Source: Phaeodactylum tricornutum CCAP 1055/1 (taxonomy: Eukaryota > Bacillariophyta > Bacillariophyceae > Surirellales > Neidiaceae). Taken from it: a stretch of DNA of 64,000 nucleotides. Every line of letters starts with the position of its first letter. Positions within the stretch are counted from its first letter, which is position 1. Below the pieces are notes generated by a model, which saw only the letters and a program-made list of their open reading frames with translations, searched no databases and was not told where the DNA came from. Of this stretch, positions 1-64,000 are shown one piece after another. The stretch covers positions 141,814 through 205,813 of the forward strand of contig NC_011694.1 in NCBI RefSeq assembly GCF_000150955.2, written 5' to 3'. The translations under genes were made by a program, and so were the position numbers.

Positions 1-587
1 ATGTTGGTGCGTGTTGCCAACGTTGCGTCCCGCTACTAGCACTCGCTCGGTTCCACACCTGTTGGCGACACTTTAACAACGTCATCGGATGCAACAGAAT
101 CGTCAAGGTACTGTACCAAACCGTCCCGTAGCCAAAGAATATGACCTTGTCGATCTCGGACCATTCCAGCACAACAGACATCTTACACTACTTGTCATAC
201 CGAATTTAGTCAACGTAATACAAAAACTTCCGAAGCTGGACGGAGGAATGTATTCACAGTTACACCACAATGAAGCGTTCTGGTGTTACAGTTACAGTTA
301 GTTGTTGTTGCCAATGGACTTACCTGTTAGACTTAGAGTTACGACTTTTTCGATGCGAGGAAAAAAGCTCGACGGTGACGCAGGCAGCATGATTCGTGCC
401 CGATCCGGCAAACCCCACCCCTTAGGTTCGGGTACAGCAGTAGAGCATCGTATACGAATTCCAAATCAGGTTCTCTACTCTCTACTAGGCTAGTAGCAGC
501 GACCCCGTATCCTAAAGAGAAGAGAAGGTCAAGAGTATCCGTAACTTTGACATTTACAGTTAGCAAATTAGAAGCTCCTTTAGAGTT
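1..587. other. Intergenic, no supported gene
   Basis: Only short overlapping frames on both strands without any recognisable domain. A GTTACA-type short repeat lies near 287-300. The last part probably holds the 3' UTR of the flavodoxin gene that ends at 588. Confidence 0.5.
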
Positions 588-1211
588 TCAAAAGAATCCT
601 TCGCTTTTGAGTTGGCCGATCCAAGCCTTGGCTCGCTCTTCGGAAAGTTCGTACTGATTGTCTTCATCGAACATGAGCCCTACGAACTTGCCGTCCACTT
701 CAGCCTTGGACTCCGTGTGGTCATATCCTTCCGTGGAGGTCATGCCAAAGACTTTACAGCCCTTGGCGGAGAAGAGGTCGTACAATTCGCCAGCGGCGTC
801 GCAAAAGTTGTCGCCGTACGATTGCTGGTCACCAACGCCAAATACGGCCACTTTTTTGCCTTCCACTTTGAGATTCGGCAGTGTTGTGTAGAGCCAGTCA
901 TCCCACGAGGTTCCCGAGCGTTGCTCATCAGCACCAGTGTGCCAGGTAGGCGCTCCGACAATCAAGCAATCCAAACCTTCCACTTCTTCGTTCGTAGCAT
1001 CCCCAATATCGTCCATGGGCAAGTCACCACCAGCCTTGGAAATGTACTCGGCGACTTGCTCCGTGTTGCCGGTGGACGACGAGTAGTAAATCTTAACGCC
1101 GGCCTCCAATGCCGTGGTGGAAGCTGTATAGCGATGGGTATTGACAAAGGCAAACCCGTTGGTGATAGCTGCCGAAGCCAACAGTAGTGCGCTGACGAAC
1201 TGCGTATTCAT
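588..1211 (-). CDS. Plastid-targeted flavodoxin
   Basis: FMN-binding electron carrier that replaces ferredoxin in photosynthetic electron transfer, typically under iron limitation. The 207-residue protein begins with a hydrophobic signal peptide (about residues 3-20) followed by GFAF, the aromatic cleavage site of diatom bipartite plastid leaders. The mature part shows the FMN phosphate loop SSSTGNTEQVA (about residues 44-54), the W loop GAPTWHTG and the Y loop GVGDQQSYGDNF. The extra segment after the Y loop marks it as a long-chain flavodoxin. The ATG at 1211 is the natural start because the signal peptide begins there. No intron is needed. Induction by iron stress is known for the family and is not visible in this sequence. 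Confidence 0.95.
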   Translation of the reverse strand: MNTQFVSALLLASAAITNGFAFVNTHRYTASTTALEAGVKIYYSSSTGNTEQVAEYISKAGGDLPMDDIGDATNEEVEGLDCLIVGAPTWHTGADEQRSGTSWDDWLYTTLPNLKVEGKKVAVFGVGDQQSYGDNFCDAAGELYDLFSAKGCKVFGMTSTEGYDHTESKAEVDGKFVGLMFDEDNQYELSEERAKAWIGQLKSEGFF

Positions 1212-2138
1212 TTCACGTTCTCGATTATCGTGTATATGAATGAATTGGCGGTGTTTGGAAGATATTGTGTGCTGGGTGAAAGAATTTCCGATGGAACGAG
1301 TATTACGGACTGCTACGGTACTTTAATATGCAAATTCGAGATGGAACCATCGCATCCCTCATGCTAGAACGGACACACGTTGGCACGTGTCAAGGAAACT
1401 CATGGGCGTGGCATTCTTCAGACACACCGACATTGAATGAGAGCGTAGGACCAATAGTGGGGTTGCTGTTTGTTCCCAAGTACCGGTCCCGCTCTCAGGA
1501 GGGAGGTAGCGCCTTATGTCAGCGCAATCCTTTGTATCCTGAGAAAAAGGGCCTAACACAAGCTTCTTCCGTACAAGGACAGTAGATATCCACTAGTCGC
1601 CTTTGGTTTGAGTAACTCTAAACAGACTACTGTAGAAGTCCTATCCGTCAGCTCGCCCCTAACGGTGAAAGCCAGCAGAACGGCGATTGCGATTGGTTGT
1701 AATGCACAGGAGGCGCACTCCGAGACCGTGCTCAACACACGCATTGCACACGCACGGCAATCCAACCCTGATTGGACGAAGGGTGGGGTTCACATCAAGG
1801 AATTCTTGATTGTGTTACAGTTCGTGTTGCTGGACGTCTGTCAAACTATCAGTCTTTCTGTCTGTCCGCCCACCTTACATCGAGCTATCCTGCGTCCATT
1901 ATCACTCCCCCTTAGCACGTCCAAATAATAGTGTTTCCAACGGCAGAAACTCCATGCTTACCTATGCATTGGTTGGTTCTTACTTATGGTTGCAACATAA
2001 ATGTATGGAGAGGAGACTTTGAATTTGGAGCTTGATCTCCACCAACGTGCGATTCCGTCGATAGAACTATCCTCTGGTACAAACGATTGCTAGAGAGCGA
2101 ATCAATCTGAACTAAAAATAGTTAGTATAGTAGGAAGC
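1212..2138. other. Intergenic, no supported gene
   Basis: Holds the promoter side of the flavodoxin gene and the 3' side of the cyclophilin-like gene, both on the minus strand. Frames of 70-106 residues on either strand resemble no protein family and overlap each other. I see no repeat or RNA gene. Confidence 0.5.
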
Positions 2139-2954
2139 TTATGCGATGGCTGGTTCCGGTGTTTTCGCTTCGTCCTCGAGGAGTCCACATTCAACGACAA
2201 TAAGATCAAAGGACGACGGGACGCCCTTCTTGGTCAACAATTTGGATTCCCAAGCTTGTACGGTAGAGAGACAATCGCCCGTTAGTGTACCAAAGGGCCG
2301 ATGAATTCCGTCCATGTGCGGTGCTGAATGTGTGCACAAGATGAAGCGACTGTCGATGTCCCCAACCAGGGGGACCACCATGGAAATGGTACCCGGGACG
2401 TGCCAAAGCGCGAGTGGATCCTTCTCGACGTTGATGGTCAACGGCAGGCCGTTTGCGGCTTGTCCCGTCTTTCCCGTATTGGTGAGGACGTCACCGCCAA
2501 AGAGTCCCACGCCTGGTTCGATGCGGTAAAAGCGGGTTCCAACGTAGCGAGTCAGCAGATCAACAAAGTTCCGACTCGTTTGTGCCAAAACAGTCGAGGC
2601 AATTCGCATCGTCAATCGATGCTTTTCGCCTCGGAGTGTTTGCAAGTCGGGTACGTATCTCGGAGAATCAAACTGCGCCGTCTTGGGTTCCACCACCACG
2701 TCCATGTAGAGTGTCTGGGAACCCAAATCCATGACGGACGCATTCCACGCGATCTGTTCTTCGGTACTGTCCCGATCGAAGTATTCACCCTGCAAATGCC
2801 TTCCTCCACGTCCCTCACGGTACTTTATGTACCAGCCGTGTCCCCGTGATCCACGACTACCAAAAGCGAACGTGCGGGTGGCAAGGTTCGGAAGCGTCCG
2901 GACGGAGCGTTGACGAAGCAACGACGAGCGCCATACCAAGCGCACGCCACTCAT
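2139..2954 (-). CDS. Divergent cyclophilin-type peptidyl-prolyl isomerase, probably mitochondrial
   Basis: The 271-residue protein has a cyclophilin-like C-terminal half: TRFYRIEPGVGLFGGDVL matches the active-site strand FHRIIPGFMCQGGDFT, SRFILCT matches QFFICT, and HMDGIHRPFGTLTGD matches the LDGKHVVFG strand. The catalytic-type Arg of FYRI is kept, but much of the surrounding pocket is altered, so enzyme activity is uncertain. The first 35 residues are rich in Arg, Ser and Leu and free of acid (RLVWRSSLLRQRSVRTL), as in a mitochondrial presequence. The ATG at 2954 was chosen because that leader starts there; the frame stays open for 50 more codons upstream without looking like protein. Confidence 0.75.
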   Translation of the reverse strand: MSGVRLVWRSSLLRQRSVRTLPNLATRTFAFGSRGSRGHGWYIKYREGRGGRHLQGEYFDRDSTEEQIAWNASVMDLGSQTLYMDVVVEPKTAQFDSPRYVPDLQTLRGEKHRLTMRIASTVLAQTSRNFVDLLTRYVGTRFYRIEPGVGLFGGDVLTNTGKTGQAANGLPLTINVEKDPLALWHVPGTISMVVPLVGDIDSRFILCTHSAPHMDGIHRPFGTLTGDCLSTVQAWESKLLTKKGVPSSFDLIVVECGLLEDEAKTPEPAIA

Positions 2955-3403
2955 CCTTCCACAAGTAATACTAGTGTTGCGTAAGAAAACTGTTGCGGAG
3001 CCTTTTTCGTGTTTTGGTGGCGACCAAAAATAGAAAGTTCTACAAGCACAACACTCCGAACGATGCACTCCAACCGAAAGACCACCAAACACCCTTATGC
3101 ACAACGATCGACTGCGGGATCTCTATTGATTGTAAGCGTAATACCGTATTGTTGGGAGAGAGGATCGATCAAACCCGCTGTCTCACCGTCCGCCGCTTGT
3201 CGGGAGGGAGGCATCACGGACAGACGACGGCATGTGAAGGTGGTCTCGCGTTTGGTCTGTTGCTGCTACGTAACCATCCAATCGAAGCTTCACATTACAG
3301 TACACCTATTCACAGCCAGTGTCACATGTGTAAGTGTATTTTCTTTTATTCCTCCAATCACGTCTTTGGTAAACAAAAAATGGCAATTCCGAATTGGATG
3401 TAG
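2955..3403. other. Intergenic; possible upstream exon of the next candidate
   Basis: Divergent spacer upstream of the cyclophilin-like gene. An ATG at 3063 opens a short frame to a GTAAGC at 3132 that could be a first exon for the candidate at 3404, in phase with an acceptor TAG at 3401-3403. This is weak evidence. Confidence 0.25.
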
Positions 3404-3839
3404 AACGGAGACGTCGAGAGTACCAAGCTTCGTGACCTCGGAGTATCTCCGAATGAGCGCAAACTCTACTATATTACCAAGGATCCCTCACGGAAGCACA
3501 CGGTAACTGCGGAACGGACCCGAATAAACACAATCATGGCTTCTCTTATTTTTCCAGCGAGACCACAACTTGTTCATCATGGAAAAGTGGATGCAGAGAG
3601 GAAGTACCGAAAACCTATCTTACACAAGGAAAATGAAAACGGTCGATCATCGGCTAGCTTCTTTTCACCATTCTACGCCAACAACCCGACGTGACCAAAA
3701 GGCTGTTGGGCAACGAAATTGGATCCGTGAGAACAACATTGCGGACACGCGGTTCTTTCAAAAATCGGGTAGCACCGCGTACAGTACAACCACTCGAAAC
3801 GAACTGCTGCGCTTCTTTCCAGACAGCTCCGTGGATTAG
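3404..3839 (+). CDS. Candidate small gene (partial model), unknown product
   Basis: The frame from 3404 to 3502 translates to protein-like sequence (DVESTKLRDLGVSPNERKLY, then YITKDPSRKHT). It ends at a GTAACT donor at 3503. A 55-bp intron closes with a strong pyrimidine tract and TTTTTCCAG at 3549-3557, and the next exon (3558-3839) continues in the same phase with RDHNLFIMEKWMQRGS and ends ELLRFFPDSSVD at a TAG. If the intron is kept the frame stays open and ends earlier, near 3692, with SASFFSPFYANNPT. Both readings are plausible. No family is recognised, and the 5' end is not settled: a TAG at 3401 could be part of a splice acceptor. Confidence 0.3.
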
Positions 3840-4156
3840 GAAATGTCGAAGTTTGGAGAGAACAATGTTTCGGAAGAGCACGATACGCCTCTGTCGTGCC
3901 CTCAGATCTTTAACGGATGTATACGGATAATGTGCTCGCTCCCTCCAACGACATCCATCATTCTTCCGCCTTGGAACACAGTACCACAACAAATACAATC
4001 CGTTTCAACTACCAACTATAAGACTACGCACCCCTCTAGAGCTCCCCAAAAAGGCTCAAAAATTGGATTACTTTGTTTGAAAAGCACAAAGCTCATGGTT
4101 CTTAATTTGGATAATCCCTCCTTTGACCTTTTTTATTTCGCTACTTTCCCCCATCT
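3840..4156. other. Intergenic, no supported gene
   Basis: Spacer with the 3' UTR of the DUF6824 gene. Weak open frames only. Confidence 0.45.
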
Positions 4157-6250
4157 TCAAAAGGAACCCCGTGGTGGATAGTCCCCTGGACGGAACCGCT
4201 TCGGATTGGGTTGCTGTGGGGTGTTCAACGTGTGACGCATACCAACGGTACCATCACCACCCACCTCGTCCAAACCAGCTCCATCGACACCGCGGTACAC
4301 AGGAGCGTCGGCGGGCAGGTGCGCCTGCAACGACGCTAGATGCTGGACGACCCGTTCGTCCAGTATCTGTTGCTCATCCGCGGTCATTTGCTGATGGTGG
4401 AGTCGGTAGGTCAAGGCCGTCAAGCGATCTTCTATGGATGCCTTGGTGAGACCGGCCGGCAGTGCGGTTTCGATATCGCGTGTCACGTGTTGATAACCAC
4501 TTAACAAGACTCGTTCAATCAAAAACACATCGCGGCGGACTACCGTCGCTGCAGGATCAGACGGAGCCCACCACGAGGGACGTGAGTCCCAGGCTTGGCC
4601 GGCAAGTTGCATTTGAGCGTAATCGAGTTTGGTGAGCAAGTCGGTAGCAGGATTCGCCGCAACTATCGACCGGAGTCGTGTAAGAACGGCTACTTGTTGC
4701 CACACATCCCGACATTTGGACGCATCCAAAATGGACGCGGCTGCAAACGCTTCGTGGAATGTATAATCCTGACATTTTGTGGTAAAGTCAGCCGTCGCGT
4801 AAGGAAGTGGACGTCCTTGGTTGTTGGCTATATTCAATGATGCCGCCCAGAGACTGAGCTGCTGCTGAAACCACACATCCAAAGAGTGACCGTTGCCCTC
4901 TTCTTCATTGCTAGACTTGCGTTTCGCACCACTTTGCGAAACTTTGTCGAGCTTTTCCAGCAAAGTAACTATTTTCCTTGCGAGTTCCGGGATTTCTTGT
5001 GCGTAAAACAGTGACAGGCTCAAAGCATGCTCCTGGGCGAGGGCCGGTTCGGGTTCATTTTGACGCTGTTGGAACCATCTTTGAGTCGCCTGGATGAGCG
5101 AAGTACCCAGTCGACTCCAAGACAATACGCCTTCTCTATTTGAAATAAAAACGTCTTCTATATTGGTAGCTGTCCAAAGTGGAATACCGTGAGAAGCGAC
5201 GACCTGTAAGAGCAAGAGTTCCAGTAGCGATATCGAAGACTGGCCGTCCTTCTGTATACTGCTAGCTGTTGTGTGAGCGGCTTGATACGCGGCCTGAAGA
5301 GCTCGTTCTGCAGATGTCTCATGAGAATATGTGGCTTCTTGATATGTCCGTCTCGATGCAGGAGGTAACTTAGTCAACTTTTCTGGGATTCGGCGATCGA
5401 CCGCAGCCCACTGCTGGTCCAGACCTAAATGGCCAGTGTTCGCGGTTGATATACCGGCAAATCCACCCACGAGGTTTGGCGAAAGAAAAGATGTCAGCCC
5501 TTGCACAGGTTTAGCCTGACCCGGGACCCCGGCGCTGACTTGCGGACCGCCTGGCAGGAGAGGACTTATTCCTCTACGCATGCTGCTCTGGATAGAATAC
5601 AATACGGCACGAGCATGCTCATCAGTCTGCCTATGTTGTTGTTGCTGCTGTTGGTTTCTCAAAAAGTCGCTCACAGCGTGTAAGCCCGCTCTCGGCATTG
5701 CGGAACTACTCAGATTTACCGTTCCAGCGGCAGGAGATGAGTGTAAGAGAAGGTTGGCGCGTTGACGAAGATCGATAGCTGTCGGATCTTCTACCCCAGG
5801 GAACATGTTCGGCGCAGCACCTTCTGTAGCCGGATGCTTGCGAGGGCTTCCCGAAGGAGCGGCCTCGTTATTGTCTCGATCGCGTAGTGCCTGTTTCACT
5901 TTTTGCAGAATGGTGGTTTCATCTACAAAGGTCCAGGCCGTGGTGCCTTCTGGAACCCCCATGCGCTCCGCTTCTACCAGGCTTTCAATTTTTCGCAAGA
6001 AACGCCCCTGACGCAATCGTACGGCTTGAATAACCTGTCGAGCAATCCAATCTTTCATTTGGCGCTTTCCGGTACTGACGTATTCAGTTTTCCGTTCTTG
6101 CACCAAGTGCCGGAAACGGACGTTCCCCTCGTTTTCGATTGATGGTGCCCCTCGGCCGAATAGAACATCGTTGGCTGTAAGTGCTAGAACAAATGCAGGA
6201 TGAACCGCACTAATCATTGTCGAAGAGGGGTCATGAGGGGAATGGTTCAT
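4157..6250 (-). CDS. DUF6824-domain protein, possible regulator
   Basis: A 697-residue protein. Residues about 25-85 show the diatom-expanded DUF6824 pattern: NDVLFGRGAPSIENEGNVRF, then a stretch ending YVSTGKRQMKDWIARQVIQA and GRFLRKIE. This domain is abundant in diatoms and often suspected to be nucleic-acid related, but its biochemistry is not established. The rest is low in structure up to a glutamine run (QQQQQQH, about residue 200) and then a long helical region to the end (EIPELARKIVTLLEKLDKVS; LTALTYRLHHQQMTADEQQI). The tail ends KRFRPGDYPPRG. ATG 6250 is the first ATG; the frame runs open upstream to 6388 only with a GTG. No intron is required. Confidence 0.75.
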   Translation of the reverse strand: MNHSPHDPSSTMISAVHPAFVLALTANDVLFGRGAPSIENEGNVRFRHLVQERKTEYVSTGKRQMKDWIARQVIQAVRLRQGRFLRKIESLVEAERMGVPEGTTAWTFVDETTILQKVKQALRDRDNNEAAPSGSPRKHPATEGAAPNMFPGVEDPTAIDLRQRANLLLHSSPAAGTVNLSSSAMPRAGLHAVSDFLRNQQQQQQHRQTDEHARAVLYSIQSSMRRGISPLLPGGPQVSAGVPGQAKPVQGLTSFLSPNLVGGFAGISTANTGHLGLDQQWAAVDRRIPEKLTKLPPASRRTYQEATYSHETSAERALQAAYQAAHTTASSIQKDGQSSISLLELLLLQVVASHGIPLWTATNIEDVFISNREGVLSWSRLGTSLIQATQRWFQQRQNEPEPALAQEHALSLSLFYAQEIPELARKIVTLLEKLDKVSQSGAKRKSSNEEEGNGHSLDVWFQQQLSLWAASLNIANNQGRPLPYATADFTTKCQDYTFHEAFAAASILDASKCRDVWQQVAVLTRLRSIVAANPATDLLTKLDYAQMQLAGQAWDSRPSWWAPSDPAATVVRRDVFLIERVLLSGYQHVTRDIETALPAGLTKASIEDRLTALTYRLHHQQMTADEQQILDERVVQHLASLQAHLPADAPVYRGVDGAGLDEVGGDGTVGMRHTLNTPQQPNPKRFRPGDYPPRGSF

Positions 6251-8765
6251 CACCGGCACCAGAAGTGGGGAAAGTATTCCTTCATGCGCCACCAGCGCTG
6301 ATATCGTTCGGAATTTGTTTGAATTACTCCGATGGCGAACGAAATTTTTATGGTAGAGTGCAAGGACTATCGCTGGCGTAAGGTTCACAGAAGAAGAATC
6401 AGTCTAAGAGTCTTGCTTTTCAATACTGCTCTTCCGTAATGCGACGCCTTGACTGAAGTCAAATAAGATGCCTCCTTGTGAACTGTTTTCAAAGGCGATG
6501 GTCCATAAGCAGGGACAGTGGTCTTGCTAGGGAATGCTGTTATTTGTCCTGGTGTTCTCGATCAAGCGACTGGGTTTCCAATCTCGTTTTTGTTGGTTAC
6601 GTTCTTTAACGGAGTCTCCCTTCATACACGACGGGCTGAGCAACGAAGTTTCTTTTATGCTCCTGATGTCGCTCGAAAGGTCGTCCTACCATCTCAATTT
6701 CTGCGAAACCAGTTTTCGGTTTTTGTGTAGTCTCGAAGGATAAGTCCACTCGCGCCTTCTGGAAGGGCAATGAAATTCGACCTTTATGCCTTGAAACATG
6801 GATATAAGGAAGGTCATTTGCACGCAAGATTGATGTATGACTCGAAATACCTTTTAATTTATCTGAATCAGCTAGTTTCCCCATTTATGGGCACTTTGTG
6901 AAATTGGCTCCCTTCCCAGATAATGTTAACTAGAGTTTAATGCGTTGTCTATCCATAACCGATGATTTCGGAGCCCCTCACATTTACTTATAGGGTAGAA
7001 GCTATAAAAGAGTCTCCCACAAATTAATTGAAGTCGCGAACATCACGAGAAATTTCCTAAGTGCGATGCCAAGCTCTTTAATTAAAGATACCGATTTCTG
7101 GAACAGTTCAGGCTTCTCGGTCCCACGGGGCATCCATCTAAAGAATGAAGCCAACATCGGTTTTGAACTTCGCAAAAGAAAGTTCGTTTGTCTCTTAAAT
7201 AAATTGTGGACACCATCCTAAAAATATGTATTACAAATGTTGTTGATTCACTCCCTCGGAATCTTGAACCGCAATTTCGGCGGACGAATGGGGTATAGAC
7301 AGCTTGGTAGATCAGAAAGACACGGAGAAGTCATGTACAGGATATGTCGGATCCCCGGAAGAGGTATGCTCCCTACTCAATTATGTCACGAAAAGCCCGA
7401 TGGGTGAAAACCGCGACTTGGTCGCTTCCTTCAGTTCACACAGGAACTTTGTAGGGTCTCCTATGTTTATTACCGTTCGGTCGATAGGTGACCAACTTCG
7501 TGTCGCAGTAGTATCACGGATCTATAGACAAATTGAACGCAATCCCTTTCTGTTTCGAAACGAACTCTCTTTCATATTGCCCTTTGGAATTCGTGGTAGA
7601 AGTATGATTGTACGATTGCAAACCGATCCAACAATGAACAGTTGACACTCGGAGTGTTTACACGAAAGTGTGGATTCCGCTTGCTTTATGACGACGCCTT
7701 GGAATTGGCTTTGTTTCGATTACCAATTTGCTGAGCCAACAGAGTTTGGTTCCTCCTTTCAATAAATATCATGGGGTGAAGCAGGTGGTTTCCTACCGAA
7801 CCCGGAAAATTCTCCCAAAATACAGCTAGCACTTAATTCCGCAATTTCACAGAACTGGCGAAAAAGCAAAGCATTTTGTACTGTATTCGGCAACTCCTTT
7901 CGACCTGCCGCCTGCGGTCCACACGCTACTTATTGATCGGGTGCACAAACTTGCCAACAATAAACAAAAAAGAAGACACGACCATCGCTGGCTTTCCAGA
8001 CCAGGGAATTTCCTAACGCCTGTGAGGTATGGAATTTAAAATGGAGCGCCGAAGGAGATCAACAACATGTAATTGACAGCGAACGCTAATTTCAAGGCTC
8101 ACAATATCTTTCTGCATGTAGATGAACCCATCTATGAGTGCCGTACCGTAGTAGGTCCTATCCACGCATGCCGATGCTCTTGCAATCTTAGGGTTTTTTA
8201 AATATCACATGTTCATATTTTAAATGTAAATTCCTAGCAGCAAGTCACATTTTGAGACCGATTCCAAAGTATGAGACATTCTCAAAAGTAAATTGATATA
8301 TAAGTGGTTTCCTTGCTTTCTGTTGAAGGAAATACCAGCTGCTACATAGTCTAACCAATGGATTGGATGTTTTGGAATCAGTAGTTAATCACATTGTGTT
8401 AATTGGAGAAATGTTGGACGGGTATCCGACATACCAAACAGGCTATTTCTCTATTCGTTTATGTCGTTTGAATCAGCCGCCGGCATCGCCTTCGAACGGA
8501 CTTCGAGGACTACAAAATCGGTCTGAACATTAACATTTTCGTTCGATCTGCCAAACTGCCTGATTTCCTTCTTTCTATTCTTTGACTGTGAGTGAGTGTT
8601 GCGAAGGTCACCAATTTACAAGCTTGCCGCAAGAACCATGACACATAGCTTCTGTCATTTTCTTTGAGACAAGGTATCCTTTGTCTTGCAGCGGCTGCCA
8701 CTGATTCTTGAAGACTTCCCACGGGAGCAGCGAGCACCTGAAATCCAGGGGAAAAAATAGACCCC
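6251..8765. other. Gene-poor 2.5-kb stretch
   Basis: AT-richer than its flanks. The longest frame (7304-7645, +, 113 residues) has no recognisable motif, and I do not call it. No clear inverted or direct repeat seen. It probably contains the divergent promoters of the DUF6824 gene (-) and the glycosyltransferase (+). Confidence 0.45.
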
Positions 8766-10352
8766 ATGCCGTCGCTCATTCTCATCACCAACACCTGCAT
8801 GTCCAGCCCAGAATCACCGACACTTGCCATAAATGAGCACTCGCCGCGATCGAGTGGGGTACGCAGCTTTCGACGATCGTCCACTACCCGAAAACTCGTC
8901 AATTGGTTGCGACTTCCCCTTTGGCTGGTTGCTTTGACCGCATTGCAAGTCTGGAATACGCCCGATCGAGAAATCACTTTTGCCAATATCAGCAACGCGA
9001 GCGATTTACAGTACCTCGCCCAATCCATGTTGCTCGCTACGTCCTTCCATACGGATGAATCCAACGGTATTCCGATGCAAAATGTGACGGCGACACAGCA
9101 GTCAAACAGTATCCAACGGAGTCGCCGCTTTCCGTCTGTGGCCGAAAGAGTCCAGTTGTACATGTCTGATTGGTACGATCCGCCGTGCCGCCTGGATCGA
9201 GACGGCTTCGGATATAGAAGAATTCCAAAGAAAGGAAAGATTCGCTTGTATCATACGAACACTACGACGCTCGAAGTGAACTCGACCGTCCGAGGCAGGT
9301 ACGTCTTTTACGGAAGCTTGCCGACCGTGCGTGATTGCGCGACGGGTAGTGTTCGAGTCGAACTTCGCCACCAAGTTTACTGCCAAGACATTCTGGCTTC
9401 TTTCGTTCCAGCAATAGAACGCTTAGGGTGGAGCGAGGATACAGCCACATCGTTGTCCTACGCGGACAGCTCTACTCCACCCCCGTTCTTGTTTCAGTTG
9501 GGCGACTCTGAAACACCCCGACATATGGCATACGTCCCGCATCTGAAAAAATTTCGACGTGCGTTAGATCACACCAAGTTGCAACTTTCCGCCACGTCGA
9601 GCCAATGTTTTCAAGGGAATCGCCGTGCCCATCCATCCAAACCGCCGTCAGCGATTTTATGGAAACTGAATGTGAAACGTCACTACAGGCAAGTTTACGA
9701 CGTTTCTTATCTGGACGTTCCATGGGAAGAGAAATTGGAGAAGGCCATTTTCTGGGGCGGTCCGAATGGCTTTACCGGCGATCAGCGAGTGCTGCTCAGT
9801 ATAACGGACGACCTGGAACGTTGTCTAGCGATACCTCGTTGTCAACTCGTATACGAACACGCCAATTCAACCGTAGTTGAAGCCAAACTGACTACCACAC
9901 GAGGGCTCTTCCCGGATACCGTTCGTGGTGTCTTGCTTGCCGCTGGCCGCCGTCGGCTCCAAGATTTACTACGGTACAAGGCGCTCGTCATGTTGGAAGG
10001 TAACGATGTTTCCTCTGGCTTAAAATGGGCAATGTACTCAAAATCCGTTGTCATTATGCCCCGCCCTACTCGAACTTCTTGGTTAATGGAGGAACTTCTG
10101 CAACCCTGGATACACTACGTACCGATCCGGGATGATTTGTCGGATCTGGAGGACCAAACCCGATGGGTTTTGGAGCATAGCGAGGAAGCCCAACGCATTG
10201 CCGAACGCGCTACCACCTGGATGGATGATTTGTTATTCCATGTGGATGCAAAGAGAGATGACGAACAGATCAATGCCGAAATACTTCGGCGATACGCCGC
10301 TCATTTTTACCACAAAGTAGCAAGTCAAAAACAACATTATTCTGGCTATTGA
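8766..10352 (+). CDS. CAP10/GT90-like glycosyltransferase, type II membrane protein
   Basis: A 528-residue protein with a short cytoplasmic N-terminus, one membrane anchor (about residues 42-58, WLRLPLWLVALTALQVW), then a lumenal region. The C-terminal third carries the features of the CAP10 / glycosyltransferase 90 family (KDELC/POGLUT/xylosyltransferase-like): KAIFWGGPNGFTGDQR (the R-G/T-rich loop), RYKALVMLEGNDVSSGLKW, then SKSVVIMPRPTRTSWLMEEL and WIHYVPIRDDLSDLED. Members transfer glucose or xylose to proteins or polysaccharides in the secretory pathway; the substrate here is unknown. It has no intron. Its stop lies only 45 bp from the stop of xylose isomerase on the other strand. I see no catalytic loss, but the N-terminal half resembles nothing specific. 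Confidence 0.75.
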   Translation: MPSLILITNTCMSSPESPTLAINEHSPRSSGVRSFRRSSTTRKLVNWLRLPLWLVALTALQVWNTPDREITFANISNASDLQYLAQSMLLATSFHTDESNGIPMQNVTATQQSNSIQRSRRFPSVAERVQLYMSDWYDPPCRLDRDGFGYRRIPKKGKIRLYHTNTTTLEVNSTVRGRYVFYGSLPTVRDCATGSVRVELRHQVYCQDILASFVPAIERLGWSEDTATSLSYADSSTPPPFLFQLGDSETPRHMAYVPHLKKFRRALDHTKLQLSATSSQCFQGNRRAHPSKPPSAILWKLNVKRHYRQVYDVSYLDVPWEEKLEKAIFWGGPNGFTGDQRVLLSITDDLERCLAIPRCQLVYEHANSTVVEAKLTTTRGLFPDTVRGVLLAAGRRRLQDLLRYKALVMLEGNDVSSGLKWAMYSKSVVIMPRPTRTSWLMEELLQPWIHYVPIRDDLSDLEDQTRWVLEHSEEAQRIAERATTWMDDLLFHVDAKRDDEQINAEILRRYAAHFYHKVASQKQHYSGY

Positions 10353-10397
10353 GTTTTATACGGTAGTGCTTTCGAATGGATGAACTCCGTCCTTTGT

Positions 10398-11735
10398 CTA
10401 ATTGCCGGGATATAGATAACGATTGCGAACCATTTCAAACATTTCCTGTTTCCCGGACTGTAAAACCGGCTCTCCCTTCTCTTTGGCGTACTCGGCGCAT
10501 TCTTCCAAGGTGGCCTGACCATTGCTTATTTTTCTACCCAGACTTCCCGTTTGCCAGGAAGCGTAGCGAGCCTGGAGCATACTATCAAGCTCGCCGGCTT
10601 GCTGCATTGCGGCAGCCTTGCGTAGACCTAGAGCGTAGCAATCCATGGCCGCCACGTGACCGAGAATGATATCTTCCGGATCCACACTTTCACGTCGCAC
10701 CTTGCAATCAAAATTCAATCCCCCCTTTTGGAAACCTCCCTGTTTCAGGACGACACTCATAATGGCCGTCGTGTCTTGCAAATTCATTGGAAATTGGTCG
10801 GTATCCCAGCCGACCAGGGTATCACCGGTATTGGAATCAATGCTACCGAGCATGTTGTAGGCACTGGCCACGACCACGTCGTGTTCGGGAGCGTGTCCTG
10901 CCAATGTCGTGTGATTCGGTTCAATATTCAGCAGAAATTGATCCTGTAACCCGTATTCGTGCAAGAACGCCATAGTTGTTTGGGCGTCGTAATCGTACTG
11001 ATGCTTGGTGGGCTCCCGCGGTTTGGGTTCGAGCAAGAACTGGGCCGTGTAGTTTTTGCGGGCTTTGTAATCAATGGCCATGCGAAACATGGCGGCTGCG
11101 TGATCGCACTCTTGTTTGACGTCCGTATTCAAGAGGGTTTGGTAGCCTTCGCGGCCGCCCCAAAAGACGTGGTTGGCCCCGCCGAGTTTGGCGTTCAAGT
11201 CCATAATATTCTGAATTTGCGCCGCGGCGTAGCAGAAGACGTGTACATCCGGATTCGTCAGGGCACCATGCATATAACGCGGATGAGCAAAGAGATTCTG
11301 TGTCGCCCACAAAAGCCGGACACCCGACTCGTTTTGTTTTTTCAGTAGGTAGTCGCCAACATCCTCGAGTGCTTTTTGCGATTCCTTGAGCGTGGCCATT
11401 TCCGGCGCCACGTCGAAATCGTGAAAGGTGTAGTACTCGACTCCAAGAATGGTAAAGATCTCGAACGCCACGTCGATGCTCCTTTTGGCCAGCTCCAGGG
11501 CATCGTCGATGCCGTCTTCCCAAGGTCGTCGCAAAGTTTTTGCTCCGAAAGGATCCTGCCCGCCGCCACCCACGAGCGTATGCCAAAAGCATACACTGAA
11601 ACGCAACCATTCCTTCATGGGCTTGCCAAGGATACTCTCGTCAGGGTTGTAGTGACGAAAGGAAAAAGGATCTTTCGACGTTGGACCCTTGTACGGAATA
11701 GTCTCCGGAACGTTGTCGGCAAAGAACTCTGGCAT
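10398..11735 (-). CDS. xylA: Xylose isomerase
   Basis: Converts D-xylose to D-xylulose (and glucose to fructose) with two divalent metals. The 445-residue protein matches the class II enzyme over its whole length: the opening YKGPTSKDPFSFRHYNP, the catalytic His/Asp pair in YYTFHDFDVAPE (about residues 100-111), WATQNLFAHPRYMHGALTNP, HVFWGGREGY, the metal ligands in LLEPKPREPTKHQYDYD and LLNIEPNHTTLAGHAPEHDV, and VGWDTDQFPMN near the end. All key residues seem present. No signal peptide is evident from ATG 11735, so a cytosolic enzyme is likely. An upstream hydrophobic frame (MMSSFISFSTLFHSSILL, from 11841) could be a leader if a small intron exists, but I found no convincing splice. It converges on the GT90 gene. 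Confidence 0.95.
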   Translation of the reverse strand: MPEFFADNVPETIPYKGPTSKDPFSFRHYNPDESILGKPMKEWLRFSVCFWHTLVGGGGQDPFGAKTLRRPWEDGIDDALELAKRSIDVAFEIFTILGVEYYTFHDFDVAPEMATLKESQKALEDVGDYLLKKQNESGVRLLWATQNLFAHPRYMHGALTNPDVHVFCYAAAQIQNIMDLNAKLGGANHVFWGGREGYQTLLNTDVKQECDHAAAMFRMAIDYKARKNYTAQFLLEPKPREPTKHQYDYDAQTTMAFLHEYGLQDQFLLNIEPNHTTLAGHAPEHDVVVASAYNMLGSIDSNTGDTLVGWDTDQFPMNLQDTTAIMSVVLKQGGFQKGGLNFDCKVRRESVDPEDIILGHVAAMDCYALGLRKAAAMQQAGELDSMLQARYASWQTGSLGRKISNGQATLEECAEYAKEKGEPVLQSGKQEMFEMVRNRYLYPGN

Positions 11736-12832
11736 GATGCAGCTGTACTGGAGAGCTGTTTCGGCAATAACACCAGCAAGTCACCGTCAAAAGGATGGAA
11801 GAATGAAACAAGGTGGAGAATGAGATAAAGGATGACATCAAGAAGGGTATGGATTTGTTCCCTAAACCCGTTCCTTAACGTGACTTCAAGAAAAGTAGGT
11901 AGTATTTTTGGAGAGGCATCACAATCGCCTGGTTTCGACTGGAAGTAAGCAGCCCGTCGAGAGGGATATCCCGTCCCGAACGGATCGACAATCATGACAA
12001 GAAAAGCATTGCGTGGAGACACTTCTCTCTGAAGTGTTATCGCTATCCGACACTATCATTTTCACTTGTCAACGCTTCCAACGCTACAAACTCAAAATCA
12101 TTCCGAGATCCCATTCCACAACAAGCCCTTTCAGACAAAAACTGAGTATCTGCCCGCATTGCGACTTTCTATCTGCTAGAGTGACCTGTCCATACTACTT
12201 TTCAAGAGATGCCTCGTAGGTTGCTAGGATTGCGCCAACTCACGGAACGGGATGCATCCATAACTAGATCTCTTCATCTCGATAGGGACACCGTACATAT
12301 TGTCACAAAGCCTCCGTTGCGGCTACGTAGCAAAGTCTGGCCTATTCGAAGAGACTAGCGGTACTTACCTCCACACCGGTGTTCATGTTCTTTTTGACAG
12401 GGACATTCCTTTCATTCTTTTGGATCCCCCATTGCGCTGCAAGACATCATAAATATACGCCGTTGTGAAGGATCCCAATAATAGGAAACGATCGTTTTGT
12501 TCTACGATAGATACGCATTCGTCAACGTCACTTTGTAGCTCGCTGATTGGTTACAATCCAGGTGTTCTGACACGACTATTGACACCCTTCCTCACAATTT
12601 CATTCGACGAAGACATCAATCAAAGGAATCCGACAATTTTTTACTCTACCCCGGCTCAACGGGCACGACCGGCCATCGATTCTCGTTTGGATCTCCGAAA
12701 CCTTCGGTATCTTTCTCCTCATTTTTGCTGCTCCCACTCTCGCTCCTCCCTAAAGTTGCTACTCCACCTACTGTGAAAAAAACCGTACACAGCGATCATT
12801 GTATCATTTTCTTTTGCTTCCTTTCTTTCCGA
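11736..12832. other. Intergenic between divergent genes
   Basis: Upstream regions of xylose isomerase (-) and the EF-hand gene (+). The only suggestive frame is a hydrophobic stretch read on the minus strand from 11841 (see xylose isomerase). No repeat or RNA gene seen. Confidence 0.45.
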
Positions 12833-13459
12833 ATGTTTTCTACTCGACTCCTCTTGTCCACTTCTGGACTCCGGTGTGCCGTTACGAGTCTCACCGTACG
12901 TTCTTCCCTGATGGTGGGGGGCGCGTCTTCGACGCGCACCCTTTCTACCGTACAAGACTTTTCTTTCCCACACGAAACGACCGCGCGGACCGTGTTTTAC
13001 GAACGGAACTTGCCCAAAGATAATGAACTCAGTCCAGCACGCCTCAAGATGCGGTCCATTCTCAATGAGTACCGACAGAAAAAGTAAGCAAGCACTCCGA
13101 ATATCCAAAAAACAAAACATGTATCAGACGATTGAGCAGCGAACTCACTCTCCTGCCCTTTTCTGCCATTCATCCTTTTTTGCAATAGTTTTGGACAGAC
13201 CTTGTTCAGCCGATTCGTTAAGGAAATTCTCGTAGCCGCGGACACCAACTGCGACGGCAAAATCTCGCGAAACGAACTCTGCCGATTTTTTCACAACATA
13301 GGAGCGGACGATTGTTTGACCACAGACGACATTACCAATTTGATGCTGGAATTAGGGCAGGAAGAAGGGAATGAGCGCTTCATCTACGTCGATGACGTGG
13401 AAAACCTGATTATGCAAGGAAGCGAACACATTGTCCACGTGCCTCATCAAGCTGCATGA
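12833..13459 (+). CDS. EF-hand protein with mitochondrial-type leader, two exons
   Basis: Exons 12833-13083 and 13189-13459 give 173 residues. The intron begins GTAAGC at 13084 and ends TTTTTTGCAATAG at 13188. The split codon AA|T restores the frame exactly (RQKNFGQTLFSRF). Residues 1-45 are Arg/Ser/Thr/Leu-rich and acid-free (MFSTRLLLSTSGLRCAV), as in a mitochondrial presequence. A canonical calcium loop DTNCDGKISRNE follows the helix FSRFVKEILVAA. A second, degenerate hand is suggested by DDITNLMLELGQEEG. The protein is probably a small calcium sensor or calcium-regulated subunit; its partner is unknown. It converges on the VTC4 gene, 336 bp away. Confidence 0.75.
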
Positions 13460-13795
13460 AGGGATCCGCGAATTTTCTCAATACACAGCACTATATTTTG
13501 ACACTCTCCACCTTGTATCGGAAGGCATAGCCGTATTAAACAGGCAATTTATTTTCGTGGCGAGGAAGAGAGTTTGGAGGATCCGGGCTTGTCCGACTGG
13601 AAGAAATTCTCTACTACGCCACTCTATTCCTTCGATTCAAAGCCCTCGGTGCTATTTTCTACCTCGGCAAACCAACATATTGTGTAACAACATTTATCTA
13701 TGAAATTGCCTCTCAATTTTAGTCGCACATACTAACTTTAATTGCTTATGGTCGTACATCATTCCGGAGTTGTCTCCTCTTCTACGTCTCCCCAA

Positions 13796-16221
13796 TTACA
13801 TTAGGTCCATTTTCGAAATGGCCACCAGTTTCACAATGAAGTTGCAGAAAAGAACTATAGCCACCGTTGATCCCAGCATGAGCGGACCCCAGGGATCATC
13901 CCAACGTCCTGGAATGCGTGTTTTGATACGATCCGCTCGCCACAGAAAGATGTGGACGGCGTACACGCAAAAACTGAGCGAAATTGGCAGCAGAGCCAAG
14001 GCGTACCATTGGCCCCAGCCGGCACCAGTTTCATGCGAAAAGGATAGAATTCCCGAAGCGATGGTTGACAAAATAACACCGTGATGCAGCCAATGTAGGA
14101 ATGTACGTTCGTTGGCAAAGAAGACTTTGGGTTCAATCTTTTGAATTGAAGTGGGCGCCAATGGGCCATCCAGAACGTAATTCTGCCGAGAGCAAAAGGG
14201 AAAGGGCCAGCACGAAATGTCCTCCTCGTCTTCTCCATAGTCGTCGCCATCCTCGTCAGCATAGAAATTTGCTCCCGTGGTAATGGCACCTAATAGGGGT
14301 GCCTTATCACCCACCAACCCTTTGGAGGCGTTGCGGTCGGCGTTCGTGCGTCCCACAGCGGTTAGTGATCGATCGTTGACAGTTGTTCCAAACGGCAGCA
14401 AATGATTGTACACTTGGTTGGCACCAGGCCCGACACCAACAGTGGCGTCTGCCAAAATGCGTTGAGCTTGACTATCCACAATGGATTGGCGAAGCGATAC
14501 ATCGTCGATCCAGTACGGGACGGCACGCACGTCTTCCGGAAGAAGGACAGCGCAGCCGTGAACGAACTTGGAGTACTTATGGCACTCGTACAAAAATCCC
14601 GAATTTTGCAGGTCCGTTACCCACTTTGGCGGCGTGAGACTACCACCACCGAGTTCGAGTTTGATTTCCAGAACAGCGTGCGGGAAACGATGAATTTCGT
14701 TTGGTTCCAATACCCATGAAGAATCACGATGCCAGACCTTCATATCCTCCAACTCGTAGCCACGCTCCGATATCATACATAAGTTGGTATCCAAACTGAC
14801 ACGAACTGTTGCATCGAAAGGAATCTGAAAGGCGGTCCGCATGCACTGTGTACGCATGGTAGGCACAAGTTGTTTGGAAACAATGACCTGGGTGATTTCA
14901 CGGACTAGGGTTTCCCACTCGTCGGCTTCCTTTTGGGACGTGCCCGATTCAAGCATAGCTTGCTTTTTTTCCGCAATTGGGTAAGTGTTGGTTAACACCT
15001 GTTGGACCTCGGACTCGTCGACCTATAACAAATAGATAGAATGAGTACAATAGTACTCGTGCCAAGTGTCTCCGGTAATCCTACCAGCCAAAGAAAAACT
15101 TACCGTGAAGCGCTCCTTCACCGAAACGTCTCCGGTCCAGGTTTCATTGTGAGTCTTTCGTTCGAAAAAGACCAACTTAGGGTCACCCGGTCCGTACCAA
15201 CGCAAACGCAAGGCAATCGCACCTGGAGTCTTGTCCAGACGACCGTGATACAGTTCGAGTTGGTCGTTGTCCAAATAGACCGAGTTGGTAAATTGCGAAT
15301 CCGACTCACCCGTACTAGTTTTTTGTAAGAATACGGGCAAATGTCTCAGAATTGCGTACTTGACTCTCGAAACGTCTTCCGTTTTGACCCAGTATTTTGT
15401 GGTGGATCGCAAAAAGCTTTGCGAAGCGTCTTGGTTTTCCTCGGCTTGATTGTCGTTGCGCAGGGCGGCGTAAATATTGGAAAGACGCACGACAACATCA
15501 CTGTAATCACCCCGGACCCAGGCCTGGGCGTGCAAACGGTTGACGTAGAACTCCTTGCAGGCAAGATTGGGCAAGCGCTTATCGTGTTTCTTGAGAATCT
15601 TGTGAAAGCCCATGAAATTGATGTTGACATATTTTTCCAACCGCAAAAAGTCTTCCGCGATTTCGTCCGCGTTCTCTTCCAGCACGATTGGATCCCAGGT
15701 CGGATCACCCTTCCCGTCCGTCTGCTTCAACAAAGCCTCGGTTCCGAGAATCTTATGGCGAAGATCTGTCACTTGCGACAACGTAAATACTTCCACCTTC
15801 TGCATGTCCGATTCGAGGAGCTTGAGAAAATCTTCTTCCGTAATGTTTATCTTGGATGTATCCAACCCTTGTGCGTTCGTTTGCGGTGGAGCAGTCATTG
15901 ATACCACGCGGGAGGTTTCCACGGCACTGGTAAATGTGTCAAAGGCAGCGATGAAGAGATGTATTTGAGACAAGTGTGTGGGTGAGACTTGCTATCGGGT
16001 TGATATCAGCACGCCTCCTTCCGGACCCTACTTTCCGAAAGTCGTTCGCTGGCAGCTCGCACGGTGTCCTCCTACCGTTCCAGCCTTTGAATGGTAACTT
16101 ACCGCGAAGGCTTAGTCTCCGTCAGCTGCGTAATGATCTGATCGAGTCGTTCATAATGCAGGTAGTTTTCCTCACCGTATTCCGGAGCAATGTTCGCTTT
16201 TAGGTGTTCACCGTACTTCAT
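13796..16221 (-). CDS. VTC4: VTC4-type polyphosphate polymerase (SPX-VTC-DUF202), three exons
   Basis: Exons 16221-16103, 15926-15104 and 15022-13796 encode 722 residues. Introns are 176 and 81 bp, both GTAAGT...AG, and all phases agree. The protein makes polyphosphate from ATP and moves it across the acidocalcisome or vacuole membrane. Exon 1 supplies the SPX start MKYGEHLKANIAPEYGEENY. The SPX core ends in GFHKILKKHDKRLPN, the basic inositol-pyrophosphate patch. The tunnel domain keeps all expected catalytic positions: TTKYWV, ALRLRWYG, FFERKTHNETWTG, MRTAFQIPFDA, HAVLEIKL and YSKFVHG. The C-terminus has IEPKVFFANERTFLHWLHHG and three membrane helices (DUF202). Without exon 1, the frame near 15973 would start with a non-SPX sequence that is really intron. 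The residue that should be the conserved SPX Lys after YERL is Asp here. Phosphate-starvation control is expected but not visible. Confidence 0.93.
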
Positions 16222-16640
16222 CGTACTGATGCAAGAGGAAGGAAATGTACCGATCGGACAGAGAGGCTAGAGCGTTATCGACAGCGACGTGAAATGTGAG
16301 GACTGTTGGACACTTTGAAAGTGGGTCCGCTACAGAAGAAGAAGCAGTAGGAGCAGTGGTATTCACAGTCAACTACGGCAAAGAAATTATGTAACCGAGA
16401 ATGCAAAATATCTTCCGTGTTTTGGTTCTTGTCCGTATTTTCGAAACTCATCCAGTACAGGATTCGTACACGAGGCTTCGTAACGAAGACGACGCTGCAA
16501 TTTCCTCGCTCTTTTTCGATTGGATCCAGACCTCGTTTTGTACGCGGGGTCGTGAATCTTCTACGAATCTCACAGTCAAGAATCAATGAAAGGCCGACGC
16601 ATTTTCATCAGAGGCATCCATTGCTGAGTCATGGGCTTCC
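16222..16640. other. Upstream region of VTC4, no gene seen
   Basis: CpG content is normal here, in contrast with the block that follows. Short overlapping frames only. Confidence 0.4.
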
Positions 16641-18715
16641 AAGACTCCATTTGGCCTACAATTTTTCAGGATGATGTAGTGATTTGTCAATTGTCACCAA
16701 ATATTTTTGTAGATAGCATTGTTCCCGCAAATGTATAACAAGTGAGCTGGAGACAATTTTGCTGGCTTGTGTGCATTCACTAGTAGGTAGGCTTGAGTTG
16801 TTGGTGGATTATTACAACTTTTTCAACATTGCTATGGTTTTCTGTTCCCCTCCATAAAACACAGTTAGAGCAGCAGTGGTTCCCTGTCCATCCATGGGTT
16901 ATGTCACATTACTGGATTGGAGCAGGCTTGACAGTATCCTCAACCAAGATTTCTTTGGATTTCCCAAGTTTATGATATGCATGGACAGGACAAGCTGATT
17001 ACCTCTACCGCAAACATTTGCATGAAGTACCATCCTAGCAAGATGCAAGCATGGTAAAACCATTGTTCTTGATCTCATGAGTTGGTATATCTCCCATCAA
17101 CTAGCAAATCCTCAGTGATGTTTGCCACTTTGCTAGACAGGAGGAATTAGATGGCAGCAAGAAGTTGCATACCATAAAAGGCAATACTTTTTGATGAATC
17201 TGATCAGCTGGAGAAAGATCCCAACTAAAAAGATCATAGATACTTTCCCTGGAAAATAAAATGGTGTTGGAAACAGTGCAATGGTTTGAAGACCCTCCCC
17301 ACTCTTAGAATAGACTACCTTAAAACTATGATACAACAACCCTGACTACAAAAATAGAGTGAAGAATACATTAACATGGATTGCTAAATGGGTGATCAGA
17401 CCATGTGGTGACTTCATTTTCCTTACATACTTACAAAGCATTTGTTTGTTCCATGATACATCATGTATATAACAAGAAGTGTCAACTGGAATGACAGTTT
17501 TGAGTACCAGTTCACGCAATGGCGCGCACTACTTGGGTTGTGGCACCCAAGGCGAGCCTGTCGAAACTAATCTTGTGTGTTTGGCCACAAATCCCAACAC
17601 GGATGGTTTTGGACAGGCGCAATCCCAGCTGAGTATTCAGAAACATGATGTGACTGTTTCGGGACTTTATCATTGCCATGCTAAGGAGCATGGTAACTAT
17701 GATGAATGTGCCCACGGTGCCGTGTATAACACCGTGGAGAATAGTGAAACAGACAACAATGGTGCTTGGTAGATTGTGGGGCCAAATGGAAAGTGAACAG
17801 ATTAGCTCTTTAGTTTAGAGTTTATAAATCTTAACAGCAATTGTGTGAAAACCAGTTTCGTTAGTTTGTATCTCTTTGTCAGAAGCCAGACAAGTCTTGA
17901 TCACCTTGTGCTGTCTTCAGAAGCCAGGAGATAATTGACATTGACAAGAACTTCAAGATTTGTAAGTGAGCTAGTATCCAAGAAAGCATTTCTTATTACA
18001 TAACATTCCCAATGAGAGGATTTACTTATAGCAATACAAGAGTTTCTCATGCTCAAGCAGTTGACACAATAAAAGTGTTGTCCAAGCATATACCAGATGA
18101 TCCTTCCTGATATTGTAACAAGTTCCTTTGAGGTTGGAGCAACATCACAATAGACCAAGTTTTCGAGTTTCTAAGAACATAATTGAGCAGCTTTGCTTGA
18201 CTGTGCATTCAAGTGATCAATTATAGCCACACAATGCTGCAATTTGATTCTACTTTGTAGATAAAATTGCTTAGTTTTAGCATTGTTTGTTGGAACATCA
18301 ATCTAGGATTCACTAGCTCTAGATCTTGGCATTGTTGCCATTTCCTCTTTCCTGGCTCTGTTGTAGGACAGACGCAGTGGCCAGACAACTGTTCTCATTG
18401 GGTTCTTTGCCAGTGTGTGGTATGCCGGAGGAAAATACAAAGCGTCTCATAGGAAACCAAATATTTGCTTTCTGCATCCAAACATTTGCAACATACACAA
18501 CTTTGGTTTCCGCTGCACAAGGCATATAAGACAATTCGGACCTGATATGCTAGGAGCAAAATATTCCTGATTACCATACAGTTTCCCTAGATGAAAGCTG
18601 TCAACAGATACTGCTGACACCATCCAAACTTGATAGTTTGGGAATCACTTAGGTGATCAAATTGTCTCGACGAAAACGATGTCAATGGTTTGATAGCCAG
18701 TACATTGGCTACATT
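16641..18715. repeat. CpG-depleted, AT-rich island, probably decayed mobile-element DNA
   Basis: From about 16680 to 17500 I count only about two CpG dinucleotides in 800 bp, and about two again from 17780 to 18210, while TG and CA are abundant. Flanking genes are CpG-rich. This is the mark of long-term cytosine methylation and deamination, as expected for silenced transposable elements in diatoms. No intact reading frame or element end was identified, so the family is not assigned. A CpG-normal block (17511-17770) interrupts it. Its 3' part is the left arm of the inverted repeat described separately. Confidence 0.55.
17479..17772 (+). other. 97-codon open frame inside the CpG-poor island
   Basis: A frame with Cys/His-containing segments (LYHCHAKEHGNYDECAHG, about residues 63-80) and normal CpG content, in sharp contrast to the DNA on both sides. 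It matches no family I recognise. It could be a small gene fragment, a captured sequence or part of a mobile element. The start codon is arbitrary because the frame opens near the left edge of the CpG-normal block. Confidence 0.2.
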
Positions 18716-20042
18716 CCCTATGTTTGTATGATATAATTCTACCTGCTTATGAGTGTATTTGTAGAATACGACGAAAGAGTAGAAGTTGGGGGAATGTTAC
18801 GCAGTACAACCAATGTACGTACGTAGGACAGGAAAACGCTGTGTCGACAAAGTCTGGTAAACGAAGCAGTTGGGCGTTATTACAAACGACCTGTGATACA
18901 CCTAAGCGAGCCTAGGGACTGTAAAACTCAACTCGCTTACGACGCTCCCCACGGATTAGACAGCGGATACAAGGACCTATGCTAATGCAATATTTGGATC
19001 AATGACTTTCTAAAACAATGAGGGAAGATTATTCTACATCTGATCCTTGAGAAAAGGTCTCTTCATCCAGATGAAGGACCTCTTACCATGTATCAAATAA
19101 CCTTACCCCACATAGATATGTTTCCTCTAAATATAAATCCCACACAGAGTCACTCAGTGAATAACAAATCATGCCTGCTACTTGCTTCTTTTGACTCGTG
19201 GGACTGTTCCTTATCAAATACTTGTGTTTCCTGTGCCCGGAATTCCCACTATGGCACATCCTTGATTGTGCCGCGAATATGTGGTGTTGTTCAATAAGGC
19301 CAACATAAACTCCACGTTTCTATCTCGTGTCTTGTCTCCAATCACACTTGGATCTCCATCCTTGTACGTTGTATGTCCACAAGACATGTCATTAGATAGG
19401 ATACCGTGACAGGGAAAGCCTTGTAGAGGCTCCGATTGTTTTAATTGGTAGGTTTTAGATTGAGATTGTGAGACTAAAATATAGATTCCAAAATGAAACC
19501 TTTTGTGTTGGAAACAGAATGTACAAACGTAGAAACCCCGTAGCCAATGTACTGGCTATCGAACCATTGACATAGTTTTTGTCGAGATGATTGGATCACC
19601 TATGTGATCGCCAAACCATCGAGTTCGGATGGTGCCAACAGTATCTGTTGACAACTTTCATCTAGGGAAACCGTATGGTAATCAGGAATATTTCGTTCCT
19701 AGCATATCAGGTTTGATAAGACGAGTCGTCTTATACGCCTCATGCAACGGAACCAGAGTTGTGTATGTTGCAAACATTTGGGTGCATAACGCAAATATTT
19801 GGTTTCCTATGAGACGCTTCGTATTTTCCTCCGGCATGCCACACACGGATAATGACCCCGACGAGGACAGTCGTCTGGCCACTGCGTCTGTCCTACGACA
19901 GAGCCAGGAAAAAGGAAATGGCAACGAGGCCAAGATCTAGAGCTAGTGAATCCTAGATAGATGTTCCAACATAAAATGCTAAGGCTAAGCAATTCTATCT
20001 ACAACGTAGTATCAAATTGTAGCATTGTGTGGCTATAATTTA
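18219..20042. repeat. Large inverted repeat, about 500-bp arms
   Basis: The left arm (18219-18712) and right arm (19541-20042, inverted) align over their full length at roughly 85 per cent identity by eye, including AGACGCAGTGGCCAGAC and GCCGGAGGAAAATAC. About 830 bp separate them. Many differences are CG in the right arm against TG or CA in the left, so the left copy has decayed more. No gene is carried on the arms; translated frames on them are mirror images. This looks like two opposite copies of one repetitive element, old rather than recent. Confidence 0.75.
18795..19411. other. Spacer between inverted repeat arms
   Basis: Mixed composition with normal CpG at 18780-18960. No gene recognised. 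A short imperfect palindrome (AAGGTCTCTTCATC / GATGAAGGACCTCTT) lies near 19055-19085. Confidence 0.4.
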
Positions 20043-20209
20043 TCATGTACATTCTGTTTCCAACACAAAAAGTTTCATTTTGCAATCTATATTTTAGTCT
20101 CACAATCATAAAAACCTACCAATTAAACATTCGGAGCCTCTACAAGGCTTTCCCCCAACTTCTACTCTTTTGTTGTATTCTACAAATACAGTTGTAAGCA
20201 GGTAGAAGT
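19412..20209. mobile_element. Nested repeat unit with about 110-bp inverted ends, family undetermined
   Basis: Segment B (19412-19524) reappears inverted at 20046-20153, flanking the right arm of the large inverted repeat. Shared marks include GTGTTGGAAACAGAATGTAC and CTTGTAGAGGCTCCG. A third segment C (18736-18794) reappears inverted at 20151-20209, directly after the second B copy (shared core TGTATTTGTAGAATAC). The order A-C, B-A'-B'-C' suggests repeated insertion or rearrangement of one repeat family. It could be a non-autonomous DNA element or terminal repeats of an LTR-type fossil; no coding part is left to tell. Moderately old, judging by divergence between copies. Confidence 0.45.
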
Positions 20210-20709
20210 CTCTCACAAGTGTGAACAACTAGACTGGCCTGATTTGACGCTCTTAGCTGTTAGATGTTGTTGCAAGTTCTCAAATACATGCTTTTACTCA
20301 TGATACACTTTTTCATTCAAATTTTGCTTCTAATATATAAGATTGCTTTACATTTTAAAAAAGGGCATGTGCAGTGGCAAAGCAATTTACATTGGAGTGG
20401 ATTTAACGTGGTCTGATCAACAACTTACATTAGCGAGTTTCCTAATTGAATGTAAATGTAAGATAAAAGTGATATTTTGTCTGACATAAATATATAACGG
20501 GAACTTACTAATTGTAAAGCTGAGTGTTGGACATGTCGCAAACAGCCACAAACAAGGTCTCAAACCCACCGGAAAGAAGCTAGTTACATTAACACCACAT
20601 TTTCACTTGAACATGCAGAAACGTTCTCAGTAAAAAATATCAAAAGGATTGACGGGACGACAGCTGGCAAAAACATTATCTTTGACAAAGAACAAAAACC
20701 CTCTCTAGA
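20210..20709. other. AT-rich spacer and promoter side of the acidic coiled-coil gene
   Basis: AT-rich with many short A and T runs and few CpG. No reading frame of note. Confidence 0.4.
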
Positions 20710-22243
20710 ATGACCGCATCCCAAAAAGTCATAGCACATTATGTATCGAAGCCCAACACACTTGCAAGGTTTGAAATCGCACGGCCACACAAAGATAGTT
20801 TCACAGCAGATTCAATTTACAGGGTTGCAAAGCCTTATCGTCGTAGCGCTGCTGCTAAAGTTTTCCAGGGATCTATCATGAAAAGTAGCTTGCTCGTCGA
20901 GCGTTCTTCGAGCAACAAACTTGAGTCGATCGCGAACGCTTCCTTTCGGCGTACCAATAAACGTTCCGATCGCAACAAAAGCATTGACACGGAATTGACC
21001 ACAGATTTGTCCTCCTCAGGTGCAAGCAACAGTGTCAGTAGCAGCAGTGACGACGTTGCAGTCTCCTCTTCGTCTGAGGCTTCCTCTTCTGTGTCTTCTA
21101 ATGTAAGCGGCTTCGACTCCAGTGAGAGCGATTCTCAAAGCGAAGGAAGCTACAACAAAGATGACGATTCGACGGAAGCACTCATAGATGACGAAAGTCT
21201 CTGCGATTCTGACTATGACCGTCTAAATTCATCCGATAGCTCCCTCGAACTATTGATTCCGTCGACAAAGACGCAAGTACTACCGGATGACACACCGCAA
21301 GCAAACGACTCCTTGTCGCACATTCCGTCGCTTCTGGACAACGTATGTGGCGATGGAAGCGACGACGAAGAGGACTTGTTCATCGATATTCCTACTCCTT
21401 GTGAAGCGCAGTTGACGGACATGCCTGATCAAATACCTACGAGCAGTAACGTCTGGACCGACGATGATGCCTCGTCGGGGGGTGATACTTTTGCGTCGGA
21501 AGCCAAATCGGTAGAGTCTTTTATTAGCATGGCTTCTAAACGCAGCGTAGACAGCGCTGACCCTCCCCCTCCGCCTCGGCGCTCAAGAAAACCTCGGAAA
21601 AAGCAACGCAAAAGAGTAATCAACATTGACGACAACGAAGATGCCTGTAAGAACTACGATCTTGACAGCTCTACCCACAGCACCAACGAAGCTCTCAGCA
21701 AAAGCCAGCGAATCAAAGATGAAATGGACGCTTCCATTCACAGCATCCAAGAAAGTCAAGCAGCCATTGAAGCTTTGGAAAAAGGTGTTGAACAAGATTT
21801 TGAAGACGTTCAGAAAACGATGAAGGATATAGAATTGCAATCTGTAGAGGGCTCCGAAAGCTGGCGATGGAGCCCAATCTGTGATTCAAAAAAAAATGGC
21901 AGAAAAACAAGCTCTACGCAAAGCTCGAATGGAGAAAGTTCGCGCCCGAATTGCTCGCGAAAAAGAAGAAAAAGACAAGGCCGAACAAGAGGAGAAAGAC
22001 AAACAAAAACTGAAGGATTCTCAAGCTGCCAAACTTGACTTCTCTGAAGAATCTCGTCGTGAACGGGCATACACTTGGTATACAAGGTCGGGAATGCCCA
22101 ATAAGAAAAATTACAAAGAGCGTATCCAAGCAATGCCACTATCATCTGGCATCACAGAAGAAGACATAGATCTATTGCCCTGGAATGCTCGCAATGATAT
22201 GGTCAACGTTGCAAAAATGAATGCATACTTGTTTAAGCGCTAG
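20710..22243 (+). CDS. Acidic Ser/Asp-rich coiled-coil protein, frame changes at an A9 run
   Basis: The frame from ATG 20710 gives about 390 residues of a Ser/Asp/Glu-rich disordered protein with a proline patch (DPPPPPRRSRKPRKKQRKR, nuclear-signal-like) and then a coiled coil (IHSIQESQAAIEALEKGVEQ). At an A9 run (21888-21896) the sensible protein moves to the next frame: MAEKQALRKARMEKVRARIA, a charged helix, then the ending LPWNARNDMVNVAKMNAYLF at 22243. With eight A's the two halves would be one continuous protein of about 510 residues. The original frame instead runs to a stop at 22038 through sequence that no longer looks like protein. The cause could be a sequence error, a real allele, slippage, or a short intron I could not place. 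No family is recognised. Confidence 0.6.
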
Positions 22244-22826
22244 AAGGATGTAACAAATCGATCAGTCATAGTTTGGGAGAAAGCGCTATGCTTTTTCCTG
22301 AACATTGGCATTGACAAATTGCAATACTGACAGGAAAGACTCCCTTGTGCCAGGGAACTTATGTAGTGAAGGGCCCAACGTATTGGCTATCTCTAGTCTC
22401 CAATGTCCTTTCACATCAAAGCGGAGACCTTGATTTTGAAAGGAACAGCTTTGCTGATGTTCGGAGCAGTTTTATGAGTTCAGAATTCACCCGACTATTC
22501 ACGAATGGGCTAGAAAGCTTTGTAACCTAGTTTGCTCCCCCTCAATCTAAAGATAGCTTTCTATGTAGCTCACAATCAAAGCATGATGATACGGCTACAT
22601 GAGAAAAGGCATGCGTGTCGTGTTTAAAATCAACCGCGACGTTGATGAACGCAACTAATCTCGAAAACTGTAAAGCTGAAAGTGAGGGAGCACATTTATT
22701 TCAGCTGATGAAGATTATCGATAGGCGTAGTAAACGCACTTTTAAAAAGTGTTTTCGTACTCATTTGACTAAACGTCTTGACGCATGAGGGCATGTAATT
22801 GGTATTGTTGTCGTCAAAAAAACCCT
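22244..22826. other. Intergenic between convergent genes
   Basis: 3' regions of the coiled-coil gene (+) and aldehyde dehydrogenase (-). A 61-residue frame at 22345-22530 has no support. Confidence 0.45.
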
Positions 22827-24845
22827 TCACAGCTTGATTCCGGCATATCCAAGTGCCGCTTCGGTTGATTCCTTCCGTCCCGTCATGGTACGCGCCTGAC
22901 GATGGGAAATTGGAAGCGGTTTCGCTGGTGGCGTGTTCACTGTCACAATGCCTGCACTTTCCGGGGGTACCTTGAGAAAGGCGGCCACCAGCTCCAATAA
23001 CGACACGATTAGTGACAAGGCAACACGTGCACCAGCTTGTAGGGCCGGTACGTATCGACATAGCAATAGCAGAACGCCAAAAACCATCAAAGGTTGGGAA
23101 TGCAACACCGGAACATCCGGTAGATTCATCAAGCTTTGCATAAGTTTTCCCTTGGCTCCACCAAATGGATGATAGCGCGCTAGACGAAAGTCCGCTCCCG
23201 GTAGACAGGGTCGATACATTATCGAAAATTTGTGCGAGAATGTATCAAACGAGGTTTTCCCGCGATACATACCGTATCCAGAGGTCCCCAGGCCTCCAAA
23301 CGGTAAATGTGACGATGACAGGTGCATGATGGCATCATTACGGACGGCAGCACCGGATGGGATCTTGTTGCACAGTGCTTCAAACACGGACTGGGATTTG
23401 GTAAACACATACAGGCATAGGGGAGTACCGGGCGTCTGGCGCATGAGACTGACGGCTTCGTCGCGTGATCTCACGACCCGTATCGGTAGGATGGGTCCAA
23501 AGATCTCCTCTTGTAGCATACGAGAAGACTCGGGCGGATTCAGGACAATTGTGGGTGCCACATAGCCCGACTCGGGGTCGCAGGATTCGGACGAACCGCA
23601 TACAATCGTGGTTTCCGAATCCTCCACTGCCGCGGCTTCCTCGACTTCCCGAATGAGTTCGACTTGACGAGACGCATGGCTTGCCGTTACCAATCGGGCA
23701 AGTTCCGACTGTTGCGGGTCTTCGCCAAATTGCACTTGTAAAGATCGCTGCAATTCCGGCAAGAGCTTCGGGAGAATTTTCTCGTGGACGACGAGATAAT
23801 CAATGGACGCGCAGGTTTGCCCGGCGTTGAGAGTTTTGGTCCAGATGATGCGATTGGCAATCATGCGAATATCGCTGGGTGCCGTCTCGTCTACGTAACA
23901 CGGGGATTTTCCGCCCAGTTCGAGGACGCAGGGTGTCAAGGTTGCCGCTGCCGCCGTGGCGATGATTTCGCCTACTTTGGGACTACCGGTAAAAAAGACG
24001 AGACCCCACGAGTGCTGCAAAAGTTGAGTGGTTTCGCTCGCGCCACCCGTAACGACTTGGACAGCCCCGGGCGTAAAGTACTGCGATACCAGACGCTGCA
24101 TGAGCGCACTGACCGTCGGACAGAGCTCGCTTGGTTTTAGAACGGTAGGATTGCCTGCCGCCAGAGAACCCGCCAGGGGCTGTAACAAGAGGCACACCGG
24201 ATAATTGGACGGAGCAATGACCAAACAAGCGGGTCCCGAGCGTGGACGGGGCGTAACTTTCGAAAAGGCCGGAGCGCAAAAACCGGGACTCGGGACCTTG
24301 GAAGGCTTCATCCAACCTTCGACGTTCTTGAGCATGAGAGAAACCTCTTGGTCCACCAGTGCGAGCTCGGTACAAACAGCTTCCGTCGCTTCCTTGCCGA
24401 GATCTTTCGCCAGGGCTCCTTGTAGTTCCGTCCAATGGTTGCGTAGCATAGCGCGGAGGTTCAAGAGTTGTTGACGACGCCATTCGAGGCTCAAATTGGC
24501 ACCCGATTCGTGAGTTGCTTCCATGGGAGCCCGGAGTGATTCAACATCTAAAACGTGTTTCTTATTTTTCGCAGAGATTTTCTTCTTTGGCGTGTTCTTC
24601 TTGCTCTCAGTAGAGAAAGGAGCTTCCGGAGACGACACGTGCGAATCAGTGTCTCCGGTAGTAGACGCTTCGAGCGTTGGACCGTCCGTGAAAGACGCGG
24701 AATTCCCCATATCCGTAGCGTTCGAAAGGATTTGTTCCGAGGTAATCGTCGCGGTATCACTGTACGTTGTTTCCAAGGTACTACGGTAGGCCAACGTGCC
24801 TGCTCCTCCTGGCTTGAGCGCTCTTAAGACTTCCAACGGGGTCAT
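22827..24845 (-). CDS. Aldehyde dehydrogenase, class 3 / fatty-aldehyde type, membrane tail
   Basis: A 672-residue enzyme. The first 100 residues are a disordered, Ser/Thr-rich extension ending in a basic stretch (TPKKKISAKNKKH). The ALDH fold follows: cofactor motif LVIAPSNYPVCLLLQPL (Asn in place), FFTGSPKVGEIIATAA, catalytic Glu in CVLELGGKSPCY, catalytic Cys in NAGQTCASIDYL, EEIFGPILPI and SSHLPFGGLGTSGYGMYRGK. This order and the short C-terminal shape are those of ALDH3, which oxidises fatty or aromatic aldehydes. After the fold come hydrophobic segments (MVFGVLLLLCRYVPAL and VALSLIVSLLELVAAFL), so it is probably anchored in a membrane by its tail, as fatty aldehyde dehydrogenase is. There is no intron. 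An internal Met (about residue 46) could also be a start. Confidence 0.9.
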   Translation of the reverse strand: MTPLEVLRALKPGGAGTLAYRSTLETTYSDTATITSEQILSNATDMGNSASFTDGPTLEASTTGDTDSHVSSPEAPFSTESKKNTPKKKISAKNKKHVLDVESLRAPMEATHESGANLSLEWRRQQLLNLRAMLRNHWTELQGALAKDLGKEATEAVCTELALVDQEVSLMLKNVEGWMKPSKVPSPGFCAPAFSKVTPRPRSGPACLVIAPSNYPVCLLLQPLAGSLAAGNPTVLKPSELCPTVSALMQRLVSQYFTPGAVQVVTGGASETTQLLQHSWGLVFFTGSPKVGEIIATAAAATLTPCVLELGGKSPCYVDETAPSDIRMIANRIIWTKTLNAGQTCASIDYLVVHEKILPKLLPELQRSLQVQFGEDPQQSELARLVTASHASRQVELIREVEEAAAVEDSETTIVCGSSESCDPESGYVAPTIVLNPPESSRMLQEEIFGPILPIRVVRSRDEAVSLMRQTPGTPLCLYVFTKSQSVFEALCNKIPSGAAVRNDAIMHLSSSHLPFGGLGTSGYGMYRGKTSFDTFSHKFSIMYRPCLPGADFRLARYHPFGGAKGKLMQSLMNLPDVPVLHSQPLMVFGVLLLLCRYVPALQAGARVALSLIVSLLELVAAFLKVPPESAGIVTVNTPPAKPLPISHRQARTMTGRKESTEAALGYAGIKL

Positions 24846-25601
24846 CGTTCGGCGATTCGCAGCGCCGGTACCAACAGAGACGAGAGACGGTTTTTTGTGA
24901 GAAAGAAGGGCCGCAATGCACGGAAAGGAAATCTACGTTTGTGACGTGTGGTAGGACCCCAACAAATATGGGAATTTCTTGATATTGGTTAAAAACAAAC
25001 GCTGACGTCAGCGCTTTACACTCCTGCATTTTGAATTGTCTCGAGAAATTCACATATACGATTCTAACTCTCTATACCAGATATGGATTTTGTAAAACGC
25101 TGAGGAACGTAGAACAGCTTTCCGGCAATACTTGATTTTGGCAAGGGGGGCTCGACACCTCGGTGAGCGTCAGGATCTCGTGGCGTGGCAGTTTCGGTTG
25201 AAGACACCGGAAAAATCCCTGGAAAACTTCCGAGATTGCGGACCTAGTGAACTGGAAATTCGATTAGGGAACGTAATGTAAATGGGCTTTCACAGCGTAA
25301 TCCTTGGCTATGTATCGTACGCCACATTTTTGTAATTTAAAGTTACACCAACCGATTGAAAAAAGCTTTCTGACAATGTTATTGATTGTCACAGAATGCG
25401 CTAACTGCAAGTTACGTTAAAGAGCATTTAGTAGAGTTAGCTAGTTTCAGTCTACACAGCATTTTTGACCGCTCTCTCTCTAGAGAGACAAAAGATGGTG
25501 AGTGGACCCTAGGGTAAGTATCATTCGGAAAATGCAAATTCAAGGCTTAAGCAAAAATAGGGAACTTATTGTGTAACTAGCAGACGTTCGAAATTGCCTC
25601 T
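24846..25601. other. Intergenic, no supported gene
   Basis: Promoter side of aldehyde dehydrogenase and 3' side of the next minus-strand gene. A short palindrome CTCTCTAGAGAG lies near 25478. Nothing else seen. Confidence 0.45.
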
Positions 25602-26954
25602 CTAGGCATCGTGTCCCACGTGTCCTTGCGCTTCGGAGTTGTCCAGAACACCCAGTGCTGATTGGACAACCCAGTCAAAGACATCTCCTGAAGCCCCACT
25701 ATTGGTCTTTTCTGGCTCGTCACCTTCGTTCAGCTTGTCCCAAACTTCCCCTTCACCCAAACCCGTTTGAATGCGGTGCTTGCGATTGTCAATTTCGTCC
25801 GGATCGTCCTTCTTGAGTCGTTCCCAGTTGTTCTTGAACGTCACCGGTGGTTTCTTTTCGCGTTCCGGCCAATCTACGCCACCGCCAGGATTGTAAGGGT
25901 CGAATTCTTGGACAGAATCTTCGTCCGGATCGGGTTTGGGATAGTCAATGTTGCGTCCAGGATGGTCCCAATCCGGGTCTTCTTCGGGAATTTTGGGCGG
26001 AATTGGTCGGAGAGCGTGGCTATTTCCACCGCCACCTTCCGGGATTTCTCCCGCTCCTCGCAATCGTCGGCGTCCTGCTTCGTCTTCTTCTTCCATGTAG
26101 TTGCATCCACGTTTGCCGCGTCCATCACCCGATTCATCGTCGCTGGCGTCTTCTTCCTCAGTGTATTCGGAATCTTCTCTGCTTCGTGGTGTGGAGGCCG
26201 CCGCAAACGGTACACCGTTCTCGAGATCGGGACCATCACGGTTGCCGTGGGGGGCAGCATCGTCGGGCGCCATTTCCTGACCGTTCAGACTCTTGGTCGC
26301 TAGGACTCCCGTTTCTTCTTCCTCCTCTTCAACCGCCTTACCCCGGCGGCGTCGGACGACACAGCAACAGCAACATAGCAACAGCAACAAGAGGGCAGCC
26401 GCGATGGCAGCGACAATGATACCCCACTTGGCGGCGTTGCTCAGACCGCCGTCGTCGTTGACAATATCGGCAAGGACGGGAGCAATAAGGATCGGAGGAG
26501 GAGTAGAACGATCGCGAATCACCGGGGGGCATTCTCCGTCAATCGTATCATCCGTTACAACACATACCGACGTTAGGTACTGTGACTGTTCTTCCGTTCG
26601 CTGCGAAGGAGAACTTACACCGGTTGTGGGGATGCGGGCATTCTCGCGGAGACAGCAGTCCGGACTGGCGTTCTCCTGAGACCGGCAGTTACACGCCAAC
26701 GAGCTGAAAGCAATCTCCTGCTGCAGAGTCAGTTTTTCTTGATAATGGCAGATACGCTTTCCATAGGTGTTGATAAAGTTTAAATACTCGTTCTGCTTAA
26801 CGAAACCATCTCCGTTCACATCAGCAGTTACCAAATCACTGAAGCATCCCTCAAAATCGATACCCTCGGGGGGTAAGTCGATCAAATCCGGATCGATGTC
26901 TTGGGCCCGTGCCAGTACAATGAGAGATAATATTGATAGCACCGAGCTCTTCAT
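25602..26954 (-). CDS. Secretory single-pass membrane protein with EF-hand-like loop and Cys motifs
   Basis: A 450-residue type I membrane protein. Signal peptide residues 1-17 (SVLSILSLIVLARAQ). The outer domain has one EF-hand-like loop, TADVNGDGFVKQNEYLNF, then SLACNCRSQENASPDCC and further Cys. A membrane helix follows (WGIIVAAIAAALLLLLL) with a run of five Cys and four Arg (CCCCCVVRRRR), a likely palmitoylation and stop-transfer site. The cytoplasmic tail is acidic and Pro/Gly-rich (about 230 residues). It shares the EF-like loop and SLAC-CR...DCC block with the gene at 43.3-44.6 kb, so the two are probably paralogues. The function is unknown; a calcium-sensing surface protein is an inference. 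No intron is needed. Confidence 0.7.
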   Translation of the reverse strand: MKSSVLSILSLIVLARAQDIDPDLIDLPPEGIDFEGCFSDLVTADVNGDGFVKQNEYLNFINTYGKRICHYQEKLTLQQEIAFSSLACNCRSQENASPDCCLRENARIPTTGVSSPSQRTEEQSQYLTSVCVVTDDTIDGECPPVIRDRSTPPPILIAPVLADIVNDDGGLSNAAKWGIIVAAIAAALLLLLLCCCCCVVRRRRGKAVEEEEEETGVLATKSLNGQEMAPDDAAPHGNRDGPDLENGVPFAAASTPRSREDSEYTEEEDASDDESGDGRGKRGCNYMEEEDEAGRRRLRGAGEIPEGGGGNSHALRPIPPKIPEEDPDWDHPGRNIDYPKPDPDEDSVQEFDPYNPGGGVDWPEREKKPPVTFKNNWERLKKDDPDEIDNRKHRIQTGLGEGEVWDKLNEGDEPEKTNSGASGDVFDWVVQSALGVLDNSEAQGHVGHDA

Positions 26955-28057
26955 ATTGACGAAGACAACAAATGCCTAGATAAAGGGGGAAACGCCTTCT
27001 GTCAGATTCCCGACAAAAATCCAACAATGCGAGACAAGCAAAAGAAACATAACGCTCCCTGCGATCGAAACGACTCGGTCAACATCCATGTCATCAATCC
27101 TTTAGTAGTCCAATCCACGACTCTATCATACTCTCTCTGAAATAAAATCGCGCATTGTTGGGGTTCTACGAGAGCAACATTGTCTACTAGCAACTTACTT
27201 TGTTCGAAACGCTCAGTCGACTCGGTGCAACAATCTCAAACTATGGGTCCGCTCACTTTTTCTATCTGTAAGTATGACCATACTCAAAATAATGCCTGAT
27301 TCCTATCCTTAGCCGACTATTTCGTTATGTGAGTTAGACAGATGCAAGACTGCTTCGCCTCTTCGTAACCCAATCAAAGCATTTGAATCAACACGGAGCA
27401 TCCGAAAATGACCGTTTTGGAGGAGTTACAAATCTCATTTTGATGCACGATCGTTGTTGGGACTAATGACTGTTGGAAATGTCGTCCATGAACTTATTTA
27501 AACGGATTTTTCGGTAGGAGAAAGAAAATACCTTGGGAATGAAAGAGGGCCTCTACAGAAAAGAAGGACAAGTTTGTGTCACGATATCCACTTCAATTCA
27601 CGAGTGATTCATCCAATACACTAACAGTAACAGCAAAACCCAGAAGTGTTTGATGTAAGCCAGAGGTACCATAGCCCAAAATTTTTTGTTGTGGACTGTA
27701 TGATCAACCGAAAGCAGACACAAACTTAACATACAATTGCTGATACCCGAGCACATTTCGTAGGAGCATTTCATTGATTACTAACACTTTGGGGTGTTGT
27801 CAACAATTACAGCATTTCGTTCACGTTTGGTGCAAGCCAGCAAGCGTTTGCTCATGGAACCCAAGACCGATGTCTTGCCTACTCAGTGCCTGTCCTGAAC
27901 CATTTGCAGACAAGGAGTTGCGAGATCACTGCTTTCGTGAGCTCGGCCCTTCGATCTCAACCGTTTACAAGCTGAGCTTGGTAACTAGTTACGCACAATT
28001 GCACGCAACGATCTATACGTTTGAGTGTACGACAAAACGCATTCATTCCAAACATTC
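26955..28057. other. Intergenic, about 1.1 kb
   Basis: Upstream of the EF-hand membrane protein gene and downstream of the coiled-coil gene. A frame at 27774-28139 overlaps the 3' end of the next gene on the opposite strand and has no recognisable domain. I see no repeats. Confidence 0.45.
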
Positions 28058-28579
28058 TTACTCCTCTTCGTTGCTGTCCAGCGCTTCCAATGATTGCAGA
28101 ACCGACGACGGCTGGCCGCTCACTAGTTCATGGTACTGAACTTGCAGTCCTTTGGTTTGCTGGGCCAACTCTATCGCCCGATCACGATTCTGCGCAGCTA
28201 GTGTCCCATTCTTTTCGAGCAGAACCTCAATCTCCTCCGTGAGGTGGAAGATACGGTCTTCGATGGCTTCAGCCAGCATGGCGCGTTTGGCACGTTCCAC
28301 GACGCCCAGCCCGGCAATTTTTTCGGCACCAATTTTGGACAATTCTTCCATGAGCATTTCTTGCTGTCGCTGTGGAGAATTTTTATCGGCGCTGTCACGA
28401 GAACCATCCTTCAACAGAAGTGCGGAGGATGATTGACAAGGTATGCCCCGGTGCGCATACCGATCACTTGCTGATCGCGAAAGAGCGCGACCGGACGTGA
28501 GTGCGACGGTATCGCCAATCAGCAGTGCCGTCGCGGTCAAAAAGATGGTTGCCGCGTAATTTCTCCTTTTAGCAGGCAT
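28058..28579 (-). CDS. Small secretory coiled-coil protein, unknown function
   Basis: A 173-residue protein from ATG 28579, chosen because a basic start and hydrophobic segment follow at once (RNYAATIFLTATALLIG, residues 6-22). The middle has a Ser-rich low-complexity part, then a charged coiled coil over about residues 72-150 (MLMEELSKIGAEKIAGLG; DRIFHLTEEIEVLLEKNGTL). The acidic end is SLEALDSNEEE. No aromatic plastid cleavage site is evident after the hydrophobic segment, so endomembrane or plastid location is open. I do not recognise the family. Confidence 0.55.
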   Translation of the reverse strand: MPAKRRNYAATIFLTATALLIGDTVALTSGRALSRSASDRYAHRGIPCQSSSALLLKDGSRDSADKNSPQRQQEMLMEELSKIGAEKIAGLGVVERAKRAMLAEAIEDRIFHLTEEIEVLLEKNGTLAAQNRDRAIELAQQTKGLQVQYHELVSGQPSSVLQSLEALDSNEEE

Positions 28580-29080
28580 GATAGAGGGTGCGGTGTCTTG
28601 TGGAACAGTCCGGATCGTTAGAGGGGAAGACTGGCGGTACGTACCAGAGGGTTTGTGTTGTGTTGGTCTTACTGGAAAGTCCACGAAAGATTGGCAAGTT
28701 GAAGCGGTCTGTCTGTCCTGCCCCAGTGTATCGGAGGTGCCTTCTACGCGCAGTCCCTCCTACCCATTTTCTCGTGATGCGTGCCCCACCATCCAGAAAT
28801 AAAAGGGTTCGCCCGACTACCGTAGAAAAGAATTCGACTGGTATGCCGCAAGATAAGACCAAGCCCTCGAGAGTTTACTGTTTGGTTGACGTATACCAAG
28901 AAACCAACGCTGATTGTGAACTACCTATTGGTAAATGAAGCAGATATACCTTTTGCGTGCTAGTGGTGAAATGAAATTCACAAAATTGTATTTTCTAGTT
29001 TACATTCGACTAGCTGGTAGCGTTGGCGTGTGGATCGGGATACAAAGAAAGTTAGGCCGCGACGGCGGTAACGCATACAT
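28580..29080. other. Intergenic, no supported gene
   Basis: Promoter side of the small coiled-coil gene and 3' side of the next minus-strand gene. Overlapping frames only. Confidence 0.4.
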
Positions 29081-29836
29081 TCACCGCGTACTCGATGTGT
29101 AAGTTGTTCGGTGCACTTTGCTTGTTCGTGAACCCTCTGTCCGCAGGAGACTCGACGGATGGGGATGCTGACCCCGTGCGGACAATCGGTTCGAGGTTGT
29201 CGACAGGAATGCTCGGCTTGGACTAAAGCCGTTTCCTCCAGCCGTTTGAACCGATGATGAGGACGACGACGATGGGAAAAGCTTGTTGAAAACCGATTGT
29301 GCCGGTCCGGAGTAGGCTCGACTCCCCGAGTGGATCGACCAGTCGCGAATGACACTTACGGCTGCGGGCGGAGCCAAGACAGAGGCAAACAAACCTGTAG
29401 CGAGGAGTAGCGTGACACTCACCACGTGCGACAGCATTCCGGAGTGAGTCGCGTGTCCGGGATCGGTCGACTTGGTATCGGGATGGGGATGCAAGCGTTC
29501 GTAAAGGCAATCCCAACCCACCCAGGTTCCCCGCCAGACCAACACACACGAGACGGCCACGGTATAGAGTGCCCCGAAACGCGCCGCCGCCACGGGCAGT
29601 TTCCGTTTCGGTGTCTTTTGTGACAAGGCTTCGGCACGGGCTACGAGTCCCTGCGAAGCTCCCATGCCCACAACGCCGAGCACGAGTGAGGCTGCCGCCG
29701 AGTGTGTGGCGTTTTCTGGGAAAAGGTGATCGTCCAACACGTACCATGCGCCTCTCCAAAAGGACGCTGCTCCCATTCCAACACCCACGTGCGTAAGCAA
29801 CATGCGGGTGGAGGCCAAGGGTCGAAAGGCGGGCAT
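29081..29836 (-). CDS. Multi-pass membrane protein with WRG-W-D repeats (Fuseless-like)
   Basis: A 251-residue protein with about four hydrophobic segments. Two similar halves each carry Trp-Arg-Gly...Trp...Asp: SFWRGAWYVLDDHLFPENAT and VLVWRGTWVGWDCLYERLHP. Each is followed by another hydrophobic helix (AASLVLGVVGMGAS; VVSVTLLLATGLFASVL). This repeated WRGxWxxxD pattern recalls the Fuseless family of animal and protist membrane proteins, whose biochemistry is unclear. The match is from memory and only moderate. The C-terminal 90 residues are Ser-rich and disordered. ATG 29836 is the first Met, and a second at residue 12 is also possible. The gene has no intron. Confidence 0.5.
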   Translation of the reverse strand: MPAFRPLASTRMLLTHVGVGMGAASFWRGAWYVLDDHLFPENATHSAAASLVLGVVGMGASQGLVARAEALSQKTPKRKLPVAAARFGALYTVAVSCVLVWRGTWVGWDCLYERLHPHPDTKSTDPGHATHSGMLSHVVSVTLLLATGLFASVLAPPAAVSVIRDWSIHSGSRAYSGPAQSVFNKLFPSSSSSSSVQTAGGNGFSPSRAFLSTTSNRLSARGQHPHPSSLLRTEGSRTSKVHRTTYTSSTR

Positions 29837-30152
29837 TGGAACGGTGTTGTGCGAGAGAATGCTTTGGTATAAAAGTACGTCTGGATGGATGAATGTATGT
29901 ACGCAGTACCGAGCGAATCGTAGGTCAATGGCGGACTACTGCAAGGGGGGATTGCTGGCGTTCTCACAGTCAGCTACTGCCTCTAGTTAGATCCTCCACA
30001 GTCGTAGAGATAAAAGCACGGCAGCAGTGGCACGGGCTTTGGGGATAAGGACTGCGATTTACTGGTACGTTGATGAACTCACTGTTGTGCACAAAGAAAC
30101 CTCGTGGAAGGACCAAGAGATTCGATTGTGCGTTGTTTTGTTGTGGTGAGTC
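29837..30152. other. Short intergenic stretch
   Basis: Between two minus-strand genes. Nothing recognised. Confidence 0.4.
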
Positions 30153-30570
30153 TTACGGCCGTTTGGTCCGCCTCCGAGCGTCGGAAAGAAGCACCAGAAT
30201 TCTCGAATGGAAATTCGGGTGGAGGAGGTAGGGAGGTTTGGATTGGAGCATTTCTTGTCGCAGTGCGTACTACGTAGAACGCATCCGATTGGCGTCACTG
30301 CAGTTGGCGTCGTGTACCGGTGATAGTGTATCGAGCACGGAAACTTACATAGACGAAAAACGAGTCGTTCCTGTGATCCGCTTCCAGCGTTTCGACACGA
30401 TAGAAGGACGGACGTTGTGCCGGACTCGCGCCCTCGCCAATGCCAACGCGAAAGGCGAATTCGTCTCGCCATTTTCCTACGGAGCAACGAAAATTACTTA
30501 CCGCAAATCGCAAAAAGACGTTTGAATTCCCCGAACGCTTCCATCCTATCTGCGGATATTCCGGCGGCAT
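30153..30570 (-). CDS. Candidate small two-exon gene, unknown product
   Basis: Exon 30570-30349 ends at a GTAAGT donor (30348), and exon 30269-30153 starts after an acceptor CTACGTAG. The phase is zero on both sides and the intron is 79 bp. The joined protein looks real: an acidic/aromatic stretch ending RPSFYRVETLEADHRNDSFF, then YALRQEMLQSKPPYLLHPNF and the basic end LVLLSDARRRTKRP. The 5' end is unclear. One choice is ATG 30570 (MPPEYPQIGWKRSGN). Another is ATG 30546 (MEAFGEFKRLFAIC) with a further GTAAGT...TAG splice, but that gap would be only 25 bp. The product would be about 110 residues. No family is recognised. Confidence 0.4.
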
Positions 30571-31020
30571 TCGTTTAATGGAAAAACAGCATGCGACATT
30601 TCCGGTGCTCTCAGATTCTGAAATATTTAGAATCCAGTACAGCTTTGTGGTAGTTAGATCAAACACTGCACCGTCGAATAACCGTCCAACCCTCGCACAG
30701 GCGTGCTCTCACTAGTTGGACGTGACCTGTCCCGTTCGACTGCGAGAGCCGGTCTCGCCAAGAAACGGAACCGGACATGCCGTGCGCCGGCGGCATCGCG
30801 AAAAAAACCCAACCCAAACCACAACAACACGACCGGGAAATAGAAACAACCAACCTACGGTCACCGCACTCCTTACAGTTACCACCATCAGACAGACACC
30901 CCGCTTATTCACCAAAACGTTCCACTGCGCTTTCTTTCATCACACACCGTTCGTGCTGGCCGGTTGGCGTTGTCCCCCTGTGGTTTGACGTTCCGCTTTC
31001 TCGGTCTTCAGAACTGCACG
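30571..31020. other. Divergent promoter region
   Basis: Spacer between the small minus-strand candidate and the V-ATPase c-like gene. Contains an imperfect inverted CCGTTCGACTGCGAG type stretch near 30730 but no RNA gene or coding support. Confidence 0.35.
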
Positions 31021-31938
31021 ATGGACTTTGATCAATGTCCGGCAATAGCTCCCTTCTTTGGGTTTCTCGGCGTAGCGGCATCGACAGTTTTTGCCAGTGA
31101 GTACATTTTTATTTCCGAGGATCGCGAGGGAGCACAGTGATCGACAATGAGTTTAGATGTGTGTGTATCGGAACGTTTCCAACACAAAGATCCGTAGCCG
31201 CCAAAGAAGTGGTTTGGAAGGGACTTGGCACGCACGAAACGGAAAGAAGTGTATTGGATGCTTCGTTGGCGCTGTTCCATAGCTTCGCCTATTTGCACGG
31301 TTTCTGCGGATCTGTCGCTTATTGTGATAGCGCCACGTCCCCGTCTTCCATGTCGTGTCATCCGTTCCTCTCACATCAAATCTGCTTTTATGCTTTCTGT
31401 GATTTTAGATATGGGCGCTGCGTACGGTACCGGCAAAGCCGGAACAGGGATCATGATATCCGGCATTTCCTCACCCGATCTGATATGGAAGAATCTCATT
31501 CCCATTATTATGGCCGGTGTCAACGGGATATACGGCCTTATTACCGCTATCATTATTATCAATCAAATCGTGACACCAACACAAGATGGTCTCGGCACGT
31601 ACAGTTTATACACCGGCTTTGCGCATTTGGCTTCTGGATTATGTTGTGGTCTCTGTGGACTCGGATCCGGCATGGCCATTGGACTGGCGGGTGACGCCGG
31701 AGTAAGGGGTTGCGGATACTACGACTTTGAAACCAAAAAAGTTGTGAAACAACGAAGCGGCGGTGGACTTGCCGGCGGAGCCACGGCCGGTCGGAAAAAG
31801 AAAAAGGCCGGCGGGGGGGATCAACTATTCGTCGCCATGGTACTGATTCAAGTCTTTGCCGGTAATTTGGCACTGTATGGTTTGATCACATCCATCATTT
31901 TGACGCAAACATCGTACGTCTGTGAATACGCCAATTAG
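31021..31938 (+). CDS. V-ATPase proteolipid c-like protein lacking the proton-binding Glu
   Basis: Exons 31021-31096 and 31409-31938 give 201 residues. The 312-bp intron is GTGAGT...TTTTAG, and the split codon A|AT gives VFANMGAAYGTGKAGTG, identical in pattern to the family's VFANLGAAYGTAKSG. Four membrane helices match subunit c: CPAIAPFFGFLGVAAS, LIPIIMAGVNGIYGLITAII, the FAHLASGLCCGLCGLGSG helix with IGLAGDAGVRG, and AMVLIQVFAGNLALYGLI. In the last helix the family has FAE, with the Glu that carries the proton; this protein has FAG (GGT, 31861-31863). Helix 2 also lacks the Glu found there in subunit c''. A Lys/Gly-rich insertion of about 30 residues (QRSGGGLAGGATAGRKKKK) precedes helix 4. 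It may be a structural ring member or a specialised paralogue; a normal c gene would be expected elsewhere. Confidence 0.88.
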
Positions 31939-32882
31939 AACACGTGGCCGCAAACGCCTTGGAAAAAGTGGTACTGAATATAGCCGTCTGCTGCCTCCAC
32001 AGTCCATTGCGATTGTGAAGTGTGTATGGAACGAACGAGCGTCTGCTTACAATGTCATATTGGCATTCCAACTTCTCCTCCAACAATTCCAATACAAAAT
32101 CCATAAAAAGCCATGTCGCAAACTATTCTAGACAATCTTGCATTTTCTATCAGATTCCCAAAGGGAGGCTATGAACCGAACGAGACCAACACCTGGTTAA
32201 GTTTACTACATCAGCCAGTGGGCGAAGTCAAACTTCCAGGCTGCTTTGTTTGTGTTAGTATGCGGTACCTGTACTTCGGCGTGCGTGACCATCTTTATCC
32301 AGATTCCACGCGTCCAAGGACGGTCGTACAAACAGTCCCCTGTTCTCACCGAAGCAAGGTCCATCGACCTCGGGACTTTGCCGCCCAGGCCTCTAATACA
32401 TAAAGCGAGACCGGTGAACTTTGGTGATTGCTGACCAATGGAAGCAGTGCGTCATGGATGCCGAAAACTAGGATCCGGTTTGGTTAGGCCTCCAATGGAC
32501 GCGAGACACTCCACATTGGCATTCTTGCGACTGCATCCGAATACCGATACTATGATCAACGGTTCGATTTCAAAATTTGAGTACCGCTCAGATATAGTTT
32601 TATTCTGCGTGAGTGGTGTTATATTCCAAAATCTATAGCGTTGTGCATATTCGGCCAGGGAATGGAATCTCCCGGCACTCAATATGACTATGTAACACAG
32701 GACGATCGTCCCCGTTCATGTGACTTTCGTGAACATACTGTACCTTGGTGGCTGTCTACATACACGGCACACCATTTCACACGATAGTTCTCGGACGATT
32801 CTGGACTGAAAATTCCTACCGACCCGATACGGACATAGTATCAAGTGATCGTTTGCATAACTTAGTCCACACACGGGTTGCC
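31939..32882. other. Intergenic, no supported gene
   Basis: Follows the V-ATPase c-like gene. Several short frames without motifs. No repeat recognised. Confidence 0.4.
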
Positions 32883-33335
32883 ATGATGACCAACAAGAAG
32901 CAAACGTTGGTAATGCCTTCCTCTTTGGACTGCGCTGCTCCACGACGACCTTGGATTGGCCCCTTCCGAAGCGCCAGCAGGGACGCGCTGGGCGAGACTG
33001 GCGAGACCAAGGATCGAGACGAGACGGAATACACCGAGTCCACTTCCAATACTGCAGCAGATACGGAAGCATCCGTTCCCAAAGATTCTTCCCCAAATCA
33101 CTGCAGCCCCATTGAGAAGGTCATGGTTGCGGAAGAGTCCGCCGCTGCAGACCAGGGCGACCGATGCGCACGACGAATGCTGGATCGCTACCGGAACACA
33201 TCCTTTGCCGAACGTCGTTGCGGGAAGGCACTGACGACACCTCGACCAGCAAAAGCAATGTCCGAATCGGGACCTCTAGTTCCAAAGTTACATCCAAATC
33301 GACCCGCTCCGGTACTTTCCTGGTTTGGGCAATAA
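32883..33335 (+). CDS. Possible small gene, disordered basic/acidic protein
   Basis: A 150-residue frame beginning MMTNKKQTLVMPSSLD. It is Ser/Thr/Glu-rich in the middle (TEYTESTSNTAADTEASVP) and basic at the end (RRMLDRYRNTSFAERRCG), ending PAPVLSWFGQ. The composition is more protein-like than the other frames here, but no domain or homologue is recognised, and the frame continues open upstream to 32745. It could be a short real gene or chance. Confidence 0.3.
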   Translation: MMTNKKQTLVMPSSLDCAAPRRPWIGPFRSASRDALGETGETKDRDETEYTESTSNTAADTEASVPKDSSPNHCSPIEKVMVAEESAAADQGDRCARRMLDRYRNTSFAERRCGKALTTPRPAKAMSESGPLVPKLHPNRPAPVLSWFGQ

Positions 33336-33622
33336 GAACAATACTCGAGGCTTGGCGTTTCTCTAGACGTTCAGAGAGCGCAGCCCGCTACCACTAAAGA
33401 CGCCATGACAATGTAATCAGCAGTATATCGTTACTCCCAACCGGTTATATATGCATTGACTGTGAATATAGGATACGACTGTTGGGCATGTCCACAAATA
33501 CGCAGAATTCGGGTACTTCACGAGGCTAAACTTGAAAACCGATGCTTTAAAAAATTAGCTAAAAATGAGAGTGCTTCTTTCAATGGCGTTCCAAAAAGTC
33601 CATGTCCAATGGATCGACTTGC

Positions 33623-35189
33623 TCAAAAGGGAACGAATTCCTTGTCGATAATGTGCTTATGTTTGCCCATGGTTCCGTGTGAAACCATGGAGCCGAGGGC
33701 GTCTACGACGATGCGCAAGGCCATGAGGGACGTAATGTCGGCGTGATCGTAGGGCGGGCTGACTTCGACGACTTCCATGCCGCAGAGACCTTCGGCGGCC
33801 ACGAGTCCCACTAGTTTGAGGGCTTCACGAGGCAAGAGACCGCCCGGTTCGGGCCAACCCGTGCCGGGCACAAATGCGGCTTCGATGCTGTCAATGTCGT
33901 AACTCATGTAGACCGCATCGCAGCCGTCCCAGGCACGTTCCAAAGCCATTTCGGCAATCTTTTCGATACCGTATTCTTCAATGTCGTCCATGGTAAAAAT
34001 GTTAGTTTCGCGTTCGACCATGTTGGCCACAGCCGGGCGGGGAACCTGCCATCCACCGATACCGATTTGGACGAGGTTCTTGGCGTTGACGTTGGGCAAA
34101 TTGGTCGCGTGGAAGTACGGTGTCGTGTGCATGCGTTCGTCCAAATCCTTTTCCTGAATGTCCGCGTGACGATCCACGTGAATGATACCAATGTTTTTGG
34201 TCGTCACCGAGGCCAACCCACGGACGGTGGGGAAACCGATAGAATGATCCCCACCAAGAATAATGGGCATAGTACCGGTACTCGCAATGTGAGCCACAGC
34301 GTTGCTAATCTGGTCAAATGACTTTTCCAAGTTGGCGGGAATGGTAAATCTGAAAAGAAGAAAAATTGACGAGTTGATCAACAGTCAGACCGACCGTGCA
34401 CCGAGTCAAGTTGTCAGTCTGTCTTACGCTCTGCGATCAAGCAGCGTCACTTACACATCTCCCGCATCGCACAAGGTCATTTGTTCCCGAAGATCAATGC
34501 CGCGTTCGTAATTGTACGGAGTGTACAATGCCGAGATGCGTCGGATTCCTTGAGGGCCAAAACGGGTACCGGAACGGTAGGTACAACCCCCGTCAAAGGG
34601 CACGCCAAAGACGGTGGCGTCGTACTTGCCAACGTCCCGGACATCTTCGACGTACGGAGCCTTGAGGAAGGTATTGATACCGGCAAAGTGTGGTAGTTCA
34701 CCACGGGAAAACGTCGGTATCGACTTGTCCTCGATACTGCTGGCACCCTGTAAACCCAAGTGGAGGGCGTTGGCAATTTCTTGATCCGCCCGCGTTGTCG
34801 GCAACTCAGCTTCCTGTTGAAGAATAGTCAAAGTGGTAGACGTGAGAGGACAGGACGGAGATTGACTGTGAACAGAGGGCACCGGGAGACTGCAGAGTAT
34901 CGTAACTAGTAGCGAAGCAGTATGCGGCTACGTCGACCAAAAAAACAAGCTCGGCTACGAGCAACACGTATCGTTGACAAGGATAGTATGCAGGCATTCA
35001 TGCTTGCATACATACACGCACCTTGACAGCGGCCTTCCATCCTTTGGTGACCTTGGGGTTGAAGGGATCAGGATGGTGGAAACGGATCTGGGTTTGCGAG
35101 GCCCCCACGGTCGGAGTAAAGCGGGCGGCTTTCCGAGCGACCGATTGAAAGGCGAGACGAGCGTTGGCAACCGTGGCACTGGACATCAT
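33623..35189 (-). CDS. Ureohydrolase, guanidine-hydrolase-like, mitochondrial-type leader
   Basis: Exons 35189-35022, 34813-34455 and 34349-33623 encode 417 residues. All introns are GT-AG with good pyrimidine tracts and the phases agree. Exon 1 is a basic leader (SATVANARLAFQSVARKAAR), probably mitochondrial. The enzyme shows the arginase/agmatinase metal motifs: GVPFDGGCTYRSGTRFGP, IILGGDHSIGFP, IIHVDRHADIQ and SYDIDSIEAAFVPGTGWPEP. Arginase and agmatinase normally have H-DAH-D and GTGTPEPGG. The DRHAD and GTGWPEPGG forms, together with DERMHTTPYFHATN and IGIGGWQVPR, are those I recall for the nickel-dependent guanidine hydrolase (GdmH) of cyanobacteria. It would split guanidine to urea and ammonia. 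An agmatinase-like role cannot be excluded without testing. Confidence 0.8.
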
Positions 35190-36193
35190 TTGGATGTGTA
35201 CGTAGTCCGGAAACTTTGATGAACGAGTGCAAGCTGTCTGTGAATCAACAGTAAGTCGTTATTGGACTGGTCCGTCGTAGGTATGAAGGGATGGAAGGAT
35301 GGATGGATGTGTGCTATAGAGTCAATGTCAAGCATGGACCGTAGTAAGTTGTGGGGAGGGGGGGTTTGACGGCGTGGTGACACTCCAGCTACGTTGGGGG
35401 CGTGTCAAGGAGCGAGGTTCTGGTAGCGTTCGTCGGACAACCAATTCGCCCTTTTTCTGCTATGTAGAGATTATCGGGGGTGAACCCAGCGTCGTAAAAA
35501 GGGACTAGTTTAGTTCACCCATCTATTGTACTTATGGAATCTCGTGACAGATCCAGATGTCAAAGAAAGATTTAATCTCCGGGTGTGGGTACGATATCCT
35601 GCGCCGTGATGGATATGTCGCGCCTTCGATTGGGAACGCGAGCACCAAGGCTGGCTTTCTCGCTATACTACCTACCACCCTATTTGTACTGGTACTGTAT
35701 AACCCTGAGAAGGGTCCTCAACGTCCATAAATAAAAATGTCTCTTGAACTCATTACCTAACCCTCCTCATCCTTTGAAATCCGCAATTCGAACGCGGTAA
35801 GAACACAATCTGGTAGAGCTCTAGAAAAGTCCTTTTTCACGGAAGATCAAACGAGGCTGTCTATCCAACCCTGTTTGCTGTTGGTTGTCCAAGCCCGTGC
35901 GTGCCCCAGACTCTGTCCACCATGATCCATAGTCGGAGATCCTTCCGGCAGTACACGGACTGATCAGATAGTGTCAACCCGTTTACCTCGCTGGTAGCCC
36001 AGGAGTTTCACAGTTCCCTTTTGCCTTTCCGAACGAACGAACCTACACACACGAAGCAAACGCTCTTACAGCTAATCATTGTCAACCTTGGGCACTCGAG
36101 AGTACACTTTCAAACACATACATACACACACGTATCTACATACATCTTTAGAGATCACGAAGTTCCTTGCGTCGTGTATTACGCAACACCAAC
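35190..36193. other. Divergent intergenic region, about 1 kb
   Basis: Promoters of the ureohydrolase (-) and DMT transporter (+). Short GGAT/GGATGGAT repeats near 35295 and a CACACG/CATACA-rich stretch near 36110-36150. No coding support. Confidence 0.45.
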
Positions 36194-36886
36194 ATGGGTC
36201 AATCCAGTTCGCATCCCGCACAAAAGTCTCCTTCGGCAGCCTTCGGGCGACTCCGGATTGATTCACCCCGTCCGGGTCGTCCCTCGCACCGTGGAAGTAC
36301 CCTGAATACGGGCCGTACCGCATCACTCCAAGGTATGCCCGCCGCGTGGGAACGATCGCCGTTGCTGGGACGAGAACTGGCGTCTGTACCCTCCGACGTG
36401 TCCTCCGCTAACGGATCGCCACCGTTGGCACTCTGGATTGGACCGGCGCTCGTGTGTGCCTTGGCCTACGCACTCTACAACATCTTTATCAAGAAAGGCT
36501 CGGCGTCAATTCATCCCGTCCTCGGCGGTGTCATTTTACAGTTCGTCGCGGCCTTGTTGGGAATCCTCCTACTGTCGGTCCTCGTGTGGCGAGACGGTGG
36601 TACGGAAGACCTCCAGTACGATCTACCCGGCGTTCAATGGGCCATTTGTGCAGGTGTGGCCGTGGGATCGGCCGAGATTTTGTCCTTTATCGTTTCCGGT
36701 ATGGGTGTACAAGCCATGCAGAGTATACCTATTATTATTGGTGGGTCGGTCTTGTTCGGGACCGTTTTGGGTTATTCCGTTCTGCAGGAAATGCTGACCT
36801 ACCGCGGATGGTTGGGTGTTGTGTTGATTGCGGCAGGGATTGCTCTAGTGGGGACCGACCCGGGGGGTGCGGGAAGTGTGCATTGA
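36194..36886 (+). CDS. EamA/DMT-type membrane transporter, half size
   Basis: A 230-residue protein from ATG 36194 (MGQSSSHPAQKSPS). The first 80 residues are Ser/Pro/Arg-rich and probably cytosolic. Four to five helices follow: LWIGPALVCALAYALYNIFI, HPVLGGVILQFVAALLGILL, VQWAICAGVAVGSAEILSFI, SIPIIIGGSVLFGTVLGYSV and WLGVVLIAAGIALVGTD. The pattern GSVLFGTVLGYSVLQEMLTY is the typical EamA helix-8/9 hinge of drug/metabolite transporters. Full-length members have ten helices from two repeats, so this is a single-repeat, probably dimeric, form. Substrate unknown. No intron. Confidence 0.7.
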   Translation: MGQSSSHPAQKSPSAAFGRLRIDSPRPGRPSHRGSTLNTGRTASLQGMPAAWERSPLLGRELASVPSDVSSANGSPPLALWIGPALVCALAYALYNIFIKKGSASIHPVLGGVILQFVAALLGILLLSVLVWRDGGTEDLQYDLPGVQWAICAGVAVGSAEILSFIVSGMGVQAMQSIPIIIGGSVLFGTVLGYSVLQEMLTYRGWLGVVLIAAGIALVGTDPGGAGSVH

Positions 36887-37193
36887 GTGTGAGTGAGTGT
36901 GAACGGTTTTAATAGGGAGGACCGATTGACAAATGTCGAGCTTGTGTGTTCCCAATAGTGGTGCTACAGTTTCACTAGGATTCCACCGACAGTGATTAGC
37001 CCTCACGGAGAGACAATCCTTCCACAAGGGGTTAAAAAATAGACCATACACGAGAGTCGAGCAGTACATTAGCCAGCAAACACGAACTCTAGTGACTGTG
37101 AATGCTAACGCAAAAGAAATAACTTGTGTTTTGGATGGGTTCCGAAACAAAACGCAGTGTTGGTAGTTGGAGTATTAGTACGTTCGTGTGCTT
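36887..37193. other. Short convergent spacer
   Basis: Between the DMT transporter (+) and the mitochondrial carrier (-). Nothing but probable 3' UTRs. Confidence 0.4.
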
Positions 37194-38066
37194 CTACCAT
37201 CGGTCTTGTACTTGCTTCTTGACGAATTCGTAAACGGTAAAGCCAATCATGGAGGCGGGTATCGACCGCACCAGTTTCAAGCCAAATCCTCGGTAGAGCC
37301 CGGCCACACCTGCGTTTCCTTCGTTCATAATGGCGCGCGCCGTCTCGACGATACCGTGGTTTTCGGTGGGACCGGCGGCTTGAATCCTTGTTTTGATGAG
37401 ATCGGCGGGGTACCCGACGGCCCAGGCGGCGGTCGCCGCTAGGGCACCGCTGGCGAGAGGTACACTGACGGAATCCTTCCCCAGCGTTTCCTCGAGGCCG
37501 TCCTTGGCGACTTCGTAGGTGGCGAACCATACGCCGTGCGGTATGCCGTCACGGAGCAGTGTGGCGTAGAGTCCCCGCCAGGCGGCGGGTTGGGCCCAGT
37601 GCGTGAGAACGGCGCCACCGGCGTCCCGCAAGGGGGTACCGCGGACCTGCTGTGAGACTTTGATGAGTTCCACCGGACTCATGAGGAAGGATTGTAGAAT
37701 TCCACCGGTACAGCCGCCGACGAAAATGGCGGCGAGGCGATCCGCGGAATCCAAGTTTCCGGCGGAGTAGGCTTGTCCGACGCCGTAGCCGCCCATGAGC
37801 AGAGCGTTCTGCAAAGGCACGGCGGTAATCATGGGCGAGGCCCCGCGCCAGAGTGCCTGGAATCCAGCAGACTGCGTCAAGTCGAGGGTTGCGGTACGCG
37901 CGGTGGTGGTGGTTGTAGTAGCACGGGTGGTACCGGTGACGAGGGACGAGACCGTCCCGGCCTGTAGCCGTGTCAGTACCGTATCGACGGGTTGGCAAAC
38001 CAAAACGGCGGCGGCACCCGAACACCAGCCCGCCACGAAATCAATCCACGCGTCCGACAGTGGCAT
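37194..38066 (-). CDS. Mitochondrial carrier family (SLC25) protein
   Basis: A 290-residue carrier with the three Solcar repeats in order. Each carries the first-helix signature: QPVDTVLTRLQ (about residue 25), SPVELIKVSQQ (about 115) and YPADLIKTRIQ (about 215). The second-part motifs are ALWRGASPMITAVPLQNALL, WRGLYATLLRDGIPHGVWF and LYRGFGLKLVRSIPASMIGF. Such proteins exchange metabolites across the inner mitochondrial membrane. Substrate is not assigned; the layout recalls carnitine/acylcarnitine and basic amino-acid carriers. A run of Thr/Ala (TTRATTTTTTARTAT) breaks repeat 1. ATG 38066 (MPLSDAWIDFVAG) starts just before the first helix; the frame remains open upstream to 38168 but there is no clear reason to use it. 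Confidence 0.88.
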   Translation of the reverse strand: MPLSDAWIDFVAGWCSGAAAVLVCQPVDTVLTRLQAGTVSSLVTGTTRATTTTTTARTATLDLTQSAGFQALWRGASPMITAVPLQNALLMGGYGVGQAYSAGNLDSADRLAAIFVGGCTGGILQSFLMSPVELIKVSQQVRGTPLRDAGGAVLTHWAQPAAWRGLYATLLRDGIPHGVWFATYEVAKDGLEETLGKDSVSVPLASGALAATAAWAVGYPADLIKTRIQAAGPTENHGIVETARAIMNEGNAGVAGLYRGFGLKLVRSIPASMIGFTVYEFVKKQVQDRW

Positions 38067-39219
38067 GATGCGTCGATGAAGCTGTAGAAAATCAAAACAG
38101 ACTAGCAACAATGGGCGTGTGTGCACGTGATGTTTTTTCGAAAGCCCTACTGGTAACGGCTCGTTCAATGAATCCTACCGTTGCGGTGGTAGTAGCAGTA
38201 GTGATCGCTTTTGGGGACGGAGCCAACGATGGACAACAAATAGTTAACGTACTGTAGTTGTAGTTGTACCGGTAAATGGTAGGACGGATTCCCTGCCGCT
38301 AGAGGGTATGGCAAAATGGGGCGTGCAGTGTCACACTTGTCAATCAGTGTCAGTCTAGCGGTGTATGTTTGTTTGAACTCTGGGCCGTCGACGGCGAGGG
38401 AACGGATTTTACTACTTGCCCTTACATTCATTGTAAGGATAGAAGTTACCGTTGCAGTTATGTTTGTATAAGTCGCAGTGGTGGTTCTGACAGTGACCGG
38501 TAGTATCGGTCAATGCAGAATAGGGCAGGGTTGGTCCACGTGGTTGTTGACGATTCTCGCTGGAGGTGTGTGACACAGGTGTGGTACACTGGTTTTGCTG
38601 CCGACAAAATGTTCGGCACCCACGACATCAGCGAACGAGTCGATGATTTTGAAATAGTAGTATCGGTGAGTGTGCTATTTACAACCAGGTGAGTACGCGT
38701 GTGGCTAACAGTAGGTAGGTCGGTAGGATACGCGTTACCCGAACATCGCGCGGGTGCGTTCACTGTCACACTCGTCGGACGATCGATCCGTGTCTCCGTC
38801 ACAATATCACACAGTCCGGTGTCGACGACGTCGAATTTCCTTCCGTCCCTACCAAACTTCCGTGTGAGAAGTCGGAATTTTGGTGTTTCGGCCACTGGAC
38901 TGGTCGGAGAGCTGATTCGTTCTATACGGAAAGTGATCGGGGAATGGGTCACACTCGAATGGTTGAATGGTGACTGACAGTGACTGCTTGTCTTTACTTA
39001 GAGAATGGACAGATCTCCTCCCCGTTGCTTCAACTAATTGTGTGTCCAGAGTACGAACACCGATGGTGGGATAGGTTCCTTTGCTAGAATACTCTTGCGT
39101 AGAAAAAGTACCATCTGTTAGGGAGGATGGATCTCATTGACACAGTGAACGTCGCATTTCAGGACCCATACGCCACTCCATACCAGTTCGTTCGGGGGAA
39201 AGAAAATCCACAAGTAGCC
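38067..39219. other. Intergenic, about 1.1 kb
   Basis: Between divergent genes. The longest frame (38458-38952, -, 164 residues) has no recognisable domain and I do not call it. Confidence 0.4.
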
Positions 39220-39432
39220 GTAAGTACAGCAGTTCGTTGGCTCGAGTGAACGACACTTACCGACGGTGTCATAAAAAGCAATCGACACCACTATCAACAA
39301 CACACACACACACACACACACAAACACCACACATTCCTCAAGGTCCGTTGGTTGCGTTGCGCTGTTTCGGTTCACTGCCTCTACTTACCTACTCACCTGC
39401 GTACACACGTGCTCACTTCCTTTTCCTTCCAG
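39220..39432 (+). other. Probable 5' UTR intron with CA repeat
   Basis: A GTAAGT at 39220 and a CTTTTCCTTCCAG acceptor (AG at 39431-39432) just ten bases before ATG 39442 fit a leader intron of the symporter gene. It holds a (CA)11 microsatellite at 39301-39322. Based on splice signals only. Confidence 0.45.
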
Positions 39433-39441
39433 CGTTCCCCC

Positions 39442-42183
39442 ATGGTTGCTTCGTTTTCAATGGGCCGAAACTCGGCGACGTGGTCGGTGTCACCGTGCAC
39501 CCGCATTCTTCTACTGACGCTCGCAACGTGGAACACGTTACCATCACTCGTCCAAGCCGAGTGCTTGGCCAATACGGAGTTCAACGACTTTTTCGAAGGC
39601 CTCGTGGGAGCACCCATTCCCAGTGAAGGCTCGTGCTGCATGTTTGACGTGTGCGGACTCGAATGTCCCGTCGATGTGCCCGAACCCAGTAACGGTACGT
39701 TCCAAAGGTGCTGCCGTCCAGCTCTCGGGCGATGGATGGATCTAGTATTTCGTCCCTTGTTCCGGGGTCGATCGACACACACACACACACACACACACAC
39801 CTTTCTTTCTACCCAACGATACGATACGGTCAAAGTCTGCCCACAGAAAAAACAGACACGTGCCTTGGCTCGTGGACAGGATTGGCAGTCGCCCCTTGTA
39901 TTTACTAGGAATGCAACGAATCCTATCCATTCTCACCTGTGCCTGTTGTGTTCTTTGACAGGCTTTGGAATTGCCGTGGCCATTAGCATCGTCATCTCCT
40001 TCTTGATCGGCATCGCCACCTTCTTTGTTGTCAAGGGACAGTCCGTCAACTTCTTCGTCGCCGGTCGGTCGCTCCCGTTATGGATCGTATCCATGACGCT
40101 CGCGGCCCAATCGATCGACTCCAACGCCATCCTCGGGAACGCCGATTTGTCCTACAAGTTTGGCTTTTACGACGGCGCCGTCATTCCCATTGGACTCGGA
40201 CTCAGCCTCATCCTCAACGGTATATTCCTCGCCCACCACGTCAACAACGATGAAGTCCTGACGCTGCCCGATATCTTCGCCAAGCGCTACGGCAAGGTCG
40301 TCGAAATCCTCGTCTCCTTGACCACCATTTGCAGCTTTCTCATGCTCCTCGCCGGGAATCTCGTCGGATTCGGGGCCATTACCAGCTACGTTTGGGGTAT
40401 TTCCGATACCGCCGCCATCTGGATAGCTGCCGGTATCGTCTGGGTCTACACCGCCAGTGGCGGACTCTTCTCCGTCGCCTATACCGACGTAGTTCAGGGA
40501 CTCATGGGATGGTCCGGATGCATCGTCATGGCCTTTTGGTTCATCGCCAACGAAGAACCCAACGCTCCTCCACCTTCGATTGGATACCCACGTACGTAAC
40601 AAGCGTCCCCACGCGTGCGGTAGACACCACATGGCTCAATCCGCGTCTTGCGCCGTTGATTTTTGCCACTCACCGTAGTATTCTTTTTTGTTTCAATGGC
40701 GTGTAGTCTACGTCTACCCGGATAATATTGGGGACGGCGGTGTCTGCGACATGTACGACGGAGTCCCCTGTGCCGTCACGGCCGACGCGTGCTGCTACAA
40801 TATTGAACGCTGGTGCCCGGAATTCAACGTCACGGGACAGTGCGAACGCTTCGACCGCGGAGCCTACCCCGTCGGTGATCAGCGCATTTTTTCCGACCAA
40901 ATGTCCAATTTTCGTGCGCTGACACCCTTTCCCAACGCCATTTTCTGGAACTGGGCCACCATTTTTATTCTCGGATTCGGCAACCTCGCCGCCCTCGATT
41001 TTCAAGCCCGGTGTATGGCTAGCAAGACGCCCCGAACGGCACGTATCGGCTGCATTATTGGCGGGTTGTTTACCTTTTTGATCGGTATTCCCTTTGCCTA
41101 CATGGGCGCCATTTCACGGTACGTGGCTAGAGTCGTGTTGTGTCCTAGTGGCACCCGTACCTTGGTCCTGGCTGCTGGTCGACGTCGTACGGTTCCCCAT
41201 CACGTGTGTCTGACCCCGTATTTGTTTTATTGTTGCGTTCCGTTGCGTACAGAGTGTACTACGGTCCGGATTCCATCCACGCCGAATTCGAGGTGGACAC
41301 GTGTCTCAGTCAGTTGGCCCTGCCCACCTGTGGCCTCTGGCTCCCCGACAAGAACGCCTTTATCAAGTTGTTGACGCACCAAGCTCCCGACTTTTTGGGT
41401 GGTTGGTGTTTGGTCGGGATCGTTGCCGCCAGTATGAGTACAGCCGACGGAGCTATTCTAGCCATGGGTACGGTCTTTGCCCATAACATCATGCGTCAAT
41501 TTGATGAATGGATTCCCAATTTGGTGACGCCGGACAATTTGTTGGTCACCGCACGCGTCGCCACTTTGCCCTTTACTCTAATCAGTACCTTTATTGCGGC
41601 CTTTTACCGATCCTCCCATTCGGCCGGGGCGACCGGGTACTTGTTGATTGTTGCTTTTGATATTGTCTTGGCCACCGTCGTGGTCCCTTTGTTTGGATGC
41701 TTCTACTGTAAAAACCCTTCTCCCCGTGCCGCTTTTGTGGCCATTATCGGCGGTGCCATTACGCGTGTCGTGCTGGAATTCGCTCTGCCCAAGGACGGTT
41801 TCTTGCTTTTGCCGTACGATGCGCCCGAATTTCTCAACACTGGCCCCGGCGCCAGTACCGGTACGCCGGTCTTTTGGGACGTGGATCCGGGCGACATGTG
41901 GGACGAAACCGTCGAACCCTGCGTCCAGGAATCCTTTGAAGACTTCACCGGCGTGGATTCCTTGTCCGCCTTTTTGGTTTGCATTCTTTCGTTCGTGTCC
42001 GTGCAAACGATCGAGCACTGTACGGGCAAGCCTTTGTTCAGTTTTGCCGGTATGCAGGGTTACCACAAGGATACTACGGAACATCCACTCAAGGGTAGCA
42101 GTATTGACAAAATGGACGAAACGGCCTTTCAGGACGATACCACGAAACGCGGAAATCCCGACGCCGATGAAGGCGATGCCTAA
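39442..42183 (+). CDS. Sodium:solute symporter (SSF/SLC5-like), four exons
   Basis: Exons 39442-39694, 39962-40591, 40707-41118 and 41253-42183 give 741 residues; all introns are GT-AG with matching phases. A signal peptide (RILLLTLATWNTLPSLVQA) and a Cys-rich outer segment (EGSCCMFDVCGLECPVDVP) precede the transporter. The SSF core is clear: FFVVKGQSVNFFVAGRSLP, SMTLAAQSIDSNAILGNADL, DEVLTLPDIFAKRYG, then about 12 helices with LVGIVAASMSTADGAILAMG, the conserved Na+/substrate loop. Another Cys-rich loop (GVPCAVTADACCYNIERWCP) lies mid-protein. The family couples sodium (or protons) to uptake of urea, sugars, vitamins or choline. Substrate is not assigned. Intron 1 is 267 bp, keeps the frame and has no stop, and contains a (CA)13 repeat. 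Confidence 0.9.
39775..39800. repeat. (AC)13 microsatellite in intron 1 of the symporter
   Basis: Uninterrupted AC dinucleotide repeat of 26 bases, inside the first coding intron. A second one (39301-39322) lies in the probable leader intron. Confidence 0.9.
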
Positions 42184-42642
42184 GGTCGACACGAACTCGG
42201 TGTAAGATGTCTCTTCTTTTGAAGTTCGAGAGTGGAATGTTGTAATATCTACTTGATCAGCAGTTTGGATGCCGGTGGGCTCATTGCTGGTTTTGTTGGC
42301 ATATTCTATACCGTACATGGTTTTCGGGTCGAGAAATTCAACGTGTGTTTCGATTTAATATGTTTTGTTGCTATGGGAACCGCTTCCTTGACTTCGGCAA
42401 GCAATTTGCGTTTTTGAATAATAGCTTGTCCGTCGGTTTTAATTTGGTAGTATAGCGTGATTTTTATGTTTTGCTTATACAAACAGTTCCTCCTGACCTG
42501 TGAATTACTTGCCCCGGCCAACAATGAGTGAAGAGGCCGGTCCACCAGCTTTACTAGGAAACTTCGAGGATAGGAGCGCATCGTGTTTTCATCGACATCC
42601 TATGCTTGAGTCCTATTGTTATACAAGTATTTTATTTCAGTA
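42184..42642. other. Convergent spacer
   Basis: 3' regions of the symporter (+) and the membrane protein (-). No coding support. Confidence 0.4.
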
Positions 42643-43335
42643 TTATACGATGTACAGATCCCCAGCGTCTGAAATAGCGTCCTCCTGTTCAAAGTGTTCC
42701 TTGCACGAGGCTTGATTGTGTGCCAGTGCCACTTCAATAGACGGGTCGTCACTCAGCAGAGGAGGCGTACAAGCCGCAATCTCATCCATGCAGGCGTCGT
42801 TTCTTCCTAAGTTTGGACCGTCTTCAGAAGTGCTACCGTTCGTGAACGCGGTTTGAGATTGCGAATGTAGGCGTAGCCGGGGGGAACAGAGCGATAAGGG
42901 CAAGTCGACGTCTTCCTCGTCCGATGTGTCCACAGAGTCCGACCAGCCCCGCTCGTCTTCACTACTGTCGAGTTGGTAGGATTGGGATGGTACCATAGCT
43001 AAGGTGCTGCTGTTGCTGTTGTTCTTGAACGGCATGTTTGTCAGTTCCCAAGGCCAGGGGTTCCGCCCAGCTGAAGATTGGTCACGCACATCGTTCTCTT
43101 CAGTGTCGTCCAGGTCATCTTCACTGCTATCAGTAATCAAGGAACTACTATCGGTACCCGACATCTTACCCCTGACGGATCGAAAGGCGCCAATGTTTGG
43201 ACCCTCGCTACTGGAATTTGAAAGGCACGAGTCGCTCTGATCGTCATCGGTATCTTGAAAAATTCCGTCCGAGGACGCTTTCGAACCGGTTTCGATCTGA
43301 AAAAGATTATTTTTTCCGTTGTGGATCTGGATCAC
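42643..43335 (-). CDS. Probable 3' exon: acidic Ser/Asp-rich cytoplasmic tail
   Basis: A 230-codon frame, rich in Ser, Asp and Glu (SSLITDSSEDDLDDTEENDV; YQLDSSEDERGWSDSVD), ending EDAISDAGDLYIV. It lies directly downstream of the 43.3-44.6 kb membrane gene in another frame. A GTAAGA donor at 43343 and a CTTTTTCAG acceptor at 43297 flank a 47-bp gap, but that pair is out of phase. Acceptors further in (about 43235) or an earlier donor would restore phase, so it may be the tail of that protein with an uncertain splice, a separate gene, or a frame error. Confidence 0.45.
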   Translation of the reverse strand: MIQIHNGKNNLFQIETGSKASSDGIFQDTDDDQSDSCLSNSSSEGPNIGAFRSVRGKMSGTDSSSLITDSSEDDLDDTEENDVRDQSSAGRNPWPWELTNMPFKNNSNSSTLAMVPSQSYQLDSSEDERGWSDSVDTSDEEDVDLPLSLCSPRLRLHSQSQTAFTNGSTSEDGPNLGRNDACMDEIAACTPPLLSDDPSIEVALAHNQASCKEHFEQEDAISDAGDLYIV

Positions 43336-43339
43336 GTTC

Positions 43340-44608
43340 TTACTGTGTTCTTTCTTCCCCGAGCTTGCGGTTCTGGCGACTCTTGCTCTTGGTACCGGAA
43401 ACGAAGACGGCAGCGGCCTCAGGCTTACACGTGTGTGAGTGGTACCAAAGTCGTTCGTTGTCGTCTTCCAAGGTAGTGAGCAAATCTTTCATGGCTTGGG
43501 AATGCGAGAGTACCACAACTTCGGGATCTCCCGTTTCGTCTCCGGTCGGATCTATATCTTTGGACGTATCGGCCATTACGGTGTCGTCGCGTCGGTGTCG
43601 GTGACGACGGAACAGAAAGAGTCCGACGAGAACCATCCCGACGGTACCGAGTGTGAGCGGAACCGCCACGGCGGTGGTCTCGGCATTGTCACGTCCACTA
43701 TTGGCCTCTCCCCCCACAACGGCGGCTCCGGTCCGTGTCGGGGGATTGGACGCCTGGTTGAATCCTGGCCGTGGCGTGGGTGATTGGAATGATGTAGGCA
43801 ACACGATGGGAGAAACGGTCGGCGAAGGGGACAGGGTAGCCAAGGGAGTCACCGGAGAGCGGGGCATCGTGGGGGTGCTGGTGGACGGGACAAAACTTGG
43901 AGGAGTGGACGTGATACGCGTGGACGGAGCAGGAGTAGGACCTCCAGTAGACCCGCCATTGCCGCATTCTTGTTCCAAAAGAACCGCCGTAGCACGACAG
44001 ATCTGCTTGGCGTACTCGTCGGGGTAGGATTCGTCCGTGAACCATGTGGGAAACGCACAGCAGTCGGAGGAGCCCGTCACGATTGCGGCATAGTTTCGGC
44101 AGGTGCAGGCGAGAGATAAGAAGGAATTCCGGTAGACGCGGGGCGCGGGGACGCCAAAGTTCCAGACGGGAGGACACGCGGCGTAGGGCGAGATACTCGG
44201 TAAAAAGACGTCGTAGTACTCGATGTAGTCCACGAGACCCTCGCCGCTCGTGTCCGCCGTGCCTCGGAACGCCGTGAGGCAGGACGATTCGTCGTACCAG
44301 GACGGTGTGGTCCAGCTTTGGGACCGTACCGTCCCGATCCACGCGATACAGAGCCAGCATAGGCGTTTGATAGCCTTCTTGTCCAACGATCCCGTCCGGC
44401 GCCTAGCTCCCGATCCTTGGAATGGAGAGACTCGACCGGGCTCGGGGGCTGTGATGGACGCGGAGGCTTGTGGAGTCCATTGGGGGTTGATACGTTCGTG
44501 GAGACTTGGTGGGTCCGGAAGCGGACGGACTCGTTCGGGGTCCTGTACCGAAGCTCCTCCGAACTCCTGGACTAGGACGTGAGGTACGGAATAGCTTGTG
44601 TTCTTCAT
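43340..44608 (-). CDS. Single-pass membrane protein with EF-like loop and SLAC-CR motif
   Basis: About 422 residues in the open frame from ATG 44608. After a 90-residue cytosolic start there is a hydrophobic signal-anchor (AIKRLCWLCIAWIGTVRSQ). Then comes a Cys-rich outer domain with an EF-like loop (GTADTSGEGLVDYIEYYDVF), SLACTCRNYAAIVTGSSDCC and the Cys in AKQICRATAVLLEQECG. A long Thr/Pro/Ser stalk follows (PTPAPSTRITSTPPSFVPST), then a helix, VAVPLTLGTVGMVLVGLFLF, and a basic stop (RRHRHRRD). The Cys block and EF-like loop match the protein at 25.6-27.0 kb, so they are likely paralogues. The tail probably continues into the acidic exon at 42.6-43.3 kb, but the splice phase is unsettled. 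Function unknown; a cell-surface sensor is an inference. Confidence 0.65.
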   Translation of the reverse strand: MKNTSYSVPHVLVQEFGGASVQDPERVRPLPDPPSLHERINPQWTPQASASITAPEPGRVSPFQGSGARRRTGSLDKKAIKRLCWLCIAWIGTVRSQSWTTPSWYDESSCLTAFRGTADTSGEGLVDYIEYYDVFLPSISPYAACPPVWNFGVPAPRVYRNSFLSLACTCRNYAAIVTGSSDCCAFPTWFTDESYPDEYAKQICRATAVLLEQECGNGGSTGGPTPAPSTRITSTPPSFVPSTSTPTMPRSPVTPLATLSPSPTVSPIVLPTSFQSPTPRPGFNQASNPPTRTGAAVVGGEANSGRDNAETTAVAVPLTLGTVGMVLVGLFLFRRHRHRRDDTVMADTSKDIDPTGDETGDPEVVVLSHSQAMKDLLTTLEDDNERLWYHSHTCKPEAAAVFVSGTKSKSRQNRKLGEERTQ

Positions 44609-45770
44609 TGTCAATGTCACTAGATACTACTGTCACGTATGTATGTGTGTGTATACATGCAACGATGGAACACGTTCGTGCTTTGGGAACCTCCGTTCCG
44701 CGAATGACCAATACCAGGATGGAACAGGCGTTGGACTTTGGCGGGAGACTTTTTCGACATAGGTGCCGCGAATACAGCCGAGATATATTACTGCGCCCGT
44801 GCGAACCGGAAAGGACGAATGAGTACGACACATGTCGGAGTCAATTACGCCATGGCACGGCAAGAATACATAGGCTAACGGAAGCCGAGCCCCAAAATAT
44901 CGGTTCGTGCTGTGTTCGTTTCACTAGAAGGTTCCGTTGATTGCGTGATTTTGTTCGGAAATTGTCCACTTACCTTGCTTGGGACCCGGGCAGGCTTAGA
45001 TCCTAACGGAAGATGTGACATTCACACGACCCACTGCAGCCGGGAGAAGAACGCACGAGTCGTATGAAAGTACCGTGTGTTCCGCACCCAAGAAGCTACC
45101 GGGTCTTCTAAACAGTATATTGTTGTTCGTAGAGACTGACTGGCGTGATTTCAAGAACGAATGAAATCCATTCACTACCAAACAAGCTTCCGTTGAACCC
45201 TATCGAGGTTGTCATCGACACATGTTTCGGTACTCGGTCCCTTCTGCAAGCCTCTTGTAGTGAGTATTTGAAATCTCGGTGATATATGCTCACACATAAC
45301 AGATACATAGGTATCCAATAAGTAATTACAACGGTACGTTCGTATTCCCGAGATTCGCATCCCACAAAGCTTGTCAAAAAGTCGTCTTGATCCTACTGTG
45401 AAGCTCTCGTCAAAACGGTTTGAGAGTTCATCCATTGTCTTGCATTCCTCACGAACCGAATGAAAGTCCGTTCTTCACCTTACAGTGAAAGCATACTCAT
45501 ACCGTACCATCCGTTCAAAGAGTCTTGGTCCCCACAAATAGTCCCGAATAGCGGAAGGGAAACGACGCATCCGCACGCTCAACCACCATACCCAAGGCAA
45601 CACAAAAGGCACAGCGTCACTGCATCTTTAGACTCATTTCGGAAGCGCAACTCCTCACTAGATCAAAGCATTCTTCAAAACGCATACTCTGTGGTCGTTC
45701 GGTAACAACAACAGCACGCACAATCGTAACTGACTCTGAAGAACCAGAAAAAAACAGCAACAACGTCAGT
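44609..45770. other. Divergent intergenic, about 1.2 kb
   Basis: Possible leader exon of the minus gene: GTAAGTGG donor read on minus at about 44974. A TATG/TGTG repeat lies at 44637-44656. The frames at 45175-45435 and 45460-45705 have no support. Confidence 0.4.
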
Positions 45771-47222
45771 ATGAACCGTAGAGCATACTTTCTCCTCTCG
45801 GTTTGCCTCTCAGCCGTGATGGTAGTCCAGCCGTGGCTGAGCTTCGCAACAAATTACAGCGTAACAGGTACTAATACTTTTGAAAGTATGTTGAGACCAT
45901 TGAACGAAAGTAAGACACTCGCGATGGAAGATACTGTACATCATGAGATCACCCCTTACAAGGGTGTTTTGGACGGGGCTGCCACCGATATTCGGACGGC
46001 CTCCCACGAGACCATAAGGTCGACGCAAAGGATACCCCGGGCCCAGGAAAGTACGCAGGCTTCACAAGACTCTTTAATGCTGCCCATCACCAAAACAAAC
46101 ACGGAAGAAAAAATTCTCGCGACCTGGCAAATCACACACCAAAACCGTCCCTTTTGCAGCGTCCCACAAATTCGCGATGGCCAGTGGGTCCCCGTGCGTG
46201 GCCCAGCTTCGTACGTTACGCAAACGGCCCATTTGCGCTGCTACGGAGAGCCTGATGTCTACCAAGCAATGAACTTCACGTCCTATGTCTGGCAACCGCA
46301 CGACGCTCAGCGCAAACAGTGTGAATGGACTGCGTGGAAAGGGCCACAAAAGGCTTGCCAAGTCCTCGAGCACAGTAACATACTGATAGCGGGAGACTCG
46401 CTCTCCTGGGAACACTACAGCTCATTGCTTCAGCTACTCGGTCACCACGTGCACCAGAATCTCCAGCACCAGTCGCGGGAACTGCGCACAAACGTGATGG
46501 ATCAGTTGTGCGATGGTCGTACACGCATATCCTACCGACGAGACGACAAGCTTACCAACCTTACAGCCGCTCTAAACGAAGAACCCTTTCCCAACGTCGT
46601 CGTCTTGAACCGCGGTGCACACTATGTTGGGGATGAAGAGCTGATTCAGGACATTCGAGAAAACATTCGGGAGCTGAAAGTTTGGAAACGCCAGTGCCAC
46701 TCCATGGGAATGTCCTGCCAGCTTTTCTGGCGGACGTCCGTACCAGGTCATCCTGAGTGTCATAAATTTGACGCCCCAGTGAACGACTTGCAAAAAATGG
46801 AAGCGCACGTTGGCAACTTGTCTTTGTACAACAATCACACCCTAAAGTATCATTGGTACGATTACCAACACCAGAACCGATTGGTTGTTGAGGAGTTTGC
46901 CAAGCATGACGCAATGCTGAAAGCGCATATAATGGACGCATACGCATTAAACATCCTGCGTCCCGACGACCACCGGTCGCATCAAGGAGACTGTCTGCAC
47001 AATTGCTATCCTGGAAAGATGGATGTGTATAACGTTTGGCTCTTTCATGTGTTGCGACAATTGTTCGGCTTGGAAGCGGTCAAAGAACAGAGGACTGTTG
47101 CGGCATCTCGAGGCTGGCATAACTTGCCCGCGACAATCTACGATCCCAATGCGACCGAAGCCGCTAGGCTGGTCCGTCTTTCTCGCCGCGGTCATCACTG
47201 GGACGGGAGACGGCAACAGTAA
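45771..47222 (+). CDS. PC-esterase / TBL-like SGNH protein, secretory
   Basis: A 483-residue protein with an N-terminal signal peptide or anchor (YFLLSVCLSAVMVVQPWLSF, residues 6-25). The body resembles the trichome-birefringence-like / PC-esterase family that O-acetylates cell-wall polysaccharides in plants: the catalytic Ser block LIAGDSLSWEHYSSLLQLLG (about 210-229), the conserved VVLNRGAHYVGDEEL, and the C-terminal DxxH block GDCLHNCYPGKMDVYNVWLF (about 410). Two Cys-Trp segments (NRPFCSVPQIRDGQWVPV; QCEWTAWKGPQKACQ) fit the N-terminal domain. Acceptor substrate is unknown; a glycan acetyltransferase in the Golgi is an inference. No intron is needed. It converges on the plastid protease-like gene. 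Confidence 0.72.
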   Translation: MNRRAYFLLSVCLSAVMVVQPWLSFATNYSVTGTNTFESMLRPLNESKTLAMEDTVHHEITPYKGVLDGAATDIRTASHETIRSTQRIPRAQESTQASQDSLMLPITKTNTEEKILATWQITHQNRPFCSVPQIRDGQWVPVRGPASYVTQTAHLRCYGEPDVYQAMNFTSYVWQPHDAQRKQCEWTAWKGPQKACQVLEHSNILIAGDSLSWEHYSSLLQLLGHHVHQNLQHQSRELRTNVMDQLCDGRTRISYRRDDKLTNLTAALNEEPFPNVVVLNRGAHYVGDEELIQDIRENIRELKVWKRQCHSMGMSCQLFWRTSVPGHPECHKFDAPVNDLQKMEAHVGNLSLYNNHTLKYHWYDYQHQNRLVVEEFAKHDAMLKAHIMDAYALNILRPDDHRSHQGDCLHNCYPGKMDVYNVWLFHVLRQLFGLEAVKEQRTVAASRGWHNLPATIYDPNATEAARLVRLSRRGHHWDGRRQQ

Positions 47223-47560
47223 ACAACGACGCTGGAATGCAAACACCCAATAGTTATTCAGACGCCAACGTTGGTGTTCGATTCACGTATTTCTTTATTA
47301 CAGTTGGAAATATATGGAGCCGGCTGGTTGGAGGGGTATACCACACCATCTTTTCAACAGTGGTGCTCGGAAAATCCTCTGTTGCGTCTCCTTCCAAATC
47401 GGCTGGGAAAGCAATGTTTGTCGTTGTTTTCTGTTCAAAATTCGTCCGATCTTGCCATCTACAGTCGTTAACGCGTCTCGGCAGGTAAGGATTTTATTTG
47501 CTGTTAATAAACTTTACACGCATAGTAAACGATGGAACGTCAAGAACGTAGGAACGAGAG
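47223..47560. other. Convergent spacer
   Basis: Between two gene 3' ends. Nothing recognised. Confidence 0.4.
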
Positions 47561-48782
47561 CTAGGATTCTAGAATGGCAACACAATCTTCCACGGATTGC
47601 TGCGAAGCAAATGCCTGTACCACCTGTTCGTATTTCGCATTGTGTTCTTTCAGAAGCAAAGCCGCATTCAGGGCTCCCCACCGTGTCAGATCTTGCTGGG
47701 CTGCAGCCCCAATAAAGTCGGCAGACTGCCTAAAGACCATTTCTAAAGTGAGCAAATCGCTTTCGGCCCCCACCGCCTTGCCAAAGGTCTGAGCTTCAGC
47801 CACCAACCCGGACAAGGCTGTCACGGATAGTGCCGCGACTTCGGTTGCAGTCAACTGCTGGGTATTGACCCCAAACTCGACCTTGGCAATACCATTTTCT
47901 ACGGAGTATCCCTTTATTGGCAGTCCGCACCAATACCCGCAGCAAAAATGTGCGGCTTCGTGACGACAAATACGCTCCTGTGGTGTGACACCGTCATCGA
48001 CATCCCCCCGGACCGAGGAAATGGCGTTGGCAATATACCCCGGTGCCGAACTGCCTACGCTCAAAAAGAGAATAGGCAGCAAAGCAAATACGTAGCACAG
48101 TGTCGCACCAATATTTGGAGGCAGCAGGGCCAGACTCGCTATGCCTGCCACTGTTGAACCTCCCAGCACGTATATTGTGGCCATTTTAAAATCATCCAAT
48201 GAGATTTCGGATTCATCTAGTCCGAGACTAGTGGAACTAACTCCAGCACGGGATTCAAGCATGGCGAGCGACACAGGAAACGTGCGAAGATTCGCCTTTC
48301 CAAAAGCAGTTAAAGACTTGGACTCTTTGAGTTCCGACCACTGTAAGGCTTGCTTCACAATGTCGGATTCGTTAACAATGTTCGGCAAGAGGGCTTTTAT
48401 TTCTTCGGGAGACTTTTTGGGAAGCACAGGCGCTGTCGCGGTTGTTGTTTTGCCGAGCTCCTGTAAGAGCGCAAAGGAATTTTGGGAAATTGGGTGTATG
48501 TGTAAAGTTGGTGAGAGAGAAACGCTCATGCTGTTTACAACAGAATACGGATCTTGGCCTGGCAAAAGGAGCTTTGGACGTGCGTACCTTGGTGAGACGA
48601 TCCGCATCCGCTCGGGCCTTGGCAGCAGCAGCACGCAAGGCTGCGATTTTGTCGTCTCCTTCTGGCGTGGAAGCGAGGGAAGAAGAATAACGGAAGCTGG
48701 TGTTTCGGGATGGTGCAAAGGCATAAGCGCTGTTCGCTAAACGGGTCAACACCAGCAATACGGAAGCAATGTGAAATTTCAT
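47561..48782 (-). CDS. Plastid M41/FtsH-related membrane protein, two exons
   Basis: Exons 48782-48588 and 48460-47561 give 364 residues; the 127-bp intron is GTACGC...CTCTTACAG, phase zero. The N-terminus is a signal peptide with a diatom plastid site (SAYAFAPSRN; compare ASAFAP). Two membrane segments follow (ATIYVLGGSTVAGIASLALL and LCYVFALLPILFLSVGS). The C-terminal part carries HEAAH in RHEAAHFCCGYWCGLPIKGY, the zinc-binding HExxH of the FtsH/M41 peptidase fold. It lacks the AAA ATPase domain, so it fits the plant-type plastid proteins that keep only the M41-like part. Whether it is an active protease is unclear; the third metal ligand is not obvious. Confidence 0.8.
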
Positions 48783-50882
48783 CTTAGCAGTCTATATAAG
48801 TCTTCGTGCAGCAGAAAAAGGGAGAACAACTCGAAAGAGAGTGCGTTCTGTGTCAGTTTTAAGAGCTGTAGTTTGAAACCAGAAGAAGCTATTTACTGTT
48901 AGTAGAAGCTACAAACACAAAGTTGTGCCAAGACGGTGTTGCGAGCTTCCATCACCATCGTGGTGAACGCAGTCGTGGAGACAACGTCAGAAAAAACGTG
49001 TGTACCGCGTAAATTGGCGCCTCAATGATTGAATTGTTCGCGAATTGACATTGACTATGAATTCTTGTCAAAAACCCGACCTTGAAGAACACAGCACTCC
49101 GCTCGCTACTCTAGGATGAGCAAGAATGCTTTCAATCATTAAAATAATCATCTCCACGAAAGAATCTAGTTCAATGTCTTTTCCCTAGTGCCACAGATAG
49201 CCTCCGCCCGGGGACAACTACAAGATTTCTAAGAGCTCGCAGCGCTATAGGGGCATCATTCTTTCTTGACTGTGAGAACTAATGTAACTGTCAGCAAAAA
49301 TGATTTTTATTTGCTGACAGTGAGAGGCATTTTGTGTGTTTTAAAACAAGTAAACTAAATTGGAATTGATGAGTGTTCAAAGTTTTGATGGCAGAAGGTA
49401 TGCTGACTTGATCCAGAATCAACTCCATTCCTACTCTTTCGGAACCAATATAGTATTCATAGTCAGCTCCGCAGCGGGCAATTTGATTGCGCAAAGTAGA
49501 ACAGGCAAAAGAAAATCCTTGTAACAAAAAGGAAACAAGCCATTGCTGGTGGAAAGTTCACACTGCAGACTTATCCATAGGAAGGGTCTCTCAACTTGAT
49601 CCAGGTATGAAATAGTTGCCTTTTCCGAAAAGTTTTTTGTCAGTTCATCCATACAATTTATTTTCTTACAGTAAAGCAACTTTTTGTGCCCACTTTGCAT
49701 GACGGCGTACGTGTTACATTGTTTGCTACAAATTGACTTTGATGCGATAGCAATGCTACTCTTTTGACGAGAACGGTAGGTCAATGCTGCATGCTGTTTT
49801 TCTACAAAGCATGACAGAGACCTTCCTCACATTAAGAAGCAAACACTCAACGGTCAGTAAATAGATACCGGCGTCCAAAGTCAAGCTTTGTAGGTTTGCT
49901 GGTTCGCTATTTTTATTGCTCGTCTGAAGGTATTCCCAAAGATCTCAACGGACTTTCAAAGCAAGTCACCCTGACGGTAAACGACAGAGTCCCAGCAACA
50001 TACTGGTGTTGACGATTCTTGACGAGGCATTGTTCCCTGAATTGTAGCTCAAGCGCCCGCGCTCCAACATTCCGCACAGAGCCAACGTGAATGTCTGTGA
50101 TGCCCAAAGACCGCCATGAATTGTTTTCATTGAAAAATTCAAGTTAGGATATTCGAGGGGAGCCTCGCAGAGTTGATTCACAGGAATAGCCAGCGATGGT
50201 CCGTATCTCGTTATGGAGCACCTCCCCTTGTAACGTTGGGCGAAAAGCCCTACATGATACTCATGCTTGCAATCTCAATGTATTTTGCCTGATAGTGGAG
50301 GTGCGCTTTTTGTTCAACGGTCGGGAAACTGGAAAGGTGCAACTAATACGAACTTGCCAAAGGTAGGTGTGTACATGCGTAGTATGGAAAGGGGAGGTGA
50401 AGAGGACGCAGTCTGCGGAGTATGCCGAACTTATGTGCTCAAGATCCAAACAGTAAATACCACCCCGCGTCGATCGGCCGATACCGAACTAAACGGTATT
50501 GCCTGGTAACGTTTTTCGGAAGTGGCTGGCGCTCTTTAGATAAAAGAACATCATGGCTCTCTATTAAAAAAACCTACATAGTTTCACTTTTCGCCGAATT
50601 GAGCGCTGCTTATTTAAATTTTTCTTATTAAAGTATACATCCTTATAGCTACAAAAATATTAATCTCGTTGTCCATGTAAATAAAGTAACGCTGCAATCC
50701 TCTGTCACATTTTGCTTTAGGCACATAGCAGACTTCGCGCAAAGCGTTCGTTTCTCATTTTACTTGTCTTGTCGGGGTTAAACTTGCAAGTGCGGCGCCC
50801 TTGGACGTCTCGTTTTCCTTTTGCACGTCAATCATTAAGTGTTTAGAAATATTCTGCTGTAGTCAAGGCTCATTGTCAAACG
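48783..50882. other. Gene-poor 2.1-kb stretch
   Basis: Between divergent genes. AT-rich in the middle. A perfect 11-bp hairpin (CTGTCAGCAAA at 49288-49298, inverted at 49310-49320) lies in it. Frames of 78-117 residues on minus at 49.3-49.8 kb overlap each other and have no recognised motif. Confidence 0.4.
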
Positions 50883-53749
50883 ATGAAAACGGAGACCAAC
50901 GAGAATCACGCTTCTACGTCGATGAACAGCAATCGAAGTGTGCCGATCAAAGGGAACTCGGGAAGGCACTCTGACGGTCGAGACGATGCTACGGCTCAGA
51001 GAGAGGGAAGCTTTGATATGCGTGAGAATACGGACGATCGAAAAGACAGCAAGGGACTAGGACCGAAGCAAGCAAAGTCATCCAAGCAGGGGCAAGGCCA
51101 CAACACCTATCCCAAACCCCGGGGAGGTCCCTACCCTTCGTCCCGCGGAGGCTCGTACACAGCCCCTCCGCTCTACGGATATCCGGGAGCCAACAGTTTC
51201 GCACATCAGATGCCTCCGAACTACGCCTATCCACCAATTCCATCTCATTTGCCACTGTACAACTCTGGCAGCTTTCCGTCGATGAGTAGGAATGGGCCTC
51301 CTGGTGGTTTTCATCCTCATGGACTCCCACCGGCTACGTATCTTCCTACTCAAGGCATTTACGGCCCGCTTCCGCCTTCCTACTCCGGAATATCTCAGTA
51401 TCCGCACCACCAGTATGGTCGCTCCGGGCCTCTATACAATTCGAACGAATCCGTGATTTCGGCCTCTAGTAAATCGAGTAAAAACTCGAAGAAGAAGCGT
51501 ACAATTGACGGCATTCATTGCGATTCCCGTCTTCCCTCTTCGGCCTATGCCTTTCGACGAACAGACAGTACCATCAGCTCTACTTCAACCACTACGGCTG
51601 GAAACAACACCTCTACAGATACATACTTGACAGAGGATTCGCCACACAAACGCGATCGTACCGACTATCCTCCACTTGGAACGGCAAGCATGTCCTTTGA
51701 GGATCACGATCATGCCCGTGAAAAGAACCATCGTCGATACCATCGCCGCGACTTCTCTACCGATGCATCAACAACTTCCAGTCTCAGTGCAGGAGGATTT
51801 TCCCTCTCGTCCTATGATGCATCAAGAGGTACGTAGTATTTTGATGAGACATTCAGACTGCTGACGCCAATATCTAATTCCCAATTTATGAACCTGTAGG
51901 TCAAAGGGGAGACGTAATTAGCGGAAATGTCGTAAAATCTTCCCCAAAGCGTCATAAGGGCGGTCGTGTCGACACTCTACTTGTCGATACGAAGATGAGA
52001 CCACCGTCTGCTCTTGGAAACGATGAAGCAAACCGATTCGGTCAGCTATCCATATATCCACCGAGGTTACCCTTATCCAGTAGCAGCTCCACCAGCGCCG
52101 ACAGCAAGGACCAGCATCTATTTCTCACCTTGTCTACGTCTCCAATAAACGCACAAAACGATATCGATCAGACGCCGATCAGTAAGAATACAAAGAAAAG
52201 CATGAACGTCAGTCCAAAGAATACCTCGAGCATATTCAAATCCAAAGGCACATCGAAGCCCCAGCCCACGATCGAATCTACTTCATCTAATGGAGTACCT
52301 TCGGACACACCGACGCCCCCAAAGCACGGTGAAATGGATGAAAGTCTGATGGCCGATGACTTGAACCATCATCTGCGCGGACAGTCTTTCACGCCATTGC
52401 CGCATCTATCAAGACTTCATGGAAGCGATAGTGCTGAAAATTCGCCAAATAATGTATCTTCAAGTGCTGGTATCGTCCAACAATTATCCTGGAGTATTAC
52501 GGGTGATACTCCGTCGCTAGCCGATCTAGCAGATTGGGAGGACGACAGGAGCAAATCCGGCAGCAACCGTCCAAACTCAACTACATCGATAGACTCTCGC
52601 CATATGATGCTTAGTCCTCACGATTTTCAGCTGTGGAAAGAAGAGAACGAGATGATTGAGAGAAAAATGAGTGGTACAACAACGCCTTTGCCGGCTTTCT
52701 TCTCGGGGTACGAAGGAAACGAGAACCACAAAGAGGACCATGTACATCCAAGTCTTATAGGTAGCGCTCGCATTCTCACTCCGACAAGCCGAATGGGGGC
52801 CCATCCAGGCGCTTGGCCCAAGCAATTTGACTCAGGGCTCCCGTCAACTCCTCTCTTTACATCCGACTATCGCGACAACACCTTTTCCCACAGTTCTCAC
52901 GACGAATTGCGTCATGAACAGCCCATGGAGTTTTACAATTCATTTCAATATGTACATCAAGGTAGTCAAAATGATCGCATCCGCAATCTTCGTGGACGTC
53001 CTTCAACAACTACTCAGCTACCATCCATGCCCCTACATGTTCATCCCGGAATGCCCTTACACCTGCCAATGACTTCCCCCATGGGTCTTGGGCCAGGGAA
53101 AGCTGGCTTTTGGAGCCCACATGGCAGCATGACGCATACCCTCAGCAGTCCTCATCCGATGAATTCGCCTATGAGCAGTATTACACAGTCTAAGCGCAAC
53201 TGTGTTTCACTCAAACCCCCCATTCCCTCCAAATTCCAAGGCGACATGGACAAGGCAAAAGTGGTTCCAGTGCCGGAGTTCACTAGTCTGGTCAACTTTC
53301 CGGCACATATCTCGCAGAAGCAATCATCAAGTCTTCCAGAAGGTATGCGTTGTTGTGTCATGTGCGGGTCAGCTTGTCCATGCACCATGGGAGGGAAGAG
53401 CAAAAAGGTTGGCAGCATGTCTGGTTCTGGAGGCAATGATCAGAGAAACAACGGACAACATTTACAAAACGATGGAAAAAATGGGTTTTCCATCATACCG
53501 ACGCAGAACAAGGGTCTTTGTACGCTCTGTGACGTGAACGTTTGGATCGTTGTGCAAAGTGGTTTGCAGATCAAATGGTGTAAGGGATGTAAGAATTTCC
53601 GTCCGTGGGCCTCATTCGGCGACAAAGGTTTAGCCACCAAATGTCTCCGATGTCGGGAGCGTCAACGTGAAAAGTATGCTCTGCAAAAGGAAGAAAAGGA
53701 AAAAACTCGAACTGGAAATAAACACTACAAAGAAATTGGCGACGATTGA
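50883..53749 (+). CDS. Large disordered protein with C-terminal Cys domain, two exons
   Basis: Exons 50883-51828 and 51900-53749 give 931 residues; the 71-bp intron is GTACGT...CTGTAG, and the split codon G|GT reads GQRGDV across the junction. The first 800 residues are Ser/Pro/Gly/His-rich low complexity (PPLYGYPGANSFAHQMPPNY; SKSSKNSKKKRT nuclear-signal-like). The last 150 hold a Cys cluster (MRCCVMCGSACPC) and a compact domain: LCTLCDVNVWIVVQSGLQIK, WCKGCKNFRPWASFGDKG and LATKCLRCRERQREKYALQK. This is a CxxC-type zinc-binding pattern that I recall from several diatom proteins; its role is unknown. DNA or RNA binding is an inference. No catalytic motif is seen. Confidence 0.75.
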
Positions 53750-54339
53750 GTCGTCTACAGGGGAAAAAGGTGTGGCAGTGGGACAATGCCGCGCAGCAAC
53801 GAAATCGAAAATAAAGAGGGCAAAAATAAAAGTAATAAATGAAAACCGGCAAAAAATGAGCTCTGATTTACATTGGGCTGCCTCTTGAGGAGTTATAGAC
53901 AACGACCCGTTCATGCCGACGATGACTTAAGGAAGTTACTTCATACGATAAGTCCCGGTGTTTCATTTCTGCTCACACCATTCTTTACTTGCAGCGAATA
54001 GGCTGGTTTGCTCACATCTCGCGAAGTGCTTGCGAGTTTGGAAGTTACAGACTGCGGAACACATATGACCTGTTTTCAAAATGGAGTAGGCAAAATGTGC
54101 GAGTAAAGTGTCATGCTCAAGGATGCAGGTTTTCTACAAGTTAAGTACTCCCTGCTTACAGTAAGTTAAGCATTCCTACGAAATGCTCGCGGAAACACCA
54201 GCATGGAAGAAAGGATTCAGGATTCGCACGACACTTCTATTCGCAGGGCTTAACACACTGACTGTGAAATCTACTTCGTATTACGAAAGGCTGAAATATA
54301 CAGAAAGAGGTCTAATACCGTAGTAGAATCAGGCCTGTT
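53750..54339. other. Convergent spacer
   Basis: Between the large + gene and the minus-strand NDUFB8-like gene. Nothing recognised. Confidence 0.4.
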
Positions 54340-54832
54340 TTACTTCTTTTGGTGAACCTCGCTATAGTCTGGTATCACCAAGTCGGTGTGGTGAGGTAAT
54401 GCCGGATTTTCATCATGGATTGTCAATTTCAGGCCTTGATAGAACACCACAAAAACCGACAGGGTTCCCAGCAAGGTCCAAATCGCCTCCTTTGTACTAA
54501 TGTGGGGAGCGTCAAAATCTAGAGCCAGTTCAGGAGCCACCCCATCGTCCCAGACAGCGTCCGTGTTTTCCGTGAGCTGTGTATTGTATCGACAGTGGGA
54601 ACGAGGTGCACCATTTTGTGAGCGACATTTTCAGACTTCGATTCAAACATCCGTATGATTTTGCAGGATTCCGTGTTCCACGTACCGATGACGTCGGGAC
54701 GGGGCTGCGGGCAAAGGGCGGCAGCGGTGGACTCATGCCGCCTTTTTGCAAGGCCGTTCCGTGGAAGGATCGGGTCACTAGGGAATGTACAGAGGACCGA
54801 CGAGCCAAGATTTGCAGTGATCGCGAAGCCAT
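54340..54832 (-). CDS. Probable complex I NDUFB8-like subunit, two exons
   Basis: Exons 54832-54686 and 54576-54340 give 127 residues; the 109-bp intron is GTACGT...ATACACAG and the phase is zero on both sides. The first 35 residues are a mitochondrial presequence (SLQILARRSSVHSLVTRSFH). The mature part is proline-rich, then reads LTENTDAVWDDGVAPELALD, matching the 'NDELMWDNGTAFPEP' block of plant NDUFB8 (complex I, mitochondrial inner membrane). One helix follows (AIWTLLGTLSVFVVFYQGLK), then HHTDLVIPDYSEVHQKK. Neither exon alone looks complete: the exon-2 frame lacks a real ATG. The family assignment is moderate; another small inner-membrane protein is possible. Confidence 0.6.
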
Positions 54833-55289
54833 GATGATTGATATAGGTCAACAGCGGGCACGGCAGGGAAACAGAACGATTGCGGATGCGTTGTGTCTCG
54901 TGCAAGCGCTCGTGAGTGCGAGTTTGTTCCGTGCCCGAATGCGGTGTCGCGCGTGAGGAACCGTTCAACGTACGGCGTACAGACTGTATCATTGGAGGAA
55001 GTCACAGGCAATTAACTGCCAAAGATCGACTACCTTGACTGTCGTGATAACGTCAAAATAGTCGGTCCAGAACAATAATAGTGTTGGTACTTCTTGGCCA
55101 CCATGGTTGGGTTTTTGGATGCTGACATGACCTAACTGTAAACACTGTGTAGTACTCTTTGTCGAGAAAGACTTATGGCAATGCATCCATCAAGAGAAAG
55201 AGAGGTAAGTAGGCTTGGTTTCTACGGAATCGTAGGTACAAGTGTTATTTTGTTATACCTTTACCGTTAGGATGCCGACTCGTAGATTG
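54833..55289. other. Intergenic, no supported gene
   Basis: Between two minus-strand genes. Short frames without support. Confidence 0.4.
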
Positions 55290-56264
55290 CTAGAATATTA
55301 CCCAATCCTTTTCCGAGAATCCCAGTTCCTGTAAGGCCGGCAAACAGGCAAACTTGATCATGGGCGGTGGTCCGCACATGAAAAATTGCGTGGAGCTCTC
55401 TTGTCCCGGAAACAGTCCGTGTTTTTCGATCATCTTCTTATTGAGAAAGCCGACATCGTAAGCCCACGTCTCTTCCGCTTCCTTGGTTGACCCGTTGCTG
55501 GTGGGCATAGCCGTGGTCGTCCGATCTACGGTATACCACACTTGGAATCTTGTGGGAAACGCCCGGGCGAGTGTCTCGAGTTCTTCCCGACACAGGATAT
55601 CGTCCGGTGTTTGGTTGGCGTAGATCATTTTGCAGGACACGTGACTATTATCGTTATTTTCGTGTCGAAAAATGGCGTGCAAGATTTGCAAACAGGGCGT
55701 CAGTCCGGTTCCCCCGGCCAACAAGCAAATATTCCGGGCCGTCCGTGACTCCAGCGGCTTGCCGAGTGGTTTGACGGTAAAGGCGGCGACGGTGGGATCG
55801 TAAAAGTTCAAGTGTCCCTTGGGTCCCTTGACGAGCACCGCATCGCCGATTCGCAAGTCGTCCACGTGCTGACTCATGGTGCCCCCTTGCGGAAAAACAT
55901 CGTTGGGACGGTAGACTTTAATCACGAGAGCCATTTCCCCCAGGACCCTATTATCCGTGACGGGTGTGTAGGAGCGCTGTACGGGCTTGCCCGTGTCCGG
56001 GTGCGTGCACTTGAGGACGACGTGCTGTCCGGTGGGCAATCCGAGGACGGCCTTCGGATTGGGCAAAGCAAAGGTGAAACGACGCGTATCGTGACTGAGA
56101 ATGTCCTTGCGGAGGAGACGCAAGGGAATAAATTCCTCCAACGGCAATACGGTGGGAGGACCCGCATTGCGTGCGAGCGCGACCAAGTAGAGCAGGGCCA
56201 GGACACCACAGGCGACCGTGACGCTCACCAGTATCAAGGTCGGAGGATCACTCCAATCCAACAT
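55290..56264 (-). CDS. NADH-cytochrome b5 reductase
   Basis: A 324-residue flavoenzyme that passes electrons from NADH to cytochrome b5 (fatty-acid desaturation, sterol synthesis). An N-terminal anchor (LILVSVTVACGVLALLYLVAL) is followed by the FAD domain: FTFALPNPKAVLGLPTGQHV, the flavin motif RSYTPVTDNRVLGEMAL, YRPNDVFPQGGTMSQHVDDL and GPKGHLNFY. The NADH domain has LLAGGTGLTPCLQILHAIF, MIYANQTPDDILCREEL and the terminal FFMCGPPPMIKF, with the Cys-Gly-x-x-x-Met fingerprint. The C-terminus is GFSEKDWVIF. Placement in the outer mitochondrial membrane or ER is likely. ATG 56264 starts directly before the anchor. No intron. Length is typical (about 300-320). Confidence 0.95.
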   Translation of the reverse strand: MLDWSDPPTLILVSVTVACGVLALLYLVALARNAGPPTVLPLEEFIPLRLLRKDILSHDTRRFTFALPNPKAVLGLPTGQHVVLKCTHPDTGKPVQRSYTPVTDNRVLGEMALVIKVYRPNDVFPQGGTMSQHVDDLRIGDAVLVKGPKGHLNFYDPTVAAFTVKPLGKPLESRTARNICLLAGGTGLTPCLQILHAIFRHENNDNSHVSCKMIYANQTPDDILCREELETLARAFPTRFQVWYTVDRTTTAMPTSNGSTKEAEETWAYDVGFLNKKMIEKHGLFPGQESSTQFFMCGPPPMIKFACLPALQELGFSEKDWVIF

Positions 56265-56349
56265 GATTTTTTCTTGTAAGAATCAACAGACCGAGATTGC
56301 TAACGGAACTGATAGCAGCTGGACTTTTTGGATTTGCTGGCAATGATAG

Positions 56350-56369
56350 ACACACACACACACACACAC
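56350..56369. repeat. (AC)10 microsatellite
   Basis: Uninterrupted AC dinucleotide run in the divergent promoter between the reductase and acyltransferase genes. Confidence 0.9.
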
Positions 56370-56870
56370 TCCTGTTTGTAGGGAGCGGTGGCGATGGGTA
56401 CGGATTGTGGTGGGGCCCTTCTTCCAGTCCAATACCGTGTAATGATGTTTCCGACCGATGTGTGCACGTTTCTGTTGGCGTGTGTGGGCCTGCCGGGATC
56501 GGCGTGTTCGTCTGGAAAGTAGGGCAGGGTACCATAGTGTGACCGCATGGCCCTACGGCACTGGGGTCATCGCCCGATCGGCCCCACGTACGCGTTTCCG
56601 GGTCGGTCACGGAGAGACGCACGCACCAACCGTGACGTCGGGAATGGACCGAGGGCACCCAAGCACGCACGAACCCACGGTCCTGCGCATAAACCACGTG
56701 CACAATTCGTTGTGCGTGCTTCGAAATCTACGAATCGGCGCACGTCGTTCACGGGGATGGAAAATGTGGGTGACGACGATTCCAACGTCGCGTTCTGTTT
56801 TTTTTTGTGTGTTTCCCCTTTTGTTTGGCCGTTCGATTGGTCGATAATTTGTGTGTCTATAGCGCGCAAA

Positions 56871-56926
56871 GGAACAAGTCCAACCATTCAACATCAGAGG
56901 AACAAGTCCAACCATTCAACATCAGA
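56871..56926. repeat. 28-bp perfect tandem duplication in acyltransferase leader
   Basis: The unit GGAACAAGTCCAACCATTCA plus ACATCAGA is present twice with no difference (56871-56898 and 56899-56926), about 195 bp before the start codon. It may lie in the 5' UTR or promoter. Confidence 0.9.
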
Positions 56927-57120
56927 TTCATTCTCTATCGAACCCAACTCACAATCCAAAAGTAAAAGTCTTGTGTACACATTGCAATTGCGTCGACACG
57001 AATACTCGCCAAACTATTCTCTCTCGTCGTCCGAACAGCATCGATCGATTTCTGAAATCTCCATTTCTCTCCATCGCAAATTCTTTCCATTTGTCCTCTA
57101 CTCCGCCATCCATTGAAATC

Positions 57121-58428
57121 ATGATCGAGTTCCGTCGGAACGCATACCATCGAACCACCATACTCTGTCTGGTGTTGACCGTGAGTGCTTCCATATCTGC
57201 GTGGACTCTTCCGCGACTCCCGATGCGGACCCATCGCTCGTCCATCGGATCCTTACCAGCGACCGTCGACGACAGTATCACTGCTTCTACGATCAGCGCC
57301 AGCGGTACCACCATCACCAGCAACAACGTAGTAACGACGAAGCTTCTCCCCGAATTCCAAGCCGTAACCGACGCAGCACAAGCCAAGCTTCTGGCTTCCA
57401 TTCCGGAAGCTTACCACGCAAAAATTGTCCCACTGCTGGCGCACTTTGTCAACGAGTACATGACGGCCTCGCAAAACGCCTACCTCGCTACGGGCAATCC
57501 CTCCAGTGCTCCGGAGCAGGCCGCTTCGCGGATTCTCCAAGGCGTCGGATACGGCGTACGCCTCGGTTTGCTGGAACCCTTTCAGTTCTCCACTTCCCAC
57601 GTCGCGCTCCGGGGGAAGAATCCGGAATTGGAACAAGGCAACGAGATTGACTTTTACGAATTCGGCTGCGAATTCTTCCGGACCGTCATGGACTTGGAAC
57701 GCTCCGTCGTGCTCGGGCAGGATCAAATTCCCACGATACTGCAGCAGCTTGCCGATGGTGAGAACGTTGTCTTGTTGGCCAACCACCAGTCTGAAGCCGA
57801 CCCGCAAGTTGTCAGCTGTTGTCTAGAAGCCATCGGATACGGAGACTTGGCCGCCGACGCCGTCTACGTTGCCGGACACAAGGTTACTACCGATCCCCTC
57901 GCTATTCCGTTTTCCATGGGACGCAACCTGATCTGCATCCACTCCAAGAAACACATCAACGCCGACCCGGAAACCAAGTCCGTCAAACAGCGTGAAAACC
58001 TCAAAGCCATGGGCGCCTTGCTCAACAAGTTCAAAGAAGGTGGTGCGCTTTTGTGGGTCGCCCCTTCGGGAGGGCGTGACCGACGGGATGTCAACACCGG
58101 AAAAGTCCCACTTGCACCCTTTGACTCTAAAACCATCGACATGTTCCGACTGATGGGTAACAAGTCCAAAAAAACGACACACTTTTATACCCTCGCCATG
58201 GTCAGTTACGATCTCTGCCCCCCACCGGACGTTATTGAGCCCGGCACGGGTGAACCCCGCAACGTACGCTTTGGACCCGTTGGTATTGCCCTCGGCGCCG
58301 AGTGCATTTCTGTGGGGGGACTGGAATCGCGGCAGGACTTTTGTCAACACGCCTTTGCCCAGTGCCAGGACGATTACCTACGCTTGCAGCAAGCGATTGC
58401 CAATCCGACAACGACGGATCAGGCCTAG
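57121..58428 (+). CDS. ATS1: Plastid glycerol-3-phosphate acyltransferase (ATS1-type)
   Basis: A 435-residue soluble enzyme that acylates glycerol 3-phosphate at position 1 in the plastid, the first step of plastid glycerolipid synthesis. Residues 12-30 form a signal peptide (TTILCLVLTVSASISAWTLP), with an aromatic residue after the cleavage region and then a basic transit stretch (LPRLPMRTHRSS), as in diatom plastid leaders. The enzyme core has the helical N-terminal domain (PEAYHAKIVPLLAHFVNEYM) and the acyltransferase motifs: NHQSEADP (HX4D, about residue 221), the GHKVTTDPLAIPFSMGRNL block, WVAPSGGRDRRD and the FDSKTIDMFRLM region. These match plant ATS1. ATG 57121 was chosen because the signal peptide follows. 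No intron. Confidence 0.93.
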   Translation: MIEFRRNAYHRTTILCLVLTVSASISAWTLPRLPMRTHRSSIGSLPATVDDSITASTISASGTTITSNNVVTTKLLPEFQAVTDAAQAKLLASIPEAYHAKIVPLLAHFVNEYMTASQNAYLATGNPSSAPEQAASRILQGVGYGVRLGLLEPFQFSTSHVALRGKNPELEQGNEIDFYEFGCEFFRTVMDLERSVVLGQDQIPTILQQLADGENVVLLANHQSEADPQVVSCCLEAIGYGDLAADAVYVAGHKVTTDPLAIPFSMGRNLICIHSKKHINADPETKSVKQRENLKAMGALLNKFKEGGALLWVAPSGGRDRRDVNTGKVPLAPFDSKTIDMFRLMGNKSKKTTHFYTLAMVSYDLCPPPDVIEPGTGEPRNVRFGPVGIALGAECISVGGLESRQDFCQHAFAQCQDDYLRLQQAIANPTTTDQA

Positions 58429-58788
58429 TGACCACCAGCGTTGCGCATTTCACCTCCTTTACACAATTGTGGTCGGCACAAGCACAATACGTCACTGCAG
58501 GAAATACACCACGTATCCATCCTTGTGGCATGCGAACAATGCCGTGTTCGTTCCCATTTATTTGGTCCGTATTCGTAGAACATAATTATGTGTGATCGAG
58601 GGACACTATTATACAACCACACACTTTCAATTGATTGCAAAACTGTATTGTACTAGTACTGTTAATGGGTCATTGCGCGACGTAATTACCTCACGCGTCC
58701 ATCCCCATCGCTAGCGCGACAATACGTTCTCGTTCACAATTTTCAGTCCTCGATACGTCGCTTTGAACCCGAACGGTTGGGACACAGA
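58429..58788. other. Convergent spacer
   Basis: 3' regions of the acyltransferase (+) and the Lys/Ser-rich protein (-). Nothing recognised. Confidence 0.4.
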
Positions 58789-60531
58789 TCAATCTGCGTA
58801 CCTTGACGAGCCGGTCTCGGTAAGGTAAATACTGGGCACATCATGGCCCTCCATCGTGGATACGTGCGACACACTCGATGTACCGACAGTGGTGGCACCA
58901 TGATAGGCGTTCGAAGTATTGCTCGACAGTAGTAGTGGTTTGAAGGGATCTATCGACCCGCGAGCGTGCCACTGTCGTGATACCAAGAGGCCCAAGAAGA
59001 CGACTACCAACCCCACACCCGAGGCTATTAGTAGACTCGAACGGATACGATTCTGACGAAAGCCGGCCTTTTCACTGGTACTGCTCGCTATCGGAACAGA
59101 TGTGCTGGGGAAGCCTGACGAGTCACTGCCGTCGTTGTCGGAGGGAAATTCGTTAGCTGAGGGAGTGTCTTCCGGCGCCGAATTTATCGGTAACTGAACC
59201 ACTGAGAGTCCACGTCCTGGGTACCGCCAACAACTGGATCATCCGCCGAAGAAATGGCGTCCCCACTGCCCCCGTCCCCGCTACCCCCGTTCCCACCGGA
59301 AGGAGGGGTCACTGGGAGTGATGTTGCTGGCGGGGAGACCGGAATCTCGGGACCGTCACCGCTACCTTGCTCTATTGGTGCACTAGTGCTGATCACGGGA
59401 GGTCTAGAAAATACATTGCCCTTGCCTTTTCCGCTTTTGGAACTTTTGCTGGATTTACCGCTCGTCTCATCACATTCACCCCCTTTTGCGGATTTTGCGC
59501 TCTTGGAACTCTTTGAACCGCTGCTGCTCCCCTTGCCGGATTTACCACCACTCTTTTCGCTCTTTTTGCTAGATCCCTTTCCACTTGGTAGACACTCCAC
59601 TGCTGGCTCTCTTGTTGGATGCAGGAGTGATGGTGGTACGACAGGGTTTGCAGCGGGGTTGTCGACTGGTGTTGGCATGCGAACGATGGGAGCCGGTGTG
59701 TCCTTTGCACTTTGTGTGATTGGAGCTGGTGCGTCCTTTGAGCTTTGGGGGATCGGTGCCGGCGATCGTGTGGGCGCAGCCGTTCCAGCAATTGGACAAA
59801 ATTCAAATAAAGGCTGTGTTACCGATGACTACCAACCACAGGATTGCGTGGAATATACTAACTGTAAGTGTCAAGTATCTCGAAGGAAAAGTTTGCAGAC
59901 TCTGCACTAGCTAAGCACTTACAAGTATAGTCCATCCGATACTTTGATTGGGACTGCTGAACACGGGAAAAGTCTGGCAGTCGTTCGAAAAAGCAACGAT
60001 CCAGATAAGAAAGATCTGCTCGTTTTGTCTGTTTCTTCCGACCGCACTAAATTCGATAGCCCTGGGAAGTTCAGCATCCGCAAGATCATCCGGGTCGCGC
60101 ACAATCGACTCGTATCGAAATGTATCACCATTGAAAAAGTCCTGTGAGCTGGTTGTTTGTTTCACGATTTGCAGATTCTGCCCCAGCTCAATGACGTCTA
60201 TTGTCGTTAAGAACGACGGAACGAAATCGATCACGTTGGCGGATGCAAAAGGCGAAATAGAACAGTTTGTATCGGCAATTCCTGGCCCCGCGATAGAATT
60301 GTTTTCGCACGTTCCGGAGAAGTCAAACGTGAACTCGATTGCACTGGGTGAACAGGCGCAACGACTTTGCGATTGCGCAGAGATGGTCATAGCGAGAAAG
60401 ATCATCAATACAAATAGCGAAGACGTACTAGGAAATGTTCCCCATACATTCGGTCGACAGCGTTTGGATGTCCCACGCAGTAGAAAGGTTGAAATTCCAG
60501 TAAAGCCAAAGTATTGTATATTGAGCTCCAT
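58789..60531 (-). CDS. Secreted or surface protein with Lys/Ser-rich region and membrane anchor
   Basis: Exon 1 (60531-59929) codes for about 200 residues: a hydrophobic stretch (TSSLFVLMIFLAMTISAQS), then SRCACSPSAIEFTFDFSGTC, a Cys and beta-type outer domain seen in several diatom proteins, ending SPNQSIGWTIL at a GTAAGT donor. Exon 2 starts at 59828 or 59813 (both phase zero) and is Pro/Ser-rich, then Lys/Ser-rich (GSSSGSKSSKSAKSAKGG, KSSKSSKSGKGKG), then Gly/Pro-rich up to 59184. A third frame (59202-58789) carries a membrane helix (SLLIASGVGLVVVFLGLL) near its end. The step into it is not explained by a clear splice; a small intron or a frame difference is needed. The Lys/Ser pattern recalls silaffin-like or cingulin-like low-complexity domains, but function is unknown. 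Confidence 0.55.
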
Positions 60532-61996
60532 GGTCGCCTGTCTTGTTTTCCTATTGTACAATGAATGACAAGTCTGACTCGACTTGAGTTGTGTTCGTGT
60601 TGGCGATGGTGCTCTTCGGAATGAGTCGTTTGTGACAATTACGGACGGCTATTCGGCACAGATCGGGCGTTCAAATCTGGCCTCGACGGACGAAATTGTG
60701 AAGCAAAAATCTGGTCTGAGTCCATCCTGTATCGGATAAAGCAAAATGTCTGATTCAGAAACTATCTCATAAATAGGACACTGTTCTAATTATTCATCTT
60801 TTCGGACAATCCAGGCAACAATATTTTTTGATTTGTAGTACTAATGAAATTGAGCGTGAAATGTCGAAATGACCGCATGAAAATGTTTCACTCGTAAAAA
60901 TTGGCCACCCCGAGACAATTATAAACAAACTTCTTGAATGGCGTATGTAAGCGAAACCGATCCAACGTAGTGGAGTTCCCATTGCCATTGTCAAGAGTAA
61001 ATCTGTTTGATCTTGAGAAGCGGTTTTGTCAGCAAAAATAAGCAGAGACTAACAATCAGGAGGAATCAGACGTTTTAGCATTGTTCACCATTCGCAGGTT
61101 TCTACCTATTGACCTTCCGTATAAGAAGCAGAGGGCGCGAGCCAGTGTAGAATAATCATAAGTTGGCCGTCCGTTTACGTGTTTCAGCCCTAATTCGACT
61201 TTTTGCGTAGCCATACCAAAGTAGCCGATCTTGCAATTCGACATGCTAAATGTTTGAGGGTGCTGTAGGGATTGATGCCGAGGAAGTGACAGCGTCGACA
61301 TGTTTGCGCTTGGTCAAGAGCTATCAGCGTTAGTGCCGAGACGGAGACACTTTCATGTACATATCCAATACAACGGTCCTTTCGAAGCTAGAGCGGAGTG
61401 CATTTCTAGCTGTACTGCATATAGTCCTTGTGACCACAATTATTGTTTTCTGGTTTGCTCCATTAGCGTGTGCGGGGCTGGCGACGGCCAATCTGCTTCG
61501 ACCTAATGGTACAGGCGCCTCGGTATGATAACAATTTTTGTTAGTTCTACCCGACCTGACGTTTTCCCCACCATTGGATATCCAATCGCATCAAATCACA
61601 TCCCATCTTGGGCGAGTGTACTTCTGAGAACGAAAAGGAAAGCGAAGAAGCTGACGAAGTCGAAGCGAACCTCCGGCCTTACAGTAGTTACTCCTACTCC
61701 AACGTGAAAACACGCGGCCCTTCATCTTCCGCGCAATCCAATCCCAAATCCTTCCACACCCGCAAAAGTACGGTTCTCACAACAATCCGATCGCGTACAT
61801 TGAATTCCCCACCGTACGATTTCCTCCTCAATCTTACGAACCGAAAGAGTCGCAATTTCGTTCTTTTCTCCGGTCGACACGTTTACGTCTCTACTTGTAC
61901 GAATGTCAGGTACAGCTTGTTGGATTGCCTAAGTTTTCATTTACAGAATCACGTCTCGTTGACTGCGAGTCGCTACCCGACAAATTGCCCCTCACT
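60532..61996. other. Divergent intergenic, about 1.5 kb
   Basis: Between the Lys/Ser-rich gene (-) and L-aspartate oxidase (+). A frame at 61608-62003 (+) overlaps the oxidase start in another frame and has no support. No repeat recognised. Confidence 0.4.
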
Positions 61997-63922
61997 ATGT
62001 TGAGCTGTTCACGAAAAGCCTTGCCTGCGGCTGCCATCGCTGCGAGCCGCCAACAGACTCGTACCGCAACAATCATTACGGTCCACAACCTACTGTACAG
62101 AAACACTGCGCTACGACGACTCTGCGCGAACCCTCGCGCCTTTTCAACTCGGGCTCGGTCCCTCAGTTCATCGTCCGCCGGTAGTTCGCTAGACAAGTCT
62201 CGAGAAGACCGTGTTTTGGTGGTTGGTTCGGGTGTGGCGGGATCCGCCGCAGCCTTAATCGCCGCCGAGTTGCACAATCTCCCGGTAACGATGCTCTTTG
62301 CTGGCGACGTCCCGACCGATTGCAACTCCTACTGGGCACAAGGCGGCATTATCTACCGGAACTACGATCCCCTGGCGGGAGATTCCGCCGCCAGTCTCGC
62401 CGCCGACATTCACCGTGCCGGGGCGGGACTTTGCGACGACGCGGCGGTTCAGAAAGTCGCCACGCAGGGTCCCTCGCGTGTCCGACAATTGTTGCTCAAC
62501 GATCTCGATAACAACCAACGCAACGCAACTTCGCGGTTCGCCAACGTGCCGTTCGATCAAACCGCCGAAGGAACACTGAGTCTGTGTTTGGAAGCCTCGC
62601 ACGCGGCACCTCGGATTTTGCACAAGGCTGACCACACTGGAGCAATAATTTCCCAGCACTTGGCACAAGCTGTGGCGAATCATCCAAATATTACGCTGCA
62701 ACCAAACACGATTGTCACTGATTTGGTGCGGGACCCACACGGAGAAATGTGCGTCGGCGTGGAGACCTTACAGACCGTGGGCGCCAATGCGATAGCCCCA
62801 GTGGCTCGGACGGAATTGGCCTACCGGGGGGTGGTATTGGCGTCGGGAGGCCTCGCCGGTATATACCAGCACTCTACTAATCCTCCCGGATTCAACGCAC
62901 TCGGCAGTAGTGTCGGTGTGGCGGCGCGTGCCAACGTACGCGTACAGGACTTGGAGTACGTACAGTTTCATCCCACCGCCCTCTACTTGCCCGATCAGGC
63001 GCGCTTTCTGTTGACGGAAGCACTCCGGGGAGAAGGCGCCGTCCTCCGCAACGCTGACGGTGAAGCCTTTGCCCGCCGGTATCACGACGACGGCGAACTC
63101 GCCCCCCGCGATATCGTAGCCCGGGCCGTCTTTTCCGAAGCCCAAAACACCAACGACCTTGTCTACCTTGATATCACCCACCGTGATGCTGATTGGGTAC
63201 GCGCCCGGTTTCCTACCATCCAGGCTCATTTGCAGAACAACACATCCAACGGCTCTCGACCACTGGATTTGGCCACGGACTGGCTGCCCATTACGCCGGC
63301 GGCGCACTATACCTGCGGTGGTGTGGCGACCGACCTACACGGCCGAACGTCACTGAGCAATCTATACGCGGCAGGGGAGGCCGCTCGAACCGGATTGCAC
63401 GGAGGCAACCGATTGGCCTCGACGTCGCTCTTGGAAGGACTTGTCTTTGGAGCGTCGGTTGCCGATTTTTGCGGCAGCGATGAGGGACGCGAGCTCGCCT
63501 CGAAAGCGGCGCACCGCTGTGGTCCCAGTACCGAGAGTCTCGTACGCGTCTCGCAACCAAACAGTAAAAGCTCTCTTAGCGACGAGGCTCTTGCAGCGAG
63601 GACTCTAGATTTGTTGGGTCAGGTGAAGCAGACCATGTGGGATCACGTAGGAGTTGTGCGCAATCGTACCGGACTCAAGCATGCTGTTGGTACTTTGGAA
63701 GCCATTCGGGACGAAGTTTTGACCTTGCCGCTGACGCTCCGCGACACCGCCGCTCTTCGCGATGCGGCCTTTGCGGGACATGCAGTGGCCCAATTCGCCT
63801 ATACCAACCCTGTATCAGCGGGAGCGCACTGTGTCGTGGAAGCAGCGTCAGCAGTGGATGAAACTGGAGCGACACTTGACGATAGCGATGAAGAGGACCA
63901 AACAGCTGAAGCGCGCTTTTAG
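61997..63922 (+). CDS. nadB: L-aspartate oxidase (NadB), organelle-targeted
   Basis: Oxidises L-aspartate to iminoaspartate, the first step of de novo NAD synthesis. The 641-residue protein starts at ATG 61997 with a basic leader of about 65 residues (LRRLCANPRAFSTRARS), probably for plastid or mitochondrion. The FAD fold is intact: VLVVGSGVAGSAAALIAAE, then the succinate-dehydrogenase-like core with SYWAQGGIIYRNYDPLAGDS, GVVLASGGLAGIYQHSTNPP, LEYVQFHPTALYLPD, LLTEALRGEGAVLRN and ITPAAHYTCGGVATDLHGRT, and LYAAGEAARTGLHGGNRLAS at the flavin end. The C-terminal helical domain is present. It is longer than bacterial NadB (about 540) because of the leader and loops such as LDNNQRNATSRFANV. A frame runs open upstream to 61895, but an earlier start would not look like a leader. 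No intron needed. Confidence 0.94.
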   Translation: MLSCSRKALPAAAIAASRQQTRTATIITVHNLLYRNTALRRLCANPRAFSTRARSLSSSSAGSSLDKSREDRVLVVGSGVAGSAAALIAAELHNLPVTMLFAGDVPTDCNSYWAQGGIIYRNYDPLAGDSAASLAADIHRAGAGLCDDAAVQKVATQGPSRVRQLLLNDLDNNQRNATSRFANVPFDQTAEGTLSLCLEASHAAPRILHKADHTGAIISQHLAQAVANHPNITLQPNTIVTDLVRDPHGEMCVGVETLQTVGANAIAPVARTELAYRGVVLASGGLAGIYQHSTNPPGFNALGSSVGVAARANVRVQDLEYVQFHPTALYLPDQARFLLTEALRGEGAVLRNADGEAFARRYHDDGELAPRDIVARAVFSEAQNTNDLVYLDITHRDADWVRARFPTIQAHLQNNTSNGSRPLDLATDWLPITPAAHYTCGGVATDLHGRTSLSNLYAAGEAARTGLHGGNRLASTSLLEGLVFGASVADFCGSDEGRELASKAAHRCGPSTESLVRVSQPNSKSSLSDEALAARTLDLLGQVKQTMWDHVGVVRNRTGLKHAVGTLEAIRDEVLTLPLTLRDTAALRDAAFAGHAVAQFAYTNPVSAGAHCVVEAASAVDETGATLDDSDEEDQTAEARF

Positions 63923-64000
63923 AGTTTGAGCATGATTTGTTCTCCTTGTTTGCTGTTTTGTTGGTACGGAAGTCGATTCCTATTGACAGTGAGCCGCCGC

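Follow-up and report, generated by a model that had tools for sequence, protein, structure and literature searches.

The V-ATPase subunit c, a 16 kDa proteolipid, is built as a four-helix double hairpin (TIGR01100, with PF00137 occurring twice) and has its proton-carrying glutamate in helix 4, as does subunit c′; subunit c″ is recognized by a Glu in an earlier outer helix (helix 2 of four). The same architecture is found in NtpK, the rotor subunit of the Na+-V-ATPase of E. hirae (2bl2), in which we take the Na+ ligands to be Leu61, Thr64, Gln65, Gln110 and Glu139. The Glu of each proteolipid moves a proton past subunit a and faces the stator arginine there (Arg735 in yeast), the Glu of yeast c″ is Glu108, and the cytosolic loops of c″ provide the main contact with subunit d (PMC10003446). 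How much a ring depends on its carboxylates is illustrated by a c10 F-type ring in which one cE56Q subunit was enough to eliminate the synthesis of ATP as well as ATP-driven pumping and DCCD-sensitive hydrolysis, and in which exchange of Glu for Asp lowered synthesis to ~36% (PMC8809890). Diatoms use the V-ATPase to acidify vacuoles, and the enzyme has also been connected with silica deposition vesicles (PMC7972479).

The window analysed here (the whole 64-kb stretch of DNA, to which all positions refer) contains a gene of this family on the forward (+) strand. This gene spans positions 31021-31938 and consists of two exons, whose spliced product has 201 amino acids. Exon 1 (31021-31096) carries residues 1-25 in full and ends one base into codon 26; it comprises the first part of helix 1 and aligns with the region of residues 9-33 in solved subunit c. 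It is followed by a GT-AG intron of 312 bases (31097-31408; GTGAGTAC...TTTTAG) in phase 1 (GCC A|AT), which was absent from the account of this span in a sequence-only reading made before the present analysis; without splicing, the frame of exon 1 runs into a stop 15 codons on. Exon 2 (31409-31938) supplies the rest of helix 1, helices 2, 3 and 4, and the stop codon. The spliced protein matches TIGR01100 with 132.3 bits (cut-off 61.45) and PF00137 in two stretches with 79 bits (cut-off 24), and since both scores exceed their cut-offs the similarity to V-ATPase c is not due to chance. At E ≤0.001 it matches 22 distinct solved sequences, the best being a plant subunit c (E 1.7e-39), whereas yeast c′ is matched less well (E 2.7e-30). 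The identity with the plant chain (36qu_g/7uw9) amounts to 59% over 143 aligned residues, and helices 1-4 each align with the solved c chains, which presumably come from plant (citrus), yeast and rat, as assigned from their entry codes. Judged by these matches, the gene is a member of the V-ATPase subunit c family by descent.

A canonical algal gene, L001, gives further information on the origin of this copy. L001 is a eukaryote contig in a pond metagenome-assembled genome (MAG) labelled Verrucomicrobiaceae and codes for a subunit c with the FAE motif; intron 1 of its c gene (inferred splicing) agrees with the intron of the window gene in both codon and phase. Because the intron positions match, the window gene appears to descend at the DNA level from an ordinary c gene and not to be a processed copy. 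The same MAG contains a second eukaryote contig, L005, with a c″-like gene whose earlier helix contains FCE and whose helix 4 contains FGS. Both contigs of this MAG (JAIYDP01) have introns of ~35 bases and have been binned with a bacterium.

Compared with canonical c, the window protein has a glycine in place of the helix-4 Glu, about 32 additional residues before helix 4, and the new polar residues Asn64, Gln173 and Asn178. In the spliced translation, the position of the proton-carrying Glu is taken by Gly177 (GGT, 31861-31863), so that the defining residue shared by c and c′ is lacking. The alignment column holds Glu in all five sequences compared, i.e., NtpK and four canonical c subunits (the solved plant, yeast and rat chains and algal L001), and thus the claim of the sequence-only reading that helix 4 lacks its Glu, with GGT at this codon, holds after splicing and in a five-sequence comparison. 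Helices 1, 2 and 4 contain no Asp or Glu at all, and Asp121 of helix 3 is common to the four canonical c subunits. The same reading had also pointed to the lack of the c″ Glu in helix 2; this absence is real, Gly62 standing where L005 has FCE, but it is not unusual because Gly is normal there in canonical c. By these alignments, the loss in helix 4 is the sole unusual one of the two absences. A proteolipid whose helix 4 lacks Glu has a precedent in c″ (comparison set: L005 and PDB chains 7uw9_c and 5tj5_B), since helix 4 of L005 reads IFGSALGLFG. The difference is that the earlier helix of c″ does carry a Glu (FCEAVAIYG in L005), where the window protein has Gly62. A glycine at position 177 would be compatible with ring packing, because the matching place in hairpin 1 is Gly in all five sequences compared.

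The codon itself could be a sequencing or assembly error, as the sequence comes from one assembly only, but this explanation is barely credible considering that GGT is at least two base changes away from either Glu codon (GAA, GAG) and that the nearby residues 173 and 178 are altered too. Very improbable as well is that alternative splicing yields a Glu-bearing form. In this case, GCC G|GTAATT at 31862 would be joined to AATTAG|AA at 31938, removing a hypothetical intron (31862-31938, +; GTAATT...AATTAG) and leaving Glu at 177 with the remainder of helix 4 replaced. The GT and AG are correctly placed and phased (acceptor candidate at 31939) and a length of 77 bases is plausible for an intron, but homology speaks against it: the spliced frame reads on as HVAANALEKVVLNIAVCCLH, which has no helix 4 similarity, whereas the unspliced frame reads on as NLALYGLITSIILTQ, a clear helix 4 homologue that matches the solved c chains and is for this reason taken as the real one. 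Moreover, a tblastn search of the 64-kb window for a second c gene or a Glu-bearing helix-4 exon returned none apart from the window gene; the next rows were a match of algal c helix 2 to the gene's own helix 4 (E 0.18) and, elsewhere in the window, matches with E ≥0.24. Gene conversion from helix 2 to helix 4 was also considered and rejected, the two helices having 9 of 24 residues in common in the window protein against 8, 9, 8 and 7 in the canonical c subunits.

The surroundings of the lost Glu have changed as well. Gln173 (CAA, 31849-31851), located one helix turn ahead of it, is Leu in the four canonical c subunits, Asn178 (AAT, 31864-31866) is Ala or Val, and Asn64 of helix 2 (AAC, 31522-31524) is Val, Leu or Ile. 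The clustering of these three changes near the former Glu is suggestive, and no more than that because polar changes occur elsewhere too (T22, S46, S47, T71 and T186, all distant from the site). Formed by Asn64, Tyr67, Gln173 and Asn178, a site lined by amides and devoid of a carboxylate might still allow such a ring member to bind or pass an ion or water. In this respect, Asn64 is aligned with Gln65 of NtpK, one of the presumed Na+ ligands, Tyr67 is retained (Tyr68 in NtpK), and Gln173 and Asn178 are new beside the lost Glu. However, the alignment gives Met60, Val63, Asn64, Ile116 and Gly177 at the five ligand positions, so that Glu139, which NtpK keeps, is replaced by Gly and Gln110 by Ile, and the membrane carboxylate that would meet the stator Arg is gone. 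The predicted structure is poor, since an AlphaFold2 model of exon 2 and two L001 exons has three long helices with a mean pLDDT of only 46.5. We consider this amide-lined site improbable, and a member of the ring-forming family that has lost proton binding remains the preferred reading.

The other large change concerns the helix 3-4 loop (residues 127-164; 31711-31824). It lies between GDAGVRG and LFV, is 38 residues long, about 32 more than in L001 by alignment, and contains 7 Lys and 2 Arg versus 2 Asp and 1 Glu (hand count), in line with the Lys/Gly-rich insertion that had been noticed ahead of helix 4 from the letters alone. An overlooked intron is not favoured as the origin of this loop: the region offers seven in-frame GT..AG pairs, but all of them retain Gly177, none yields a canonical loop, and two would delete the conserved VR.

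Loss of an essential residue raises the question of whether the gene is decaying. Across the columns that are invariant in the four canonical c subunits, the window protein retains 57 of 71, and among the 14 changes, 12 have a BLOSUM62 score of ≥0. The only negative ones, L173Q and E177G, are both at the proton site, which N178 adjoins and to which N64 lies in a facing-helix position. These changes were compared with a neutral simulation of 3000 runs, each carried to 14 broken columns with half of the changes being transitions, that assigns all change to the branch of the window gene. Of the runs, 0.1% attained the observed mean BLOSUM62 score of 0.93 (neutral mean -0.62, sd 0.44), 18% remained without a stop codon, and none of the 3000 combined the absence of stops with equally conservative changes. 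The simulation counts against decay along the whole branch and not against recent relaxation. Synonymous codon choice scores 0.051, within the range of -0.041 to 0.177 of 15 neighbouring ORFs (some of which may include an intron), while random synonyms give a mean of -0.062 (sd 0.027), the largest of 1000 being 0.014. Simple decay thus fits the sequence poorly because 57 of 71 invariant columns are kept, 12 of 14 changes score ≥0 and the intron lies where canonical algal c has one. On the other hand, constraint may be relaxed: in leave-one-out scoring, the canonical members break 4/75, 10/81, 9/80 and 4/75 invariant columns against 14/71 for the window protein (each canonical member being compared with three sequences and the window protein with four), and since more columns are broken the window copy has evolved faster. 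A recent duplicate of the canonical c gene that is relaxed or decaying, still free of stops and useless to the cell, would account for the lost essential Glu, the more frequent changes at invariant columns, the low complexity of the insert and, given the stop-free share of neutral runs, the open reading frame. It is rather unlikely, as it agrees badly with the conservative character of the changes, the gene-like codon choice and the intact splice sites.

The reading that we favour, and hold to be fairly probable, is a paralogue of subunit c that keeps the four-helix, ring-forming fold and has lost the proton-binding carboxylate, for which reason it would be unable to carry a proton. This copy is probably unable to pump and may act as a blank in the ring, with a structural or regulatory function. 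In the most likely mechanism, the protein, as a blank member, would either enter a Vo-type ring or assemble into a separate one; a ring containing it could not carry protonation through a full cycle past the stator arginine, and the complex would be non-pumping or braked, with a structural or regulatory role. In the topology of c, the face of the helix 3-4 loop looks to subunit d and V1, and the Lys/Gly-rich loop could form a new contact on this face. By analogy with the F-type ring, we infer that a ring containing the Gly member would not pump. The sequence-only reading had proposed that such a member shifts the ion stoichiometry of the V-ATPase; a mere shift is unlikely because one non-protonatable c subunit was sufficient to abolish the activity of the c10 ring (PMC8809890). 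Its alternative proposal, a specialised or non-pumping paralogue, fits a Glu-less c protein that retains most family residues.

Extending this, the window protein could represent a conserved class of carboxylate-free diatom proteolipids, a fourth beside c, c′ and c″, with both hairpins blank, amides clustered where the Glu used to be and a long cationic loop facing d and V1; its members would be dedicated to a Vo that is braked or does not pump. This is a tentative possibility. Roles of Vo other than pumping have long been debated, and a natural proteolipid that retains the ring fold and lacks only the proton site would constitute a separation of function, making the structural and regulatory roles of the ring testable apart from acidification.

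Relatives of the gene were sought in several collections. In genome_contigs, 2 of 72 stretches were relatives (L001 and L002); three scans of viral_contigs gave 0 of 12 stretches, 0 of 28 stretches and then no match, and none was found among plasmids and phages. A Gly-bearing orthologue was detected in none of these four collections, which include no eukaryote genome set. No relative came up among 386 genomes from the G002 phylum, an empty result that is uninformative for that set. Within the open-licence literature, the only kind searched, no diatom c paralogues or Glu-less proteolipids were named.

The second relative, L002, belongs to a MAG of Nostoc sp. JL34 and contains the same gene as L007 (L002:2866-3114, +), an ORF of 82 residues whose leader contains a GG motif. 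In 5 other genomes of the 217 of the family, short ORFs match it in the leader part only. The tail resembles the first helix of animal V-ATPase c (by eye, it agrees with rat c at 25 of 31 residues) and matches TIGR01100 with 36.5 bits, under the cut-off. A bold reading would be that this ORF encodes a peptide natural product mimicking V-ATPase c. Just 5′ of the peptide gene, at L002:2655-2750, there are two short repeats ending in GATAGAAAC and GATGGAAAC that look CRISPR-like by eye.

Besides the c-like gene, the window codes for flavodoxin, arginase-like, aldehyde dehydrogenase and mitochondrial carrier proteins, a VTC polyphosphate polymerase (two ORFs) and a protein of the DUF6824 family, whose expansion in diatoms makes a diatom host plausible. 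The two ORFs of the VTC-domain protein (13796-15898, -) match consecutive parts of PF09359, 2-102 and then 118-234, and this gene is probably split by a short intron.
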